Shown piece after piece: positions 1 to 64,000 of a stretch of 64,000 bases of DNA (its first letter is position 1; each line of letters begins with the position of its first letter). The translations under genes were made by a program, and so were the position numbers. The DNA is taken from contig NZ_JAICBZ010000005.1 of NCBI RefSeq assembly GCF_020179405.1, positions 1-64,000 on the forward strand, given 5' to 3'. The notes under the pieces are model-generated. The model did no database searches and was not told the DNA's origin. It saw only the letters and a program-made list of their open reading frames with translations. Origin of the DNA: Xinfangfangia pollutisoli (GTDB taxonomy: Bacteria; Pseudomonadota; Alphaproteobacteria; Rhodobacterales; Rhodobacteraceae).

Positions 1-518
1 AGTCCTGCCGCGGCCCTGCCGTGCGCTGGGCGAAGTCCGAGCTGACGCTGGCGCTTCTGCCCGCGAAGGCGCGGCTGACCCCGGCGCTGGCGCAGCTTCT
101 GGACCAGGCGCTGGACCAGGCCATCGCGCAGATCAACGGCGCGGGCGCCGGCATCCGCCTGACCCGCACCGACAGGGCCGGCGCCGATATCCGCGTCTAT
201 GTCAGCGCGGCCCAGCCCGGCGACAGCATGGCCGCCCAGCCCGGACTTTCAGCGCCGGGGGTGATGGGGGTCGGCTATTCGACGATCTGGTGGAATGACA
301 GCAACCGCATCACCGCCGCGACGATCCTGATCTCGACCGGGATGGAGGCGCATGACATGCAGTCGGTGGTGCTGGAAGAGGTGTTCCAGGCGCTTGGCCC
401 CCGCTTCGACGTGGCCGGCCGCGCCTATGAGGGCGTGTCGATCCTGAGCCAAAGCTCGAACGCGACGCTGACCATCGAAGGCCAGGACGCCCGGCTTCTG
501 CGCTGGATCTATCCCTGA
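1..518 (+). CDS. 3' part of a DUF2927-like hypothetical protein (cut by window start)
   Basis: The reading frame is open from base 3 to the TGA at 516-518, so the true start lies outside the window; an internal GTG at 21 is not convincing as a start. The visible part carries the short conserved block VVLEEVFQALG followed by ILSQSS and ends LRWIYP. This resembles the C-terminal region of DUF2927 proteins, which in this family are usually exported or lipoprotein-like. No signal peptide can be seen because the N-terminus is missing. The function is unknown. The family call is inference from short motifs only. Confidence 0.6.
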   Translation, partial: SCRGPAVRWAKSELTLALLPAKARLTPALAQLLDQALDQAIAQINGAGAGIRLTRTDRAGADIRVYVSAAQPGDSMAAQPGLSAPGVMGVGYSTIWWNDSNRITAATILISTGMEAHDMQSVVLEEVFQALGPRFDVAGRAYEGVSILSQSSNATLTIEGQDARLLRWIYP

Positions 519-584
519 GCGCCGCCCTTGTGGCGCGCTTCCGGCTGATGGTAACCAGACCCGTTCTTCCGTTCCGAGGCGCCC

Positions 585-1139
585 ATGGCACAGACCGAAA
601 AGACCAAGGCCAAGACCGTAAAAGACTATATCCGCACCATCGTGGACTTCCCGCATGAGGGGATCCTGTTTCGCGACGTGACCACGCTTTTCGCCGATCC
701 GCGCGGCTTGCGCATGTGCGTGGACCAGCTGCTGGCGCCCTATGCGGGCCTGCGCATCGACAAGGTCGCGGGGCTTGAGGCGCGGGGCTTCATCCTGGGC
801 GGCGCGGTGGCGCATCAGCTATCGACGGGTTTCGTGCCGATCCGCAAGAAGGGCAAGCTGCCCGGCCAGACCATCAGCCAGGCCTATCAGCTGGAATATG
901 GCGAGGCCGTGGTCGAGATCCATGACGATGCGCTGCAACCGGGCGAGCGGGTGCTGCTGGTCGATGATCTTCTGGCCACCGGCGGCACGGCCGAGGCGGG
1001 CATCAAGCTGATCGAACGGCTGGGGGCGCAGATCGTCGGCTGCGCCTTCGTCGTCGACCTGCCCGATCTGGGCGGGCGGGCGCGGCTTGAGGCCTTGGGA
1101 ATGGATGTCCACGCGCTTTGCGCCTTCGAGGGGCTGTAG
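585..1139 (+). CDS. apt: adenine phosphoribosyltransferase
   Basis: Salvages adenine to AMP using PRPP in the cytoplasm. The 184-residue length is typical of Apt. The N-terminal [20 protein letters not shown] block is the classic Apt hood region, and the PRPP-binding loop [13 protein letters not shown] sits at about residues 122-134. The ATG at 585 follows a 66-base gap after the upstream gene. The gene converges on the amidohydrolase, with a GC-rich hairpin (1154-1181) between them. Nothing unusual was seen. Identity is very secure from the two motifs and the length. Confidence 0.96.
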
Positions 1140-1153
1140 CGCCCGACCCTGCC

Positions 1154-1181
1154 CCGGGGCGCGGCACGGCGCGCGCCCCGG
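1154..1181. terminator. GC-rich hairpin between convergent genes
   Basis: Perfect 10-bp arms CCGGGGCGCG (1154-1163) and CGCGCCCCGG (1172-1181) with an 8-base loop, lying between apt (+) and the amidohydrolase (-). There is no T-run, so it may only slow polymerase or stabilise the 3' ends. Confidence 0.45.
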
Positions 1182-1194
1182 TCTGTCTGCGGGA

Positions 1195-2727
1195 TCAGTC
1201 GAACAGCGGCACCGCGACGCCCGCCGCGTCGAACAGGTAATCGCGCGAGGCGATGATCCGGTCGCGCAGCGCCGGGATATCCTGCCCGACCAGCGCGCCC
1301 TGCCATTTCCGGATCTGCCCGGCCACCAGAACCGTCTCGACATTCGAGCGTTCCATCAGCGTGACAACGGCGCCGGCGGCGTTGTTCAACGGCGCCACGT
1401 TCAGCGCCGTCGCATCGAGAAGCAGGATATCGGCCTCTTTCCCCGGTGTCAGCGAGCCGGTCTTGTGATCCAGCCGCAAGGCCTTGGCGCCGTTGATCGT
1501 GGCAAACTCCAGCACCTCGCGCGAGGACAGCAGCGCCGGCGCCGCCTCGGGGCCCTGGTCCAGCGCGATCTGGTTCGCCAGCGCCCGCTGCAGGGTAAGG
1601 GTGCTGCGCATCTGGGTGAAGAAATCCGCCGTCATCGTGCATTCCACATCGACCGACAGCGCCGGCGCCATCCCCATGTCGATCGCCTTCTGGATCGGCG
1701 GCATGCCATGGCGCATCTGCATTTCGATCGGCACCGAAAGCGAGATATGGGCGCCCACCTCTTTCGCCCGGTCCCAGGCCGCATCGGACATGCCGGTCAT
1801 GTGGATGAACAGATGCCGGTCGGTGTAATGCGGGATCAGCCTGTCCATGGTCTCTTGCATGCCCAGCGAGCCCACGACATGCAGCCCGACCATCAGGTCC
1901 AGCTCTTTGCCAAGGTTCCACAGCACCATCGGATCGACGCCGGGCAGATAGACCTCGCCCCCCATCAGCATGGACAGAAGCTGGTCGTCCGAGGCGAAAT
2001 ACTGGTCGCGCAGCCGGCGGGCATCCTGCGGATATTGCAGGCCCGGGCCGTAGCCTTCGAAATAGCCGAACACGCCGCGGCGGCCGACCGCCTGCAGGCC
2101 CTCGACCACCGCGTCGGAATGCGCGGGCGAATGGTGGATCTGCGACACGTCCAGAACCGTGGTCACGCCCGCATCCAGCTGCGACAGGCCGCCGAACAGC
2201 TGGGCGATATAGACATCCTCGGGGCGGTAGAGTTTCGAGAAGATGCCAAGGATGTTGTCCAGATAGGTCGCCGCGCCCGGCCGGGTCGGATCGCCGAACA
2301 TGATCCCGTCGGGCAGGTAGGAGCGCAGGCTGGTTTCGAACTGGTGGTGATGGGTGTCGATGAAGCCCGGCAGCACGATGCGGCCCGCGGCATCGATCAC
2401 CAGCGCGTCGGGCGCGTCGATGGCGGGGGCAAGGTCAAGGATCTTCGCGCCTTCCAGCAGCAGGTCTCCGGTGAAATCGCCGATCGCGGCATCCTGGCTG
2501 AGGATATGGCCGCCCTTGATCAGCGTGCGCCGGCCGGGATCGCCCACGCCCGCGGGCAGGCCCTGCGCGGCGGCGGGGCGGGCCAGGAAGGCGGGCAGGA
2601 AGGCCATGGCCGCGGCACTGGCCAGCGCCCCGCGCAGAAAGCCGCGGCGCGAGGTCATCTTGCCCGGTCGGCCGGCATGGGAATGGGGCTGGGGCTGGGC
2701 AAGGCCCGCTTTGCAAAGCTCACACAT
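1195..2727 (-). CDS. Tat-exported amidohydrolase (cytosine deaminase/chlorohydrolase-like)
   Basis: Metal-dependent hydrolase of the amidohydrolase superfamily, probably acting on a ring or amide substrate in the periplasm. A twin-arginine signal SRRGFLRG lies at residues 26-33, followed by an alanine-rich hydrophobic stretch ending near AAAQG. The metal-binding GFIDTHHHQF motif is at 121-130, further conserved His residues lie near 282 (GLHVVG), and the C-terminal TINGAKAL...GSLTPGKEADILLL block is typical of this group. The N-terminus starts MCELC, an unusual Cys pair ahead of the Tat signal. RBS AAGGAG stands 7 bases before the ATG. It is divergent from an HxlR regulator, its likely controller. 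The substrate is unknown. Confidence 0.85.
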   Translation of the reverse strand: MCELCKAGLAQPQPHSHAGRPGKMTSRRGFLRGALASAAAMAFLPAFLARPAAAQGLPAGVGDPGRRTLIKGGHILSQDAAIGDFTGDLLLEGAKILDLAPAIDAPDALVIDAAGRIVLPGFIDTHHHQFETSLRSYLPDGIMFGDPTRPGAATYLDNILGIFSKLYRPEDVYIAQLFGGLSQLDAGVTTVLDVSQIHHSPAHSDAVVEGLQAVGRRGVFGYFEGYGPGLQYPQDARRLRDQYFASDDQLLSMLMGGEVYLPGVDPMVLWNLGKELDLMVGLHVVGSLGMQETMDRLIPHYTDRHLFIHMTGMSDAAWDRAKEVGAHISLSVPIEMQMRHGMPPIQKAIDMGMAPALSVDVECTMTADFFTQMRSTLTLQRALANQIALDQGPEAAPALLSSREVLEFATINGAKALRLDHKTGSLTPGKEADILLLDATALNVAPLNNAAGAVVTLMERSNVETVLVAGQIRKWQGALVGQDIPALRDRIIASRDYLFDAAGVAVPLFD

Positions 2728-2805
2728 TGCGCTATCTCCTTATCGCATACTTTTCGTGCCCTACTTCCTTAACGGATGCGAAAATCGGCTCAAGGAGGCA
2801 CGTTT
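2728..2805. promoter_or_regulatory. divergent control region, amidohydrolase/HxlR
   Basis: AT-richer stretch between the two divergent genes holding both ribosome binding sites. TCGCAT (2744-2749) and ATGCGA (2776-2781) form an inverted pair about 26 bases apart and could be half-sites for the HxlR dimer. I cannot assign -35/-10 boxes with confidence. Confidence 0.35.
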
Positions 2806-3213
2806 TTGAAGCTTGGGAACATGTCTGTGCCCGGGGATTGCGAACAGATTTCCCCGATACTTTCTGCGGTTGGCAACAAATGGACGGTTCTGGTGATCCT
2901 GATCCTGTCGGAAGGGCCGAAACGCTACAATCAGATGCGGCGCGAGATCGAATCCATCTCGCAGCGCATGCTGACGGTGACGCTGCGCGGGCTGGAACGC
3001 GACGGGCTGGTCTGGCGCCGGGTGCGGGCCGAGCGCAATCCGCCCCAGGTGGAATACGGGCTGACCGACCTGGGCCGCACGCTGATCGCGCCCCTGTTCG
3101 CGCTGTGCCACTGGTCGGCGCTGAATGTCGATCTGATCGGCGCCAACCAGCGCCGCTATGACGCCGCGACCGGCGCGGCCGAGGCCGAAGAGGCGGCCCT
3201 GCCCCCGCGCTAG
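2806..3213 (+). CDS. HxlR-family transcriptional regulator
   Basis: Winged-helix regulator of about 135 residues. The conserved block CEQISPILSAVGNKWTVLVI is followed by RYNQMRREI, ISQRMLT and LRGLERDGLV, the HxlR hallmark. One Cys in the N-terminal block could be a redox switch, as in YodB-type members. I chose TTG at 2806 as the start: AAGGAGG at 2792-2798 is 7 bases upstream, while the upstream ATG (2776) has no RBS and the ATG at 2821 is too far away. It is transcribed away from the amidohydrolase with a short shared control region, so it probably regulates that gene. The inducer is unknown. Confidence 0.88.
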   Translation: MKLGNMSVPGDCEQISPILSAVGNKWTVLVILILSEGPKRYNQMRREIESISQRMLTVTLRGLERDGLVWRRVRAERNPPQVEYGLTDLGRTLIAPLFALCHWSALNVDLIGANQRRYDAATGAAEAEEAALPPR

Positions 3214-3318
3214 CCGCCCGCGGCCGCGCGCGCCGGAACGGCCGCAGCGACTGGCCCTTGCACCCCCGCCCCCGCCCCGCTAGGAAGCGCGCGGTTTCCT
3301 TGGGCCTGGGAGAGATCC

Positions 3319-4575
3319 ATGCCGCTGCTCGTCATGAAATTCGGGGGCACTTCGGTGGCCGACCTTGCGCGGATCGAAAACGCCGCGAAGAAGGTGCAGA
3401 AAGAGGTGGAACGGGGCTATGACGTGATCGTCATCGTCTCGGCCATGTCGGGCAAGACCAATGAATTGGTCGGCTGGGTCGAAACCACCTCGAAACTGTA
3501 TGACGCGCGCGAATACGATGCCGTCGTCGCCTCGGGCGAGAATGTGACCGCCGGGCTGATGGCGCTGCGCCTGCAGGAAATGGGCGTGCCGGCGCGCAGC
3601 TGGCAGGGCTGGCAGGTGCCGATCAACACCACCTCGGCGCATGGCTCGGCCCGGTTCCTCAGCATCCCGCGCGAAAACCTGGACGCGAAATTCGCCGAAG
3701 GCTTCAAGGTCGCGGTGGTGGCGGGCTTCCAGGGCGTCTCGGCCGAGGGCCGGATCACCACGCTGGGCCGCGGCGGCAGCGACACGACCGCGGTGGCCTT
3801 CGCCGCCGCCTTCGGCGCCGAGCGCTGCGACATCTACACCGATGTGGACGGGGTCTATACGACCGATCCGCGCATCGTGTCGAAGGCGCGCAAGCTGGAC
3901 AAGATCGCCTTCGAGGAAATGCTGGAACTGGCCTCGCTGGGGGCAAAGGTGCTGCAGACGCGCAGCGTCGAGCTGGCGATGCGCTACAAGGTGCGGCTGC
4001 GCGTGCTGTCCTCGTTCGAGGATACCGACGAGAACTCTGGAACCCTGGTCTGCGACGAGGAGGAAATCATGGAATCGAAAGTCGTCAGCGGCATCGCCTT
4101 CTCGCGCGACGAGGCGAAGATCACGCTGTTCACCATTGAAGACCGCCCGGGCGTGGCCCAGGCGATCTTCGGGCCCCTGGCCGATGCCGGCGTGAATGTC
4201 GACATGATCGTGCAGAACATATCCGAGAAGAACTATGGCAGCCACCCGGGTGCGGTGACCGACATGACCTTCTCGGTGCCGGTCAACCAGGTGCCGCGGG
4301 CGCAGAAGGCGATGGAGGACGCGCGCGCCGCGGGCCTGATCGCCTATGACGATCTGGTCGTGGATACCGAGGTTGCCAAGGTCTCGGTGGTGGGCATCGG
4401 CATGCGCAGCCAGGTGGGCGTCGCCGCGCGGATGTTCAAGGCGCTGGCCAATGAAGGCATCAACATCAAGGTCATCGCCACCTCCGAGATCAAGATCTCG
4501 GTGCTGATCGACCGCAAATACATGGAACTGGCCGTGCAGGCGCTGCACGACGCCTTCGAGCTGGACAAGGTCTGA
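3319..4575 (+). CDS. lysC: aspartate kinase
   Basis: Catalyses aspartate phosphorylation, the first step to lysine, threonine, methionine and diaminopimelate. The 418 residues match monofunctional aspartokinases. KFGGTSVAD at residues 7-15 is the nucleotide-binding signature, GRGGSDTTAVAFA near residue 150 is the kinase core, and two ACT regulatory domains follow (about 265-418; VDMIVQNIS and INIKVIATSEIKISVLI). The ACT domains imply feedback inhibition by end-product amino acids. It is transcribed alone and ends in a strong hairpin terminator at 4612-4644. No leader peptide or riboswitch was seen upstream. Confidence 0.97.
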   Translation: MPLLVMKFGGTSVADLARIENAAKKVQKEVERGYDVIVIVSAMSGKTNELVGWVETTSKLYDAREYDAVVASGENVTAGLMALRLQEMGVPARSWQGWQVPINTTSAHGSARFLSIPRENLDAKFAEGFKVAVVAGFQGVSAEGRITTLGRGGSDTTAVAFAAAFGAERCDIYTDVDGVYTTDPRIVSKARKLDKIAFEEMLELASLGAKVLQTRSVELAMRYKVRLRVLSSFEDTDENSGTLVCDEEEIMESKVVSGIAFSRDEAKITLFTIEDRPGVAQAIFGPLADAGVNVDMIVQNISEKNYGSHPGAVTDMTFSVPVNQVPRAQKAMEDARAAGLIAYDDLVVDTEVAKVSVVGIGMRSQVGVAARMFKALANEGINIKVIATSEIKISVLIDRKYMELAVQALHDAFELDKV

Positions 4576-4580
4576 GGCAA

Positions 4581-4616
4581 GGCCCGTCACAGGGCGCATC
4601 ACAGGGCCCACCACAG
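4581..4616. repeat. three tandem 12-bp repeats after lysC
   Basis: Units GGCCCGTCACAG (4581-4592), GGCGCATCACAG (4593-4604) and GGCCCACCACAG (4605-4616), followed by a partial fourth GGCACGGCC. The last unit forms the left edge of the lysC terminator stem, so the array looks like slippage copies of the terminator arm. Confidence 0.85.
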
Positions 4617-4644
4617 GGCACGGCCTGACCGGCCGTGCCCTGTG
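4612..4644 (+). terminator. lysC terminator
   Basis: Perfect 14-bp stem CACAGGGCACGGCC (4612-4625) with GGCCGTGCCCTGTG (4631-4644) around a 5-base loop TGACC, followed by TGTTTG. Strong stem with a weak U tract. Confidence 0.75.
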
Positions 4645-4731
4645 TGTTTGCAATCTGCCGTCTCGTCGTTGACCGCGACAGGATCTGCTCGGTACAGTCT
4701 GCCGAGTGTCCACGCGTTCCGAGTTCCACCG

Positions 4732-5586
4732 ATGTCGACGATGTTGCAGGTCATAGGCCTATGCCGGTTTTCCTATCCAACGGCGGGCGGATCGGGATTC
4801 AAGTTGGGGCGGGCAACCTCGGACAGCAGCCACGCGCTTTATGAGACCCGGCGGCTGCAAACCCGGCTCTGGCTTTTCCGCACGCTTTGCCTGCCGACGC
4901 TGCTGGGCCAGACCGATCCCGATTTCCGGCTGATTGTTCTTGTTGGCGAAGGCCTGCCCGAATTTGCGCGAAAGGCGCTGGATCGGATGGCCGCGGGCCA
5001 TCCCCAGATCATCATCCGCGCCGAGCCGGAATTTCAGCCGCATATCGACGTGTGCAGCCGGCTGCTGCTGGAACAGCGCGATCCAAGCATCCCTTTCGTG
5101 GCCGAATTCCGGATGGATGACGACGACGGTGTCGGATTGTCTTTCGTGGCCGAACTGCGCCGGATCTTTGCCCTGTCGCGCGGGCTGATCCGGCGTGAAC
5201 CCCGGCTGGAAGTTGATTTCTGTCGCGGCTATGCGCTGAAGCTATTGGCCGATGATCTGGCCTTCAAGCCGGTCGTGGCGGCGCATTGGGGTGTGGCCCA
5301 GGCCTTCATTCAGCGCTCCGACACGCGGCGGACCACGATGAACTTTCCGCATTACCAATCCTGGAGGGCGCATACGGCGATCTCCTGCGCGCGCGCCCCG
5401 ATGTTCATCCGCTGCTTCCACGGTTTCAACGACACCGGCGATCGCTGGGACAAGCTGCGAGCCGACAGCGATCCAGAGGCCCCGGCCCAGTCCGAAGCCA
5501 GGCTGCCCGAATTGCTGGCCCGGCATTTCGGGCTTGATCTGGAGACTGCCCGCGAGAATCTGCGGGAAAGCGCATTGGCCGGATAG
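4732..5586 (+). CDS. putative rhamnosyltransferase (Rhamno_transf-like glycosyltransferase)
   Basis: Probable sugar transferase for surface polysaccharide. The N-terminus MLQVIGLCRFSYPTAGGSGF and the later FRMDDDDGVGLSFV (a DxD-type metal/nucleotide-sugar site) resemble the putative rhamnosyltransferase family PF11316. The product is 284 residues from ATG 4732; ATG 4741 is equally possible, and the open frame upstream to 4642 overlaps the lysC terminator and is rejected. No good Shine-Dalgarno was seen. It stands alone, without other polysaccharide genes nearby, which is odd for such an enzyme. Donor and acceptor are unknown. Confidence 0.72.
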   Translation: MSTMLQVIGLCRFSYPTAGGSGFKLGRATSDSSHALYETRRLQTRLWLFRTLCLPTLLGQTDPDFRLIVLVGEGLPEFARKALDRMAAGHPQIIIRAEPEFQPHIDVCSRLLLEQRDPSIPFVAEFRMDDDDGVGLSFVAELRRIFALSRGLIRREPRLEVDFCRGYALKLLADDLAFKPVVAAHWGVAQAFIQRSDTRRTTMNFPHYQSWRAHTAISCARAPMFIRCFHGFNDTGDRWDKLRADSDPEAPAQSEARLPELLARHFGLDLETARENLRESALAG

Positions 5587-5671
5587 GCGAAGGCCGCCGC
5601 TTTTGCATTGCCACATCGCGGGCGATGCGCCGGCTTTCCGGGGTCTCAGCAAGGTGCCGCGGCGCGGCTTC

Positions 5672-5697
5672 GCGCGCGATCCTCTGCCATCGCGCGC
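5672..5697. terminator. hairpin between convergent glycosyltransferase and murI
   Basis: Nine-bp arms GCGCGCGAT (5672-5680) and ATCGCGCGC (5689-5697) with an 8-base loop, no T-run. The position between converging genes suggests a shared 3' end signal. Confidence 0.4.
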
Positions 5698-5719
5698 TCA
5701 GGGGGCCAAGGCGCCGACC

Positions 5720-6532
5720 TTACGCCTTCTCAAACCCGATCTTCCGTTTCAGGAACTGCGTCGCATGGACCGACACACTGTCGGGATCGCCCGTGGTCAG
5801 GAATTTCGACACCGTGCCCTGCCCCAGCATCTCGGGCCGGCGGATCAGGTAATCGGCCAGCGATTCGGCCACCAGATTGGCCTGGGAATAGACCTTGACC
5901 TGCGGGCCCAGCGCCGCCTGGAAGGTCTTTTCCATCAAGGGATAATGCGTGCAGCCCAGGATCGCCGCCTCGGGATGCGGCATGCGCCGCTTCAACGCCT
6001 CGACATGGCTTTTCACCAGCGCCTCGGCCAGGATCTCGTCGCCCTGCTCGATCGCATCGACCACGCCGCCGCAGGGCTGCGCCTCGACATCCACCCCGAT
6101 CGCGCGGAAGGCCAATTCGCGCTGGAACGCACGGCTGGCCACCGTCGCGGGCGTGGCAAACAGCGCCACATGCTTGACCGCCACCTCGCGCGGCGGCGAG
6201 TTGTCGCCCCATTGCCGTTCGGTCAGCGCCTCGATCAGCGGCACGAAGACGCCCAGCACGCGCTTGTCCTTGGGCAGCCAGGTTTCCTGCATCCGGCGCA
6301 GCGCCGCGGCCGAAGCGGTGTTGCAGGCCAGGATCACCAGATCGCAGCCCTCGGCCCAAAGCCGCTCGGTCGCGGCACAGGTCAGGGCGAAAATGTCATC
6401 GGCATCGCGCACCCCATAGGGCGCATGCGCATTGTCGCCGAAATAGACGAAAGGCACCTGCGGAAGCCGGCGCGCCACCGCATCCAGCACGGTCAGCCCC
6501 CCCAGACCCGAATCGAAGATTCCGACCGCCAT
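5720..6532 (-). CDS. murI: glutamate racemase
   Basis: Converts L- to D-glutamate for peptidoglycan. The 270 residues are normal for Mur[13 protein letters not shown] (4-15) is the N-terminal signature. The two catalytic cysteines are visible as C70 in ACNTASA and C194 in GCTHYPL. It is cytoplasmic and transcribed alone, converging on the glycosyltransferase and divergent from the LysR regulator. Nothing irregular. Confidence 0.96.
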
Positions 6533-6743
6533 GGCTGATCCTTTCCGAAAATGCCCGATTGCTGCCCGATCCCGGGGTCTTTGGCCCCGTTTCGGGCGCG
6601 ATCATAGGCCGATGCCCCGCTCCACGAAAGGGGCGCAGGGCCGATTGCCGCTTTTTCGCCGTTGGTTACGGCTTTTTTGCCGTGTCAGGTTTTCGTTCTC
6701 TGCATGGCATGTGATAGGGTGCCGGCAATTTCAGAGGTGAGCC
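6533..6743. promoter_or_regulatory. divergent murI / LysR intergenic region
   Basis: 210 bases between divergent genes. It holds GCATGGCATG (6702-6711), just upstream of a weak -10-like TGATAG (6712-6717) for the LysR gene, and a small ACGGC-T6-GCCGT hairpin at 6668-6683. No RNA gene was recognised. Confidence 0.35.
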
Positions 6744-7637
6744 ATGGACTGGGACAAGCTGCGCATCTTTCACGCCGTCGCCGAGCGCGGCAGCCTGACC
6801 CATGCGGGCGACGTGCTGCATCTGTCGCAATCCGCCGTCAGCCGGCAGATCCGCGCGCTGGAGGAAAGCCTGAATGTTACGCTGTTCCACCGCCATGCGC
6901 GCGGGCTGATCCTGACCGAACAGGGCGAGTTGCTGTTCGACGCCACGACCGCCATGGTCAAGCGGCTGGATGCCACCGCCGCGCGGATCCGCGACAGCGA
7001 GGATGAGGTCTTCGGCGAATTGCGCGTCACGACGACGATGGGCTTCGGCACGCTGTGGCTGGCCCCGCGGCTGGCGCGGCTTTACGAAACCTATCCGGCG
7101 CTGAAGATCGACCTGATGCTGGAAGAGCGGGTTCTGGATCTGCCGATGCGCGAAGCCGATGTGGCGATCCGCATGAAAGAGCCCAGCCAGGCCGACCTGA
7201 TCCGCAAGCGGCTGATGCAGATCAAGATGCGGCTCTATGCAACGCCGGAATACCTGGCCAAGGCCGGCATGCCGACGACGATGGAAGACATGAGCCAGCA
7301 CCGGCTGATCTGCCAGCATCCCGGCACGGCCCAGGTCGCGGCGGGCGCGCTGCTGGTGGCCGAGTTGATGAGCCATGATGTCCCCTCGACCCTGCATGTG
7401 AACAATTACTTCGGCGTGTTGCAAGCGGTGCTGAATCATCTGGGGATCGGGGTCATGCCCGATTACATCACCGAGGATTTCCCGCATCTGGTGCGGGTGC
7501 TGCCCGATGTGGAATCGGGCGAGGTGCCGGTCTTCCTCGCCTATCCCGAAGAGTTGCGCCATTCCAAGCGCGTCTCGGCCTTCCGCGATTTCGTCATGGA
7601 CGAGATCATCGAGTTCCGGCGCAAGCACGAACAGTAA
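6744..7637 (+). CDS. LysR-family regulator, LsrB/VtlR-like
   Basis: LTTR of 297 residues. The N-terminal helix-turn-helix MDWDKLRIFHAVAERGSLTH, then LHLSQSAVSRQIRALEE and LFHRHARGLILTEQGELL, closely match what I know of the LsrB/VtlR group of alphaproteobacteria (inference from memory). That group controls AbcR-type small RNAs, envelope and redox functions in rhizobia and Brucella. The effector domain spans about 90-297. A candidate AbcR-like RNA follows directly at 7722-7805. The motif GCATGGCATG lies upstream of this gene (6702-6711) and a close copy lies upstream of the RNA promoter, which suggests autoregulation plus control of the RNA. Confidence 0.9.
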   Translation: MDWDKLRIFHAVAERGSLTHAGDVLHLSQSAVSRQIRALEESLNVTLFHRHARGLILTEQGELLFDATTAMVKRLDATAARIRDSEDEVFGELRVTTTMGFGTLWLAPRLARLYETYPALKIDLMLEERVLDLPMREADVAIRMKEPSQADLIRKRLMQIKMRLYATPEYLAKAGMPTTMEDMSQHRLICQHPGTAQVAAGALLVAELMSHDVPSTLHVNNYFGVLQAVLNHLGIGVMPDYITEDFPHLVRVLPDVESGEVPVFLAYPEELRHSKRVSAFRDFVMDEIIEFRRKHEQ

Positions 7638-7640
7638 GCT

Positions 7641-7661
7641 ATGCGCCAGACGCATGGCAGG
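7641..7661. promoter_or_regulatory. LysR-type operator candidate upstream of the sRNA
   Basis: Inverted repeat ATGCG (7641-7645), 5-base spacer, CGCAT (7651-7655), overlapping GCATGGCAGG (7652-7661), which nearly repeats a motif upstream of the LysR gene. Its centre is about 75 bases before the predicted sRNA start, a usual LTTR recognition-site distance. Confidence 0.45.
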
Positions 7662-7688
7662 CATACCCAACCTGCGGCAATCCATCCC

Positions 7689-7716
7689 TTGCGCGATTCA
7701 TCTTCTGTCCATAAAT
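7689..7716 (+). promoter_or_regulatory. predicted sigma-70 promoter of the sRNA
   Basis: -35 TTGCGC (7689-7694), 16-base spacer, -10 ATAAAT (7711-7716). This predicts transcription from about 7722, well after the LysR stop codon. Confidence 0.5.
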
Positions 7717-7721
7717 CAGGC

Positions 7722-7805
7722 GGCGAGGCGCTGAACGAGGCAACTCTTCGCGCTTCAAACCTCCCTGTTGGACTTGGGCCGAGCTTCTGCTCGGCCTTCT
7801 TTTTT
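7722..7805 (+). ncRNA. candidate AbcR-like (alpha-r15) trans-acting small RNA
   Basis: Short transcription unit between a LsrB/VtlR-like regulator and the converging ECF42 gene. It has its own promoter (7689-7716), a single-stranded AACCUCCCUGUUGGAC stretch at about 7758-7773, and an intrinsic terminator: GGCCGAGC (7777-7784), UUCU loop, GCUCGGCC (7789-7796), then UUCUUUUUU. AbcR RNAs carry CUCCC anti-Shine-Dalgarno motifs that block ABC-transporter mRNAs, and they lie next to, and under control of, VtlR/LsrB-type regulators. Predicted length is about 84 nt, shorter than rhizobial AbcRs. The class assignment rests on context and motif; no alignment was made. Confidence 0.6.
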
Positions 7806-9035
7806 CCGGGGTTGCGAATCATCCGGCAGATCTGAGGCGCGGGCGCGCAGAAACGCCGCATCCGCAGGGCTTGCGGCAAGCGCGATGGCCTGGGCATAGG
7901 CGGCACGGGCGGCGGTGATCTCGCCCGCGCGGGCCAGGAATTCGGCCGCCGCGGCGTGGAAGGGCTGATAGGCGCGCAGATCGGCCGCCAGCGGCGCCAG
8001 CGCGGCCAGCGCGGCCTCGGCCCCCTCGGCCTCGCCCAGGGCCACCGCATGGCTGAGACGGGTCACCGGCGTATCCTCGAAAGCCAGCAGCCGCGCCTGC
8101 AGCGCCGCCATCCGCGCCCAGTCGGGCGGCTGGGCCAGATGGCAGGCGGCAATCCCGGCCTTCAGCCGGAAGGGCGCCTCGGGCGCGGGCGGGGCCAGCA
8201 GGGCCCGGGCCTCGGCGATCATCGCCGCATCCCACAGGGTGCGATCCTGAAGCTGCGGTGGCACGGTCGCGCCATCGGGCCCGGTGCGGGCGGCGCGGCG
8301 GGCCTGGGTCAGCAGCAGAAGCGCCAGGCAGGCGTCGATTTCGGCATCGCCGGGGCGCAGCGCGCGCAGCATGCGGGCCAGAAACACCGCCTCGTCGCAC
8401 AGGTCGCGGCCGGCGGCGGGGCCCGCCGCGTAACCTGCCGTGAAGACAAGATAGATCACCGTCAGAACCGAATTCAGCCGCGCGGGCCAGTCTTCGGGGC
8501 CAGGCACGGCAAAGGGAATGCCGGCCGCGGCGATCTTGGCCCGAGCCCGGCTAAGCCTTTGGCCCATCGTGGTTTCCGCATCCAGAAACACCGCTGCGAC
8601 CTGCGCCGTCGTCAGCCCGCACAGGCTGCGCAGGGTCAGCGCGACCCGGGTCTTCTGTTCCAGCGCCGGATGGCAGCAGGTGAAGATCAGCCGCAGCCGG
8701 TCATCGGGGATCTGCCCCGCCTGATCCGGCTCTGCGTCCAGCGCCGCCTCTTGCAGCGCCAGCCGTCCGATCGCCGCGCGGTGCCGCGCCAGCGCCGTCT
8801 CGCGGCGATAGGCATCAATCGCCTTGCGCAGGCCGGCGCGGATCAGCCAGGCCTGCGGATGGGCGGGCGGCCCCAGCCGCGCCCAATGCACCAGCGCCGA
8901 GGCCGCAGCCTCTTGCAGCGCCTCTTCGGCGCGGGGGAAATCGCCGATCCGAGCGACGAGGGCGGCCAGACACCGCCCCCGGTCCTGGCGCAGCACCGCG
9001 TCCAGACAGGCCGCCGCGGGGCCGCGATCTGCCAT
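7755..9035 (-). CDS. ECF42-type RNA polymerase sigma factor with C-terminal SnoaL-free helical extension
   Basis: Sigma-70 family factor of 426 residues. Region 2 spans about 15-75 (RIGDFPRAEEALQEA, HPQAWLIRAGLRKAIDAYRR), region 4 about 110-165 (LRLIFTCCHPAL, LTLRSLCGLTTAQVAAVFL), and the long C-terminal half contains LNSVLTVIYLVFTAGY, the DUF6596-type block diagnostic of ECF42. Family members lack a classical anti-sigma factor and are encoded with YCII/DGPF proteins, as here. The gene lies 2 bases after the first YCII gene and 344 bases downstream of the second. Its last 16 codons are the complement of the sRNA end and terminator, giving a charged tail (KKEGRAEARPKSNREV) that may not be conserved. 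Confidence 0.9.
   Translation of the reverse strand: MADRGPAAACLDAVLRQDRGRCLAALVARIGDFPRAEEALQEAAASALVHWARLGPPAHPQAWLIRAGLRKAIDAYRRETALARHRAAIGRLALQEAALDAEPDQAGQIPDDRLRLIFTCCHPALEQKTRVALTLRSLCGLTTAQVAAVFLDAETTMGQRLSRARAKIAAAGIPFAVPGPEDWPARLNSVLTVIYLVFTAGYAAGPAAGRDLCDEAVFLARMLRALRPGDAEIDACLALLLLTQARRAARTGPDGATVPPQLQDRTLWDAAMIAEARALLAPPAPEAPFRLKAGIAACHLAQPPDWARMAALQARLLAFEDTPVTRLSHAVALGEAEGAEAALAALAPLAADLRAYQPFHAAAAEFLARAGEITAARAAYAQAIALAASPADAAFLRARASDLPDDSQPRKKEGRAEARPKSNREV
7777..7805 (+). terminator. intrinsic terminator of the sRNA
   Basis: Perfect 8-bp GC-rich stem (7777-7784 with 7789-7796), UUCU loop, then TTCTTTTTT. It is the best rho-independent terminator in the window. On the other strand it encodes the last residues of the sigma factor. 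Confidence 0.85.
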
Positions 9036-9037
9036 GC

Positions 9038-9376
9038 TCAGCCGAAGACCACGATCGGCCGCACCTCGACCGTGCCATGCGCGGCGCCGGGGATCTGCGC
9101 GGCCCAGGCCAGCGCCTCATCCTGATCGGCACAGTCGATCAGGTAATAGCCGCCCAGATGTTCGCGCGTCTCGGCAAAGGGGCCGTCCATCACCTCGGCT
9201 TTGCCGTCGCGCAGCCGCACCGAGCGCGCCGTGCCGACCGGCTGCAGCGCAAGGCCGGACACCATCACCCCGGCTGCCTGCATCCTCTGGTTCAGCGCGA
9301 AATAGGCGGCGTTCATGCTGTCGGACATCGGCGGGGCCAGGGCGGGATCGGTGTAGATCAGGGCAAGAAAACGCAT
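9038..9376 (-). CDS. YCII/DGPF-domain protein (ECF42 partner)
   Basis: Small YCII-related protein of 112 residues with FLALIYTD at the N-terminus and the DGPFAETREHLGGYYLI motif at about 67-81 that names the DGPF family. Such proteins are nearly always encoded beside ECF42 sigma factors; their biochemical role is unknown. It is the middle gene of a three-gene minus-strand operon, separated by 2-3 bases from each neighbour. Its sequence is clearly related to the next gene (same DGPFAETREHLGG block), so the pair arose by tandem duplication. Confidence 0.88.
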   Translation of the reverse strand: MRFLALIYTDPALAPPMSDSMNAAYFALNQRMQAAGVMVSGLALQPVGTARSVRLRDGKAEVMDGPFAETREHLGGYYLIDCADQDEALAWAAQIPGAAHGTVEVRPIVVFG

Positions 9377-9379
9377 CGC

Positions 9380-9727
9380 TCAATACTCCATCACCGGGCG
9401 CAGCTCGATGCTGCCCCAGTCGACCGAGGGGATCTGCGCCGCCCAAGCCAGCGCCTCGTCCAGATCGGCGGCCTCGAACAGGTAGAAGCCGCCCAGATGT
9501 TCGCGCGTCTCGGCAAAGGGGCCGTCCATGGTTTCCAACTGCCCGCCGCGGCGGCGCAGGGTGGTGGCGGTTTCGGGCCCGGCCAGGCCCTCGCCCGCGA
9601 TCCATTTGCCCTCGGCCTGCAGCGCCTGGGCCAGCGCCATGTAGCGCTGCATCAGCGGGCCCCAGTCGGGGCTGCCCGCGGGCGGGGCACCGGCGGGATC
9701 TTCGTAGATCAGGGCCATGTATTTCAT
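9380..9727 (-). CDS. YCII/DGPF-domain protein, second copy
   Basis: First gene of the operon, 115 residues, with YMALIYED at the N-terminus and MDGPFAETREHLGGFYLFE in the middle. It is a paralogue of the downstream YCII gene. An RBS AGGAGAG lies just upstream of the ATG at 9727. Context suggests it acts with the ECF42 factor, perhaps in sensing, but no function is proven for the family. Confidence 0.88.
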   Translation of the reverse strand: MKYMALIYEDPAGAPPAGSPDWGPLMQRYMALAQALQAEGKWIAGEGLAGPETATTLRRRGGQLETMDGPFAETREHLGGFYLFEAADLDEALAWAAQIPSVDWGSIELRPVMEY

Positions 9728-9988
9728 CGGTCTCTCCTGTCATGGTCCGGCGCGGGATTGCGCATCGGTCCAGACCAAGGACGCGCGACGCCTGCCGATT
9801 TCGACACAGTAGGCACGGGGCGCGAAAATTTTCGCCGAAAATTTTGCGCCACGCCCCGGCCGGGCGCGACAGCGGCGGTCGGGCGCGGAAAAATCCGCCC
9901 TGACGCCCGGCCGGCGCGGGCCTCTGCCCTTCCCCTCGCCCGGCCTTTCCGCTAGGAGGCGCCAAGATCACGCGCGCGGAGGCCGGCC
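9728..9988. promoter_or_regulatory. divergent YCII-ECF42 / purL intergenic region
   Basis: 261 bases holding the promoters of both directions (boxes not clear) and the AT-rich palindromic element at 9819-9850. A GGAGG-type RBS precedes purL. No small gene was recognised. Confidence 0.4.
9819..9850. repeat. AT-rich palindromic element
   Basis: Perfect palindrome GCGAAAATTTTCGC (9822-9835), followed by a second GAAAATTTT (9837-9845), all bracketed by GGCGC (9819-9823) and GCGCC (9846-9850). It belongs to the family of TCG-containing A/T palindromes seen repeatedly in this window. Confidence 0.75.
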
Positions 9989-12151
9989 ATGAGCGAACCC
10001 GAAATCACCCCCGATCTGGTGGCCTCGCATGGGATCAAGCCCGATGAATGGGACCGGCTGCTGGGCATCCTGGGCCGTCAGCCCACATTCACCGAATTGG
10101 GCATTTTCTCGGCGATGTGGAACGAGCATTGTTCCTACAAATCCTCGAAGATCCATCTGCGCAAGCTGCCCACCTCGGGCCCGCAGGTGATCTGTGGCCC
10201 GGGCGAGAATGCCGGCGTCGTCGATATCGGCGATGGCGATGCGGTGATCTTCAAGATGGAGAGCCACAACCACCCGTCTTACATCGAGCCGCATCAGGGC
10301 GCGGCCACCGGCGTGGGCGGCATTCTGCGCGACGTCTTCACCATGGGCGCGCGGCCGATTGCGGCGATGAACAGCCTGTCCTTCGGCCTGCCCTCGCATC
10401 CGAAGACCGCGCATCTGGTCAAGGGCGTGGTCGAGGGCGTGGGCAGCTATGGCAATGCCTTCGGCGTGCCGACCGTGGGCGGCGAAGTGCGCTTCCACCG
10501 CAGCTATAACGGCAATTGCCTGGTCAACGCCTTTGCGGCGGGCCTGGCGAAGGCCGACCAGATCTTCTACTCGGCCGCCTCGGGCGTCGGCATGCCGGTC
10601 GTCTATCTGGGCGCCAAGACCGGCCGCGACGGCGTGGGCGGCGCCACCATGGCCAGCGCCGAATTCGACGAGACGATCGAGGAAAAGCGCCCCACCGTCC
10701 AGGTCGGCGACCCTTTCACCGAAAAGCGCCTGCTTGAGGCCTGTCTGGAGCTGATGCAGACCGGCGCGGTCATTTCCATTCAGGACATGGGGGCTGCCGG
10801 GCTGACCTGCTCGGCGGTCGAGATGGGCGACAAGGGGGGCCTCGGGATCAAGCTGCAGCTGGATGACGTGCCGCAGCGCGAAACCAACATGACCGCCTAT
10901 GAGATGATGCTGAGCGAATCTCAGGAACGCATGCTGATGGTCCTGCGCCCCGAGAAGGAAGCCGAGGCCCGGGCGATCTTTGTCAAATGGGATCTGGATT
11001 TCGCCATCGTGGGCGAGACCATTCCCGAGGACCGTTTCCTGATCCTGCATGGCAATGAGGTGAAGGCCGACCTGCCCCTGTCGAAACTGTCGTCTTCGGC
11101 GCCGGAATATGACCGGCCCTGGGTGGAAACCCCGGCCGCGGCGCCTTTGGGCGAGGTGCCGGCGATTGGTGCGATTGCCGGGCTGAAGGCGCTGATCGGC
11201 GCGCCGTCCTACGCGCATAAGGCTTGGGTCTATGAACAATATGACAGCCAGGTCGGCGCCGATACGCTGGTGACGCCCGGCCTGCCGGCGGGTGTGGTGC
11301 GGGTGCATGGCACGCAAAAGGCGCTGGCCTTCACCAGCGACGTGACGCCGCGCTACGTGAAGGCGAACCCGCTGCAGGGCGGGCGCCAGGCGGTGGCGGA
11401 AGCCTATCGCAACCTGACCGCGATGGGCGCCCTGCCCTTGGCCACGACCGACAACCTGAATTTCGGCAATCCCGAAAAGCCCGAGATCATGGGCCAGTTC
11501 GTCGGCGCCCTGAAGGGGATCGGCGAGGCCTGTCTGGCGCTGGATATGCCCATCGTCTCGGGCAATGTGTCGCTTTACAATGAAACCGATGGCACGGGCA
11601 TTCTGCCCACGCCCACGATCGGCGCCGTCGGCCTGTTCAAATCGCTGGACGAGGTGATCGCGGGCAAGCCGCAGGCCGGCGATCTGGCGGTGCTGTTGGG
11701 CGAGACCAAGGGCCATCTGGGCCAGTCGGCCCTGCTGGCCGAGGCGTTCGGCATGGAAGCGGGCGATGCGCCGCCGGTCGATCTGAAGGCCGAGAAGAAG
11801 CACGGCGACTTCATCCGCGCCAATCGCAAGGCGATCCGGGCCTGCTCGGATCTCAGCGATGGCGGGCTGGCACTGGCGGCCTTCGAGATGGCCGAAGCGG
11901 CGGGCCAGGGCATCTGGATCGAGCGCGGCGATATCCCCTTCCTCTTCGCCGAGGATCAGGGCCGCTATCTGCTGGCCGTGGCGCCCGAGGCGATGCCGGC
12001 GCTGGAAGCCGCGGCCGAAGCGGCCCGGGTGCCCTTGGCGCTGGTCGGCCAGTTCGGCGGCGATACCGTGTGCCTGGGCACTGATGCGGCGCCGCTGGCG
12101 GGCCTGTCGAAGATCTATCGCAGCGCCTTCGCGGCGGCTTTGGGCGTTTGA
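9989..12151 (+). CDS. purL: phosphoribosylformylglycinamidine synthase subunit II
   Basis: ATP-dependent FGAM synthase of purine biosynthesis, the small (about 720-residue) PurL that works with separate PurS and PurQ. Visible signatures are [10 protein letters not shown] near residue 44, [21 protein letters not shown] near 91-111, and [11 protein letters not shown] in the middle. AIR-synthase-type domains are present in tandem. The stop TGA overlaps the start of the GNAT gene (TGATG), so the two are translationally coupled. purS and purQ are not in this window. Confidence 0.97.
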
Positions 12152-12654
12152 TGCTGCGGCGGATCGGCCCGTCGGACAGCGCCGATCTGGCGCGGATCGC
12201 CGGGCTGATCGCCGCGCATCCGCTGGCGCTGCTGGGCCAGACCGAAAGCTGGCTGGCCGAACAGGCCGCCGTGGCAGAGAACCGGATCCTGATCTGGGAC
12301 CGCGCCGGCACGGGCGGCTTCGATGGGTTTGCCGTGCTGGAACTGGCCTATCCGCGCGTCGTCGATCTGATGAACCTGGCGCTGGTGGCGCCGGGGCGTG
12401 GCGAGGGCCAGCAGCTGATCCGCGCCGTGCTGGATCTGGCCTTCGGCGAAATGGGCGCGCATCGGCTGTTCTGCGATGTGGCGCATGACAATGCGCCCGC
12501 CCTGGCCGCCTTTCGCCGCGCCGGGCTGGTGCAGGAAGGCGTGATGCGATCTTGCTGGAATCGCGGTGGCACCTGGGTCGATTGCCTGGCCTTCGCGCTG
12601 CTTGAGACGGAATGGCGGGCGCTGCCGCCCCAAGGTGTCGCAGCCGCGCCCTGA
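12151..12654 (+). CDS. GNAT-family N-acetyltransferase
   Basis: Product of 167 residues with a typical acetyl-CoA site LALVAPGRGEGQQLIRAVLDLAF (residues about 75-97) and the later HRLFCDVAHDNAPALAAFRRAGL, the standard GNAT motif A/B arrangement. The start ATG overlaps the purL stop by one base; the TTG three bases earlier is less likely. Co-transcription with purL gives no clear functional hint. Substrate unknown. Confidence 0.85.
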   Translation: MLRRIGPSDSADLARIAGLIAAHPLALLGQTESWLAEQAAVAENRILIWDRAGTGGFDGFAVLELAYPRVVDLMNLALVAPGRGEGQQLIRAVLDLAFGEMGAHRLFCDVAHDNAPALAAFRRAGLVQEGVMRSCWNRGGTWVDCLAFALLETEWRALPPQGVAAAP

Positions 12655-12723
12655 CCCGCCTTCCGCCCTTGCCTGCGCGCCCTGCCCGGCCTACATCTGG
12701 GGGCTAGGACCAAGGAGAGACCC

Positions 12724-12966
12724 ATGCCAATGGAAGGCAAGGACATCGAGGCGCTGATCCGCGCCGCGTTTCCGCAAGCGAAGATCACGGTGATCGACAC
12801 CGTGGGGGACGGCAACCATTGGGCGGCCGAAGTGATCGACGAAAGCTTCCGGGGCATGAACCGGGTCCAGCAGCAGCGCGCCGTCTATGCCAGCCTGAAG
12901 GGCAAGATGGACGGGGCGCATGGGGAATTGCACGCGCTGGCGCTGACCACCAAGGCGCCGGAGTAA
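12724..12966 (+). CDS. bolA: BolA-family protein
   Basis: 80-residue BolA/IbaG-like protein: [19 protein letters not shown] at the N-terminus, [24 protein letters not shown] with the conserved His, and a C-terminal HALALTT. BolA proteins bind a [2Fe-2S] cluster together with CGFS glutaredoxins and act in iron-sulfur trafficking. The monothiol glutaredoxin gene follows after 10 bases, which fits that partnership. RBS AAGGAGAG precedes the ATG. High certainty. Confidence 0.93.
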
Positions 12967-12976
12967 GGGGATCGAG

Positions 12977-13336
12977 ATGAGCGCTTTGGACGATATCCGC
13001 GACACGGTCGCGAAGAATGACGTCGTGCTGTACATGAAGGGCACGAAACTGATGCCGCAATGCGGGTTCTCGTCCCGCGTGGCCGGCGTCTTGAACTATA
13101 TGGGCGTCGAGTTCACCGATGTGAACGTGCTGGCCGACCCGGAAATCCGCCAAGGGATCAAGGAATTCTCGGACTGGCCGACGATTCCGCAGCTTTACGT
13201 CAAGGGCGAATTCGTCGGCGGCTGCGACATCATCACCGAGATGACGCTGTCGGGCGAATTGGACCAGCTGTTCGACGCCAAGGGCGTGGCTTACAACAAG
13301 GAAGCCGCCGACAAGATCCGTGAGGCGAATGCCTGA
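12977..13336 (+). CDS. grxD: monothiol glutaredoxin, Grx4/GrxD type
   Basis: 119-residue glutaredoxin with the active-site motif CGFS in [10 protein letters not shown] (about residues 30-39), preceded by VVLYMKGTK and followed by [19 protein letters not shown], the glutathione-binding part. CGFS glutaredoxins carry glutathione-ligated [2Fe-2S] clusters and deliver them, often with BolA, whose gene is immediately upstream. No irregularity. Confidence 0.96.
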
Positions 13337-13341
13337 GGCCT

Positions 13342-13421
13342 GACCGGCCGGGGCTTTGCCCCCGGTCGCCCTGCTGGGCTGCGGATTTTCGACGAAAATC
13401 CGCCCCCTGCCCCGGCCGGTC
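13342..13421. repeat. nested inverted repeat between grxD and the MliC gene
   Basis: Outer arms GACCGGCCGGGG (13342-13353) and CCCCGGCCGGTC (13410-13421) are perfect 12-bp complements enclosing an inner palindrome GCGGATTTTCG-A-CGAAAATCCGC (13381-13403). It lies between convergent genes and could terminate both. The inner part belongs to the TCGA-centred palindrome family. Confidence 0.8.
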
Positions 13422-13429
13422 CTCCAGGC

Positions 13430-13789
13430 TTAGCCCTTTTCCTGGCAGCCGGTCAGGATCGCCACCTCTTCCCCGGCTTCCTTCCAGTACAGCGTGGCCT
13501 CGGGTCCCTTGGTCCACCAGACATAGCTGGCCCCGTCCGAGGGCCAGCCATAGCGCGCGCCCGACGCCGCCGGTTCAGAGAAAAGCGTGATCTGTGTGCC
13601 CTCGACATGGATCACCGCCAAGGACAGATCGGCGGCATTCACATAGGTCGCCGGCACCTCGACCCCGCGGTCGCATTGATAGCGCAGGGTCAGAACCTGG
13701 GTTTCTGCGGGGGTCTCGGGCGTCGTCTGGGCCAAAGCCGGCAGCCCAGGCAGCATCAGCAGCGCGGCGGTCAGGACGGGGCGGATCAT
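13430..13789 (-). CDS. MliC-like periplasmic lysozyme inhibitor
   Basis: 119 residues with an N-terminal signal peptide (MIRPVLTAALLMLPGLPALAQ). The mature part has the MliC pattern: LRYQCDRGVEVPATYVN, a central SGARYGWPSDGASYVWWTKGPEATL, and a C-terminal Cys (LTGCQEKG) able to pair with the first. MliC proteins inhibit c-type lysozyme. It overlaps the end of zapA by four bases (ATGA), so it is translated from the same message. Family call from motif pattern, good but not certain. Confidence 0.8.
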   Translation of the reverse strand: MIRPVLTAALLMLPGLPALAQTTPETPAETQVLTLRYQCDRGVEVPATYVNAADLSLAVIHVEGTQITLFSEPAASGARYGWPSDGASYVWWTKGPEATLYWKEAGEEVAILTGCQEKG

Positions 13790-14160
13790 GCGCTGGCCTT
13801 TTCTTCAACCTGATCGGCCAGAGACTCGGCCCGGGCGGCCAGTTCGGCCAGGGTCTCGGTAACCTGAACCGGAATGACCGGCACTTCCACCCGCTCGGCC
13901 GCGGGGGCGGGGCGGGCCTGCAATTCGGCCAGTTGCGCCTTGACCTGGCGCAGCTCGTCCTCGGTCGCGGCGGTCTTGTCGGCCAGCATCAGCCCGGCCA
14001 TCAGCAGCATCTTCACATCCGGCAGCCGGCCCATGGCAGACAGAAGCGGCGTGGCCTCGGCATCCAGCAATTCCGCCGCGGCGCGCAGGAAATGCTCCTC
14101 GCCCGGCTGGCACGAGACCATGAAGCCCTTGCCGCCAATGGTGATTTCCAGATCAGGCAT
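13786..14160 (-). CDS. zapA: cell division protein ZapA
   Basis: Z-ring-associated protein of 124 residues that cross-links FtsZ filaments. It begins LEITIGGKGFMVSCQPGEE, then HFLRAAAELLDAE, followed by DVKMLLMAGLMLADKTAATEDELRQ, a coiled-coil typical of ZapA. It overlaps the upstream coiled-coil gene by 8 bases and the downstream MliC gene by 4. I looked for a 6S RNA nearby, because zapA is often its neighbour, but saw none on either side. Confidence 0.92.
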   Translation of the reverse strand: MPDLEITIGGKGFMVSCQPGEEHFLRAAAELLDAEATPLLSAMGRLPDVKMLLMAGLMLADKTAATEDELRQVKAQLAELQARPAPAAERVEVPVIPVQVTETLAELAARAESLADQVEEKASA

Positions 14161-14704
14161 GTTCGGCCTCCGTCAGATGATCGTCCAGCGCGGCGCTGAT
14201 CTCGTTCAACTCGGCCAGTTCCGACAGACGGCTGGCGCGCAGCGCGTCCAGTTCGGCCAGCATGGCGCGGTTGATCTGCCCGGGCTCGATCAGCCCGGCC
14301 GCCCCGGCTTCGCGCAGCCGCCGCACCTCTTCGCGCAGCGCCACCGCGGTCTTGCGCATCCGCTGCATCTCCAGCCCCTGCACGTCCAGCTGGCGGGTCA
14401 TCTGCGCGATGCGGTCTTCATATTGCGCGCGCAGCATCGCCTCACGCTCGGCCGCGGCGGCCAGGGCCGCGCGCAATTCGGCAGTGGCCGCCGCCACCGC
14501 CTCGTCGGCGCTGTCGGCGCGGTCTTCGGGCAGCGGATCGGCGGCCAGATCGGCGGGGTCGACATCGACGGCCATCGGCGCGCCGGCCCCCGACTCGGCC
14601 CCAGCCAGCCCAGCGGCTTGCGGCGCGGCAAGCCCGTCCAGCCCGCGCGCGATGCGATCCAGCGCCGCGGTGATCCGCCGTTCCAGTTCCACGATCTCTG
14701 CCAT
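14153..14704 (-). CDS. coiled-coil protein upstream of zapA
   Basis: 183 residues starting MAEIVELERRITAALDRIARGLD; the open frame extends further upstream but has no good start. The sequence is rich in Ala, Glu, Arg and Leu heptads (for example ALREEVRRLREAG), so it is mostly coiled coil with an acidic Asp-rich linker near residues 45-65. It overlaps zapA by 8 bases and is presumably a division-associated partner in this lineage. No enzymatic motif. Function unknown. Confidence 0.82.
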   Translation of the reverse strand: MAEIVELERRITAALDRIARGLDGLAAPQAAGLAGAESGAGAPMAVDVDPADLAADPLPEDRADSADEAVAAATAELRAALAAAAEREAMLRAQYEDRIAQMTRQLDVQGLEMQRMRKTAVALREEVRRLREAGAAGLIEPGQINRAMLAELDALRASRLSELAELNEISAALDDHLTEAEHA

Positions 14705-14933
14705 GCGCCGCCCTTTCCGGTGCCATCCGCCTGGGGGCCGGCCGGCCCCGTGACCCCCGTCACGCGCCAGACCGGGCCGAATCGGCCCCGCCTTGCGCCG
14801 AAACCATCTTAGATCGAATCTGTCCACAGGAGACCAGCCTTTCTTCCCAAGGCCTTGGCCAGCGTGCTTGATCTTGCCGGGAGGGGGCTTTATGCGCCGA
14901 AGCGACCCTCGGGGGCCATAAGAGGAGAGCGCC
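14705..14933. promoter_or_regulatory. divergent zapA-cluster / tkt intergenic region
   Basis: 229 bases with divergent promoters. A small AGAT-CGA-ATCT inverted repeat lies at 14812-14822 and an AGGAGA RBS precedes the tkt start. No riboswitch or RNA gene was recognised. Confidence 0.4.
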
Positions 14934-16949
14934 TTGGACATCGAGACCCTGAAAAGCCGCCACCCCGAGCATTGGATGCGCGCCGCGGCGATCCGCGCGC
15001 TGACGCTGGATGCGGTTGCGGCGGCGAATTCGGGCCATTCCGGCATGCCGATGGGCATGGCCGATGTGGCGACGGTGCTGTTCGAAAAGCACCTGAAATT
15101 CGACCCCAAAGCGCCGCGCTGGCCGGATCGCGACCGCTTCATCCTGTCGGCCGGCCATGGCTCGATGCTGATCTACAGCCTGCTGCACCTGACCGGCTAT
15201 GCCGATGTCACGCTGGAGCAGATCAAGAACTTCCGCCAATGGGGCGCCATCACCGCGGGCCACCCGGAATATGGCCATGTCGCGGGGGTGGAAACCACCA
15301 CCGGCCCGCTGGGCCAGGGCATTTCCAACGCCGTCGGCTTCGCCATGGCCGAAGAACTGCTGCGCGCCCGCTATGGCGCCAAGGTGCAGGACCACTTCAC
15401 CTATGTGATCGCGGGCGATGGCTGCCTGATGGAAGGCGTCAGCCACGAGGCGATCGGCATCGCCGGCAAGCAGAAACTGTCGAAGCTGATCGTGCTGTGG
15501 GACAACAACGGCATCACCATCGACGGCAAGGTCTCGCTGTCGGATGTGACCGACCAGAAGGCCCGCTTTGCCGCGGCCGGCTGGGACGTGTTCGACTGTG
15601 ACGGCCACGATCCCGAGGATATCGACCGCGCGCTGACGGCGGCCAAGGCCTCGTCCGGGCCGGCCATGGTGGCCTGCACCACCCATATCGCGCTTGGCCA
15701 TGCCGCGCAGGACACCTCGAAAGGCCATGGCGCGCTGACCGACAAGGCGCAGTTGCAGGCCACGAAGGATCTGTATGGCTGGGCCGGCGGCGCCTTCGAG
15801 ATTCCGGCCGAGGTCAAGGCCTGGTGGGAAAGCCTGGGCGCCAAGGGCGCCAAGGCGCGGGCCGATTGGGAGGCGCGTCTGGCCGCCCTGCCCGGCGCCA
15901 AGCGCGCGGAATTCCTGCGCATCTTCTCGGGCGAGGTGCCGTCGAAACTGTATTCCGCGATCCGCGGCGTGAAGAAGGCCGCGGCCGAGGCCGGGGCCAA
16001 GATGGCCACCCGTTCGGCTTCGGAAAAGGTGCTGGCGGCGGTCAATCCGGTGATGGTCGAAACCTTCGGCGGCTCGGCCGACCTGACCGGGTCGAACAAC
16101 ACCAAGACCGGCGATCTGGGCGTGTTCACGCCGGAAGACCGCAAGGGCCGCTACATGTATTGGGGCATCCGCGAGCATGGCATGGCGGCCGCGATGAACG
16201 GCCTGGCGCTGCATGGCGGCGTGCGGCCCTATGGCGGCACCTTCATGGCCTTCACCGATTACGCCCGGCCCTCGATGCGGCTGTCGGCGCTGATGGGCCT
16301 GCCCGTCACCTATGTGATGACGCATGACTCGATCGGTCTGGGCGAGGACGGGCCGACCCACCAGCCGGTGGAACATCTGGCGATCTCGCGCGCGACGCCC
16401 AACACGCTGGTCTTCCGCCCGGCCGATATGGTCGAAGTCGCGGAATGCTGGGAAATCGCCCTCAGCCAGAAGGCCACGCCGTCGGTCTTGGCCCTGTCGC
16501 GGCAGAACCTGGCCGCGGTGCGCAAGACCCACACCAACCAGAACCTGTCGGCCAAGGGCGCCTATGTTCTGGCCGAGGCGACGGGCAAGCGGCAGGTGAT
16601 CCTGATCGCCACCGGATCCGAGGTCGAGATCGCCATGGCCGCGCGCGAGGCGCTGGAGGCCGAAGGCATCGGCACCCGCGTCGTCTCGATGCCGTCGATG
16701 GAGCTGTTCGCGGCACAGGACGAAGCCTGGCGCAAGAAGGTGCTGCCGGCCGGGCCGGTGCGCGTGGCGATCGAAGCCGGCGTGCGCCAGGGTTGGGATC
16801 GCTGGCTTCTGGGCGAGCGCGGGCGCGAGCAGAAGGCCGCCTTCATCGGCATGTCGTCCTTCGGCGCCTCGGCGCCCTATGAGCGGCTGTATCAGGAATT
16901 CGGCATCACCGCCGAAGCGACGGTCGCCGCCGCCAAAGCGCTGCTGTAA
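14934..16949 (+). CDS. tkt: transketolase
   Basis: Thiamine diphosphate enzyme of the pentose phosphate and Calvin pathways, 671 residues as expected. TPP/metal motif [13 protein letters not shown] near residue 162 with NNGITIDG about 25 residues on; [12 protein letters not shown] near 29-40; pyrimidine-binding [11 protein letters not shown] near 413. The start is TTG at 14934, supported by AGGAGA about 7 bases upstream and by the conserved DIETL start. Transcribed alone and followed by a dense run of palindromes (16952-17027). No Calvin-cycle genes are adjacent, so it is probably housekeeping. Confidence 0.97.
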
Positions 16950-16951
16950 GC

Positions 16952-16987
16952 AAAGCGCCCGGAGTTTTCGAAAACTCCGGGCGCTTT
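16952..16987. terminator. 36-bp perfect palindrome, tkt terminator
   Basis: Eighteen-bp arms meeting without a spacer: left AAAGCGCCCGGAGTTTTC (16952-16969), right its exact complement (16970-16987), ending in TTTT on either strand. It begins three bases after the tkt stop and should terminate transcription in both directions. Confidence 0.8.
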
Positions 16988-17027
16988 TCTTCGAAGAAAA
17001 TTGAACATTCCTTCGAAGGAATGTTCA
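16985..17027. repeat. two further TTCGAA-centred palindromes
   Basis: TTTTCTTCGAAGAAAA (16985-17000) overlaps the end of the previous palindrome. A 26-bp palindrome (17002-17027; half-site TGAACATTCCTTC) follows one base later and contains the stop codon of the convergent DUF421 gene. Same element type as 59816-59861. Confidence 0.85.
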
Positions 17028-17510
17028 GCCGCGCCTGTCCTCGTGCGGCTCGATCAGGATATGGCCATTGGTCTCCAGCGTGGCGCGCTTGATATGCGCC
17101 ACCTCGCTGCAGCCGGCGATCCGCATCGCGTTCAGGAAATCCTCGTTGCTGACCAATTCGCGCCGCAGCGCCTGTTGGTCGACCTTGCCATTCTCGGCCA
17201 GCAGCGTCGGATTGCCCTCGGCCAGGCCCCGGATCCAGCGCGACCGGGCCGAGCCCAGCGCCACCAGATAATTCAGCCCGATCAGCGTGACGGCCATGAT
17301 CGCCGCCCCGGTCAGGGAATTGTCGCCGCCATTGATGCCGTTCTGCACCGCATTGCCGATCAGGATCAGCAGGATCATGTCGAACGGGGTGAACTGGCCG
17401 ATGGCGCGCTTGCCCGAGACGCGCAGCAAAAGCGTCACCAGCGCATAGATCACCACCCCGCGCAGCACGAAATGCCACCAGGGCGCCGACATCTGCCACA
17501 GATCCTGCAT
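17025..17510 (-). CDS. DUF421 (YetF-like) membrane protein
   Basis: 161 residues. Three hydrophobic segments near the N-terminus (WWHFVLRGVVIYALVTLLL; FDMILLILIGNAV; AAIMAVTLIGLNYLVAL) precede a soluble domain with LRRELVSNEDFLNAMR, the signature of the YetF/DUF421 family. Start chosen at MQDLWQM (17510); the upstream extension lacks family features. It ends inside a palindrome. The gene follows anmK by 10 bases and is probably co-transcribed. The cellular role of YetF proteins is not firmly known. Confidence 0.9.
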   Translation of the reverse strand: MQDLWQMSAPWWHFVLRGVVIYALVTLLLRVSGKRAIGQFTPFDMILLILIGNAVQNGINGGDNSLTGAAIMAVTLIGLNYLVALGSARSRWIRGLAEGNPTLLAENGKVDQQALRRELVSNEDFLNAMRIAGCSEVAHIKRATLETNGHILIEPHEDRRG

Positions 17511-17520
17511 GAAGGCCCCC

Positions 17521-18642
17521 TTAGCCCGCGGTCTCGGGCCGGCTGATCTCGCCCCCGCCCACCGCGGCGGCGACGCCCGTCGTGCCCGTGCACGAGGTGG
17601 GCAAGCCGCGCGCCACCCGCACCGCCAGGAAGGCGAAGGCCTGGGCTTCCAGCATGTCGCCATCCAGGCCCGCGGCCTCGACCGGCTCGACGGGGCAAGG
17701 GAATTGCCGGGCCAGATGGCGCATCAAGACCGGGTTGTGCCGCCCGCCGCCGGTGACCAGTAGGCGCGAGATCGGCTGCGGAAAATGCTCGGCCCCCTTC
17801 ACCACGGCGGCTGCCGCCGCGGCGGTCAGGGTGGCCGCGGCGGCGGGGGTGGAAAGCCCTTTCACCGCGGCGGCAAGGCCCGGAAAATCGTTGCGGTCCA
17901 GACTTTTGGGCGGGATGCGGTAGAAGAAGGGATCGGCCAGGAAGGCCTCGATCACCGACTTTTTCACCCGTCCCTTCGCCGCCACCCTGCCGCCCTCGTC
18001 ATGGCTTTGGCCCAAGGCCCGGCGCATCAGATCGTTGATCGGCGCATTGGCCGGGCCGGTATCGAAGGCCAGAAGCGCGCCCGGAACCTCGGGCCCCGGC
18101 GCCGAAGGGTCGATCCAGGTCAGATTGCCGACGCCGCCCAGGTTCAGGAAAGCCAAGGGCGCCGTCGCGCCGATCTTCTTGGCCAGCGCGAAATGGTAGA
18201 AGGGCGCCAGAGGCGCGCCCTGGCCGCCAAAGCGGATATCGGCAGAACGGAAATCCCAGACCACCGGCAGGCCCAGCACCTCGGCCAGAAGTGCGCCATT
18301 GCCGGCCTGATGCGTGCCCCGCCCGCGCGGATCATGCGCCAGGGTCTGGCCGTGGAACCCGACCAGCGCCGCGCCGGAAAAGCGCGACAGCACTTCGGCA
18401 TGGGCGGTTTCCACCACTTCGGCCGCCGCAGCCACGCCCGGCCCGCCCGGCCATTGACCCAGCGCCGCGCGCAGGGTGGCCTGTTCGGCCTCGGAATAGG
18501 GGCGATAGGCATGGGGGCCGAACTCCAGCACCCGGTGCCCGTCGGTCAGCACCATGGCCGCATCGACCCCGTCCAGCGAGGTACCCGACATGGCGCCAAG
18601 GGCCCAGATCGGCCCGGCTTTCGGCACGCTGCCCTTCGCCAT
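17521..18642 (-). CDS. anmK: anhydro-N-acetylmuramic acid kinase
   Basis: Phosphorylates and opens 1,6-anhydroMurNAc during cell-wall recycling. 373 residues from the ATG at 18642. The ATP-binding signature [14 protein letters not shown] lies at about residues 16-29, [12 protein letters not shown] in the middle, and [14 protein letters not shown] near 295. The longer frame to 18699 overlaps the tyrS start and has no RBS. It is head-to-head with tyrS (55 bases apart) and followed by the DUF421 gene. murI elsewhere in the window serves the same wall metabolism. Confidence 0.95.
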
Positions 18643-18697
18643 CTTCCCCTTGCCCCCCTGCCCCGCTATACGGCGCCTGTTAAAGCATGAGGGCAGC

Positions 18698-19948
18698 ATG
18701 GCCTACCATCCGAAATCCGAATTTCTGCGCGTGATGTTCGAGCGCGGCTTCGTGGCCGATTGCACCGATTACCAGGCGCTGGACGAGGCGCTGATCCAGG
18801 GCGTGGTGCCGGCCTATATCGGCTATGACGCGACGGCGGCCAGCCTGCATGTCGGCCATCTGATGAACATCATGGTGCTGCGCTGGCTGCAGAAGACCGG
18901 CCACAAGCCGATCACCCTGATGGGCGGCGGCACGACCAAGGTGGGCGATCCCAGTTTCCGCAGCGAGGAACGCCCGCTGCTGACGCCCGAGAAGATCGAC
19001 GAGAACATTGCCGGGCTGAAGAAGGTCTTCGCCCGCTATCTGGACTATTCCGATGCGCCCCAGGGCGCGATCATGCTGAACAATGCCGAATGGCTGGACC
19101 AGCTGAACTATCTGGATTTCCTGCGCGACATCGGGCGGCATTTCTCGGTCAACCGGATGCTGTCCTTTGAATCGGTGAAGTCGCGGCTGGACCGCGAACA
19201 AAGCCTGTCCTTCCTTGAATTCAACTACATGATCCTGCAGGCCTATGATTTCCTTGAAATCCATCGCCGCTATGGCTGCCTGTTGCAGATGGGCGGCTCG
19301 GATCAATGGGGCAATATCGTCAACGGGATCGACCTGACCCGGCGGGTGATCGACCATGAGATCTTCGGCCTGACCACGCCGCTGCTGACCACCAGCGATG
19401 GGCGGAAGATGGGCAAATCGGCCTCGGGCGCGGTCTGGCTGAATGGCGACATGCTGAGCCCTTACGAATTCTGGCAGTTCTGGCGCAACACGACCGACGC
19501 CGATGTGGGCCGCTTCCTGAAGATCTTCACCGAACTGCCGGTTGAAGAATGCGACCGTCTGGGCGCGCTGCAAGGCGCCGAGATCAATGCGGCGAAGGTG
19601 TTGCTGGCCAATCTGGCCACCGGCCTTCTGCATGGCGAAGCGGCGGCGCAGGCGGCCGAGGCGACGGCGCGCGACGTGTTCGAAAAGGGCGGGATCGGCG
19701 AGGATCTTCCCACGGTGCGGCTGGCGCCTTCGGAACTGGCCGAGGGGATCGGCATCGTGCAGCTGTTCGTGCGCGCGGGTCTGGTGGGCAGCGGCAAGGA
19801 TGCCAAGCGCCTGATCGCCGAGGGCGGCGCGCGGATGAATGACGAGCCGGTGCTGGATGCGGGCTTGCGGCTTGGCGCGGGCGAATTCGCCGAGCCGGTG
19901 AAGCTGACCGCGGGCCGCAAGCGCCATGCGCTGGTGGTGATCGACTAA
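18698..19948 (+). CDS. tyrS: tyrosyl-tRNA synthetase
   Basis: Class I aminoacyl-tRNA synthetase, 416 residues. The HIGH-type motif is HVGH at 51-54, the KMSKS-type motif is KMGKS near 237-241, [11 protein letters not shown] lies in between, and a C-terminal S4 RNA-binding domain covers about 350-416. The start at 18698 matches [10 protein letters not shown]; the upstream open frame overlaps the divergent anmK and is rejected. No T-box or leader was seen. Certain. Confidence 0.98.
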
Positions 19949-20088
19949 GGCCGCGGCCGCGCCATCGCGATCCGGCTGATCTTTCGCATCCTTCCGGGGC
20001 CGCGGCCCCGGATTGGCCCTCGTCCGGCTTGATTTCCCTGCTATCGTGACAGGGCGCATGATGCGCGTTCAACCGGAGTTTTCTGAAG

Positions 20089-20391
20089 ATGACCCTAAAG
20101 GCCCTGCTTGCCCTTGCGCTTGCCACCCCGCTTTTCGCCGGGATGGCTGCGGCAGAAGCCGTTGACGTGAACACGATCACCTGTGCCGATCTGGCGACGA
20201 TCGATGCTGAAGGTGTGACCGCCCTGATGTTCTGGGTGGACGGCTATCTGGGCGGCGTTGCGGGTGACACGAATTTTGATCTGGAACGGCTGAAGGCGAA
20301 TATCGACGGCGCGGCCGCGCTTTGCACCAGCAGCCCCGATGCCTCGCTGATCGACCTGATCTCGGCCGCCGAAGAGGCCAACACCAACTGA
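20089..20391 (+). CDS. HdeA/HdeB-like periplasmic protein
   Basis: 100 residues with a signal peptide (MTLKALLALALATPLFAGMAAAEA). The mature part has two cysteines (ITCADLATID and ALCTSSPDAS) and the block MFWVDGYLGG, as in the HdeA acid-stress chaperone family. HdeA-like proteins protect periplasmic proteins at low pH in enterobacteria; the role in Rhodobacterales is not established. It is transcribed alone and ends at a symmetrical terminator. Confidence 0.8.
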   Translation: MTLKALLALALATPLFAGMAAAEAVDVNTITCADLATIDAEGVTALMFWVDGYLGGVAGDTNFDLERLKANIDGAAALCTSSPDASLIDLISAAEEANTN

Positions 20392-20413
20392 CGGCACGGC
20401 CCCATGAAACGTC

Positions 20414-20437
20414 GAAAGGGGCCTTGCGGCCCCTTTC
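20414..20437. terminator. bidirectional terminator
   Basis: Ten-bp arms GAAAGGGGCC (20414-20423) and GGCCCCTTTC (20428-20437) with a TTGC loop, placed between the HdeA-like gene (+) and the periplasmic cyclophilin (-). Confidence 0.75.
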
Positions 20438-20439
20438 TG

Positions 20440-20992
<553 letters not shown>

Positions 20993-21003
<11 letters not shown>

Positions 21004-21502
21004 CGGCAGCCACCCGGACGGTGATCATCCGGTCCGGCGCGGCCGGCGGCTCGCCCCGGGCGATCTTGTCGACGAATTGCATCCCCGAGATCACCTGGCC
21101 ATAGACGGTATACTGGCCGTTCAGGAAGGAATTGTCGGTGAAGTTGATGAAGAACTGCGAATTCGCCGAATTCGGGTTCATCGAGCGCGCCGCGCCAAGG
21201 CTGCCGCGGGCATGCGGCACTTTGGAAAACTCGGCCGGCAGATCCGGCAGGTCCGAACCGCCCGTACCGGCGCGGCGCAGGTTGAAATTCTTCTCCATAT
21301 TGCCGTTTTCCACATCGCCGGTCTGGGCCATGAAGCCCTCGATCACGCGGTGGAAGGCCACATTGTCATAGGCTTTCGCCCGGGCCAGTTCCTTCATGCG
21401 CTCGACATGTTTCGGGGCCACGCTGGGCAGAAGCTCGATCACCACTTCGCCGTCCTTCAGCGTCATGATGATGGTGTTTTCGGGGTCCTTGATCTCGGCC
21501 AT
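20993..21502 (-). CDS. ppiB: cytoplasmic peptidyl-prolyl isomerase (cyclophilin)
   Basis: 169 residues from the ATG at 21502, without signal peptide: MAEIKDPENTIIMTLKDGEV. Active-site blocks VAFHRVIEGFMAQTGDVE, SANSQFFINFTD and YTVYGQVISGMQFVD. The reading frame stays open far upstream (to 24055) opposite pgk and fba, but that is codon-bias shadow. First gene of the two-cyclophilin operon, divergent from pgk. Confidence 0.94.
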
Positions 21503-21664
21503 TGTCCTGCCTTTCGGGGGTTTGGTGGGGCGGGAAGGTAGCGACGTGACGCCGCAAGGGGAAGGGCAAAAGCCCGTGATCCGTTGACGGGTGGGGGCAA
21601 TGTCGTGGAAACATGGGCGCGCAATGCCGGGCGGGATCGCCGGGCCAGAGGATGGGGATAACGT

Positions 21665-22855
21665 ATGGGTTGGAACACGCTGGACGATATCGCGCTTGCG
21701 GGGAAGGTTGTGCTGTGCCGGGTTGACGTCAACGTACCGATGGACGGGGACACAGTCACCGACACGACGCGGATCGACAAGATCGTGCCAACCGTTTCGG
21801 ATATTCTGACCAAGGGCGGCAAGCCGGTTCTGCTGGCCCATTTCGACCGGCCGAAGGGCAAGGTCGTGCCGGAGATGAGCCTGAAGCGCATCCTTCCCGC
21901 GCTTGAGGCGGCCCTGGGCCGCAAGGTGGTGTTCGGGGCCGATTGCGTGGGCGAAGCCGCGGCGGCGGCCATCGCGGCGGCGGGCCCGGGCGAGGTGGTG
22001 CTGCTGGAAAACACCCGCTTCCATCCGGGCGAGGAAAAGAACGACCCCGCGCTTGCGGCCGAGATAGCGAAGCTGGGCGATGTCTATGTGAACGACGCCT
22101 TTTCCGCGGCGCATCGCGCGCATGCCTCGACCGAGGGCGTGGCGCGGCTGCTGCCCAAGGCCGCGGGCCGGCTGATGGAGGCCGAACTGCGCGCGCTGGA
22201 CGCCGCCTTGGGCAGCCCGAAGCGGCCGGTCATGGCGGTTGTAGGCGGGGCCAAGGTGTCCACCAAGCTGGAACTGCTGTCGAATCTGGTGGCCAAGGTC
22301 GACAATCTGGTGATCGGCGGCGGCATGGCCAACACCTTCCTGGTGGCCCAGGGCATCGAGGTCGGCAAGTCCTTGGCCGAGCGCGACATGGCCGGCACGG
22401 CGGCCGAGATCCTGGAAAAGGCCAAGGCGGTGGGCTGCCGCATCCTGCTGCCGGTCGATGTCGTCGTGGCGCGCGAATTCAAGGCGGGGGCTGCCAGCGA
22501 GATCGTGGTGGCCAGCGCCTGCCCGGCCGATGCGATGATCCTGGATGCCGGGCCCGAAACGGTGGCGCGGATCCGTGCGGTCATGGGCCAATGCGCGACG
22601 CTGATCTGGAACGGCCCCTTGGGCGCCTTCGAGATTCCGCCCTTCGACCAGGCGACGAACCTTGCCGCGGAAGAGGCGGCGCGGCTGACGCGGGCGGGGC
22701 AGCTGATCTCGGTCGCGGGCGGGGGCGATACGGTCGCGGCGCTGAACCAGGCGGGTGCCGCGGACAGCTTTACCTTCATCTCGACCGCGGGCGGCGCCTT
22801 CCTGGAATGGATGGAAGGCAAGGATCTGCCCGGCGTCGCGGCGCTGATGGCCTAG
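21665..22855 (+). CDS. pgk: phosphoglycerate kinase
   Basis: Glycolysis/gluconeogenesis, 396 residues. [10 protein letters not shown] near 19-28 is the PGK signature, followed by [11 protein letters not shown], and the nucleotide loop [13 protein letters not shown] near 356-368. Note LAHFDRPKG where most PGKs have SHLGRPKG. The substitution is at the substrate-facing loop; I believe it occurs in related alphaproteobacteria. It is followed by a short GC hairpin (22864-22886) and then fba. Confidence 0.96.
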
Positions 22856-22863
22856 GACGGCGG

Positions 22864-22886
22864 GGGGCGCGCGCCTGTCGCGCCCC
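22864..22886 (+). terminator. hairpin after pgk
   Basis: GGGGCGCG (22864-22871) pairs with CGCGCCCC (22879-22886) around a 7-base loop. No T-run, so termination is only probable. Confidence 0.4.
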
Positions 22887-22906
22887 TGCCCCAGCCCGGC
22901 CCAGCC

Positions 22907-22932
22907 CGGCGCGGCGCGGCGCGGCGCGGCGG
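22907..22932. repeat. GCGGC pentanucleotide microsatellite
   Basis: At least four exact tandem GCGGC units plus partial units in the pgk-fba spacer. Likely slippage-prone; no coding role. Confidence 0.8.
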
Positions 22933-22972
22933 GCCGCTTGCGAAACAGGCAGGCTGCTTTTTCTGTATTGTC

Positions 22973-22983
22973 GTTAGCGTTAC
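22973..22983. promoter_or_regulatory. LacI-family (CceR-like) half-palindrome upstream of fba
   Basis: GTTAGCGTTAC has the left half of a GTTANCG-NTAAC palindrome with the central CG expected for LacI-type regulators, about 65 bases before the fba start. CceR in Rhodobacter sphaeroides controls central carbon genes through a similar motif (from memory). Confidence 0.35.
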
Positions 22984-23047
22984 CCTGATTGAATGGGGCC
23001 GGTCTCGCCGCTATTCCGGGCGAGGCTCTAGCGAAGGATTGAAGACC

Positions 23048-23941
23048 ATGACCAAGGCTGAAATGACCGAACAGATCCGCAGCGGGAAGGGCTTCATCGC
23101 CGCGCTGGACCAATCGGGCGGCTCGACCCCCAAGGCGCTGAAGCAATATGGCGTCGCGGAAAGCGCCTATTCCAACGAGACCGAGATGTTCGATCTGATC
23201 CACGCCATGCGGTCGCGGATCATCAAATCGCCCGCCTTCGCCGGCGACAAGGTGGTGGGCGCGATCCTGTTCGAACAGACGATGGACCGCCAGATCGACG
23301 GCATCCCGACCGCCACCTATCTGTGGGACAAGCGCCATGTCGTGCCGTTCCTGAAGATCGACAAGGGGCTTGAGGCCGAGGTTGACGGCTGCCAGCTGAT
23401 GAAGCCGATGCCGGGGCTGGACGCGCTTCTGGACCGCGCCGCCAAGGCGGGAATCTTCGGCACCAAGGAGCGCTCGGTCGTCTCGGCCGCCAATGCCAAG
23501 GGCATTCAGGCGGTGGTCGACCAGCAATTCGAAGTGGGCGCGCAGGTCATCGCCCATGGGCTGATGCCGATCCTTGAGCCGGAAGTGACGATTTCCATCG
23601 CCGACAAGGCCGAGGCCGAGGATCTGCTGCAAAAGGCGCTGCTCAAGGGGCTGGACGCGCTGCCCGAGGGCCAGCAGGTGATGCTGAAACTGTCGCTGCC
23701 GACGGTCGACAATTTCTATGCGCCGCTGGTCGATCACCCGAAAGTGCTGAAGGTCGTGGCGCTGTCGGGCGGCCATAGCCGGGCCGAGGCCAACAAGATC
23801 CTGGCGAAGAACCGCGGCATCATCGCCTCGTTCAGCCGGGCCCTGTCCGAAGGCCTGTCGGCCCAGCAGTCGGATGCGGAATTCGACACGATGCTGCAGG
23901 GTGCGGTGACCTCGATCTACGAGGCCTCGATCGCGGGCTAA
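23048..23941 (+). CDS. fba: fructose-bisphosphate aldolase, class I
   Basis: 297 residues, no metal-site signature of class II enzymes; [21 protein letters not shown] at the N-terminus, then [13 protein letters not shown] and later VMLKLSLPT, matching the class I (Schiff-base) aldolases common in Rhodobacterales. I chose ATG 23048, with GAAGG 11 bases upstream; a TTG at 23039 is in frame but too close to the RBS. It follows pgk but has its own upstream region with a CceR-like motif. The lipoprotein gene after it is only 31 bases away. Confidence 0.93.
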
Positions 23942-23972
23942 GACCCCTTCCCCAGGGCTGCAGGAGAACCGC

Positions 23973-24572
23973 ATGCGCATGACATCTGCAGCCCTGGCGG
24001 CGGTGCTGGCCCTGGCCGGTTGCGTCGCCTCGCCCGGCCCCGAAACCGGCGGCACCGAAGACCTGCCGCCGGGCTATCCGCCGAAGATGGGCGCCCTGAC
24101 CGGCACGTTGGCGGGCGCGCCGGCCGCGTGGCAGACCTATGATTTCTCGATCGGCGCCTTCGATGCCTCGGCCCAGGCCAGCGCCGATTGGCAAAGCGGC
24201 GAGGTGTCGGTCTTGCTGATCGGCTATCCCCCGGGCGCGCCACAGGCCGATGCGGGGCGGCTGTGGGTCAGCGGCGACTTCGGGCAAAGCCTGCGGCGCG
24301 GCGCGGCACAGGCGCCCGAGGTCATGCTGGTGCAGGGCAAGGATCGCGACGGGCCGCGGCTGACATCGCAGGGCCAGACGGCCGAGCTGGTGATCGACAC
24401 GATCGGCCCGGCCCGGCCCGACAGCTATTCGCGGCGGGTCACCGGGCGGATCCGCGCGCGTCTGTGCCCGCAGGGCTATGCCGCAGGCGCCGCCCTGCCC
24501 GATTGCGCCGATCTGGCGCTGCGTTTCGACACGGATCTGCAGGTCAGCAGCACTTTGCCCATCACCCCTTGA
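23973..24572 (+). CDS. hypothetical lipoprotein
   Basis: 199 residues. A clear lipobox LALAGC puts the lipidated Cys at residue 18 after a short basic and hydrophobic leader (MRMTSAALAAV). The mature protein is Pro/Gly/Ala-rich at first and then contains strand-like stretches (VSVLLIGYPPG, AELVIDTIGP), with two further cysteines near the C-terminus (ARLCPQGY, LPDCADL). I do not recognise a family. It is probably co-transcribed with fba, perhaps only by proximity. Confidence 0.75.
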   Translation: MRMTSAALAAVLALAGCVASPGPETGGTEDLPPGYPPKMGALTGTLAGAPAAWQTYDFSIGAFDASAQASADWQSGEVSVLLIGYPPGAPQADAGRLWVSGDFGQSLRRGAAQAPEVMLVQGKDRDGPRLTSQGQTAELVIDTIGPARPDSYSRRVTGRIRARLCPQGYAAGAALPDCADLALRFDTDLQVSSTLPITP

Positions 24573-24601
24573 GGTCGGAAAGCGCCGAACCGCAAGCTGT
24601 T

Positions 24602-24672
24602 GAATCCTGAGCGGAAAACGCCGCCACTCGTATTTTGGCGATTCCCTTCCCGAATCAGCTGTGGCATGATTC
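24602..24672. promoter_or_regulatory. cluster of four GANTC (CcrM) sites upstream of ftsB
   Basis: GAATC 24602-24606, GATTC 24640-24644, GAATC 24652-24656, GATTC 24668-24672. CcrM methylates GANTC in alphaproteobacteria and couples division genes to replication. Four in 71 bases is dense for this GC content. Confidence 0.5.
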
Positions 24673-24714
24673 GGCCTGGAAGCCCCCGTCAGAGGGGCCA
24701 AGGGGTATCGGCAG

Positions 24715-25017
24715 ATGGCGCAGGCGGCGGCACGCAACAATATCGGCAGTCTGATCTATTTCGCCCTGGCCTTCACCCTGGGCGCCTATTTCACCTTTGC
24801 CGCGGTGCAGGGCGATTACGGCGTGTTCCGCCGGGTCGAGATCAATGCCGAAGCGGTGACCCTGACCGCCGAGCGCGACCGTCTGGCCGCCGATCTGGAC
24901 CGGATGCAGAACCTGACCAAGCGCCTGTCCGACGCCTATCTGGACCTGGACCTTCTGGACCAGCAGGCGCGCGACGTTCTGGGCTATATGCGCGGCGACG
25001 AGATCGCGATCCGCTAG
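24715..25017 (+). CDS. ftsB: septum formation initiator FtsB/DivIC-like
   Basis: 100 residues with the FtsB layout: short cytoplasmic start, one transmembrane segment (LIYFALAFTLGAYFTFAAV, about 12-30), then a coiled coil (ERDRLAADLDRMQNLTKRLS, about 52-71) and a C-terminal YLDLDLLDQQARDVLG block. FtsB joins FtsL and FtsQ in the divisome. It lies upstream of the pdh operon, a common arrangement in Rhodobacterales, but has its own GANTC-rich upstream region. Confidence 0.88.
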   Translation: MAQAAARNNIGSLIYFALAFTLGAYFTFAAVQGDYGVFRRVEINAEAVTLTAERDRLAADLDRMQNLTKRLSDAYLDLDLLDQQARDVLGYMRGDEIAIR

Positions 25018-25114
25018 GCGCCGCCGCGCCCGGCCCGGGTGCCCTTGCTTCGATTTTTGCTGCCACTGCAAACGCCGCGGGCCCATTCCGCGCATGCATG
25101 ACGCATGGGCAAAT

Positions 25115-25144
25115 TTGCGCTCGCCCTTATTTCTCCGTTACTGT
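25115..25144 (+). promoter_or_regulatory. predicted promoter of the pdh operon
   Basis: -35 TTGCGC (25115-25120), 18-base spacer, -10 TACTGT (25139-25144); predicted start near 25151, inside the palindrome at 25147-25170. Confidence 0.45.
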
Positions 25145-25146
25145 AT

Positions 25147-25170
25147 GAATGGTTTAACGTTGAACCATTC
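25147..25170. promoter_or_regulatory. 24-bp palindromic operator before pdhA
   Basis: GAATGGTT (25147-25154) and AACCATTC (25163-25170) flank a core AACGTT (25156-25161); one mismatched pair in the whole 24 bp. The central CG is typical of LacI-family operators, and its overlap with the predicted start site suggests repression. Confidence 0.6.
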
Positions 25171-25191
25171 TTGGCAAAGGGGGAGGAGCCG

Positions 25192-26178
25192 ATGGCGAAA
25201 AAGCCCGAGGCGCGGCCGAATGTCTCGAAGGACGAGTTGCTGAAATATTACCGTGACATGCTGCTGATCCGCCGCTTCGAAGAGAAGGCGGGGCAGTTGT
25301 ACGGCATGGGTCTGATCGGCGGCTTCTGTCACTTGTACATCGGTCAGGAAGCGGTCGTGGTCGGGCTGGAAGCGGCCTCGAAAGACGGCGACAAGCGGAT
25401 CACCTCGTATCGCGACCATGGCCATATGCTGGCCTGCGGCATGGATGCCAAGGGCGTGATGGCGGAACTGACCGGACGCATCGGCGGCTATTCCAAGGGC
25501 AAGGGCGGCTCGATGCACATGTTCTCGAAAGAGAAGCATTTCTACGGCGGTCACGGCATCGTCGGCGCGCAGGTGCCCTTGGGCGCAGGCCTGGCCTTCG
25601 CCGACAAATACCTTGGCAATGACAATGTGACCTTCATCTATTTCGGCGATGGCGCGGCCAATCAGGGCCAGGTCTACGAGACCTACAACATGGCCGAACT
25701 GTGGGAACTGCCGGCGATCTTCGTGATCGAGAACAACCAGTATGCGATGGGCACCAGCGTCAAGCGCTCGACCAAGTCGAAGACGCTGTTCGAACGCGGC
25801 GTGGCCTATGGCATCCCGGGCGAGCAGGTCGACGGCATGGATGTGCTGGCGGTGAAGGCCGCGGGCGAGAAGGCGGTGGCGCACTGCCGCGCCGGCAAGG
25901 GCCCCTATATCCTGGAAATGATGACCTACCGCTATCGCGGCCATTCCATGTCGGACCCGGCGAAATACCGGACCCGCGAGGAAGTGGAGAAGATCAAATC
26001 CGAGAAGGACTGCATCGAGCAGGTCCGCGACGTGCTACTGCAGGGCGGCCATGCCTCGGAAGAGGATCTGAAAGGCATCGACAAAGAGATCAAGGCGCTG
26101 GTGAACGAGGCGGCCGAGTTCTCGAAGGAAAGCCCCGAGCCGCCGGTGGACGAGCTCTGGACCGATATCTACGCCTGA
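25192..26178 (+). CDS. pdhA: pyruvate dehydrogenase E1 component, alpha subunit
   Basis: 328 residues from ATG 25192, preceded by GGGAGGAG; the frame upstream to 25105 covers the promoter and operator and is not coding. LLIRRFEEKAGQLYGMGLIGG is the E1-alpha start; the TPP motif is GDGAANQGQVYETYNMA followed by IENNQYAMGT; YRYRGHSMSDP is the conserved loop. It forms the alpha2-beta2 E1 with PdhB and oxidatively decarboxylates pyruvate. First gene of pdhA-pdhB-pdhC with 12- and 10-base gaps. Confidence 0.97.
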   Translation: MAKKPEARPNVSKDELLKYYRDMLLIRRFEEKAGQLYGMGLIGGFCHLYIGQEAVVVGLEAASKDGDKRITSYRDHGHMLACGMDAKGVMAELTGRIGGYSKGKGGSMHMFSKEKHFYGGHGIVGAQVPLGAGLAFADKYLGNDNVTFIYFGDGAANQGQVYETYNMAELWELPAIFVIENNQYAMGTSVKRSTKSKTLFERGVAYGIPGEQVDGMDVLAVKAAGEKAVAHCRAGKGPYILEMMTYRYRGHSMSDPAKYRTREEVEKIKSEKDCIEQVRDVLLQGGHASEEDLKGIDKEIKALVNEAAEFSKESPEPPVDELWTDIYA

Positions 26179-26190
26179 GGGAGGGGAATC

Positions 26191-27582
26191 ATGGCGGTAC
26201 AAGTATTGATGCCCGCGCTGTCTCCGACCATGGAGGAAGGCACGCTGGCGAAATGGCTGGTCAAGGAAGGCGATGCGGTCAAATCCGGCCAGATCATCGC
26301 CGAGATCGAGACCGACAAGGCCACGATGGAATTCGAGGCGGTCGATGAAGGCACGGTCGGCAAGCTGCTGGTCGCGGAAGGCACGGCGGGCGTGAAGGTG
26401 AACACGCCGATTGCGGTGCTGGTGGAAGAGGGTGAAAGCGTCTCGGACGCCGCCCCCGCCGAGGCGCCTGCGGCCAAGGCCGAAGCGGCCGCGCCGGCGG
26501 CCGAGGCCAAGGCGGCACCTTCGGCCCCGGCAGCCCCTGCCCCGGCCCCGGTCAAGGCGGCCCAGGGCTGGCCGCATAGCGATGTGCCCGAAGGGGCGGC
26601 CACCAAGACCATGACCGTGCGCGAAGCCCTGCGCGAAGCCATGGCCGAGGAAATGCGCGCCGATCCCAGCGTGTTCCTGATGGGCGAAGAGGTTGGCGAA
26701 TATCAGGGCGCCTACAAGATCTCGCAAGGTCTGCTGGATGAATTCGGCCCCCGCCGGGTGGTGGATACGCCGATCACCGAGATGGGCTTTGCCGGGATCG
26801 CCACCGGCGCCTCCTGGGGCGGGCTGAAGCCGATCGTCGAATTCATGACCTTCAACTTCGCCATGCAGGCGATCGACCATATCCTGAATTCGGCTGCGAA
26901 GACGCTTTATATGTCGGGCGGCCAGATGGGCAGCCCGATGGTGTTCCGCGGCCCGAACGGGGCGGCGGCGCGGGTGGGCGCACAGCACAGCCAGGATTAT
27001 GCCGCCTGGTATGCGGCGATCCCGGGGCTGAAGGTCTGCATGCCCTATTCGGCAGCCGATGCGAAGGGCCTGCTGAAGACCGCGATCCGTGATCCGAATC
27101 CGGTGGTCTTCCTGGAAAACGAAATCCTGTATGGGCGCAGCTTCGACGTGCCCACGGCCGAGGATTTCGCCATTCCCTTCGGCAAGGCCTCGATCCTGCG
27201 GGCGGGCAAGGATGTGACGCTGGTCTCGTTCGGGATCGGCGTGGCCCATGCGCTGGCCGCGGCGGAAGAGCTGGCGAAAGAGGGGATCGACGCCGAGGTG
27301 ATCAACCTGCGGACCCTGCGCCCGATCGACTATGACACGGTGATTGCCTCGGTGCAGAAGACCAATCGCTGCGTGACGGTCGAGGAAGGCTTCCCGGTCG
27401 GCTCGATCGGCGACCATCTGGCCTCGACGATCATGCAGCGCGCCTTCGACGATCTGGATGCGCCCGTCATCACCTGCACCGGCAAGGACGTGCCGATGCC
27501 CTATGCGGCGAATCTGGAAAAGCTCGCCCTGATCACCGTGCCCGAGATCGTGGGCGCCGTGAAATCCGTCACCTATCGCTGA
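26191..27582 (+). CDS. pdhB: pyruvate dehydrogenase E1 beta subunit with N-terminal lipoyl domain
   Basis: 463 residues, longer than ordinary E1-beta because residues 1-80 are a lipoyl domain ([16 protein letters not shown]; lipoyl-lysine in [10 protein letters not shown]) followed by an Ala/Pro linker to about residue 130. The E1-beta part starts at [15 protein letters not shown] and includes [20 protein letters not shown] and [15 protein letters not shown]. Lipoylated E1-beta is known in alphaproteobacteria. The lipoyl domain is nearly identical to that of PdhC next door. Confidence 0.97.
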
Positions 27583-27592
27583 GGGGGAGAAA

Positions 27593-28915
27593 ATGGCGGT
27601 GGAAATCCTGATGCCGGCCCTGTCTCCGACCATGGAGGAGGGCACGCTGGCCAAATGGCTGGTGAAAGAGGGCGACGAGGTGAAGTCCGGCATGGTGATT
27701 GCCGAGATCGAGACCGACAAGGCCACGATGGAATTCGAGGCCGTGGATGAAGGCGTGATGGGCAAGATCCTGATCGCCGAGGGCACGGCGGGGGTAAAGG
27801 TCAACACCCCCATCGCGGTTCTGCTGGAAGAGGGCGAAGATGCCTCGGCGGCGGCGGCCCCGGCGGCAGCGCCCAAGGCCGAAGCCGCGAAGCCCGAAGC
27901 GGCGAAGGCGGAAGCCCCTGCTGCTGCGGCCCCCGCGGCGGCCCCTGCCCCGGCCGCTGCGGCTGCGGACGGCGCGCGGGTCTTTGCCTCGCCCCTGGCG
28001 CGGCGGATCGCCAAGGAAAAGGGCCTGGATCTGAGCGCGGTGAAGGGCTCGGGCCCGCATGGCCGGATCGTGCGTGCCGATGTGGAAGGCGCCGCGCCGG
28101 CCAAACCGGCGGCGGCTGCGGCCCCTGCCCCGGCCGCCACGGCTGCGGCGGCTTCGGCGCCGGCGAAAGCCGCTGTCGCTTCGGGCATGTCGGCCGAGAC
28201 GGTGGTGAAGATGTATACCGGGCGCGATTATGTGGAAGTGCCGCTGGACGGCATGCGCCGCACCATCGCCGCGCGGCTGACGGAGGCCAAGCAGACCATC
28301 CCGCATTTCTACCTGCGCCGCGAGGTGCGGCTGGATGCGCTGATGAAGTTCCGCGAAGAGCTGAACAAGGGGCTGGAAAGCCGCGGCGTGAAGCTTTCGG
28401 TCAATGACTTCATCATCAAGGCCTGTGCCCAGGCGCTGCAGGCGGTGCCCGATGCCAATGCGGTCTGGGCGGGCGACCGGATCCTGAAGCTGAAGCCCTC
28501 GGATGTGGCGGTGGCCGTGGCTGTCGAGGGCGGGCTGTTCACCCCGGTTCTGAAGGATGCCGATAGGAAGTCGCTCTCGGCGCTGTCGGCCGAGATGAAG
28601 GACCTGGCCAACCGTGCGAAGACCAAGAAGCTGGCCCCGCATGAATATCAGGGCGGCAGTTTCGCGATTTCCAATCTCGGCATGTTCGGGATCGAGAATT
28701 TCGACGCGGTGATCAACCCGCCGCATGGCGGGATCCTGGCGGTGGGCGCGGGGCTGAAAAAGCCGGTCGTGCAGGCCGATGGGTCGGTCGGCGTGGCGAC
28801 GGTGATGTCGATGACGCTGTCGGTCGATCACCGGGTGATCGACGGTGCCCTGGGGGCACAGCTGCTGAAGGCCATCGTCGAGGCTTTGGAAAACCCGATC
28901 TCGATGCTGGCCTGA
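27593..28915 (+). CDS. pdhC: dihydrolipoamide acetyltransferase (PDH E2)
   Basis: 440 residues in the order: one lipoyl domain (1-80), Ala/Pro linker, peripheral subunit-binding domain (about 130-165; [20 protein letters not shown]), second linker, then the catalytic acetyltransferase core with the terminal motif [19 protein letters not shown] (active-site His and Asp). It transfers acetyl groups to CoA and forms the PDH core. No E3 (lpd) gene follows; the operon ends at the hairpin 28931-28968, so E3 must be encoded elsewhere. Confidence 0.97.
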
Positions 28916-28930
28916 TCTCTTGCGGAACGG

Positions 28931-28968
28931 CCGGGGGTTTTACACCCCCGGACCCCCGTAGGATATTT
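28931..28968 (+). terminator. pdh operon terminator (CCCCCGG...GGATATTT element)
   Basis: CCGGGGGT (28931-28938) pairs with ACCCCCGG (28944-28951); a second CCCCCG run and GGATATTTT follow. A similar element lies in the GTA cluster between g2 and g3. Confidence 0.7.
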
Positions 28969-28986
28969 TCGCAGAGAGGAAGGCCC

Positions 28987-29634
28987 TTAGCGACGGCTCG
29001 CCAGCTGGCCAAGCAGGCGTCCTGCGCGGCGGGCGATCGTCGCGGCCGTGCCGGCAAGAGTGATCCAAAGCGCCGCGGTCAGCACCACCGCGGCGCTTTG
29101 CAGTGCAAAGGACAGAAGTGCTGCCAGAAGGCTGGCCAGGGTCAGCGCGGCCATGCGGTGCTGTTTCGCCATCGGGCCCGAGAAATCGGCGGCAAGGCCC
29201 TCCGCCCGGCCCAGTTCGCGCAGATAGGCGGTGCCGATCGCCAGCGCGCCACAGCCCAGGCCCAGCGCCGGATGGCCCGCCGCCAGCCCCGCCCCCCAGA
29301 AGAACAGCAGATCCGCGACGCGGTCGGGCGCCTCGTTCCAGAACGGACCGGTCTTCGACGACTTGCCGCCCTCGATCGCGACCATCCCGTCCAAGAGGTT
29401 GCACAAGAGCCGCAGTTGCACCATCAGCCCGGCAAGGATCAGGCAGACGCCCCCCGTCAGCGGCCCGCTGACCGAGGCGGCCCAGAAGGTCAGGAAGCCC
29501 AGGCCCGCGAAGGCCATCGAGGCGATGGAGATCTCGTTCGGGGTGACATCGCTGGCGGCCAGCCGGCTGGCCAGCGCCCGGGCCCAGCGGCTGTCGCGGG
29601 AAGACAGCGGGCGGCGCGAGGCGGGTTCGATCAT
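28987..29634 (-). CDS. CDP-alcohol phosphatidyltransferase, YnbA-like
   Basis: Membrane phospholipid synthase of 215 residues with several hydrophobic helices. The CDP-alcohol motif is recognisable but altered: NLLDGMVAIEGG (79-90), G96, N100, D104. Two of the four canonical aspartates are Asn (N79, N100) and the usual Arg is Ile87, as I recall for the YnbA branch. ATG 29634 overlaps the upstream CdsA-like stop by 4 bases. With the neighbouring cytidylyltransferase and acyltransferase it resembles the E. coli ynbAB pair; the lipid product is unknown. Confidence 0.82.
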   Translation of the reverse strand: MIEPASRRPLSSRDSRWARALASRLAASDVTPNEISIASMAFAGLGFLTFWAASVSGPLTGGVCLILAGLMVQLRLLCNLLDGMVAIEGGKSSKTGPFWNEAPDRVADLLFFWGAGLAAGHPALGLGCGALAIGTAYLRELGRAEGLAADFSGPMAKQHRMAALTLASLLAALLSFALQSAAVVLTAALWITLAGTAATIARRAGRLLGQLASRR

Positions 29635-30578
29635 GTGGCGGACCAGAAATAGCGGGTCAGGTGGAAGAAGATCGGCGCGGCGAAGATCACGCTGTCCAGC
29701 CGGTCGAGGAAGCCGCCATGACCGGCGATCAGATGGCCCCAGTCCTTCACGCCCTTGTCGCGCTTGATCGCGGACATGACCAGCCCGCCGAAGAAGCCCA
29801 TGATCGTGACGACCAGCGCCATGCCGGCCGCCTGCCAGGGCGTGAAGGGCGTGATCCAATACAGAGCCGTGCCCGCGGCAATGGCCGTGGCGGTCCCGCC
29901 CAGGAAGCCCTCCCAGGTTTTCGAGGGCGAAACCTGCGGGGCGATCTTGTGGCGGCCGATCAGCTTGCCCCAGACATATTGCATCACGTCCGAGAATTGC
30001 ACGGTGAAGATCAGCCAGGCGATCAGGATCACCGAGCGGCCCTCATAGCCCGGGATCTGCAGATACAGCAGCGCCGGCACATGGCTGGTGCAATAGAGGC
30101 AGATCATCAGCGCCCATTGGGTTTCCGCCACGCGGGACAGGAAATCCTGCGTGCCGCCCCGCAAGGCCGAGACGACGGGCATCAGAAGGAAGGCGTAGAC
30201 CGGGATGAAGATCGCATAAAGCCCGTACCAGTCGGTGCCGACCAGCCAATATTGCAGCGGCAGGATCAGGAAGAAGCTGGCGGCCAGCGCCCAATGGTCG
30301 GAGGGTGCCTTGTCGGTCAGCGTCAGAAACTCGCGCAGGCCAGCGAAGGACAGGATGGCGAACAGGATCACCACGCCCGGCCGCCCGGCCAGGAAGGCCA
30401 GCGACAGCAGGATCACCATGGTCCACCAGGCGGCGATCCGGGCGTTCAGGTTCTCGATCACCGGATTGTCGCCCTCGGGCGACAGCCGCGCCCGCAGCGC
30501 CGCGCCAACCAGCGTTGCGATCACCAGGATCGTGGCGACTGCGGTCAGCAACCAGATCAGGCCGGGGGGCTGGGTCAT
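29631..30578 (-). CDS. phosphatidate cytidylyltransferase, YnbB/CdsA-like
   Basis: 315 residues with about eight transmembrane helices. The CDS signature SAIKRDKGVKDWGHLIAGHG followed by GFLDRLDS is present near residues 262-290. It makes CDP-diacylglycerol from phosphatidate and CTP. It is not in the usual dxr/rseP context of housekeeping cdsA; it lies between an acyltransferase and a CDP-alcohol transferase with 4-base overlaps. That suggests a dedicated pathway supplying the downstream YnbA-like enzyme. Confidence 0.88.
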   Translation of the reverse strand: MTQPPGLIWLLTAVATILVIATLVGAALRARLSPEGDNPVIENLNARIAAWWTMVILLSLAFLAGRPGVVILFAILSFAGLREFLTLTDKAPSDHWALAASFFLILPLQYWLVGTDWYGLYAIFIPVYAFLLMPVVSALRGGTQDFLSRVAETQWALMICLYCTSHVPALLYLQIPGYEGRSVILIAWLIFTVQFSDVMQYVWGKLIGRHKIAPQVSPSKTWEGFLGGTATAIAAGTALYWITPFTPWQAAGMALVVTIMGFFGGLVMSAIKRDKGVKDWGHLIAGHGGFLDRLDSVIFAAPIFFHLTRYFWSAT

Positions 30579-31246
30579 GTCGTGGGGTCCTGTCGCAGCG
30601 CCAGAAGGGCGGCCTCGGCGCGGGCAAGGAACGCCTCTTTCGCCTCGTCCGGCGCCAGATGCAGCGGCGCGCCGAAGGTCAGCGTGCAGATCAGCGGCAC
30701 CGGAATGATCTCGCCCTTCGGCATCACGCTGTTGAGATTGCTGATCCAGACCGGCACCAGATCGACCCCGGGGCGTTGCCGCGCCAGATGGTAAAGGCCG
30801 GATTTGAACGGCAGAAGCACCGCGTCCGTGGCGTTGCGCTGGCCTTCGGGAAACAGGATCAGCGAGGCGCCCTCGTCCAGCGCCCGGGCCATCTGCGCGA
30901 CAGGATCGTCGGTGCGCGACTCGGGCCGGCGGTCGATCAGCACGGCGTTAAAGACATCGCGCCCGATAAAGGCCCTCAGCGGCGAGGTCAGCCAGTAATC
31001 CAGCGCGGCCACCGGGCGGGTGCGCACCCGCAAGGCGCGCGGCAGCACCGTCCAAAGCAGGACGAAATCGCCATTCGAGGTGTGATTGGCAAAATAGACG
31101 CGCTGACGCGGCACCGGCTCGATCCCGGCCCAGATCGCGCGCGGCGCCGTGACGATCCGGGCAAAGACCGAGATCGCCCGGCCGGTCAGCGCAGCTGCGG
31201 CGGCCCGCAGCGCCGGAGAAAGCGAAGCCATCAGGCGGCCCGACAT
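30575..31246 (-). CDS. 1-acyl-sn-glycerol-3-phosphate acyltransferase, PlsC-like
   Basis: 223 residues. Acyltransferase motif I NHTSNGD (NHx4D), then FPEGQRN (motif III) and VPVWISNL (motif IV). One N-terminal hydrophobic segment. It acylates lysophosphatidate or a related lyso-lipid. First gene of the plsC-ynbB-ynbA set and 10 bases downstream of cysE, so cysE and possibly the GTA transcript may read into it. Confidence 0.9.
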   Translation of the reverse strand: MSGRLMASLSPALRAAAAALTGRAISVFARIVTAPRAIWAGIEPVPRQRVYFANHTSNGDFVLLWTVLPRALRVRTRPVAALDYWLTSPLRAFIGRDVFNAVLIDRRPESRTDDPVAQMARALDEGASLILFPEGQRNATDAVLLPFKSGLYHLARQRPGVDLVPVWISNLNSVMPKGEIIPVPLICTLTFGAPLHLAPDEAKEAFLARAEAALLALRQDPTT

Positions 31247-31256
31247 CGGCGGCCGA

Positions 31257-32063
31257 TCACTTCAGCTGCAGCAGCTGGTCCATCGAAAGCGCCGGCTGGG
31301 CGCAGCCGGCCCGGCCGACGACCCGCGCCGGAACGCCGGCCACCGTGGTATTGGGCGGCACCTCTTCCAGCACCACCGACCCCGCCGCAATGCGCGAGCA
31401 ATGGCCGACGCGGATGTTGCCCAGAACCTTGGCCCCGGCGCCGATCAGCACCCCGTCCTCGATCTTCGGATGGCGGTCGCCATCCTCCTTGCCGGTGCCG
31501 CCCAGCGTCACCGAATGCAGCATTGAGACATTGTCGCCCACGACAGCGGTCTCGCCGATCACGATCGAATGGGCATGGTCGATCATCAGCCCCATGCCGA
31601 TCTTCGCATTGGGATGGATGTCGACGCCGAAAGCCTCGGACACGCGCATCTGCACGAAATAGGCCATGTCGATCCGTCCGCGCTGCCACAGCCAATGGCC
31701 AACCCGATAGGCCTGCACCGCCTGATAGCCCTTGAAGAACAGCACCGGCTGGATGAAGCGGTGGCAGGCCGGATCGCGCTCATAGACCGCCATCAGATCG
31801 GCGCGCGCCGCAGTCCCGATCGAGGGATCGCTGCCATAGGCCTCGTCGGCGATCTCGCGCAGGATCTGCTCGCTCATCTCGCCCGAGGCCAGCTTCATCG
31901 AAAAGCGATAGGCCAGCGCGCGTTCGAAACTGGCGTGGTGCAGCAGGCCCGAATGGATCAGCGCCCCCAGCAGCGGTTCGGATCGAACGGCCTCGCGCGC
32001 TTCGTCACAGATGCGCGTCCAGACCGGATCAACCGTTGTCACCCGCTGTACTGTCTCGGCCAT
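31257..32063 (-). CDS. cysE: serine O-acetyltransferase
   Basis: Makes O-acetylserine, the carbon skeleton for cysteine. 268 residues: N-terminal helical SATase domain (WTRICDEAREAVRSEPLL) and a left-handed beta-helix of hexapeptide repeats (about 150-240; MIDHAHSIVIGETAVVGDNVS, LTLGG-type turn VTLGGTGKEDGDRHPKI). Its start overlaps the end of the small GTA-linked gene by 35 bases. cysE next to the GTA cluster is, to my knowledge, the usual arrangement in Rhodobacterales. Confidence 0.95.
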   Translation of the reverse strand: MAETVQRVTTVDPVWTRICDEAREAVRSEPLLGALIHSGLLHHASFERALAYRFSMKLASGEMSEQILREIADEAYGSDPSIGTAARADLMAVYERDPACHRFIQPVLFFKGYQAVQAYRVGHWLWQRGRIDMAYFVQMRVSEAFGVDIHPNAKIGMGLMIDHAHSIVIGETAVVGDNVSMLHSVTLGGTGKEDGDRHPKIEDGVLIGAGAKVLGNIRVGHCSRIAAGSVVLEEVPPNTTVAGVPARVVGRAGCAQPALSMDQLLQLK

Positions 32064-32418
32064 GATCTTCTCCCGCAGTCCGGTCGGGAAGAAGGCGCCC
32101 GTCGCGCCCGCCCCGTTCCATGGAAATCTGACTGCGCGCAGTATGTTTCAAGAGCGCTTCGGCGGCAATGTGCAAAGCGGTCAGGAAGTCCGGACAATCG
32201 GCAAAGCGCTCGGGCGGCAGCGGATCGACGCAAAGCCGCGCGATCAGGCTGCCATCGCCATGGCGCGGATGCGGCCGGCCGGTCCGGGCGAACCGGCGGC
32301 CGGCGGCCTCGGCTTCAAGGATCAGGCGCAGGGCCGCGAACCGCCGCGCGGGCGGCGGCACGGCGGTCAGCCGCCGCGCCAGCGCCGTCAGCTCATGTGG
32401 CAGCGGGTGAATGCGCAT
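32029..32418 (-). CDS. small conserved-position protein between GTA g15 and cysE
   Basis: 129 residues, basic and His-rich at the start (MRIHPLPHELTALARRL), with a helical Ala/Arg middle and a hydrophilic tail that overlaps the cysE start. No motif recognised. It starts 9 bases after g15 and so is likely transcribed with the GTA genes; it may be a host gene at the junction rather than a particle component. I could not decide between a true GTA accessory and a conserved bystander. Confidence 0.6.
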   Translation of the reverse strand: MRIHPLPHELTALARRLTAVPPPARRFAALRLILEAEAAGRRFARTGRPHPRHGDGSLIARLCVDPLPPERFADCPDFLTALHIAAEALLKHTARSQISMERGGRDGRLLPDRTAGEDHGRDSTAGDNG

Positions 32419-32427
32419 CGCCGCCGG

Positions 32428-35400
32428 TCATGCCGCAATGTCGATCCGCCGGAACGGCCCGGCTCCGAAGCGCATCGAGACCTGCGCCACTGCAAGGCTG
32501 AAGGCGCCGGCCACCCCGTCGGCCGCCTGCGCCGCGGCGGGATAGGTGAAATCCGGCGCATCGGTGCTGTATTCGGCCAGGATCGTCGCGCCCGCCATCA
32601 CCCGCACCAGATAGGCTTCGGCCTCCTCGCCCAAGGGCACTTCGGCCTGCTGCCAGCTGTCGCCCTCGATCCGTGTCCGCCGCACCCAGCGGGCCTGCAC
32701 CTCTGTCCCCGCCGTGCCCGCGGCGGTCAGATGCGCCACCGGATAGGGCCGCAGCCCGATCCCGTCGAACGCAGCCGAGATCGCAACCACATTCGGATCG
32801 TCATAGCCCCGCGCGGTAACGCCGATCCGGTAGTCGCGTGCCAGTCCCCGCGCGCTGGCCGCCAGGTCGATCTGCGCCAAAGCCCTGTCCAGCAACACAA
32901 CAGTGCTGCCCGCGGGCCAAAGCGGCGGCATGATCCCGTCGGTTCCCAGCTGCCCGCGCAGCCGCAGCGACAGCTCATAGGTCTTTGGTGCCACCAGCTC
33001 GGCCTGGGCGAACTGGAACACTTCCCAATTCGCGGGACTGCCATCGCCAATCGCCATGGCATTCGCGCCGTTCAGCACCGCAAGCGTGCTGGCCGAAGCC
33101 AGACTTCCCCCGGTCACCCTGACCCGCAGCGCCGGCCCCCTGTCCCACAGCGCCGGCGGCGCCGCGGCCAGATCGGTCTCGGTCACCCCGATCACCGCCG
33201 GCGCTGCCACCAGCCGGTTCAGCTGGAACTCGGCCCCTTCCGAGGCCGACCAGACCGCCACCGTCCCCGGCCAGGGCTGTGCCGTCACCGCGACATGCGG
33301 CGCATGCGGCACCTCGGTTCCGGTCAGCAGCGGCAGATCCAGAAACACCGGATGGGTCGGAACCGGAGACACGAAGGGCCGCATGATCCCCGGCTCTTCC
33401 AGCAGATCGGCACTGTCATAGACCCCGCCCTCGATCCGCACCGCCTCGATCAGCCGCGCTTCGGCCTGTTCGATCCGGTCGACCCGATAGGTGCTGCCAT
33501 CCTCCAGCTGCACCCGCGCCCCCGCCGCAACCCCACGCTGCGACATCGGCAGCGCCAGCCGCAGGCTGTCACGGGCGATCCGGCTTTCCGCCAGCCAGCG
33601 ATGCGCCACGATCCGCCCCTCGGCCGCGGTCAGCGCCAATGGATATTCGCTGGCGGCAACAGAACGCAATTCCGCGTCCGGATGCCGTGCCTCGGCGGTG
33701 CGGATCTCGTAATCGCCCTCGGCATCGACATGACCCAGCCGGATCATCCCGCTGATCTCGGGCTCGGCCGCGCGGGTCAGTTCGGCAAACCCCTCGGTCT
33801 CGTCGATCTCGACAAACCGCGCGGCCTCCAGCACATGATCCACCCCGTTGCGGCGCGAGACATAGGCGATCCGCCCGTCCCGCTCGACCGCGTCGAAGCC
33901 ATAGACCAGCATCAGGGGCTGCAGACCGGCCCGCGCGCTTTGGGTCTGGTCCTGCGCATAGCCCCGCACCAGCCCGTAAAGCCCCGAGGTCTCGACCGAG
34001 ACCAGCCCCGCCGCCGCCCCGATCTCGCGCACCACCGCCGCCAGCGGCTGGTTCGTCGCCCGCCCGTTCAGCCAATGGCCCCGCGCATAGGCCGCACCAT
34101 CGCTCCACAGATCGCTGCGGCCCGGAAAGGCCGGGAAGGGCCGCGCGTCCCAGGCCCAGACATGGGCACGGGCGAAATCCACCATCGGCGCGTCATAGAC
34201 CAGCGAGACGGGATTGTTCGCCCCGTCCCGCCAATATTGCGCCATGGCGCGCAGATATTGCATCTGCATCAGATCGTCCCGCCGCCCGTTCGACGCCCGC
34301 GGCAGCATGGATTCGGACGACCGCAGATCCAGGAACTTGTTGGGCTGGTTCGCCCCCTTGTCCAAGGCCGCGCAGCCATATTCGGTAAAGCGGATGGGTT
34401 TCGACTGCGGGTCCCACCCCGTCGGCAAGACGTCGCGCGTGCCTCCGGTGCGGGGGTGATGCTGATGGCCCCACCAACCCCGCAAATCCTTGACCCGAAA
34501 CACCCAAGGCTCGTCGAAGGCGCCGTCCTCGATCGGCAGCCGAACCTGGGCCGCCGCGCCCTCAGGGCTGTCGTAATACCAGTCGAAGCCCTCGCCCCCG
34601 GCAATATTCGCCTTCAGATAATCCAGATTGTAGATCGCGCCCCAGTCCGCATCCACATGCGTCTCGCCCTCGCGCCAATCGGCCAGCGGCATGTAATTGT
34701 CGATGCCGATGAAATCGGTGTCCGGGTCCGCCCAAAGCGGGTCCAGCGGGAAGTACAGGTTCCCATCGGCGGAATAGCTGCCATATTCCGTCCAGTCGGC
34801 GGCATAGCTCAGCTTGCACTCCTCGCCCAGGATCGCCCGCACCTCGGCCAGCAGATCGCGCAGCGCCGCGACCGCCGGGAAACTGTCGGATGCGCCGCGG
34901 ATGCGGGTCACCCCCACCAGTTCCGAGCCGATGCAGAACGCATCCACCCCGCCCGCGACCTGGCACAGATGCGCATAATGCAGGATGAAGCGCCGCAGGC
35001 CCCACTCCGCCGGGCCGGCATAGCTGATCACCTCATCCGCCACGCTGAAATCCGACGCCTGCGCCGTACCGAAAAACGCCGCCACCTCAGCCTCGGCCCC
35101 AGCCGTCCGGTCGGTCGATCCCGGCAGCCCCGGCGCCAGCGCGGTGGTGATCCGCCCGCGCCAGGGCAGCACCGGCTGGCCGGGCGTGCCGGTCCAGGGG
35201 TTCGGCAGCGCGTTGCCCTCCAGCTGATCCATCAGGATGAACGGGTAGAACATCACCTCCTGCCCCGCGTCGCGCAGCGCCCGGATCGCCTCGATCACCG
35301 CCGCATCCGCCGGTGTCCCTCCATAGACCGGGCTGCCCTCGATCTGCGGCACCAAAGCCGCCTCGGCCCGCGTCACCCCGCCCGCCCGCCAGGCCATGCC

Positions 35401-36324
35401 CTGCCCGTCGAATTCCGCCTGTTCGACCTTCGGTCGGATCGTACACGACCCGCAGCGCAGATCGTCGCCGAACCACGACACCACCAAAGATACCGAACGA
35501 CAGTTCGGCAATTCTTCGCTCAAATGGTCCAGCGACGTGGCGAAATCCGTCATTCCCGAAGGCGTGTTCATATTGGCCGAGACATTTTCGCCCGGCCCAT
35601 GCCTGAAATGCACCGGCGTGGTTGCCAGAGAATACTCGCCCGTGCCGGGGATCATCGCCACCGCCGGCACCGCATCGTCCAGCGTCAGCTCGCCGCCAAG
35701 GCCCGGCCCCTGCGCCGCGCGCACCACCTCAAAGCTGAACTGCGGCACCCGGCTGCCATAGGGCGACAGGTCCAGATCCTCGATCACCACATAGGCAAGC
35801 CCCCGATAGGCCGGCGCAAGTCCCGCCCCCTCGACCGCTTCGATCTTCGGATCCGGCAGCTGATCCTCGGCCCCGCGATAGACCCGCAGCATGATGCTGC
35901 CCGGCGCGATCTCGGCACCATCAGCCCAGATCCGGCCGACTTTCAGGATCTCGCCCGCGCAAAGCCCGATCGCCAGGCTGACCGAATAGCTGTATTCGGT
36001 CACCTTCGGCTGCCCGCCCTTGCCGCCGCCGCGCCGCCGGCTGTTTTCCTGGAATTGCGAGGCCCAGATCACCTGGCCCGCCAGCCGCATCCGGCCCCAG
36101 ACCTGCGCGATCGCCGCCCCATCGCTGGCGCCGGTCAGCCGCAGCCGGTCCAGCCGCCCCACCTCGACCGGGTCCGAGCCGCCGCCCAGCAGACGCTGGT
36201 CGATGACCCGCCCCAGCGTCGCGCCGACGGCCCGGCCGATGACCAGCCCCGACAGGCCCAGCACGGTGCCGCCAAAACCCGATCCGATCGCCGCTCCGAC
36301 GGCCGAGAAGACAAGCGTTGCCAT
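32428..36324 (-). CDS. g15: GTA g15: large tail-tip/host-recognition protein
   Basis: 1298 residues, the largest GTA protein. A Gly-rich membrane-like N-terminus (VGAAIGSGFGGTVLGLSGLV) precedes a beta-rich region, a TIM-barrel-like domain with glycosidase character (about 420-720; FIGIDNYMPLADWREGE, KPIRFTEYGCAALDKG), and a phage-tail_3-type C-terminal part. In the Rhodobacter capsulatus GTA the equivalent protein forms the tail tip and contacts the recipient. Length and domain order are complete, with no frameshift. It follows g14 by 2 bases. Confidence 0.95.
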   Translation of the reverse strand: MATLVFSAVGAAIGSGFGGTVLGLSGLVIGRAVGATLGRVIDQRLLGGGSDPVEVGRLDRLRLTGASDGAAIAQVWGRMRLAGQVIWASQFQENSRRRGGGKGGQPKVTEYSYSVSLAIGLCAGEILKVGRIWADGAEIAPGSIMLRVYRGAEDQLPDPKIEAVEGAGLAPAYRGLAYVVIEDLDLSPYGSRVPQFSFEVVRAAQGPGLGGELTLDDAVPAVAMIPGTGEYSLATTPVHFRHGPGENVSANMNTPSGMTDFATSLDHLSEELPNCRSVSLVVSWFGDDLRCGSCTIRPKVEQAEFDGQGMAWRAGGVTRAEAALVPQIEGSPVYGGTPADAAVIEAIRALRDAGQEVMFYPFILMDQLEGNALPNPWTGTPGQPVLPWRGRITTALAPGLPGSTDRTAGAEAEVAAFFGTAQASDFSVADEVISYAGPAEWGLRRFILHYAHLCQVAGGVDAFCIGSELVGVTRIRGASDSFPAVAALRDLLAEVRAILGEECKLSYAADWTEYGSYSADGNLYFPLDPLWADPDTDFIGIDNYMPLADWREGETHVDADWGAIYNLDYLKANIAGGEGFDWYYDSPEGAAAQVRLPIEDGAFDEPWVFRVKDLRGWWGHQHHPRTGGTRDVLPTGWDPQSKPIRFTEYGCAALDKGANQPNKFLDLRSSESMLPRASNGRRDDLMQMQYLRAMAQYWRDGANNPVSLVYDAPMVDFARAHVWAWDARPFPAFPGRSDLWSDGAAYARGHWLNGRATNQPLAAVVREIGAAAGLVSVETSGLYGLVRGYAQDQTQSARAGLQPLMLVYGFDAVERDGRIAYVSRRNGVDHVLEAARFVEIDETEGFAELTRAAEPEISGMIRLGHVDAEGDYEIRTAEARHPDAELRSVAASEYPLALTAAEGRIVAHRWLAESRIARDSLRLALPMSQRGVAAGARVQLEDGSTYRVDRIEQAEARLIEAVRIEGGVYDSADLLEEPGIMRPFVSPVPTHPVFLDLPLLTGTEVPHAPHVAVTAQPWPGTVAVWSASEGAEFQLNRLVAAPAVIGVTETDLAAAPPALWDRGPALRVRVTGGSLASASTLAVLNGANAMAIGDGSPANWEVFQFAQAELVAPKTYELSLRLRGQLGTDGIMPPLWPAGSTVVLLDRALAQIDLAASARGLARDYRIGVTARGYDDPNVVAISAAFDGIGLRPYPVAHLTAAGTAGTEVQARWVRRTRIEGDSWQQAEVPLGEEAEAYLVRVMAGATILAEYSTDAPDFTYPAAAQAADGVAGAFSLAVAQVSMRFGAGPFRRIDIAA

Positions 36325-36326
36325 GG

Positions 36327-36770
36327 TCAGTTGGCTCCCTCGGGAAAGGCATAGCGCGCCGCGATCCGGCGGGCCCAGGGGGCGCTCAGCGGGCTTTCAG
36401 TGACCGCATGGCCCGAATAGGCATGGATGAAGCGCGGCACCGCGCCGACCGCGCTTTGCAGGCCCAGATGCTTGGCCATCCCGCCCGTCCGCATGCGAAA
36501 CAGCAGCACATCACCCGGCGCCGCCGGCCAAAGCGGGCGCGGCTGCAGATACAGATCGGCCGCGCCCAGAAGCCGCTCGTCGCGCGCCGCCTCGGCCCAG
36601 TCGGCGGTATAGGCCGGCACCAGACAGGGCTCGCCGCCATACAGTGCCCGCCACAGCCCGCGGATCAGCCCCAGGCAATCCGCCCCGCCGCCCCGGCAAC
36701 TGGCCTGATGCACATAGGGCGTGCCGATCCACAGCCGCGCCTCGGCCACTGCCCGCTCGGCCATGCTCAT
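36327..36770 (-). CDS. g14: GTA g14: NlpC/P60 cell-wall peptidase
   Basis: 147 residues. Catalytic Cys in GGADCLGLIRGLW (about residue 29) and His in MAKHLGL form the NlpC/P60 dyad; the start IGTPYVHQASCRG is typical. It is the tail-associated peptidoglycan hydrolase that lets DNA pass the recipient wall. Start ATG 36770 overlaps the g13 stop (ATGA); the upstream extension is out of family. Confidence 0.93.
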   Translation of the reverse strand: MSMAERAVAEARLWIGTPYVHQASCRGGGADCLGLIRGLWRALYGGEPCLVPAYTADWAEAARDERLLGAADLYLQPRPLWPAAPGDVLLFRMRTGGMAKHLGLQSAVGAVPRFIHAYSGHAVTESPLSAPWARRIAARYAFPEGAN

Positions 36771-37666
36771 GGCAAGATCCCCGGGATGCGGCTTCCGCCC
36801 GAGGCAGGCTGCCCGGGCCGCGGATAGGCGGCCAGCCAGTCTTCGCCCGGAATATGCGGAAAGCCGCGGAAATTCAGGAAGTTGCCAAACTTGACCCGGC
36901 AAGTCTCGGCCCGCTTGTCACAGCCCGCCTCGATCCGCAGCAAATCGCCCGCCGCCAAAGGCGCCCGCAGGCTTTGCCACAGTTCCACCCGCCGCGCCAC
37001 GCCCGCCAGCCGGTCCGATTTGACCATCACCGACAGGCCCGCCGCCGCCCCGCTCAGCACCTCAAGCCGCCCGCCCTCGAACCAGCGGTCGTCATAGCCG
37101 GTGAAATCGGCAAAGCGCAGCACCAGCCCGCGCTCTTCCACCGCCTCCACCGCGCGCTCGGCGAAATAGCCGGGCTGCGTCAGGTCGAACCGGCAGCGCC
37201 CGTCGCCCAGCACGGCCGAGCAGCCGCGGGTATAGGCGAATCCGATCGGCTGGTTCAAAGGCTCGGTCAGCCCGCGCAGCTCGGCCCGAAAGCCCAGCCC
37301 CTTGCGCGTCACCTCGCCCAGCGTGCCGCGAAAGATCTCGGCCCGCGCCACCGGATCGGCCCAGTTCACCAGCCAGACCCGCAATTCGGCCGCATCATAG
37401 CGCCCCGCCGCCAGATCCGCCTCGGTGATCGCCGCATCCGACAGCGCCCCCATCGCCTCGGAATTGTCGACGGCCAGCCCCGTCACCTGCTGCAGCGCCC
37501 GCGCCGTCAGCCCCGCCCCCGCCTTGCAGGGCACCCCCTCGACCACCAGATCGCGGTCGTGATCGGTGAAGCCCAGCACCTGCCCGTCGCGCCGCGTCAC
37601 CACCCAGGCCCGGCAGACCGTGGTGAAGCCCGTCGCCAGATGCGCATCCAGATCCGCGGCACTCAC
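36767..37666 (-). CDS. g13: GTA g13: DUF2163 baseplate hub protein with four cysteines
   Basis: 299 residues from a GTG start (VSAADLDAHLATGFTT) that overlaps the g12 stop as GTGA. DUF2163 pattern: CRAWVVTRRDGQVLGFTDHDRDL early and KFGNFLNFRGFPHIPGED late. Four cysteines in two pairs (GCSAVLGDGRC and GCDKRAETC) match the iron-sulfur-binding hub described for the R. capsulatus particle. The longer open frame upstream is noise. Confidence 0.92.
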   Translation of the reverse strand: MSAADLDAHLATGFTTVCRAWVVTRRDGQVLGFTDHDRDLVVEGVPCKAGAGLTARALQQVTGLAVDNSEAMGALSDAAITEADLAAGRYDAAELRVWLVNWADPVARAEIFRGTLGEVTRKGLGFRAELRGLTEPLNQPIGFAYTRGCSAVLGDGRCRFDLTQPGYFAERAVEAVEERGLVLRFADFTGYDDRWFEGGRLEVLSGAAAGLSVMVKSDRLAGVARRVELWQSLRAPLAAGDLLRIEAGCDKRAETCRVKFGNFLNFRGFPHIPGEDWLAAYPRPGQPASGGSRIPGILP

Positions 37667-38295
37667 AGCCGGATCTCCAGCACCGGCACCGCCGGCACGT
37701 CGCCCGCCTGGAAGGACGCGACCGAGACATGGATCGCATCCGTATCGAAGCGCACCGGCACGTCGAATTCGAAGCCCGCGCTGATCTGCGCGCCCATAGG
37801 CGGCGGCACGTCGAAGGTGACCAGCCCCGTCGCCGGATCGACGGTGAATTCCAGCCCCTCGACCTTCGGATCTTCGGCAATTGCAATGCTGACCGTGCCC
37901 AGAACCGGCTTGGCGATCGGCCGCAGATAGCTTTCCCCGCCCGAACTGTAGGTCTTCACCAGCGGCCAGACCGCCGTGACCCCATCTCCCAACCCGATCA
38001 CCTGATCCAGCGGCCCCGTGCTGCGCGACGGCGGGCACGACCGGAAATCCGACCAGTCCTTCCAGCGAAACCCGTGCAGCTGCCCGCGCCGCGCCTCGAA
38101 AAACGCGATCAGCGCCTCCAGATCGTCCAGCGACCGCAGGCCGACCCCCGCATCATAGCGCCGGCGCGAATGCGCCCAGGGCGTGTTGCGTTCCTCATGC
38201 CCGTTCTGCAGCGTCACGATCTCGGTCCGCCGCTCGGGCCCGCCGACCGAGCCGAAGCTCAGATTGGCCGGAAACCGTATCTCATGAAATGCCAT
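37663..38295 (-). CDS. g12: GTA g12: DUF2460 distal tail protein
   Basis: 210 residues: AFHEIRFPANLSFGSVGGPER and ERNTPWAHSRRRYDAG are the DUF2460 hallmarks, with LIAFFEARRGQLHGFRWKDWSDF in the middle. Forms the ring joining tail tube and baseplate. ATG 38295 chosen over the adjacent GTG 38298. Complete. Confidence 0.94.
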   Translation of the reverse strand: MAFHEIRFPANLSFGSVGGPERRTEIVTLQNGHEERNTPWAHSRRRYDAGVGLRSLDDLEALIAFFEARRGQLHGFRWKDWSDFRSCPPSRSTGPLDQVIGLGDGVTAVWPLVKTYSSGGESYLRPIAKPVLGTVSIAIAEDPKVEGLEFTVDPATGLVTFDVPPPMGAQISAGFEFDVPVRFDTDAIHVSVASFQAGDVPAVPVLEIRL

Positions 38296-38304
38296 CACCC
38301 GCCC

Positions 38305-38958
38305 TCATCTGTTGCGCTGCCCGCGAGCCAGCGCCCGGCTGACCTGGGCGGCCAGCTGGCTCTGGCTGCGCTGAAATCCCTGCACATCGGGGGTGGCGAT
38401 GTTCATCACCACATTCACCGCCCGCCCCCCGCCCTGGGCCTGCACCCCCAGCCGCCCATCGGCGCCACGGGTCAGGGGCATGATCGCCTCCGGCCCCGCC
38501 TCGCCCATCAGTCCGCGCCCGCCGCGCATCGGGAACATGGTCGGCTGCGAGACGATCCCGCCTTCAGCAAAGGGCATCACCCGCCCCTGCGCAAAGCCGC
38601 CGCCCTTGGCAAAGGGCAGAATGCCCGAGGCCAGCGCGTTGATCCCCTGCGCCAGCATGCCGCCAAAGGCGTTGGTCACCGGCCGCATCGCCACACTATA
38701 GACCGTGTCGACAATCGACTGCGCCACGCCCTTCAGCGCCTCGGACAGCTTCATCCCGTCGAAGATCAACCCGTCGAACGATCGCCGCAGCCCGCCCGAC
38801 ATGCCGCTCGACAGCGTGCTGACCTCGCGCGTGGTGAAGGTCGCGGAGTTGCTCAGGCGCGCCAATTCGCCCTCAAAGGCCGCCACCATCGCGGTCGAGC
38901 TGCCAAGCCTTTCCTCCAGCGCCGCCAACTGGTCCGTCAGATCCGAGATCTCGGCCAT
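38305..38958 (-). CDS. g11: GTA g11: tape measure protein
   Basis: 217 residues, very short for a tape measure, which fits the short GTA tail. N-terminal coiled coil (DLTDQLAALEERLGSST) and a C-terminal Gly/Phe-rich part (FAKGGGFAQGRVMPFAEGG) seen in phage tape-measure and transglycosylase-like tails. A good RBS (AAGGGGAG) precedes ATG 38958, which lies inside g10.1: the two frames overlap by 86 bases. Confidence 0.9.
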   Translation of the reverse strand: MAEISDLTDQLAALEERLGSSTAMVAAFEGELARLSNSATFTTREVSTLSSGMSGGLRRSFDGLIFDGMKLSEALKGVAQSIVDTVYSVAMRPVTNAFGGMLAQGINALASGILPFAKGGGFAQGRVMPFAEGGIVSQPTMFPMRGGRGLMGEAGPEAIMPLTRGADGRLGVQAQGGGRAVNVVMNIATPDVQGFQRSQSQLAAQVSRALARGQRNR

Positions 38959-39157
38959 CCCTGTCTCCCCTTGTCCTGTCCGGAAAGGCTGCGGCCAATT
39001 CCGCCAGCCGCGCCCGGGTCAGGGGCAGCGCCGCCTGCTCTGCCCCCAGCATGATCCGCAATTCCACCGGCGTAAGCCGCCAGAACGCCGCCGGCTCCAG
39101 CCCCAGCCCATGCAGCCCCGCCCGCATCAGCCCCGGCCAGTCGATCCGCCCGCTCAT
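38873..39157 (-). CDS. GTA g10.1: small tail assembly protein
   Basis: 94 residues starting MSGRIDWPGLMRAGLHGLGL, then FWRLTPVELRIMLGAE, the pattern of the small Rcc01693-type (phage tail assembly chaperone) protein between g10 and g11. About the last 28 residues overlap the g11 coding start and are Gly/Asp-rich, unlike the rest, so the functional part is probably the first 65 residues. The ATG overlaps the g10 stop (ATGA). Confidence 0.82.
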   Translation of the reverse strand: MSGRIDWPGLMRAGLHGLGLEPAAFWRLTPVELRIMLGAEQAALPLTRARLAELAAAFPDRTRGDRDGRDLGSDGPVGGAGGKAWQLDRDGGGL

Positions 39158-39489
39158 CCCCCGGCCTGCGCTTGGGCGCCCGGCAAGGCAAAGGCCCGGG
39201 CCAGCAATTCCGCCGCCGCCCGCGCCGCGCCAACCGGCCCGCCGCCGATCTCGACCGCCAGCAGATCGCGCGCCTGCCCCTGCCAGCCGCCGCCCCGCAA
39301 GCCGGCCACCAGCAGCGCCAGCACGTCGCGGGTGGAAAACCGCCCGGTCTCGAACCGCTCCACCAGATCGAACAGCGATCCCGCCTCCAGCGCGCCTTCC
39401 AGCTCGGCCAGCGCCCCCAGCGTCAGCTTCGCCACATGCGGCACGCCATCCAGCGTGATCGCCACCTCGCCCGCGAAAGGGTTCGCCAT
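39154..39489 (-). CDS. g10: GTA g10: tail assembly chaperone-like protein
   Basis: 111 residues: NPFAGEVAITLDGVPHVAKLTLGALAELE is the GTA-gp10/phage_TAC signature, followed by FSTRDVLALLVAGLRGGG. ATG 39489 overlaps the g9 stop by one base (TGATG). g10 and g10.1 correspond in position to the paired tail assembly chaperones of siphophages, here without an obvious frameshift. Confidence 0.9.
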   Translation of the reverse strand: MANPFAGEVAITLDGVPHVAKLTLGALAELEGALEAGSLFDLVERFETGRFSTRDVLALLVAGLRGGGWQGQARDLLAVEIGGGPVGAARAAAELLARAFALPGAQAQAGG

Positions 39490-39902
39490 CACAGCGCCGT
39501 AAAGGTCAGCACCCCGGCCGAGGCCAGCGTGACCTCATAGGTCGCCTCGCCATTGTGGCTGCCCGCATATTCCAGCGCGGTGATCTGGAACGGGCCCTCG
39601 ATCACGCCGAAATCCGGGATCACCACCTGGAAATCCGGGATCTCGCCATCGAAGAAGATCTGCCGGGCGCGCTCGTCGGTATTCGCGTCGCGAAACACGC
39701 CCGAGCCGGAAATCGCCGCCGATTTCACCCCGGCGCCGGCCAGCAATTCCCGCCAGCCCCCCGCCGATTCCAGCGAGGTGACATCCACCGTCTCGGCATT
39801 GAACGCCGCCCGCGTGGCGCGCAGCCCCGCGATGGTCTCGAACATCCCGTCGCCGGTCTGGTCGATCTTGATGAGAAGGTCCTTGCCGGCCTGAACTGCC
39901 AT
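39489..39902 (-). CDS. g9: GTA g9: major tail (tube) protein
   Basis: 137 residues of the TP901-1-like major tail family: MAVQAGKDLLIKID, RATRAAFNAETVDVTSLES, and GVFRDANTDERARQIFFDGE. Polymerises to the tail tube. A strong RBS (AGGAGA) precedes it, and a small CGGCCG-AAA-CGGCCG hairpin (39932-39946) sits in the 45-base gap after g8, features that fit high expression. Confidence 0.94.
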   Translation of the reverse strand: MAVQAGKDLLIKIDQTGDGMFETIAGLRATRAAFNAETVDVTSLESAGGWRELLAGAGVKSAAISGSGVFRDANTDERARQIFFDGEIPDFQVVIPDFGVIEGPFQITALEYAGSHNGEATYEVTLASAGVLTFTAL

Positions 39903-39947
39903 GGCATCTCTCCTGAACAGGGGTGGAATTCCGGCCGAAACGGCCGC

Positions 39948-40343
39948 TTAAAGCTCGATCCGGGCGCGAAAAACCTGGTCGATCCGCCGCACCTCGCCCT
40001 CGTCGATCCGCCGGGCCGAGGCGCGCAGGAACAGAAGCGACACCAGGCTGCCCCGGCTCAGCGCCAGGCTTGCGCCCACCAGCAGATCGGAAATCGCCGC
40101 GGCAATGGTCTTTGCCGCCAGAAACCCGGTGCCGTCGCTGATCACGCTGACCGCGATCTGATGCTCGGCCCCGGCGCCCGTCTTGTCCGAGGCGTCGCGC
40201 ACCTCTTCAGGCCCGACCAGCACGAAGGTGCCGGCGGGCGAAGGCGGCACCGCGTCATAGACCGCCACCCCCGCCAGAGCCGGTGCCGTGGTCAGCGCCT
40301 GATAGATCGCCGCCTGCAGGGCGGCCGATGCGGCATAGCTCAT
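39948..40343 (-). CDS. g8: GTA g8: DUF3168 tail terminator protein
   Basis: 131 residues from ATG 40343: ALQAAIYQALTTAPALAGVAVYD is the DUF3168 start, GTFVLVGPEEV and the ISVISD-like AVSVISDGTGF block follow. Caps the tail at the head side. The ATG overlaps the g7 stop (ATGA). The longer frame upstream belongs to no family. Confidence 0.92.
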   Translation of the reverse strand: MSYAASAALQAAIYQALTTAPALAGVAVYDAVPPSPAGTFVLVGPEEVRDASDKTGAGAEHQIAVSVISDGTGFLAAKTIAAAISDLLVGASLALSRGSLVSLLFLRASARRIDEGEVRRIDQVFRARIEL

Positions 40344-40678
40344 TGCGGTGCCTCCTCGCGGCAGAAACAGACCAGCCAGCGCCCGCCCGGGTCGCGCTCG
40401 GTCACGGCCAGAATGGCAAAGACCCGCGCCCCTTCGCGCAGGCGCTGCCCGGGCTTCGGCCGGCTGTCCGCACCCGGCGGCGCCGCCCGCACGGTGATCC
40501 GATAGGAGACCGAGGTCAGAACCACCTCTTCCCCCGCCGGATCGCGCCCCGTGCCGGGCAGCACTTCGGCCCAAAGCGTGCCCAGCGCGGCCCAGCTGGT
40601 CGAAAACCCGCCCGCGCCATCGGGTACGCGCTCGGCCTGTTCCAGAACCAGCGCGCGGTTCAGATGCGGCACCGTCAT
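40340..40678 (-). CDS. g7: GTA g7: head closure / head-tail adaptor
   Basis: 112 residues of the phage head-tail joining family: LNRALVLEQAERVPDGAGGF, then WAALGTLWAEVLPGTGRD and SYRITVRAAP. It overlaps g6 and g8 by 4 bases each. Forms part of the connector between portal and tail. Confidence 0.9.
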   Translation of the reverse strand: MTVPHLNRALVLEQAERVPDGAGGFSTSWAALGTLWAEVLPGTGRDPAGEEVVLTSVSYRITVRAAPPGADSRPKPGQRLREGARVFAILAVTERDPGGRWLVCFCREEAPQ

Positions 40679-41277
40679 CGCCGCCCCCCGCCGCCCAGGA
40701 TCCGCACCTGGCGCCAGCGCTCGATCAGCGCCACCACCCCGAAGGGCAGACCCGGCGCTGCCGCACCATCGTCATGGCGATGCTCGTAGAATTCGGCCGC
40801 CAGCAGCAGCACCGCCTGGCGCAGATCGGCCGGAACATCGGCCCAGCCGGGCCCGAACCCCGCATCGAAGACCAGCGCCACCGCGCCCTCCACCGGCACC
40901 GAGGGCAAGGCCACGCCGCGCCCGGCAATCCGCGGCCGGTGCAGATCGGCGATCAGCCGATAGGCCTCGGGCGCGACCGTCACCTCGTCCCCCGCCGCAT
41001 CGCGCAGCGTGACCGAGATCAGCGCCCCCACCGGCGCCACCGGCAGCGCCTGCTCGCCCGCATCGCGCCAGTCGTCCAGCTCCCAGCGAAAGCGCCGCTC
41101 GATCAGCACCTTGGCCGTCCGCCCCTCGATCGCGGCCATGGCGGCGCGAAGATGGCTTTCCAGCAGCCCATCCTGGTCCGGCGCCAGGGCAAAGCCCGCC
41201 CCCAGCCGCAGATGCGCCTTCAGCTCGTCCATCGGCAGCGCCGCCAAAGGCACCGCCGTTTCCTCGGTCAACATCAT
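40675..41277 (-). CDS. g6: GTA g6: head-tail connector (phage gp6-like)
   Basis: 200 residues. MDELKAHLRLG at about 16-26, a helical stretch LLESHLRAAMAAIEGRTAKVL, and C-terminal DVPADLRQAVLLLAAEFYEHR are typical of phage gp6-like connectors. RBS GAGGGG upstream of ATG 41277. A strong hairpin separates it from the capsid gene g5. Confidence 0.92.
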   Translation of the reverse strand: MMLTEETAVPLAALPMDELKAHLRLGAGFALAPDQDGLLESHLRAAMAAIEGRTAKVLIERRFRWELDDWRDAGEQALPVAPVGALISVTLRDAAGDEVTVAPEAYRLIADLHRPRIAGRGVALPSVPVEGAVALVFDAGFGPGWADVPADLRQAVLLLAAEFYEHRHDDGAAAPGLPFGVVALIERWRQVRILGGGGRR

Positions 41278-41308
41278 CTCATCCCCTCGCTGCCGGCCCG
41301 CCCGATCT

Positions 41309-41342
41309 GCCGGCCCGGGGCGCGTGCCTGCCCCGGACCGGC
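41309..41342 (-). terminator. hairpin between GTA g5 (capsid) and g6
   Basis: Thirteen-bp arms (41309-41321, 41330-41342) that pair perfectly in minus-strand RNA apart from one G-U, with an 8-base loop. No U tract follows. It may partially terminate or protect the capsid message. Confidence 0.5.
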
Positions 41343-41354
41343 CCGCCCGCCGCG

Positions 41355-42563
41355 TTACGACACCGCGACTTTCAGCAGCTTGATCGCCGCGAAATCGGTG
41401 ATGTCGCCGCCCACACGCTTGGTGGCGTAGAACAGCACATGCGGCTTGGCCGAGAAGGGATCGCGCAGGATGCGCAGATCCGGGCGTTCGGCCACGGTAT
41501 AGCCGGCTGCGAAATCGCCGAAGGCGATCGGATAGGTATTGGCGCCCACATCGGGCATGTCCTCGCAGATCAGCACCGCATAACCCATCAGCCGCGCCGG
41601 TTCCCCGGCCGCCAGCCCGTCCGACCACAGGAAGCGCCCATCGGCATCCTTCATCTTCCGCACCGCGCCCGCGGTTTTCGAGTTCATCACGAAGGTGCCA
41701 TTCGCGCGGTAATCGGCGCCCAGCGCATAGACCAGGTTGATGATGCAGTCGGCCGGATTGGTCGGCGCGAAATCCGATGCCGCCCCGGTGGCGATATAGC
41801 CAAGGCTGCCCCAGGCCCAGGACGCATTGGCAACCTTCGACGGCAGCAGAATGCCCTTGGGCTTGTCCACCCCGTCGCCATTCACGAAAGCCGACGCCTC
41901 GGCCCGGATGAAGCGCGTCGCGATCTTGCTGGCCAGCCAACCTTCCACATCGAAGGCGCTGTCATCCAGCAGCCGCTGGCTCGCCTTCGGCATGGCCGAC
42001 AATTCATGCAGCCGGATCGAGATCCGCTCCAGCGCGGGCGTCGCCGTCTCGGTGGTCGCGGTGCTTTCCGTGGCCCAGCCCGAGCCCACGTCGCTGCGGT
42101 CGATCAGCACGTCGAACGAGGTGGCCTCGACCTGCACCACATTGGCAATCGCCCGCAGGGACGAGGTCGACACCAGCATCGAGCGGATTGTGTCGGCGGT
42201 CTGCGGGTCCACCAGATAGCCGCCATCGGCCGCCACCGTGGTGGACAAGGCCTTGCCCTCCAAGACCAGCCCGCGCAGACCGTCATCATCGCCGCTGCGC
42301 AGATAGGCATCAAAGGCCTTCTTGTGCGGCGCATCGCCTTCCACCGCAGCCGAAAGGGCCGGGCGGCCGTAGCTCATGGTTTTCCGATCCAGCATGGTCA
42401 GTCGCTCTTCCTGATGTTGCAGCGCTTGTTTCACTTCGGCCTGCAGCCCCTTGAATTCCTGCAGGAAACCGGACATCGCGGCTTTCACTTCCGCGGCCGG
42501 CGCAAGGGCAGTCATCTGGGCCTGGGACAGATCTTCCCCGGCCCGAGCCTTTCTCTCGGTCAT
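41355..42563 (-). CDS. g5: GTA g5: HK97-fold major capsid protein
   Basis: 402 residues from ATG 42563. N-terminal coiled coil (scaffold-like; FLQEFKGLQAEVKQALQHQEERL, about 28-50) removed by the g4 protease in relatives, then the HK97 core: TVAADGGYLVDPQ, FDVLIDRSD, FVNGDGVDKPKGIL, and C-terminal KRVGGDITDFAAIKLLKVAVS. Complete and in the expected order after the protease gene. Confidence 0.96.
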   Translation of the reverse strand: MTERKARAGEDLSQAQMTALAPAAEVKAAMSGFLQEFKGLQAEVKQALQHQEERLTMLDRKTMSYGRPALSAAVEGDAPHKKAFDAYLRSGDDDGLRGLVLEGKALSTTVAADGGYLVDPQTADTIRSMLVSTSSLRAIANVVQVEATSFDVLIDRSDVGSGWATESTATTETATPALERISIRLHELSAMPKASQRLLDDSAFDVEGWLASKIATRFIRAEASAFVNGDGVDKPKGILLPSKVANASWAWGSLGYIATGAASDFAPTNPADCIINLVYALGADYRANGTFVMNSKTAGAVRKMKDADGRFLWSDGLAAGEPARLMGYAVLICEDMPDVGANTYPIAFGDFAAGYTVAERPDLRILRDPFSAKPHVLFYATKRVGGDITDFAAIKLLKVAVS

Positions 42564-42600
42564 CGTCGACCCCTTTCGGTTGAAGAAGAATTCCCGGGCG

Positions 42601-43158
42601 CTAGCCGCGCTCGGCCAGGCTCCGGCGCGCCTCGTCGAAGACGCCGGCCAGTTCACGCATCAGCGCCGCGACGTCGTCAGACTTCGCCGCCACCCGCGCT
42701 TCGGGAAGCATGGGAAAGGTCACCAGCGACACTTCCCACAGTTCCAGCTCCTGCAAGAGACGCCGCCCCTTGCCGTCGCGTTCCGCCTTGACGGTGCGAT
42801 AGCCGATCGACAGCCCGTCGATCGCCCCCGCCGTCAGCAGGGCCGCCGCCTCGCGGCCCTTCTCCACCTCGGTCAGGATCCGGCCCTTCACCCAAAGACC
42901 CTGGGCATCTTCCCGCACCTCGTCCCAAACCCCGATCGGCTGGCCCGGATCGTGCTGCCACAGCATCTTGACCCGCCCGCCCCGCGCCGACAGCCGCGTC
43001 AGCGAGGCCGCATAGGCCCCCCGCGCCACCACGTCGCCGCCCTGGTCCTTCACCCCGAACAGCGAGGCATAACCCGCCACCACCCGCCCCTCGGTCAGTT
43101 CCAGCCCCGCCTCGGGCCGGTGGAATTTCCGCTCGGGCGCGCCCGACATTCCTTCCAT
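42601..43158 (-). CDS. g4: GTA g4: prohead protease
   Basis: 185 residues of the HK97 prohead protease family (S78). VVAGYASLFGVKDQGGDVV, the catalytic His in MLWQHDPGQPIG, and the Ser in DGLSIGYRTV are visible, with ELELWEVSLVTFPM behind. Cleaves the capsid N-terminus during maturation. It is flanked by g3.5 and g5 with short gaps. Confidence 0.94.
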   Translation of the reverse strand: MEGMSGAPERKFHRPEAGLELTEGRVVAGYASLFGVKDQGGDVVARGAYAASLTRLSARGGRVKMLWQHDPGQPIGVWDEVREDAQGLWVKGRILTEVEKGREAAALLTAGAIDGLSIGYRTVKAERDGKGRRLLQELELWEVSLVTFPMLPEARVAAKSDDVAALMRELAGVFDEARRSLAERG

Positions 43159-43171
43159 CGCCTCACCTCGC

Positions 43172-43417
43172 CTATTGTGTCGCCGCCCGGATCAAGGCCT
43201 CGGCCCCCTGCGCCAGCAGAAAGGCCGCGACCCCGTAAACCCCCAGCCAGATCCGCTTTTCCAGCCGGTCCAGCGCCGCCTCGATCTGCACCAGCCGGTA
43301 TTCCAGCCCGGCCCAGCGTTCTTCCAGCACGCGCTCATTCGCCTCGATCCGCGCATGGGCGGAATCGAAGCCTTCCAGGACGAAGCGCGACCCCGCCCCC
43401 TCCTTGTGCAGCGTCAT
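43172..43417 (-). CDS. GTA g3.5: small head formation protein with one membrane-like helix
   Basis: 81 residues from ATG 43417 (overlapping the portal stop as ATGA). Helical/coiled-coil N-terminal two thirds (ARIEANERVLEERWAGLEYRL) and a C-terminal hydrophobic segment (IWLGVYGVAAFLLAQGAEAL). This matches the small Rcc01685-type GTA head protein found between portal and protease. Precise role unclear. Confidence 0.82.
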   Translation of the reverse strand: MTLHKEGAGSRFVLEGFDSAHARIEANERVLEERWAGLEYRLVQIEAALDRLEKRIWLGVYGVAAFLLAQGAEALIRAATQ

Positions 43418-44595
43418 TCCTCCTCCGCCAGCCGCGGCAGGCCCAGCAGCGCCCGCTTCTCGGCCAGGGTCAGGAACTCGGCCGCGCCCACCCGCGCCCA
43501 TTGCTGGTCGCGCTCGATCGCCAAAGCCGGGATCTGGTCCAGATCGGGCCGCAGCTCGACCATCTCACCCGACAGGGCCGCCAGCCAATGCGCCAGCGTC
43601 GCCAGAACCCGCTGCGCCAAGGGCAGCACCGTCAGCCGGTAGAACGCCCGGTTGGCCTCCTGATAATTCGCATAGGTCGCGTCGCCCGGAATCCCCAGCA
43701 GCATCGGCGGCACCCCGAAAGCCACCGCAATCTCGCGCGCCGCGGCCAGCTTCGTCTCGTGAAACTCCATGTCCGAGGGCGAGAACCCCATCGGCTTCCA
43801 GTCAAGCCCGCCCTCCAGCAGCATCGGCCGCCCGGCATTGCGCGCGCCCTGGTGATGGGCCTCCATCTCGCCCACCAGCCGGTCATATTGCTCGGGCGTC
43901 ATCACCGCCTGCCCGTCCGCGCCCTTGTACACAATCGCGCCCGAGGGCCGCGCGGCATTGTCCAGAAGCGCCTTCGACCAGGCCGAGGCCGCGTTGTGGA
44001 CATCCACCGCCACCGCCGCCGCCTGCATCGGCGACAGGCCGTAATGGTCATCCTGCGGATGGAAGCTCTTGATATGGCAGACAGGGCTCAGCCCGTCCGA
44101 CACGGCAAAGCGATGCACCCGCCCCCCCACCGAATAGTCATAGGCGACGGGCCAGCCATCGGCGCCGGGCACCAAAGCCATCCGGTCGCTGCGCAAGACG
44201 TGCAGTTCGCCCGGCAGTTTCCCGGCCCCCGGCACCGCCTCGACATAGGCATTGCCGCTCAGCAAGAGATGCCCATAGGCCGCCTCCAGCAATTCCGCCC
44301 GCCCCTGCCCGCCATTCGGCCGCGCCAGCAGGGCCAGAACCGGATGCGTCTCATAGCGCCGATCCGCGTCCTGGCAGATCACCGGCAAGGCCGCCGCCGC
44401 CTCGGCGATCAGCCGCACCGCCCGGAAGCCGATTGGGTTGCCCTGGAACCCGGCCTTCGCCAAAGACACCGCATCGCGCGGGCTCCAGGCCACCCGGCCC
44501 GCATTGCCCCAGGCGATCACCCGCCCGGTCGCACTGTCCTTCTTCTCCACCGCCCCCGGCGCCGCCGGCCCGCTCTTCCTCAGGAAATCGAACAC
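43414..44595 (-). CDS. g3: GTA g3: portal protein
   Basis: 393 residues of the HK97 portal family: NPIGFRAVRLIAEAAAALP near 53-71, ELLEAAYGHLLLSGNAYVE, HIKSFHPQDDHYGLSPMQAA, and EIAVAFGVPPMLLGIPGDATYANY near 308-331. Dodecameric DNA gate of the head. It is preceded by a 124-base gap after g2 that contains a terminator-like element, so it may also have its own promoter. Confidence 0.95.
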   Translation of the reverse strand: MFDFLRKSGPAAPGAVEKKDSATGRVIAWGNAGRVAWSPRDAVSLAKAGFQGNPIGFRAVRLIAEAAAALPVICQDADRRYETHPVLALLARPNGGQGRAELLEAAYGHLLLSGNAYVEAVPGAGKLPGELHVLRSDRMALVPGADGWPVAYDYSVGGRVHRFAVSDGLSPVCHIKSFHPQDDHYGLSPMQAAAVAVDVHNAASAWSKALLDNAARPSGAIVYKGADGQAVMTPEQYDRLVGEMEAHHQGARNAGRPMLLEGGLDWKPMGFSPSDMEFHETKLAAAREIAVAFGVPPMLLGIPGDATYANYQEANRAFYRLTVLPLAQRVLATLAHWLAALSGEMVELRPDLDQIPALAIERDQQWARVGAAEFLTLAEKRALLGLPRLAEEE

Positions 44596-44666
44596 ATTCC
44601 GCCCCTTTCATCCGGCAAGCCGCCGCCGGGCCGTTCCGAAAACAGCCGCCAGCTTTCATCTGTCGA

Positions 44667-44701
44667 AAAATATCCCGGGGGTCCGGGGGCAGCGCCCCCG
44701 G
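44667..44701 (-). terminator. terminator-like element between GTA g2 and g3
   Basis: In minus-strand direction CCGGGGGC / GCCCCCGG arms (44694-44701 and 44683-44690) with a 3-base loop, then ACCCCCGGGATATTTTTCG. It is the same CCCCCGG...GGATATTT arrangement as at 28931-28968, with a better U tract. Confidence 0.65.
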
Positions 44702-44719
44702 CGTCCGCCGCCCCGCGGC

Positions 44720-46069
44720 TCAGGCCCCGAGCGTCCGCACCGAAGGATCCCCGATCCGCCCCGAGGGCGCGATCATCAGATCGGTCAGCGCCCAGACCAG
44801 CGCATCCAGCCGGTCGGGACTGCCCTGCCCCTGCCAGCCCACCCGCGCCATCTGCATCATCTGTGCCTCCAGCGCGCCCAGGCCCCGGCCATGCGCCACG
44901 CGGCCTTGCTCGTACAGCGCCGCCACCGGCTCGGCCCGCAGCATCTTGCCCTTCATCGCCCGCACTTCGCGTAGCGGTGCCAGCGGATCGACCTGGCGGA
45001 TCACATCCGCAACCAGATCGCCGCCCTGGTTCACCTCGACGACCAGCCGCTCGGCGCCGAATTCCTCCATCGCCGCCAGCGCCGCCCGCGCCCAGCCATC
45101 GGGCGAGGCGCCCCGGACCGAACGGTCGGCCAGCACCGCCGCCCGCCAGTCCTTCCGCTCGCCCCGCGTATCGGCCCCCGCCACCACGATCCCGCATTCG
45201 TCCGAGCGCTTGGTGGCCGTCACCGGCGGATCCACCGCCACGACGATCCGCATCTGCCCCGGCACCGGCTTGCCCTGCGCCGCAGCGATCATGCCCCGCG
45301 TCCACAGCGCACCGTCGATCTCCTCGACCAGCTCGCCCTCCAGCTCTTGCCGGCCCAGCGAAGACCCGCCATAGCGCGCCTCCACCTCGGCCAGAAAGCT
45401 TTTCGCCAGATAGGCCCGGTTCGCCTCGGTCGGCGCCCGGCTGATCACGGTCGAGGGGTTCTGCAGGATCGCCTTCAGCAATTCGATATTGCGTGGCGTC
45501 GTCGTCACCACCTGCTGGGGATGCGCCCCCAGCCGCAGCGCGAATTGCAGCTGGTCCCAGCTGGCCTGCGCCTTCGGCCATTTCGCCAGTTCATCCGCCC
45601 AGGCCGCATCGAATTGCGGACCCCGCAGGCTTTCGGGATCATGCGCCGAGATCGCCTGCGCCACCGCGCCGTTTTCCCATTCCAGCACCCGCCGCGTCGC
45701 ATGCCATTTCGGCCGCCGGTCGGGGGGCGAGCAGGCCAGGATGCCGCTGTCGCCCAGGATCATCACCTCGCGCACCTGATCGAAGGTCTCGCCCACCAGC
45801 GCCACCCGCCGCGCGCGGCCCGGCGCCTCGGGCGTCGCCCCTTCCACCTGCGCGCGCACCCATTCCGCCCCGGCCCGGGTCTTGCCCGCCCCGCGCCCGC
45901 CCAGGATCACCCAGGTCTTCCAGGCCCCCTCGGGCGGCATCTGATGCGGAAGCGCCCAGAAATCGAATATCCAGGGCAGTGCCAGCAGCGCATTCTCGCT
46001 CAAGCCCCCCAGAAACCCGTCAATCTCCTCTTGCGTCGCGGAGGCAAGCCAGGCGGCGCCCGATTTCAT
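44720..46069 (-). CDS. g2: GTA g2: large terminase subunit
   Basis: 449 residues from ATG 46069. Walker A GGRGAGKTRAG near residues 57-67, Walker B region FDAAWADELAKW, and a C-terminal nuclease with VVAVDPPVTATKRSDECG and VVEVNQGGDLVADV. Packages chromosomal DNA by headful. Its start lies 50 bases inside g1. No mutation of the ATPase or nuclease motifs is seen, so packaging should be possible. Confidence 0.96.
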   Translation of the reverse strand: MKSGAAWLASATQEEIDGFLGGLSENALLALPWIFDFWALPHQMPPEGAWKTWVILGGRGAGKTRAGAEWVRAQVEGATPEAPGRARRVALVGETFDQVREVMILGDSGILACSPPDRRPKWHATRRVLEWENGAVAQAISAHDPESLRGPQFDAAWADELAKWPKAQASWDQLQFALRLGAHPQQVVTTTPRNIELLKAILQNPSTVISRAPTEANRAYLAKSFLAEVEARYGGSSLGRQELEGELVEEIDGALWTRGMIAAAQGKPVPGQMRIVVAVDPPVTATKRSDECGIVVAGADTRGERKDWRAAVLADRSVRGASPDGWARAALAAMEEFGAERLVVEVNQGGDLVADVIRQVDPLAPLREVRAMKGKMLRAEPVAALYEQGRVAHGRGLGALEAQMMQMARVGWQGQGSPDRLDALVWALTDLMIAPSGRIGDPSVRTLGA

Positions 46070-46379
46070 CGCGCGCCTGGTCGAGGTCCAGCTCGCCCCG
46101 GGCTCCGACAGCCCCGGCAATCTGTTTGCGGAGTTTGTCGACATTCTTGCGTTCCTCCAGAACCTGCCGGCCCATCTCGGCCAGATCGCGCACCGCGACC
46201 CGGCCCGCCTTGCCCGCCTCGAACCGCCCCTGCCGGATCGCGGCCAGCGCGGCATTCAGATCGCTTACGGCCAGACGGAACAGATCTTCCGTAAAGCCAA
46301 GGACATCGTCGGGAAGAGGAACCGGCCGGTCCGGGTCGCCCCCGGCCTCCTCTCCCCCTTCCGAGAACCAGATGCTCAT
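46020..46379 (-). CDS. g1: GTA g1: small terminase-like protein
   Basis: 119 residues starting MSIWFSEGGEEAGG; central helices DDVLGFTEDLFRLAVSDLNAALAAI and a C-terminal coiled coil (GRQVLEERKNVDKLRKQI). In R. capsulatus the g1 product is a TerS that lacks sequence-specific DNA binding, which explains random packaging. ATG 46379 overlaps the stop of an upstream 44-codon ORF (ATGA). First structural gene of the cluster. Confidence 0.88.
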   Translation of the reverse strand: MSIWFSEGGEEAGGDPDRPVPLPDDVLGFTEDLFRLAVSDLNAALAAIRQGRFEAGKAGRVAVRDLAEMGRQVLEERKNVDKLRKQIAGAVGARGELDLDQARDEIGRRLACLRDARGD

Positions 46380-46510
46380 CTTTCCTCGGTCTCCCAGGCC
46401 GTCCCGCAGGCCCCCGCCGCAGGGATCGCGGCTGGGATCGCCGCGACCGGCGCGCAACAAAAAAGCGGCCCGGAGTTGCCCCCGGCCGCTTTCGACACGT
46501 CATCCATCAT
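46376..46510 (-). CDS. possible 44-codon leader ORF upstream of GTA g1
   Basis: Frame open from ATG 46510 (second ATG at 46507) to TGA 46378-46376, which overlaps the g1 ATG. The predicted peptide begins MMDDVSKAAGG and is otherwise Ala/Pro/Gly-rich with three cysteines. No good Shine-Dalgarno; the predicted transcription start is within a few bases of the ATG, so it could be leaderless. It runs straight through the terminator-like hairpin. It may be chance, given high GC. Confidence 0.28.
   Translation of the reverse strand: MMDDVSKAAGGNSGPLFCCAPVAAIPAAIPAAGACGTAWETEER
46466..46499 (-). terminator. terminator-like hairpin in the GTA leader
   Basis: In minus-strand direction AAAGCGGCC (46499-46491) pairs with GGCCGCTTT, ending in a TTTTTT run (46471-46466). 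It lies between the predicted GTA promoter and g1, where full termination would silence the cluster; it therefore looks like an attenuator, or the end of a short RNA. Confidence 0.7.
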
Positions 46511-46517
46511 GCCCCAA

Positions 46518-46546
46518 GGTCTACATTGGACCGGGCGCCAAGTCAA
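46518..46546 (-). promoter_or_regulatory. predicted GTA promoter
   Basis: On the minus strand -35 TTGACT (46546-46541), 17-base spacer, -10 TAGACC (46523-46518); start expected near 46511. Best sigma-70-like match in the 265-base gap between mltG and g1. Confidence 0.6.
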
Positions 46547-46588
46547 GCCAAAAACGCAATGATACCAATGTGTTATGCGAACGCTGCG

Positions 46589-46603
46589 TTAAGGATTCGT
46601 TAG
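46589..46603. promoter_or_regulatory. CtrA-like box upstream of the GTA promoter
   Basis: TTAA (46589-46592), 7 bases, TTAG (46600-46603): one mismatch to TTAA-N7-TTAA. About 85 bases before the predicted start. CtrA is required for GTA expression in R. capsulatus. Confidence 0.45.
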
Positions 46604-46644
46604 GATCCTACTCGCGCTGCCGCCAAGGGTCTGGCGGCAAAGGC

Positions 46645-47835
46645 CTATTCGCCCTGCACGCCGCTGACGCCCTCTTCCTGGCCCTGTGCCGCGCGTGCCG
46701 CCTCGATCTTGCGCCAGGCCGCGACATTGCGGTTATGCTCTTCCAGCGTCGCCGCAAAGACATGCCCGCCCGTGCCGTCGGCCACGAAGAACAGATCCTC
46801 GGTCTTCAGCGGGTTCAGCGCCGCCTCGATCGACAGCCGGCCCGGATTGGCAATCGGCGTCGGCGGCAGCCCGTCGATGACATAGGTGTTATAGGGCGTC
46901 TCGCGGCGCAATTCGCTTTGCCGCAAGCCGCGGCCCAGCACGCCCTCGCCCTTGGTGATGCCATAGATCACCGTCGGGTCGGTCTGCAGCCGCATCCCGC
47001 GCTCCAGCCGGTTGACGAAGACGCTGGCCACATGCGGCCGCTCCTGCGGCATGCCGGTTTCCTTCTCGACGATCGAGGCCATGATCATCGCCTGTTCCGG
47101 CGTGTCATAGGGCAGATCGCTGGCGCGCAGCGGCCACAGTTCGGCGATCACCGCCGCCTGCTGCGCCGCCATCCGCGCGATCAGATCGCCCCGGGCCGAG
47201 CCCTTCTCGACATCGTAGCTTTGCGGCGCAAGCGAACCCTCGGCCGGAACCGAAGCCAGCTTGCCGTCCAGGAAATCGGCGCGTTTCAGCGCCTCGACCA
47301 CCTGCCAGCTGGTCACGCCCTCGGCCAGGGTCACCCGATAGCGCAGATCCGGCTTCTCGGCCGCCGCCAGATATTCGGCCGGCAGCGCCTCGGCCGCGGG
47401 ATCGAACTTCACCACATCGACGAAACGATTGGTCGCGGGGTCCAGCTCGCGCAGCACCACATCCGCGCTGGCCACGCCGATGCGGAAATTCACCTCCTGC
47501 CCGCAGGTCGATTGCCCGCCGGTGGTGACCACGCCCAGAACCTGCTCCATCGAGGCGCCGGACTCGATCAGATACGAGCCGAACTTCAGGTCATCGGCCC
47601 GGCCCGAATAAGACGCGCCGATGCGGAAGATCCGCGGATCGCTGATCGCCCCCTGCTCGGCCAGCTGCCGGCTGACCGCCGACATCGAGGCGCCGCGCTC
47701 GACCTTCAGGCAGATCGCCTGCGCCAGCGGCCCCGGCTTGGTGAACTCGTTGCGTCCCCAGGCCACCAGCGCCGCCGCCGCCATCAGAAGAACGATGAAC
47801 AGCGTCAGCGCGTTCGAGGCGATCGATTTCCACAT
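46645..47835 (-). CDS. mltG: endolytic murein transglycosylase MltG
   Basis: 396 residues: one N-terminal transmembrane helix (ALTLFIVLLMAAAALVAW, about 9-26), a LysM-like region, and the YceG domain with the catalytic Glu in MASIVEKETG and later QTDPTVIYGITKG, YNTYVIDGLPPTPIANPG. It cuts nascent glycan strands. Located 3 bases after fabF, the usual fabF-mltG pairing. Its stop is followed by the GTA control region. Confidence 0.95.
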   Translation of the reverse strand: MWKSIASNALTLFIVLLMAAAALVAWGRNEFTKPGPLAQAICLKVERGASMSAVSRQLAEQGAISDPRIFRIGASYSGRADDLKFGSYLIESGASMEQVLGVVTTGGQSTCGQEVNFRIGVASADVVLRELDPATNRFVDVVKFDPAAEALPAEYLAAAEKPDLRYRVTLAEGVTSWQVVEALKRADFLDGKLASVPAEGSLAPQSYDVEKGSARGDLIARMAAQQAAVIAELWPLRASDLPYDTPEQAMIMASIVEKETGMPQERPHVASVFVNRLERGMRLQTDPTVIYGITKGEGVLGRGLRQSELRRETPYNTYVIDGLPPTPIANPGRLSIEAALNPLKTEDLFFVADGTGGHVFAATLEEHNRNVAAWRKIEAARAAQGQEEGVSGVQGE

Positions 47836-47838
47836 GGA

Positions 47839-49098
47839 TCAGTCGACCCGGCCCAGAATCAGGCTGGCATTGGTGCCGCCGAAGCCGAAGCTGTTCGACA
47901 GCGCCACGTCGATCTTGCGCTTCACCGCCTTGTTCGGCGCCAGATCCAGCTTCGGCGCCACCGCGGGATTGTCGAGGTTGATCGTCGGCGGCGCCACCTG
48001 GTCGCGCAGCGCCAGCACGCAGAAGATCGCCTCGACCGCGCCGGCCGCGCCCAAAAGATGCCCGATCGACGACTTGGTCGACGACATCGTCGCCCCGGCC
48101 GCCGCATCGCCCATCAGCCGCTCGACCGCGCCCAGCTCGATCGTGTCGGCCATGGTCGAGGTGCCATGCGCGTTGATATAGTCGATATCGGTGGGCTGCA
48201 GCCCCGCCCGCTTCAGCGCCGCCTGCATGCTGCGGAACCCGCCATCGCCATCTTCCGAGGGCGCGGTGATGTGATAGGCATCGCCCGACAGGCCATAGCC
48301 CAGCACTTCGGCATAGATCTTGGCACCGCGCGCGCGGGCGTGTTCGTATTCCTCCAGCACCACGACGCCCGCACCCTCGCCCATCACGAACCCGTCGCGA
48401 TCGGCATCATAGGGGCGGCTCGCTTTGGTCGGATCGTCGGCGCGCTTGGTCGACAGCGCCTTGCAGGCGTTGAACCCGGCGATGCCGATTTCCGAGATCG
48501 GCGCCTCGGCCCCGCCGGCCACCATCACATCGGCATCGCCCAGCATGATCAGCCGCGCCGCATCGCCAATCGCATGCGCCCCGGTCGAGCAGGCCGTGAC
48601 CACCGCATGGTTCGGCCCCTTGAAGCCGAACCGGATCGAGACCTGGCCGGAAATCAGATTGATCAGCGAGCCGGGGATGAAGAAGGGCGAAACGCGCTTC
48701 GGCCCCTTCTCCTTGATCATCACCGCCGTCTCGGCGATCGTCGTCAGCCCGCCGATCCCGGAACCGATCATCACCCCGGTGCGGCAGCGGTCTTCCTCGG
48801 TCTCGGGCGCCCAGCCCGAATCCTTCACCGCCTGAGTCGCCGCCGCCATTCCGTACAGGATGAAGTCATCCACCTTGCGGCGATCCTTCGGCTCCATCCA
48901 GTCATCGGGATTGAACGTGCCCTCGGTTCCGTCGCCGAAGGGGATCTCGCAGGCATAGGTGGTGACCACATTCGACGTGTCAAAGCGGGTGATCGGCCCG
49001 GCGCCCGACTGGCCGGCCAGCAGCCGCGCCCAGGTCTCTTCCACTCCGCAGGCAAGCGGCGTGACCATCCCCAGACCTGTAACGACAACTCTGCGCAT
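47839..49098 (-). CDS. fabF: beta-ketoacyl-ACP synthase II
   Basis: 419 residues from ATG 49098 (MRRVVVTGLGMVTPLACG). Active-site Cys in VTACSTGAHAIG (about 165), His in INAHGTSTMA and His in SIGHLLGAAG. Elongates acyl-ACP in fatty acid synthesis. acpP, often directly upstream, is not here; a lytic transglycosylase gene lies 123 bases upstream instead. The open frame beyond the ATG is not supported. Confidence 0.96.
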   Translation of the reverse strand: MRRVVVTGLGMVTPLACGVEETWARLLAGQSGAGPITRFDTSNVVTTYACEIPFGDGTEGTFNPDDWMEPKDRRKVDDFILYGMAAATQAVKDSGWAPETEEDRCRTGVMIGSGIGGLTTIAETAVMIKEKGPKRVSPFFIPGSLINLISGQVSIRFGFKGPNHAVVTACSTGAHAIGDAARLIMLGDADVMVAGGAEAPISEIGIAGFNACKALSTKRADDPTKASRPYDADRDGFVMGEGAGVVVLEEYEHARARGAKIYAEVLGYGLSGDAYHITAPSEDGDGGFRSMQAALKRAGLQPTDIDYINAHGTSTMADTIELGAVERLMGDAAAGATMSSTKSSIGHLLGAAGAVEAIFCVLALRDQVAPPTINLDNPAVAPKLDLAPNKAVKRKIDVALSNSFGFGGTNASLILGRVD

Positions 49099-49221
49099 CC
49101 TGCCCCCCGTTCTGGCCTGTCTTGCGTTGCGGCGGTGATACACGCGCCCGGCGCCCCGCGCAACTCGGGCCCCCGCTGCGGCAGGGCCGCCCGGCAGGCT
49201 TTCGCAGCACGCGCCCCGGCC

Positions 49222-49836
49222 CTAGCCGAGGATCGCCTTCACATATTGCTGGGTTTCGTCATAAGGCGGCACGCCGCCATGCTTTTCCACCGCGCCCGGT
49301 CCGGCATTATAGGCCGCCAGCGCCAGTTTCCAGCTGCCGAATTTGTCGTACATCATCCGCAGATAACGCGCGCCGCCTTCCAGATTCTCTTCCGGGCTGT
49401 CGATATCGACGCCCAGCTTCACCGCCGTGCCCGGCATCAGCTGCGCCAGGCCCGAGGCGCCCTTGTGGCTGACCGCCCCCGGATTCCAGCCGCTTTCGCG
49501 CTGCACCAGACGCAGGAACAGATCCTCGGGCACGCCATGCTTGGCCGCCACGGCCTTGGCCACCTCAAGATACTTGCCCTTGTAATTGCCCCGGTACTTC
49601 GGCACCGCCTCGGCGGTTTCGCCCGCATCCTTGCCGGCCTTGTAATCCGGGGTCAGCTTGGACGCGCCGGAATATTGCTTGGCCAGCTTGCCATCCAAAA
49701 GCGCGGTCTGCGACTTGAAGATCGTGTTGCGCGATTTGGTGCCGCCGAACAGCAGCGCCTCTTCGGCCATGACGGGGGGCGCAACCGCTGTGGCAAGAAC
49801 CAAAGCAAGGGGCCGGAAAAGCTTGGGGCGCGACAT
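49222..49836 (-). CDS. periplasmic lytic transglycosylase (SLT domain)
   Basis: 204 residues with a signal peptide ending near VMAEE. The SLT domain covers about 85-204: catalytic Glu114 in [11 protein letters not shown], then [15 protein letters not shown] and [18 protein letters not shown]. Cleaves peptidoglycan in the periplasm. It is not part of the GTA cluster, though wall hydrolases are needed for GTA release; nothing in the sequence ties them together. Confidence 0.92.
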
Positions 49837-50126
49837 GCGGAAACGACTGTCCTCGTGGCCGTGGTCAACAAAGGGCGCCGGGCCGCAAGGCCCCGCCCCC
49901 GCGGCACTATACGGAAAATCGCCGCCTGTGCCAGCGTGGAATGGCCCAGTCAGCTTCCCCTTACCCGGCCCCGATCGGCGGCTCTCTGCCGATCCCGCCG
50001 CAAAGCCCGCATGTCGCGCCTCGCCCGCCCGCTTGGTTGCAGGGCCGCGCCGGCCCGTGTACAGCTTTCCTCAACCACGCCGCGCGATGCTGCCGGCGGC
50101 AATCCGTCAGTCACAGGGGGAAAGGC
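49837..50126. promoter_or_regulatory. divergent transglycosylase / ssb intergenic region
   Basis: 290 bases with both promoters; -10 candidates are unclear. I looked for an alphaproteobacterial LexA box (GTTC-N7-GTTC) and saw none. AGGGGGAAAGG precedes the ssb start. Confidence 0.35.
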
Positions 50127-50678
50127 ATGGCCGGTTCGGTCAACAAAGTGATCATCGTCGGCAATCTGGGTCGCGACCCCGAGGTGCGCAGTTTCCAGAA
50201 TGGCGGCAAGGTGGTGAACCTGCGCATCGCCACGTCGGAAACCTGGCGCGACCGCAACTCGGGCGAGCGCAAGGAACGCACCGAATGGCATTCGGTCGCG
50301 ATCTTCTCGGAGCCGCTGGCCAAGATCGCCGAGCAATATCTGCGCAAGGGCTCGACCGTCTATATCGAGGGCGCGCTGGAAACCCGCAAATGGCAGGACC
50401 AGTCCGGCCAGGACCGCTACACGACCGAAATCGTGCTGCGCCCCTATCGCGGGGAATTGACGCTGCTGGGCGGCCGCGGTGATGGCGGCGGCGGTGGCGC
50501 TTCGGGCGGCGGTGGCGGCGCGGGCTATGACGACCGCGGCGGCTATGACGATTACGGCAGCGGCGGCGCGGGCGGGGCTTCGGCCGGCGGCGGCAGAAGC
50601 GGCGGCTATGGCGGCGGCGCGTCCTCGGGCGGCGGCAGCGGCCGCGCCTCGGACATGGATGACGAGATCCCGTTCTGA
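50127..50678 (+). CDS. ssb: single-stranded DNA-binding protein
   Basis: 183 residues from ATG 50127. OB-fold in the first 110 residues ([58 protein letters not shown]), a Gly-rich disordered linker (about 115-172) and the conserved acidic tip DMDDEIPF that binds partner proteins. No uvrA was seen nearby. Certain. Confidence 0.97.
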
Positions 50679-50710
50679 TCCCGCCCCGGTCCTGACCGAG
50701 AGAGGCCGCC

Positions 50711-51655
50711 ATGGCCGCAGAGCGCAGCCGCGCGGTTGATCTGCTGAAACTGGTCCTCGCCCTGATGGTGGTGGGGATCCACGCCAATCCCTTTGCCGAT
50801 CTGGGCCGCAGCGTCAATCTTCTGACCGGCGAAGGGATCTACCGGCTGGGCGTGCCGGTGTTTTTGGTCTTCAACGGCTATTACCTGCAGGGCGCGCTGG
50901 CCTCGGGCCGCGGCCGGGCGCTGCTGGCGCGGGTGGCGCGGCTGTATCTGATCTGGATGCTGCTTTACCTGCCGATCTACTGGCGGCTTGCGATGCATCT
51001 GTCCTGGCCCGAGCTGCTGCGCTTCGCGCTGTTTGGCTATTGGCATCTGTGGTATCTGGCCGGACTGACCTTTGCGGTGGCGGTGCTGCTGGCGCTGCGG
51101 CAGGCCTCGGACCGCGCGCTTCTGGCGCTGGCGCTGCTGACCTGGGCGGGCGGCGTCGCGGTGACCTGGGGCATGGCGGCCGACCTGCTGCATCCGGGCC
51201 AGCCCTTCCGCGACCCACTGCTGCCGGCGCGCAATCCGCTGTTCCTGTGCCTGCCCTATGTGACCTTCGGCCTGCTGATCGCCCGCCGCGGCCTGGTGTC
51301 GCGCGTGCCCGCCCGCCTGGCCAGTGCCGCGGCCCTGCTGGGCGTTCTGGCGGTGATCGGCGAATCCTTCGCGATCTCGCGCATGGGCGTGCCCACCAGC
51401 CATGACGCGCTGGCAAGCCTGGGCCTGGCCGCCCCGGCGCTGGCGCTTTGGGCGCTGGCCCTGCCCGGCCGGACACAGGGGCGGCTGACCGGCGATCTGG
51501 CCAATGGGCTGTATTTCCTGCATGTGGGCTTCGTCGCGCTGCTGATCCGCCATACCGACCTGCACCATGCCCTGGTCTGGGCGCTGGCAGTCGCAGGCTC
51601 GGTCGCGCTGACGCTGATCCTGCGCCGCACCGGCCTGGCCCGGCATCTGTTCTAG
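50711..51655 (+). CDS. acyltransferase family 3 membrane protein
   Basis: 314 residues with about ten transmembrane helices. SRAVDLLKLVLALMVVGIHANPF with the conserved His, GVPVFLVFNGYYL and FGYWHLWYLAGL match the OafA/NodX-type O-acyltransferases that modify surface sugars. It starts 32 bases after ssb and could share its transcript. Substrate unknown. Confidence 0.82.
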   Translation: MAAERSRAVDLLKLVLALMVVGIHANPFADLGRSVNLLTGEGIYRLGVPVFLVFNGYYLQGALASGRGRALLARVARLYLIWMLLYLPIYWRLAMHLSWPELLRFALFGYWHLWYLAGLTFAVAVLLALRQASDRALLALALLTWAGGVAVTWGMAADLLHPGQPFRDPLLPARNPLFLCLPYVTFGLLIARRGLVSRVPARLASAAALLGVLAVIGESFAISRMGVPTSHDALASLGLAAPALALWALALPGRTQGRLTGDLANGLYFLHVGFVALLIRHTDLHHALVWALAVAGSVALTLILRRTGLARHLF

Positions 51656-51744
51656 CTGCCCAGTATTCTGGCCTCCCAGTGTTCCAGCGGCCCTGCCGCC
51701 GGATCCCTCCCGCCCGCACTGGACCTTGGCCGCACGATTTCCTA

Positions 51745-51750
51745 TATAAT
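51745..51750 (+). promoter_or_regulatory. consensus -10 box for sufT
   Basis: Perfect TATAAT 30 bases before the sufT ATG, in an AT-rich patch; the -35 is unclear, so an activator may be used. Confidence 0.5.
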
Positions 51751-51779
51751 CACTCAACAACCCTTCCAGGATCACACCC

Positions 51780-52133
51780 ATGGACAGCAAAGTCGAAGGC
51801 GCGCCCTTGATCCGGCCTTCCACGACCGACCATCCGCTTTACGAACAGGTGGTCGAGGCCTGCCGCACCGTCTTCGATCCGGAAATCCCGGTGAACATCT
51901 ACGATCTCGGTCTGGTCTACACGATCGAGATCAGCCCCGAAAACGACGTGATGGTGGTGATGACCCTGACCGCCCCCGGCTGCCCCGTCGCGGGCGAGAT
52001 GCCGGGCTGGGTCACCGATGCGGTCGGCGCCATTCCCGGGGTGAAATCCGCCGATGTCGAGATGAGCTTCGATCCGCCCTGGGGCATGGACATGATGTCC
52101 GACGAGGCGCGGCTGGAACTGGGCTTCATGTAA
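51780..52133 (+). CDS. sufT: SufT-like Fe-S assembly factor (DUF59/MIP18 domain)
   Basis: 117 residues: VVEACRTVFDPEIPVNIYDLGLVY and the reactive-Cys motif LTAPGCPVAGEMP, ending VEMSFDPPWGMDMMSDEARLELG. SufT acts in maturation of iron-sulfur proteins and usually stands at the end of suf operons, with a HesB-type gene behind it. Here the next gene on the plus strand is missing and a sufA-like gene sits 3.2 kb away on the other strand. Confidence 0.92.
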   Translation: MDSKVEGAPLIRPSTTDHPLYEQVVEACRTVFDPEIPVNIYDLGLVYTIEISPENDVMVVMTLTAPGCPVAGEMPGWVTDAVGAIPGVKSADVEMSFDPPWGMDMMSDEARLELGFM

Positions 52134-52207
52134 GCCGCGCCAGGTCGGCTTTCCGATGTCAGCCTGCCTGCGGGCCTGGGCGCGCCAGACGCACCCGGGC
52201 CCTTGGT

Positions 52208-53395
52208 TTATTCCGCGCGCAGCATCAGCCGCTGCAGCCCGTGGAAATGGTAGACATCGGCATAGACCGGCTTTTCTGCCAGGCGCAGCCCCGGATGGCG
52301 GGCAAACAGGATCGGCAGCGCTACCTGCAGCTCCAGCCGCGCCAAGGGCGCACCGACGCAGAAATGCAGCCCCGCCCCGAAACTCGCCGAAGGTTTCGCC
52401 GGCCGCGAGGGGCGGAAGGCGGCCGGGCTGTCCCATTGCGCCGGGTCGCGGTTGGCCGCCGCCAGCAACAGCCCCACCCGGTCGCCACGGCGGAAGCGGT
52501 GGCCCATCGCCTCGACATCCTCATAGGCCCAGCGGGTGAACAGATGCAGCGCCGGATCATGGCGCAGGATCTCTTCCACCGTCGCCTCGACCCGGTCCGG
52601 CGCGACCAGCGCCGGCGCATCGCCCAGCGTCAGCAGCGCCTTCACCCCATTGCCGATGGTATGCACCGTCGCCTCATGCCCGGCATTCAGCAACAGGATG
52701 CAGGTGGTGATCAGCTCATCCGTCGACAGCCGCTCGCCCTCGGCCTCGGCCGCGATCAGATGGGTGATCAGATCGTCCGCCGGCTGCGCCCGCCGGCTTT
52801 CGACATAGCCGCGCAGAAAGGCCACGAAAGCCTCGGTCGCGGCCACCGCCGCCTGCTCCATCGCCGGCGTCCGCCCGGCCTGATACATGCCCACCATCGC
52901 ATTCGACCAGGCCAGCAGATCCGGCGCGCGCTCTTCCGGCACGCCCAAGAGCCGGGCGATGATCCGCACCGGCAAGGGCTGGGCGAAGGCGGTCAGCAGA
53001 TCGAAATCGCCCGAGGGGAAAGCCGCGACCAGGTCTTCCGACAGGGCGGCGATCTCGGGCGCCAGCGCCGCGATCCGGCGCGAGGTGAAGGCGCGCAGAA
53101 CCAGACTGCGCAGCCTGGTATGGCGCGGCGGCTCCAATTCCAGCATCGAATGCGCTTCGACGGCGTAGAAGGGCGCCAGATGCGGCGGGATCTGCGGCGC
53201 AAGCTCGGGCGGCGCCTCGCGGCCAAAGCGGCGGTCACGCAGGATCGCATTCACCGCCGCCCAATTGCCGGTGCAGGTCAGGTCGTAGTCTTCCCAATGG
53301 AAGAACGGTCCCAGCTTTCGGGCGCGTTCATAAAAGGGATAGGGGTTCTGCACGAAGGCCGGCGCCTTCGGATTCTGGGACAGTCGCGGCAGCAT
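52208..53395 (-). CDS. cytochrome P450
   Basis: Soluble class I P450 of 395 residues from ATG 53395. I-helix LNAGHEATVHTIGN (oxygen-activating A-G-x-x-x-T; about 240), ExxR in EEILRHDP, and heme-binding FGAGLHFCVGAPLAR with Cys346. Starts inside the stop of the upstream exporter (TGATG), so the two are translated together. No ferredoxin partner is adjacent, although a ferredoxin-NADP reductase is encoded at 60340. Substrate unknown. Confidence 0.95.
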   Translation of the reverse strand: MLPRLSQNPKAPAFVQNPYPFYERARKLGPFFHWEDYDLTCTGNWAAVNAILRDRRFGREAPPELAPQIPPHLAPFYAVEAHSMLELEPPRHTRLRSLVLRAFTSRRIAALAPEIAALSEDLVAAFPSGDFDLLTAFAQPLPVRIIARLLGVPEERAPDLLAWSNAMVGMYQAGRTPAMEQAAVAATEAFVAFLRGYVESRRAQPADDLITHLIAAEAEGERLSTDELITTCILLLNAGHEATVHTIGNGVKALLTLGDAPALVAPDRVEATVEEILRHDPALHLFTRWAYEDVEAMGHRFRRGDRVGLLLAAANRDPAQWDSPAAFRPSRPAKPSASFGAGLHFCVGAPLARLELQVALPILFARHPGLRLAEKPVYADVYHFHGLQRLMLRAE

Positions 53396-54348
53396 CAGCT
53401 CTCTCTGCGGGGTCGGCTTTGCGCGATGATCACGCCCAGCACCACCACGGCCGCCCCGCCGGCCTGCGGCCAGTTCCAGGCGCCGCCCAGCAGAAAGACG
53501 ATCAGCATCACATAGAAGGGCACGGCGTTCATATGCAGGCTTGCGGCGCCGATGCCAAGACTGCCGACCGAAACGATCCACAACAGCTGGCTGATCGCCA
53601 GCGAGCCCACCGAGAAGGCAAACAGCCCGCCGATCTCGCGCCAGCCGAAGGCGCCCAGGTCGGGCCAGGGCGTGCCCAGCGCGATCTGCCCGCCCGCCAG
53701 CACCAGCGCGCAGACCGCCGCCCCCGCCACCGTGATGGCCGAGCGGCCCAAGGGCGTCAGCCCCGGCAGCATCGTGACCGTCGCGCGCGACCCCCAGGTA
53801 TAGGCCAGGATCGAGATCAGCGCCGCCAGCGCGCCGATGCCGAAGGTCAAGGCGCCCAGGCTGGCCGCATAGGCCAGCACGCCCCCCGCCAGCGACAGCG
53901 CCAACCCGATCCCCAGCCGGGCCGAGAAGCGGCGGCCGTCCAGCAGGCATTCCAGCGCGATGCCGATCACCGGCATCGTGGCGCTGATCACCGCAACCGT
54001 GACCGCATCGGTCGCCGCCTGGGCGATGATCAGGAAGACCGAGGCCAGGCCGATCGCCACCCCCCCCACGCACAGCCCGCGCAGCCAGGGCGCGTCCAAG
54101 ACCGCCCGCGGCCCCTCGACCAGCGCCCACAGCGCCACCAGCACGCTGCCGGCCAAAAGACAGCGCAGCGCCGTCAGCTGCAGCGGCGGCACAAGCCCGA
54201 TCACCAGATCGGCCGCGGGCAGGCCGGCGGCCCAGACCAGCATCGACAGAAGGCAGATCAGATTGGCGCCCACCGGGCCCAGCCGCGGCGGTGCGGGCAC
54301 CGCCAGCGGTGCGGAAAGGATATCTGCGGACATATCGCCCTGTCGCAT
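53395..54348 (-). CDS. EamA-family (DMT) transporter
   Basis: 317 residues forming two five-helix EamA repeats: LICLLSMLVWAAGLPAADLVI at the start and LLWIVSVGSLGIGAASLHMNA in the second repeat. Drug/metabolite exporter type. The start could be the ATG at 54348 or the one 15 bases later. Co-translated with the P450, so it may export the P450 product. Confidence 0.85.
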   Translation of the reverse strand: MRQGDMSADILSAPLAVPAPPRLGPVGANLICLLSMLVWAAGLPAADLVIGLVPPLQLTALRCLLAGSVLVALWALVEGPRAVLDAPWLRGLCVGGVAIGLASVFLIIAQAATDAVTVAVISATMPVIGIALECLLDGRRFSARLGIGLALSLAGGVLAYAASLGALTFGIGALAALISILAYTWGSRATVTMLPGLTPLGRSAITVAGAAVCALVLAGGQIALGTPWPDLGAFGWREIGGLFAFSVGSLAISQLLWIVSVGSLGIGAASLHMNAVPFYVMLIVFLLGGAWNWPQAGGAAVVVLGVIIAQSRPRRES

Positions 54349-54418
54349 GGGGCGACGCCCCGGTCTGGCCCTATTGCGACAGCGCGTGTCGGGCGCGGCC
54401 CATCGCCCGGACCGCCGC

Positions 54419-55162
54419 TCAGGCCGCGGCCAGCGCCGCGACGATGGCGCCGAAATCCGCGGCCTTCAGGCTGGCCCCGCCCACCAGCGCGCCATCCACA
54501 TCCTCGACCGCGAAGATCTCGGCCGCGTTCGAGGGCTTGACCGAGCCGCCATACAAAAGCCGGATGCCCGTCGCCTCGGCATGGAAACGCGCGCCCAGCC
54601 GGTTGCGCAGGAAGCCATGCACCTCGCCGATTTCCTGAAGCGTCGGAGTGCGGCCGGTGCCGATCGCCCAGACCGGCTCATAGGCGACAACGGTATTCGC
54701 CGCGGTCGCGCCCTCGGGGATCGACCCGTCAAGCTGCCCCCCGACCACCTCCAGCGTCGCGCCGGAATCGCGCTGCGCCTCGGTCTCGCCGACACAGATC
54801 ACCGCCACCAGCCCCGCCGCCCAGGCGGCTTCCGCCTTGGCACGGATCAGCGCATCGCTTTCGCCATGATCGGCGCGGCGCTCGGAATGGCCAAGGATCA
54901 CATAGGCAGCCCCGGCATCCGCCAGCATCGCGGCCGAGATGTCGCCGGTATGCGCGCCCGAGGCCTTGGGGTGGCAATCCTGCCCGCCGATCTTCAGCAC
55001 CGTGTCGCGCACGGCCCAAGCGGCCTGTGCCACCAGCGTGGCGGGCGGGCAGATCAGCATCTCGCAGCCCGGATCGGGATGCGCGTCGAGCAGCGCCTTC
55101 AACTCGGCCAGCGCCGCCGAAGTGCCGTTCATCTTCCAATTTCCTGCGGCCAGCCTGCGCAT
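54419..55162 (-). CDS. tpiA: triosephosphate isomerase
   Basis: 247 residues from ATG 55162: [10 protein letters not shown] (substrate Asn/Lys), [12 protein letters not shown] with the catalytic His, and [10 protein letters not shown] with the catalytic Glu, then [11 protein letters not shown]. Interconverts DHAP and glyceraldehyde 3-phosphate. The frame upstream to 55294 is not conserved. Transcribed separately from pgk and fba in this window. Confidence 0.97.
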
Positions 55163-55294
55163 TCCCGGTCTCCCTCTGCCTTGCCCTGCGGTTGTCGCAA
55201 ATCGGCGGGGGCGAGGCAACGGGCGCGCGCGGGCGGGACAGAAGGCCGCAGGCAAAACCGCAGGATCCGCGGTCAGCGCCCGATCCGGCGGCAT

Positions 55295-55654
55295 TCAGGC
55301 CGCGGGCGCGTCCTTGAACTTGATCGACTCGCCGCAGCCGCAGGCCTCGGCGACATTCGGATTGCGGAAGGTGAATTTCGATTCCAGCAGCGCGCTTTCA
55401 TAGTCGATCTCGGTGCCGATCAGGAACATCTGCGCCATGGGCGCGATCAGCACCCGCGCGCCGTCCTGTTCCACCACCTCGTCCAGCGGGTTCACTTCGG
55501 ACACATAGTCCATCGTGTATTCCATCCCCGCGCAGCCGCCCTTCTTCACGCCGATGCGCAGCCCCTGGCTGCCATCGCGCGCCATCAGCCGGGCGATCTG
55601 CTTTGCCGCTTGCGGGGTCAAGGTGACGGCGGCCTTGCCGGGAATGCCGAACAT
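55295..55654 (-). CDS. sufA: SufA/IscA-type iron-sulfur carrier
   Basis: 119 residues of the HesB/IscA family with the three invariant cysteines: GGCAGMEY and C-terminal EACGCGES. Delivers Fe-S clusters to apo-proteins. An RBS (AGGAGAC) precedes the ATG at 55654. It is 132 bases upstream of tpiA on the same strand. It is separated from sufT by the tpiA, exporter and P450 genes. Confidence 0.92.
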   Translation of the reverse strand: MFGIPGKAAVTLTPQAAKQIARLMARDGSQGLRIGVKKGGCAGMEYTMDYVSEVNPLDEVVEQDGARVLIAPMAQMFLIGTEIDYESALLESKFTFRNPNVAEACGCGESIKFKDAPAA

Positions 55655-55739
55655 GAGAGTCTCCTTTATGCGCCCAATCTAGGGCCTCGGCCGGCAAATT
55701 CCAAGCCGCCCCGTCCAACCCATCCCCCGCAGCCCCGCG

Positions 55740-56201
55740 CTACAGCGGCAGCGTGGTGGTCGACTTGATCTCTTCCATGCTCAGCAGCGCGGTGACGTTG
55801 TAGATCCGCACTTCCGAGATCAGCGCCTGATAGAAGGTGTCATAGGCCCGCGCATTGCGGACCCGCACCTTCAGGATATAGTCGATATCGCCCGCCAGAC
55901 GATGCGCCTCAAGCACTTCGGGCCGCTCTTTCAAGGCCTTGAGAAACCGGCGCTGCCAGTCGGCCTCATGTTCCGAGGTGCGGATCAGCACGAAGAAACA
56001 GGCCTCCAGCCCCAGCGCCTCGGCATCCAGAATCGCCGTGGTGCGCTGGATCACGCCTTGCTCTTTCATCCGGCGGATCCGATTCCAGACCGGCGTCTTC
56101 GACGAGCCCACCTTGCGGGCGATCTCGTCCAGCGATTGCTCGGCATCCTTCTGCAGTTCCGACAGGATTTTCCGGTCCAACTCGTCCAGCGCGGCCGCCA
56201 T
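55740..56201 (-). CDS. Lrp/AsnC-family transcriptional regulator
   Basis: 153 residues from ATG 56201. N-terminal HTH (LDELDRKILSELQKDAEQSL, then VGSSKTPVWNRIRRMKEQGVI) and a C-terminal RAM domain (about 75-150; HRLAGDIDYILKVRVRNARAYDTF). It is divergent from the siroheme/sulfite reductase operon with GTTCC/GGAAC half-sites in between, so it probably regulates sulfur assimilation. The longer N-terminus in the open frame is unsupported. Confidence 0.92.
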   Translation of the reverse strand: MAAALDELDRKILSELQKDAEQSLDEIARKVGSSKTPVWNRIRRMKEQGVIQRTTAILDAEALGLEACFFVLIRTSEHEADWQRRFLKALKERPEVLEAHRLAGDIDYILKVRVRNARAYDTFYQALISEVRIYNVTALLSMEEIKSTTTLPL

Positions 56202-56336
56202 TCCCGAATTCCTTCTGTTCCCGGAACCACAGTTCCCTTCCGGCAAAGTATCGGAACAGTTTTCCTTTTCCGCAAGGGGACATGGCGGAAATCAAGGAAA
56301 ACATTCTATATAGAGGCGGGAAAACACGAGGCCGCC
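56202..56336. promoter_or_regulatory. divergent Lrp / cobA control region with repeated half-sites
   Basis: Palindrome GTTCCCGGAAC (56217-56227), then GTTCC (56232-56236) and GGAAC (56253-56257): four half-sites within 41 bases. A -10-like TATATA (56307-56312) precedes cobA. Fits cooperative binding by an Lrp-type octamer. Confidence 0.5.
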
Positions 56337-57089
56337 ATGACCCAGATCGCACCTGTCCTTTTCGTCGGCGCCGGCCCGGGCGCGGCCGATCATCTGACGC
56401 TGGGCGCCCTGCGCGCGCTTCAGACCGCCGAGGTGGTGATCCATGACCGGCTGGTCGGGCCGGAAGTTCTGGCGCTGATCCCCGCCAGCGCGCGGCGGAT
56501 CGACGTGGGCAAGGAAGGCTTCGGCCCCTCGACCCCGCAATCCGCGATCAATGCCGCGCTGGTGGCCCAGGCGCTGACCGGCGCCCGCGTGGTGCGGCTG
56601 AAGGGCGGCGATCCCGGCATCTTCGGCCGGCTCGACGAGGAAATCGAGGCGCTTGCCGCCCATGCCATCCCCTTCCGCATCCTGCCGGGCCTGACCACTG
56701 CCGCCGTCGCCGCCGCCGAGATCGGCCAGGGCCTGACCTGCCGCGGCCGCAACACCGGGCTGCGCATCGTCACCGGCCAGGCGATGGAAGGCTTTGCCGA
56801 GCAGGACTGGAAGGGCTTGGCCCGCAAGGGCGAGGTCGCGGCGATCTACATGGGCAAACGCTCGTCCCGCTTCCTGCAGGGCCGGCTGATGATGCATGGC
56901 GCCGCGCCCGACACGCCCGTCACCGTGGTCGAGAATGTCTCGCGCGCCGATCAGCGCATTCTGGCGGCCACGCTGGCCACCCTGCCCGCCACTGTCGCCG
57001 AAACCCAGGGCCCCGCCCTTCTGCTTCTCGGCCTCGCCCCGCGCGCGGCCGCCCTGTCCCTGTCCCAGTTGCACGAGGCGCAAGCATGA
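56337..57089 (+). CDS. cobA: uroporphyrinogen-III C-methyltransferase
   Basis: 250 residues: PVLFVGAGPGAADHLTLGALR at the N-terminus, VVRLKGGDPGIFGR for SAM binding and ATLATLPATVAE near the end. Makes precorrin-2 for siroheme (and B12). No CysG-like dehydrogenase/chelatase domain is fused. First gene of cobA-DUF2849-cysI-cysH-DUF934; its stop overlaps the next start (ATGA). Siroheme is the cofactor of the reductase encoded two genes on. Confidence 0.94.
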   Translation: MTQIAPVLFVGAGPGAADHLTLGALRALQTAEVVIHDRLVGPEVLALIPASARRIDVGKEGFGPSTPQSAINAALVAQALTGARVVRLKGGDPGIFGRLDEEIEALAAHAIPFRILPGLTTAAVAAAEIGQGLTCRGRNTGLRIVTGQAMEGFAEQDWKGLARKGEVAAIYMGKRSSRFLQGRLMMHGAAPDTPVTVVENVSRADQRILAATLATLPATVAETQGPALLLLGLAPRAAALSLSQLHEAQA

Positions 57090-57409
57090 GCCGCCGTTTC
57101 TCTCCCAAGGTCGTCACCGCCAACCGGCTGCGCGAAGGCGATGTCGTCTATCTGACCGCCGATGACCGCTGGTCGCCCCTGCATACCGAGGCCGAGCTGA
57201 TCGAGGACGAGGCGCATGCCCAGCTGCGCCTGCTGCATGCCGCCGCGCAGAAGCTGCAGGTCGTCGGCGCCTATCTGGCCGATGCCCGCCCCGGCCCGAA
57301 CGGCCCCGAGCCCACCCATTTCCGCGAGGAATTCCGCAGCCGCGGTCCCTCGAACTATGCCCATGGCAAACAAGCCGACGGCAAGCAGGCGGAGCTTCCC
57401 AATGTATGA
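57086..57409 (+). CDS. DUF2849 protein of the sulfite reductase operon
   Basis: 107 residues: SRRFSPKVVTANRLREGDVVYL is the DUF2849 signature, followed by WSPLHTEAELIEDEAHAQLRL. It always seems to accompany alphaproteobacterial nitrite/sulfite reductase genes, but its function is unknown. It overlaps cobA by 4 bases and cysI by 8. Confidence 0.88.
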   Translation: MSRRFSPKVVTANRLREGDVVYLTADDRWSPLHTEAELIEDEAHAQLRLLHAAAQKLQVVGAYLADARPGPNGPEPTHFREEFRSRGPSNYAHGKQADGKQAELPNV

Positions 57410-59069
57410 CTATACCGATTTCGACGAATCCTTCGTGCGCGCCCGGGTGGCCCAGTTCACCCAGCAGGTCGAACGCCGGCTGGACGGCTCGCTGACCGAA
57501 GAGGAATTCCGTCCGCTGCGGCTGATGAACGGGCTCTATCTGCAGCTGCATGCCTATATGCTGCGGGTGGCCATTCCCTATGGCACGATCAACCCGCGCC
57601 AGATGCGCCAGCTGGCGATGATCGCCCAGACCTATGACAAGGGCTATGGCCATTTCACCACGCGGCAGAACATCCAGTTCAACTGGCCGAAACTGCCCGA
57701 CGTGCCGGCGATTCTGTCGGCGCTGGCCGATGTGGGCATGCATGCGATCCAGACCTCGGGCAATACCGTCCGCAACGTGACCGCCGACCATTTCGCCGGC
57801 GCCGCCGCGGATGAGATCGAAGACCCGCGCCCCTATGCCGAACTCTTGCGGCAATGGTCCACCGACCACCCGGAATTCCAGTTCCTGCCGCGCAAGTTCA
57901 AGATCGCCATCACCGGCAGCCCGCATGACCGCGCGGTGACCCGCGCCCATGACATCGGGCTGCGGATGGTGCGCAATGCCGCGGGCGAGCCGGGCTTCGA
58001 GGTTCTGGTCGGCGGCGGTCTGGGCCGCACGCCCATCATCGGCGCCGTGGTGCGCGATTTCCTGCCCGTGGCCGACCTGCTTCCTTACGTCGAGGCGGTC
58101 CTCAGCGTCTACAACACGCTGGGCCGGCGCGACAACAAATACAAGGCGCGCATCAAGATCACCCTGCAAGAGACTGGGAAAGAAGAACTTTCCCGGATGA
58201 TCGAAGCCCGCTTCGCCGAAATGCGCCCGCTGTTCGGCGGTGCCGATCAGCGCCTTCTGGAAGACATCCGCGCCGCCTTCGCGCCGCCCGCCTTCCGCAA
58301 CGCGCCCGACGGCGCCTTTGACGATTTCTACAAGGCCGATCCGGTCTTCCGCGCCTGGGCCGATACCAACCTCGCCGCCCATCGCGCGCCGGGCTATGCC
58401 ATCGTCACGATCAGCCTCAAGGCGCATGGCCAGACCCCGGGCGATGCCACGGCCGAGCAGATGCGCCTGATCGCCGATCTGGCCGAGCGTTACGGCCATT
58501 CGGAAATCCGCATCAGCCACGAACAGAATGTCATCCTGCCGCATGTCCACAAGTCGGACCTGCCGGCGCTGCATGCGGCGCTGTCGCAAGCCGGTCTTGC
58601 CACGGCCAATATCGGCCTTGTCTCGGATATCATCGCCTGCCCCGGCATGGATTACTGCGCGCTGGCCACCGCCCGCTCAATCCCGGTTGCCCAGGAAATC
58701 GCCACGCGGTTTCAGGAACTTGATCTCGAACATGAGATCGGGCCCTTGAAGATCAAGATTTCCGGCTGCATCAACGCCTGCGGCCACCACCATGTCGGCC
58801 ATATCGGCATCCTCGGCCTCGACCGGGCGGGGGTGGAGAATTACCAGATCACGCTCGGCGGCGATGGCACCGAAACCGCCGCGATCGGAGAGAAGATGGG
58901 CCCCGGCTTCGCCTATGACCAGGTCGTCCCCGCGGTGGAACGGCTGCTGCGCACCTATCTGGACCTGCGGACCGACGCGGGCGAGACCTTCCTGGCTGCG
59001 ACCCGCCGGCTGGGCCTGGGCCCGTTCAAGACCGCGCTTTACGGGGAAGGCGCCCGCGATGCCGCGTGA
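57402..59069 (+). CDS. cysI: siroheme nitrite/sulfite reductase (assimilatory)
   Basis: 555 residues from ATG 57402 (MYDYTDFDESFVRAR). Ferredoxin-type NiR/SiR repeats, HFTTRQNIQFNWPKL near 84-98, and the [4Fe-4S]-siroheme ligands CPGMDYC and SGCINACGHHHVG near 413-470. Reduces sulfite to sulfide; the operon context (cysH) argues for sulfite rather than nitrite. Its end overlaps cysH by 11 bases. Confidence 0.93.
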   Translation: MYDYTDFDESFVRARVAQFTQQVERRLDGSLTEEEFRPLRLMNGLYLQLHAYMLRVAIPYGTINPRQMRQLAMIAQTYDKGYGHFTTRQNIQFNWPKLPDVPAILSALADVGMHAIQTSGNTVRNVTADHFAGAAADEIEDPRPYAELLRQWSTDHPEFQFLPRKFKIAITGSPHDRAVTRAHDIGLRMVRNAAGEPGFEVLVGGGLGRTPIIGAVVRDFLPVADLLPYVEAVLSVYNTLGRRDNKYKARIKITLQETGKEELSRMIEARFAEMRPLFGGADQRLLEDIRAAFAPPAFRNAPDGAFDDFYKADPVFRAWADTNLAAHRAPGYAIVTISLKAHGQTPGDATAEQMRLIADLAERYGHSEIRISHEQNVILPHVHKSDLPALHAALSQAGLATANIGLVSDIIACPGMDYCALATARSIPVAQEIATRFQELDLEHEIGPLKIKISGCINACGHHHVGHIGILGLDRAGVENYQITLGGDGTETAAIGEKMGPGFAYDQVVPAVERLLRTYLDLRTDAGETFLAATRRLGLGPFKTALYGEGARDAA

Positions 59070-59808
59070 CACAGGCCTCGGCCCGGTCGCGGGCCGCGTC
59101 GCGGTGCTGAATGCGCGCTATCGCCACCATTCGGCGACGGCGGTGCTGGAACATGCGCTGAAGGATGCCGATCTGGGCCGGGTGGCGCTGGTGTCGTCCT
59201 TCGGGGCGGAATCGGTGGTGCTGCTGCATCTGGTATCCGTCATCGCGCCGGAAACGCCGGTGATCTTCATCGACACGCGCATGCTGTTCGAGGAAACGCT
59301 GACCTATCAGCGCCAGCTGGCCGACCGTCTGCCCCTGTGCGACGTGCGCACCATCCGCGCCAATCCGAACCGGCTGAATTTCGAAGACCCGGACGGCACG
59401 CTGCATCAGTTCAACACCGATGCCTGCTGCAACATCCGCAAGGTCGAGCCGCTGGAACGCGCGCTGCGCGGCTTCGACGGCTGGATCACCGGGCGCAAGC
59501 GCTATCAGAACGCTGACCGCGGCACGATCGACTTCTTTGAAAACGAAGGCGATTTCCGCATCAAGGTGAACCCCTTGGCCCATTGGGGCCGCGAGGATCT
59601 GGAAGAATACATCGTGGAGAACCGCCTGCCCCGGCATCCGCTGGTGGCCAAGGGCTACCCCTCGATCGGCTGCGCGCCCTGCACCTCGGCGGTGAAGCCG
59701 GGCGAAGACCCGCGCGCCGGCCGCTGGCGCGGCAGCGCCAAGACGGAATGCGGCATCCATTTCATCGACGGCAAGGCCGTGCGGACCCCGAAAGAGAATG
59801 CGGCATGA
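59059..59808 (+). CDS. cysH: assimilatory APS/PAPS reductase
   Basis: 249 residues. SSFGAESVVLLHL near the N-terminus is the PP-loop part; the Cys pairs DACCNIRKVEPL and GCAPCTSAV (CC...CxxC) bind a [4Fe-4S] cluster, marking it as the APS-preferring type; the C-terminal ECGIH carries the catalytic Cys. Electrons come from thioredoxin. It starts inside the end of cysI. Confidence 0.94.
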   Translation: MPRDTGLGPVAGRVAVLNARYRHHSATAVLEHALKDADLGRVALVSSFGAESVVLLHLVSVIAPETPVIFIDTRMLFEETLTYQRQLADRLPLCDVRTIRANPNRLNFEDPDGTLHQFNTDACCNIRKVEPLERALRGFDGWITGRKRYQNADRGTIDFFENEGDFRIKVNPLAHWGREDLEEYIVENRLPRHPLVAKGYPSIGCAPCTSAVKPGEDPRAGRWRGSAKTECGIHFIDGKAVRTPKENAA

Positions 59809-59815
59809 GCCGCGG

Positions 59816-59861
59816 GCAAATTTCTTCGAAGAAATTTGCAAATTCGTTCGAACGAATTTGC
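59816..59861. repeat. two abutting 24-bp palindromes inside the cys operon
   Basis: Palindrome 1 (59816-59839, half GCAAATTTCTTC) and palindrome 2 (59838-59861, half GCAAATTCGTTC), both perfect, centred on TTCGAA and sharing the bases GC at 59838-59839. They lie between cysH and the DUF934 gene, on one transcript, so they could dampen downstream expression or stabilise the upstream message. Confidence 0.9.
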
Positions 59862-59881
59862 CTGGGAAAGGACCTGTGCAG

Positions 59882-60286
59882 ATGAGCGTGATCGTCACCG
59901 ATGCGGGCTTTGCGCCCGCCCCCGCCCGTCAGATCGTCGCCCTTGCCGATCTGACCGATGCGGCAACCGCCGTCGACCTGGCCGAAACCGACGATCCCGG
60001 CCAGGTGCAGGCGCATCTGGATCGGCTGGCGCTGATCCGCGTGGCTTTCCCGGCCTTTTCGGACGGCCGCGCCTTCACCATCGCGCGCCGGCTGCGCGCC
60101 ATGGGCTACCGGGGCCAGCTTCTGGCGCTTGGGCCGGTGATCGCCGATCAATATGCGATGCTGCGTCGCGTGGGCTTTGACGGGGCCGAGATCCCCGAGG
60201 ATCTGGCCGCCCGCCAGCCCGAAGACCAGTGGCGCTTCCGGGCCGACTGGAAGGCGCATGACTATCAGTCGCGGCTGCGCGCCTGA
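59882..60286 (+). CDS. DUF934 protein of the sulfur assimilation operon
   Basis: 134 residues: IRVAFPAFSDGRAFTIARRLR and YRGQLLALGPVIADQYAMLRRVGFD are DUF934 marks. Always near cysI/cysH in this class; role unproven. ATG 59882 follows GGAAAGGA. It is separated from cysH by 73 bases occupied by two palindromes, the only large gap in the operon. Confidence 0.9.
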   Translation: MSVIVTDAGFAPAPARQIVALADLTDAATAVDLAETDDPGQVQAHLDRLALIRVAFPAFSDGRAFTIARRLRAMGYRGQLLALGPVIADQYAMLRRVGFDGAEIPEDLAARQPEDQWRFRADWKAHDYQSRLRA

Positions 60287-60339
60287 TTCCCGGGTTCCCT
60301 CGGCGCGCCATTCCATATATTCCGAAAGCGAAATCTTTC

Positions 60340-61182
60340 ATGCCCGACGTGAGCCTCATGACAGACCTTCCGACCGCCGCCGCCGCCCGACCCGCGAAAC
60401 CGCACCTGCCCGACGCCCAGACCGTCACCTCGGTGAAGCACTGGACCGACCGGCTGTTTTCCTTCCGCGTCTCGCGCCCTGCGTCCCTGCGCTTCCGTTC
60501 GGGGGAATTCGTGATGATCGGGCTGATGGGCGAGAATGGCAAACCCTTGCTGCGCGCCTATTCCATCGCCTCGCCCTCCTGGGATGAAGAGCTGGAATTC
60601 TATTCGATCAAGGTGCCGGACGGGCCGCTGACCTCGAAGCTGCAGCATATCCAGCCCGGCGACGAAATCATCCTGCGGCCCAAACCCGTGGGCACGCTGG
60701 TCGTCGATGCGCTGCTGCCCGGCAAGCGGCTGTGGTTCCTGGCCACCGGCACCGGCCTTGCCCCCTTTGCCAGCCTGATGCGCGACCCTGAAGTCTACGA
60801 GAAGTTCGACCAGGTCATCATGATGCATACCTGCCGCGAGGCGGCCGAGCTGAATTATGGCCGCGAATTGGTGGAAGGCCTGAAGGACGATCCGCTGATC
60901 GGCGAGATCGTGGCCGACAAGCTGGTCTATTACCCCACCTGCACCCGGGAAGCCTTCCACCATATGGGCCGGGTCACCGATAATCTTTCCACTGGAAAGG
61001 TGTTCGCCGATCTGGGCATCCCGCCGATGGACCCCGCAACCGACCGGGCGATGGTCTGCGGCAGCCTGGCCTTCAACGTCGATGTGAAGGCGATCCTTGA
61101 AGGGTTCGGGCTGCGCGAAGGCGCGAATTCCGATCCGAAGGAATTCGTGGTCGAGAAGGCATTCGTCGGCGACGGCATCTGA
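60340..61182 (+). CDS. fpr: ferredoxin-NADP reductase
   Basis: 280 residues from ATG 60340 (60358 also possible). FAD-binding LRAYSIASPSWDE near 70-82 and NADP-binding ATGTGLAPFASLM near 137-149; C-terminal VEKAFVGDGI as in bacterial Fpr. Transfers electrons between NADPH and ferredoxin/flavodoxin, which could feed the ferredoxin-type sulfite reductase upstream and the P450. Ends at a strong terminator. Confidence 0.95.
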   Translation: MPDVSLMTDLPTAAAARPAKPHLPDAQTVTSVKHWTDRLFSFRVSRPASLRFRSGEFVMIGLMGENGKPLLRAYSIASPSWDEELEFYSIKVPDGPLTSKLQHIQPGDEIILRPKPVGTLVVDALLPGKRLWFLATGTGLAPFASLMRDPEVYEKFDQVIMMHTCREAAELNYGRELVEGLKDDPLIGEIVADKLVYYPTCTREAFHHMGRVTDNLSTGKVFADLGIPPMDPATDRAMVCGSLAFNVDVKAILEGFGLREGANSDPKEFVVEKAFVGDGI

Positions 61183-61205
61183 AACACCGCGACGGCAACC
61201 AAAGA

Positions 61206-61239
61206 AAAAGGCCGCAAGAGCAAACTCTTGCGGCCTTTT
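61206..61239. terminator. bidirectional terminator after fpr
   Basis: Perfect 15-bp arms AAAAGGCCGCAAGAG (61206-61220) and CTCTTGCGGCCTTTT (61225-61239), loop CAAA. Serves fpr (+) and the Ala-rich gene (-). Confidence 0.88.
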
Positions 61240-61259
61240 CCTTATCTATCGCGCGAAGC

Positions 61260-61907
61260 TTACATGCCCAGCGCGGTCTTGACCTGGGCCACGGTGTCGG
61301 CCACCAGCGCCGGATTGGCCTTGGCCGCTTCGACCGCGGTCTTCAGCGTGGCCTTGGTCGCGGCATCCAGCGTCGATCCCTCGATCACCGCCACAACCGC
61401 ATCGGCATTGAAGTTGGCCGGATCCAGCGCGGCAGCGGCATCCGTCACGGCGCCTTCGGCCGCGGCGGTCGCATTGCCGGCGGCCTCGGTCGCGGCGGCA
61501 GCAGCCTCGCCCGCGGCTTCGGTCGCGGCAGCGGCGGCTTCGCCGGCAGCTTCGGTCGCGGCCTGGGCGGCTTCGCCCGCGCCTTCGATCGCGGCGGCGG
61601 TGCCTTCGGTCACGGCTTCGGCGCCCGCAGCCGCGGCAGCGGCGGCGGCTTCAGCGGCCTTGGCGGCCTCTTCCTCGGCGGCCTTGGCGGCGGCGGCGGC
61701 AGCCTCTTCGGCGGCCTTGGCCTCTTCCGCAGCCTTGGCTTCGGCAGCGGCCTTTTCCTCGGCCGCCTTGGCGGCAGCCTCATCCGCGGCCTTCTTCGCC
61801 GCGGCTTCGGCCGCGGCTGCTTCCTGCGCCGGCTTGTAGCTGAACTGGTAGTAGCCCCCGGCCGCCAGAACGACGACGATGGCTCCGATGATCACTGACT
61901 TGTTCAT
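61260..61907 (-). CDS. alanine-rich helical protein with N-terminal membrane anchor
   Basis: 215 residues. Transmembrane anchor SVIIGAIVVVLAAGGYYQF (about 4-22), then a long charged helix of Ala/Glu/Lys repeats (about 30-90), then 11-residue repeats of the type TEAAGEAAAAA (about 115-150) and a C-terminal folded-looking part (ALDPANFNADAVVAVIEGST, near 160-215). Similar designs occur in apolipoprotein- or LEA-like proteins. Ala codons inflate its frame, but the signal, RBS and end domain support a real gene. Function unknown. Confidence 0.75.
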   Translation of the reverse strand: MNKSVIIGAIVVVLAAGGYYQFSYKPAQEAAAAEAAAKKAADEAAAKAAEEKAAAEAKAAEEAKAAEEAAAAAAKAAEEEAAKAAEAAAAAAAAGAEAVTEGTAAAIEGAGEAAQAATEAAGEAAAAATEAAGEAAAAATEAAGNATAAAEGAVTDAAAALDPANFNADAVVAVIEGSTLDAATKATLKTAVEAAKANPALVADTVAQVKTALGM

Positions 61908-62119
61908 CTTTCACGCTCCCTTTCCCGGCAGGACGGCCGGATAGCTGGCATATGCCATCCGGGAACCGGGTTGAAAAGACCGGAAGGCCCGACCCGACCG
62001 CCGCGGCCCTGCCACAGGGCTGCATTCGGACTGCATTCCGGCACCGATCACGGGTTGAAAGCCGGCGCCCCCGGGGATAGATTGCGGCGGAATTTTTCAA
62101 CGATCGAAGGACCACTGCC
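61908..62119. promoter_or_regulatory. divergent Ala-rich gene / infC region
   Basis: 212 bases. RBS GAAGGA (62106-62111) precedes the AUA start of infC. An in-frame stop TAG at 62078 limits the upstream extension of infC. No RNA gene recognised. Confidence 0.4.
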
Positions 62120-62659
62120 ATAGGACGCAGACCCCACAACGCCCCGCCGCAACGCGAAACCGGACCGCGCATCAATGACCGTATCCGCGCACCGGAAGTC
62201 CGCCTGATCGGGGCGGATGGCGAGAATGTCGGGGTGGTCACGCCTGCACGGGCGATGGCACTGGCCGAAGAGGCAGGGCTTGATCTGGTCGAGATCAGCC
62301 CCAATGCCGTGCCGCCCGTCTGCAAGATCATGGACTTCGGCAAGTTCAAATACGAGACGCAGAAGCGCGAGGCCGAAGCCCGCAAGAAGCAGAAGATCAT
62401 CGAGATCAAGGAAATCAAGTTCCGTCCGGGCACCGATACGCATGACTATGACGTCAAGATGCGCTCGGTGATCAAATTCCTGGAGGAAGGCGACAAGGTG
62501 AAGGTCACGCTCCGCTTCCGCGGCCGCGAAATGGCCCACCAGGAGCTGGGGCTTGAACTTCTGAACCGCGTCGCCGGCGATGTCTCGGAAAAGGGCAAGG
62601 TCGAATCCATGCCCCGGCTTGAAGGCCGCCAGATGGTGATGATGATCGGACCGAAGTAA
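62120..62659 (+). CDS. infC: translation initiation factor IF-3, AUA start
   Basis: 179 residues when started at ATA 62120, which gives the expected N-terminus [20 protein letters not shown]. The first ordinary start codon in frame (GTG 62234) would delete the first 38 residues, including most of the N-terminal domain, and has no RBS. GAAGGA lies 8 bases before the ATA. E. coli infC uses AUU for autoregulation, so a rare start fits. Signatures: [21 protein letters not shown] and [22 protein letters not shown]. Confidence 0.93.
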
Positions 62660-62666
62660 GCGAAGC

Positions 62667-62703
62667 GAATTTTCGCAGAAAATTCGGGGCCCTGCGGGGC
62701 CCC
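62667..62703 (+). terminator. infC terminator with AT palindrome plus GC hairpin
   Basis: GAATTTT (62667-62673) and AAAATTC (62679-62685) around CGCAG, then GGGGCCC (62686-62692), TGCG, GGGCCCC (62697-62703). Two stacked hairpins between converging genes. Confidence 0.7.
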
Positions 62704-62723
62704 TTCGCATTTCTGCCAAAGGC

Positions 62724-63722
62724 TCAGGGCTCGCGCGGTTGCGGGCGCACCGGGCTTTCCTTCAGAAGCCCCCCCACCCCCATCGCCGCGATCTCGGCAC
62801 TGGTCGGATCCAGCCCGCAGGCCACCCGTTCCAGCACCCAGTCGGCGCCGTTCAGCGCCGGGCTGCGCGCGCAGCCGGGCAGGCCGATCACCGGACGCGC
62901 GCCCAGCCGGCCCAGGAACAGCAGATTGCCCGGATCGACCGGCATGCCGAAGCGGTCCACCACCCCGCCGGCGCGCCGCAGCCCCTCGGGTGCGGTGTCC
63001 TGCGCGTCGGATGTGGCCGAACCGGTCAGGATCAGCAGCATCTCGCCCGCCATGTCCCCCAGCGCCGCCGCGATCGCCGCCGCGTCATGGGGCACGCTGC
63101 GGCAATCCTCCAGCCCGATGCCCAGCGCCTTCAGCCGCGCCTCGATCGCCCTCCGGCCCTTGCGGATCAGCTTTTCGTCCATTTCGGGCACTTCGGTCAG
63201 CAACAGCCCGGCCGAGCCGCGGCTGACCGGGCGGATCCGCAGCGCCGCCCGCGCCGCGGTGGCGGCGCGCTGCAGGGCTGCTTCGGGCACCGCATAGGTG
63301 ATGATCTTGACCGTGCCGACCAGCATGCCCGGCGTCACGCGCTGCAGGGGCGGCAGCGTCGCCAGGGTGATCGCGGGATCGACCAGGTTCAGCGCATGGA
63401 CCGCGGCTGTGTCCATCTGAACCAGGCCGGGCCTTGTGGCCTTCAGGTTGACCCGGCCGGTGAAGGCCTCGGTCAGGGCCAGGCCCTGCGCCGCGGGATC
63501 GGTCACCAGCGCCGCGGCCAGCTGTGCCGCGGCAAGATCCTCGCCCAGATCGCCCGGCTCCAGCCGCGCCACCGTCACCTCGGCCAGCCCCGCCGCCGCC
63601 AGCGCCGCCAGCTCGGCCCGGCCCAGCACCTGACCCTTGCGCAGCCGCCCCTCGGCCAGCGCTTCGGAATGGGCCAGGATCGCGCCCAGCGCCTGGTCCA
63701 GCGGCACGGGACCAAAGCGCAT
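62724..63722 (-). CDS. molybdopterin-binding protein (MoeA/MogA-like fold)
   Basis: 332 residues: RFGPVPLDQALGAILAHS start, a central LVGTVKIITYAVP, and a C-terminal MoCF-like part with LLILTGSATSDAQDTAPEGL and VIGLPGCARSPALNGADWVLE. Binds molybdopterin and is found with XdhC in clusters for molybdenum hydroxylases such as xanthine or CO-type dehydrogenases. ATG 63722 overlaps the stop of the XdhC gene (TGATG). The hydroxylase itself is outside the window. Confidence 0.82.
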   Translation of the reverse strand: MRFGPVPLDQALGAILAHSEALAEGRLRKGQVLGRAELAALAAAGLAEVTVARLEPGDLGEDLAAAQLAAALVTDPAAQGLALTEAFTGRVNLKATRPGLVQMDTAAVHALNLVDPAITLATLPPLQRVTPGMLVGTVKIITYAVPEAALQRAATAARAALRIRPVSRGSAGLLLTEVPEMDEKLIRKGRRAIEARLKALGIGLEDCRSVPHDAAAIAAALGDMAGEMLLILTGSATSDAQDTAPEGLRRAGGVVDRFGMPVDPGNLLFLGRLGARPVIGLPGCARSPALNGADWVLERVACGLDPTSAEIAAMGVGGLLKESPVRPQPREP

Positions 63723-64000
63723 CAGCCCTGCCTCAGTCTTTGGGTGATCTGCGCCAGGATCGACACCGCGATCTCGGCCGGGGTCCTGGCGCCGATGTCC
63801 ATACCGACCGGCGCATGGATGCGGGCGATCTCGGCGTCAGAGAAGCCGTCTTGCCGCAGCCGCTCCACCCGTTTCGCATGGGTCCGGGTGGACCCCAGGC
63901 AGCCCAGATAGAAGATCGGCGCCCGCAGCGCGATGCGGATCGCCGGATCGTCCAGCTTGGCATCATGGGTCAGAGTGACCACCGCCGTCCGGGCATCGGG
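63722..64000 (-). CDS. XdhC family protein, C-terminal part (cut by window end)
   Basis: Frame open to the window end; 92 residues visible. VVTLTHDAKLDDPAIRIALRAPIFYLGCLGSTRTHAKR is split here as VVTLTHDAKLDDPAI and FYLGCLGSTRTHAKR, the Rossmann half of XdhC, ending in IHAPVGMDIGARTPAEIAVSI. XdhC proteins insert the sulfurated molybdenum cofactor. Translationally coupled to the molybdopterin-binding gene. The N-terminal half lies beyond base 64000. Confidence 0.9.
   Translation of the reverse strand, partial: PDARTAVVTLTHDAKLDDPAIRIALRAPIFYLGCLGSTRTHAKRVERLRQDGFSDAEIARIHAPVGMDIGARTPAEIAVSILAQITQRLRQG

Follow-up and report, generated by a model that had tools for sequence, protein, structure and literature searches.

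The window analysed here, a 64,000-nucleotide stretch of DNA from Xinfangfangia pollutisoli, contains a LysR-type regulator gene directly followed by a putative small RNA gene, which raises the question of what this RNA is and whether the adjoining regulator controls it. The original prediction had assigned the RNA to the AbcR family and the LysR protein to its VtlR-type activators, and had proposed an extension of the VtlR–AbcR circuit to Rhodobacterales.

Organization of the region behind the LysR gene

A promoter, a CUCCC-containing stretch, a perfect terminator and an inverted repeat had been named as the elements of the region, and each of them was found in the sequence (Table 1). The LysR ORF ends with a TAA stop codon and the perfect 21-bp dyad begins at the very next base. 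The predicted distance of about 75 bases between the inverted repeat and the RNA start agrees with the sequence, the centre of the repeat lying at about -75 from position 7723, a start set by homology to the published R. sphaeroides transcription start site (TSS), 3 nt ahead of the Rfam match and 85 nt past the stop codon on the same strand.

The promoter-like sequence resembles both the RpoD and the RpoH1 promoter types of alphaproteobacteria, for which consensi are given in PMC8844928. CTTG occupies the promoter position in 69 of 75 sequences (the window and 74 relatives), and in 52 of these the best -10-like hexamer is located 17 nt from CTTG, with CTAAAT being favoured by the scan, which was run without a shuffle control. 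A generic sigma-70 scan of the region did not report the CTTGCG/ATAAAT promoter and was judged uninformative for this promoter type.

The segment 7722-7805 exceeds 200 of 200 shuffles in fold stability (z = -3.99), and the 40 nt ahead of the core form a more stable fold than shuffles, with a mean z of -3.28 over the window and 74 loci. In the predicted fold the core lies between a hairpin and a terminator, yet two of its C residues may pair with a GG close to the RNA start, at the 5' end, and another two inside the core, so the description of this stretch as single-stranded is fair, not absolute. Only the terminator and two core pairs were recovered by RNAalifold from the SorY alignment A1, because the 5' hairpin aligns poorly, and it was assessed by folding instead; two-sided changes are present in two of the nine consensus pairs, both within the terminator.

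On the opposite strand there is an ORF (7755-9035) coding for an ECF-type sigma factor with Sigma70_r4_2 and DUF6596 domains, whose 3' end is antisense to the SorY core and terminator and which is adjoined by two YCII genes. The gene purL is located at 9989 and is also present within the fetched locus of 68 of 80 relatives.

Table 1. Features of the lsrB–SorY region and of the two other loci of the same genome with a perfect operator sequence
Feature	Position	Strand	Basis or remark
lsrB/vtlR ortholog, LysR-type regulator, 297 aa	6744-7637	+	ORF; HTH_1 and LysR_substrate domains
Predicted LsrB operator GCTATGC-N7-GCATGGC, GCTATGCGCCAGACGCATGGC	7638-7658	.	dyad core ATGCGCCAGACGCAT at 7641-7655
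GCATGGCAGGCAT, counterpart of the VtlR box GCAT-N3-TG-N3-T	7652-7664	+	one mismatch, AG for TG
Promoter-like CTTGCG-N17-ATAAAT	7688-7693 / 7711-7716	+	by sequence
SorY small RNA gene	7723-7806	+	Rfam RF02651 match 7726-7804; length ~83-84 nt
5' hairpin of SorY	7725-7756	+	predicted fold
Anti-Shine-Dalgarno core CCUCCCUGUUGGACUU	7760-7775	+	present in 75 of 80 lsrB loci, one mismatch allowed
Intrinsic terminator and T tail, 9-bp stem	7776-7806	+	terminator scan
Perfect LsrB-type operator, DUF1127 (CcaF1-like) gene, seven CcsR1 matches	L205:1501-2600 (C102:36197 onward)		
Perfect operator ~80 nt ahead of a 53-aa DUF3563 gene	L207:1501-1761 (C135:21387)		

The LysR gene

The best relative of the window LysR protein among solved structures is 9hh1 (242 bits, the next one reaching 115), which is LsrB of A. 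tumefaciens (PMC11975290). With the 9hh1 chain as a query, matches at E<=1e-60 were obtained in 81 of 142 alphaproteobacterial genomes, approximately one per family, and the window gene is the only such match in its own genome, where the closest paralog of the window LsrB scores 117.5 bits versus 653. In a tree of 62 rows, 49 rows including the window protein, rhizobial LsrB and sampled members of the class fall on one side of a split supported at 100/99, with 13 own-genome paralogs on the other; class loci entered the tree if even-numbered and at least 43% identical, L246 and L249 were dropped from the initial 15 paralogs, the bootstrap is not fully settled and several paralogs are on long branches. 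By these comparisons the gene is identified as an ortholog of LsrB/VtlR, which agrees with the regulator type first proposed for it. The tree and the matches in 81 of 142 genomes disagree with PMC11975290 (2025), where LsrB is stated to be confined to Rhizobiales.

The Rhodobacteraceae LsrB branch is long (0.82). The redox cysteines C144 and C273 of rhizobial LsrB are replaced by V and A in the window protein, which has a single cysteine, C190; in 12 other Rhodobacteraceae rows, position 144 is occupied by V (11 rows) or L (one row) and position 273 by A in all 12. Both cysteines are present in three of three rhizobia, while among 32 class rows C144 was found in three and C273 in none. Since the branch is long and the redox cysteines are absent, the signal of the Rhodobacteraceae LsrB may differ. 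With the cysteines missing here and from nearly all non-rhizobial rows, cysteine-based redox sensing may be a rhizobial addition.

Identity of the small RNA

At gathering scores, no Rfam match was detected within the window. With an E-value threshold, the region was matched by the SorY model RF02651 over its full length (1-83) with 71.8 bits and an E-value of 4.9e-14, that is, below the SorY gathering score of 111, and more weakly by SorX (39.9 bits) and suhB/mmgR (24.2 bits). The alpha-r15 (ar15/AbcR, RF02345) covariance search that had been proposed as a check gave no match in the window up to E=10, while rhizobial AbcR loci scanned with the same Rfam library as a positive control reached 97-127 bits, which rules out AbcR by sequence; the family assignment of the original prediction has to be given up in favour of the full-length SorY match. 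The ar15 model scores well in rhizobial loci taken from plasmid-collection records, and three of eight plasmid-collection loci, namely L200 (Methylobacterium), L201 (Azospirillum) and L203 (Tistrella), have neither an ar15 nor a SorY match at E<=0.1. Run against sets of 142, 25 and 385 genomes, the RF02345 model returned no matches, and such a scan shows no absence. SorX, too, is ruled out for the window RNA, being a separate locus in this genome, where it scores 81.2 bits against a cut-off of 46.6 and is accompanied by a second, weaker copy.

The SorX locus (L002:1494-1566, C112 near 141,900) lies behind an OmpR-type gene and is followed by the second SorX-like RNA (1678-1748, 34.6 bits), with the two cores 165 nt apart.

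The window RNA has the build of SorY, comprising a hairpin, CCUCCCUGUUGGACUU, a terminator and a length of ~83 nt with an own promoter recognized by sequence only, and it occupies the place of SorY behind an lsrB ortholog, as SorY does in Luteovulum and in the genome whose match agrees with the published TSS. It also shares with AbcR the position downstream of lsrB/vtlR with a predicted operator, the box being one base off, whereas the ar15 architecture was not found, the RNA having two main hairpins and one core. Since the SorY match is full-length, ar15 is absent and SorX is located separately, the RNA is classified here as a SorY ortholog. The SorY model has matches in 289 of 292 Rhodobacteraceae genomes, some of which may be SorX, since the model also finds that RNA; only one of them exceeds the cut-off, which therefore seems to be set for close kin of R. 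sphaeroides.

Linkage of lsrB, the RNA and the dyad in near relatives

The near-relative set consists of the best 80 lsrB loci, mostly from Rhodobacteraceae, with a few unplaced alphaproteobacteria and one locus under an actinobacterial name. The core lies within 600 nt past the lsrB stop in 75 of these 80, at a distance of 113-340 nt, and is missing in L049, L069, L073, L098 and L110. CCTCCCTG is found within 450 nt of the stop in 75 of the 80 loci versus 0.4 expected, which, together with the SorY E-value, indicates that the RNA feature is not due to chance. CCTCCCTGTTGGAC is unchanged across all 75 core-bearing loci; the rows of alignments A1 and A2 were selected for bearing the core, so core invariance there is no evidence of conservation. 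Conversely, out of the best 30 SorY loci from the 292 Rhodobacteraceae genomes, 28 sit behind lsrB on the same strand and two (L026 and L028) do not.

In R. sphaeroides, SorY is transcribed from a promoter of its own, with the TSS at genome position 1,632,642 (PMC6238624). In one genome the SorY match (115 bits, over the cut-off, behind lsrB) starts at 1,632,645, and it is because of this agreement within 3 nt that the genome is called R. sphaeroides-like here. Luteovulum azotoformans likewise carries an over-cut-off SorY (111.4 bits) behind lsrB. No trxB is located directly upstream of lsrB in the window neighbourhood or in any of the 80 near-relative loci, although it precedes lsrB in 64 of 79 loci from other families and in four of four rhizobia, so the RNA persists where trxB does not.

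The dyad ATGC-N7-GCAT occurs within 450 nt past lsrB in 61 of the best 80 near-relative loci (2.4 expected from shuffles), all of them among the 75 with the core and none among the five without it. Its spacing to the core in these 61 loci is mostly 117-122 nt and thus near-fixed while the lsrB-to-core distance varies, which suggests that the dyad goes with the RNA promoter. Relative to the published SorY TSS, the dyad of the R. sphaeroides-like genome has its centre at -75.

The VtlR/LsrB box GCAT-N3-TG-N3-T was defined in PMC7486931 and PMC8844928, where it is placed at -61 to -49 of PabcR1 and its removal is reported to lower reporter activity more than 22-fold. The exact box is present in four of four rhizobial loci; in L197, L198 and L204 it is included in the sequence ATGC-N7-GCAT-N6-CAT ahead of the first ar15 RNA, and in the Sinorhizobium and Rhizobium loci the operator precedes the first of two ar15 RNAs. 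The rhizobial counterparts of GCATGGCAGGCAT are GCATGGCTGTCAT and GCATGACTGGCAT. It has to be counted against this correspondence that the exact box is found in only nine of the best 80 near-relative loci (2.0 expected) and is one base off in the window. The dyad at 7638-7658 is predicted to be an LsrB operator corresponding to the rhizobial abcR operator region.

Loci of other alphaproteobacterial families

Downstream of lsrB, 42 of 78 loci outside Rhodobacteraceae carry the CCTCCCTG core (0.2 expected) and 36 do not; the dyad is present in 36 (0.4 expected), both features in 28 and either in 50, with a dyad consensus common to near relatives and other families. The common form of the RNA consists of an ACGUC-UCCCA-GACGU hairpin, GAAG, CCUCCCUGUU and a terminator. 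The hairpin is paired in 89.7% of cells versus 87.1 in shuffles, none of 500 reaching the observed value; two-sided changes affect three of its five pairs, which nine of 500 shuffles reach, and the remaining covariation measures are weaker (reached by 23, 41 and 67 of 500), the controls being modest. No pair was recovered by RNAalifold from the other-family alignment A2, from which the core-bearing loci L126, L170 and L176 were left out, so the model R1 built for these RNAs is sequence-only.

R1 has matches in 61 of the 142 genomes, and of the 59 matches at E<=1e-6, 42 are located no more than 1 kb downstream of lsrB, although 39 of these 42 were used to build the model. It also finds SorX (3.4e-6) and SorY (5.6e-4) of the X. 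pollutisoli genome by way of the 3' module. Among 20 other-family loci scanned with Rfam, 14 being core-bearing, none had a match over the cut-off, and an E-value scan of eight loci gave SorX with 42.6 of the 46.6 bits in one. Across the class, 41 perfect operators were found in 30 of 142 genomes, 15 of them behind lsrB or before the RNA, and in one genome the operator and the RNA occur together 4.9 kb away from lsrB. On this comparative evidence Alphaproteobacteria widely share the order lsrB, operator, anti-Shine-Dalgarno RNA, of which AbcR1/2 of rhizobia is the known form.

The sequences behind lsrB in L129, L118 and L160 are longer, contain several C-rich stretches and resemble neither SorY nor the common form; L118 may carry two RNAs in tandem.

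Further perfect sites and the predicted LsrB regulon

The pattern GCYATGC-N7-GCATRGC occurs without mismatch at three sites in the 4.41-Mb genome, the reversed pattern at none, and eight further sites have one mismatch. The three perfect sites precede SorY, a DUF1127 gene with a CcsR array and a DUF3563 gene (Table 1). The DUF1127 gene (42.4 bits) and the CcsR1 matches behind it, which score 38.8-55.2 bits and are thus below the cut-off of 65.3, have the same layout as ccaF1-CcsR of R. sphaeroides (PMC10253847). The DUF3563 gene is a possible new LsrB target. The ar14 model (RF02344) also scores 41-51 bits, below its cut-off, on the CcsR copies of this locus, so the CcsR and ar14 models overlap.

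Perfect sites are present in 75 of 121 Rhodobacteraceae genomes and absent from 46, with five matches of the reversed control in the 121. The sampled set of 33 sites is made up of 30, one per genome, and the three from the genome of the window. In nine cases a CCTCCCTG core follows 86-103 nt after the site, and in 11 the locus includes a DUF1127 ORF, versus none of 80 control loci, the search profile having been built from four of those 11 ORFs; 13 have neither, which counts against the predicted control by LsrB. In the R. sphaeroides-like genome, a perfect site lies before a DUF1127 gene and an over-cut-off CcsR1 match (106.2 bits). It also counts against such control that class-wide, where 28 of 29 sites are outside Rhodobacteraceae, a DUF1127 ORF is near only one of the 29. 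VtlR of rhizobia is described as a direct activator of abcR and DUF1127 genes (PMC7486931, PMC12595884), its targets being AbcR2 and three DUF1127 proteins in Brucella (PMC12595884) and abcR1, atu1667 and vrsA in Agrobacterium (PMC7486931).

Discussion

The window RNA and SorY of R. sphaeroides (RF02651) are alike in core, hairpin, terminator, length and place behind lsrB, but differ in the sequence of the 5' hairpin and in the score, 71.8 bits against a cut-off of 111. The R. sphaeroides SorY is a stress RNA, and its singlet-oxygen induction, RpoHI/HII dependence and takP target are traits of that RNA; takP is named as its target in PMC6238624, and a malate transporter, the RpoH link and Hfq appear in PMC8307010. 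With the LsrB/VtlR systems of Sinorhizobium, Agrobacterium and Brucella that govern AbcR1/AbcR2 (alpha-r15, RF02345), the locus shares the place of the RNA, the operator and the anti-Shine-Dalgarno motif, as well as DUF1127 genes near further operators, which are known from papers for rhizobia and predicted here. It differs from the AbcR1/2 loci in having no ar15 match, one RNA instead of two and two hairpins instead of three, and from the rhizobial lsrB loci in having no trxB upstream, no arsR downstream and no redox cysteines.

SorX (RF02784) and mmgR/suhB (RF00519) have the same 3' module with a CUCCCU core before a GGCC terminator, SorX being placed elsewhere in this genome behind its OmpR-type gene. 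The ccaF1-CcsR1-4 operon of R. sphaeroides (RF02791; CIN1 loci) has the same operator upstream both here and in the R. sphaeroides-like genome, but it is a protein-RNA operon elsewhere in the genome, unlike the window RNA gene. The ‘cuckoo RNA’ family carries CCUCCUCCC loops. The CIN1 loci, named in PMC10253847, are related to this family, and the same paper links ccaF1-CcsR to RpoHI/HII. We regard the RNA as a new member of the known SorY family and the predicted circuit as a new variant of the LsrB/VtlR circuit.

It is likely, in our opinion, that LsrB activates SorY and ccaF1-CcsR in this organism and that this is the local version of an LsrB/anti-Shine-Dalgarno RNA module with a wide distribution. 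LsrB would bind the dyad operator region 7638-7664, centred at about -75, and aid RNA polymerase with a housekeeping or RpoH-type sigma factor at the CTTGCG/ATAAAT promoter; the resulting ~83-nt SorY would expose CCUCCCUGUUGGACUU between the hairpin and the terminator and, together with Hfq, pair with ribosome-binding sites of transporter mRNAs, so that uptake would be lowered in stress. LsrB would also drive the DUF1127(CcaF1-like)-CcsR operon and the DUF3563 gene. That the LysR protein binds here and activates the adjoining RNA, and what the targets are in this organism, we infer. The proposed extension of a VtlR-dependent small RNA circuit to Rhodobacterales is nevertheless supported by the LsrB ortholog, the conserved operator-like dyad and the other perfect sites before DUF1127-CcsR and DUF3563; what changes is its RNA, which is SorY, not AbcR.

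A reading in which SorY is driven by RpoHI/RpoHII alone, with the dyad serving lsrB autoregulation or another protein and its placement being accidental, appears improbable. It draws on the ties of SorY (PMC8307010) and ccaF1-CcsR (PMC10253847) to RpoHI/RpoHII and on AbcR2 of S. meliloti, which is RpoH1-dependent and LsrB-independent (PMC8844928), so SorY could behave likewise; according to PMC7486931, S. meliloti LsrB does not regulate abcR, contrary to PMC8844928, and no LysR dependence of R. sphaeroides SorY was found in the literature passages on this RNA. An accidental placement is difficult to reconcile with a dyad whose spacing to the core is 117-122 nt in the majority of the 61 loci while lsrB-to-core distances range over 113-340 nt, that never occurs without the core in near relatives, and that is also found before DUF1127-CcsR loci and, in one genome, with the RNA away from lsrB. 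An origin of the RNA by processing from the 3' UTR of the lsrB mRNA is far less probable still: it does lie on the lsrB strand 85 nt past the stop codon, and SorX is such a UTR-derived RNA (PMC6238624), but in R. sphaeroides SorY starts at a separate promoter and TSS (PMC6238624) and undergoes no processing (PMC8307010), and the CTTG-type promoter sequence is retained in 69 of 75 sequences.

A question of descent alone, compatible with activation by LsrB, is whether the RNA descends from AbcR (ar15) itself, having diverged too far to be recognized, and is not an independent replacement. The gene neighbour and the operator are as for AbcR1/2, and other families show an in-between form, in which a hairpin exposing UCCCA, with its excess of pairing and two-sided changes and its weaker remaining measures, is combined with CCUCCCUGUU. 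However, the ar15 model finds nothing at E<=10, SorY has one anti-Shine-Dalgarno core between two hairpins whereas AbcR has three hairpins with motifs in the 5' loop and between hairpins (PMC3712013, PMC8844928), and the shared 3' module is also found in SorX and mmgR-type RNAs, so such a descent is considered with reserve, as somewhat doubtful.

Returning to activation by LsrB, it seems reasonably plausible, with less confidence than for the local circuit, that there is an ancient module in which LsrB/VtlR acts through one conserved operator on the RNA behind lsrB, be it AbcR, SorY or an RNA with no Rfam family, and on DUF1127 genes in Rhodobacteraceae and rhizobia, with CcsR RNAs accompanying DUF1127 in Rhodobacteraceae and cysteine sensing added in rhizobia. 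No paper naming both SorY and AbcR1 was found, most subscription papers being outside the search, which is thus no proof of absence, and none treating LsrB together with SorY or CcsR was found in the literature searched.

The LsrB/VtlR–AbcR circuit, which governs nutrient uptake in plant- and animal-associated bacteria, and the SorY/CcsR stress RNAs of Rhodobacter, until now studied apart, would thereby be joined. If one regulator stands over both, a transcriptional activator of SorY and ccaF1-CcsR gains a name and a binding site, and Rhodobacter would become a harmless model organism for an LsrB-type regulator. The data also indicate, for many other alphaproteobacterial families, an RNA that stays below every Rfam cut-off in the loci scanned.
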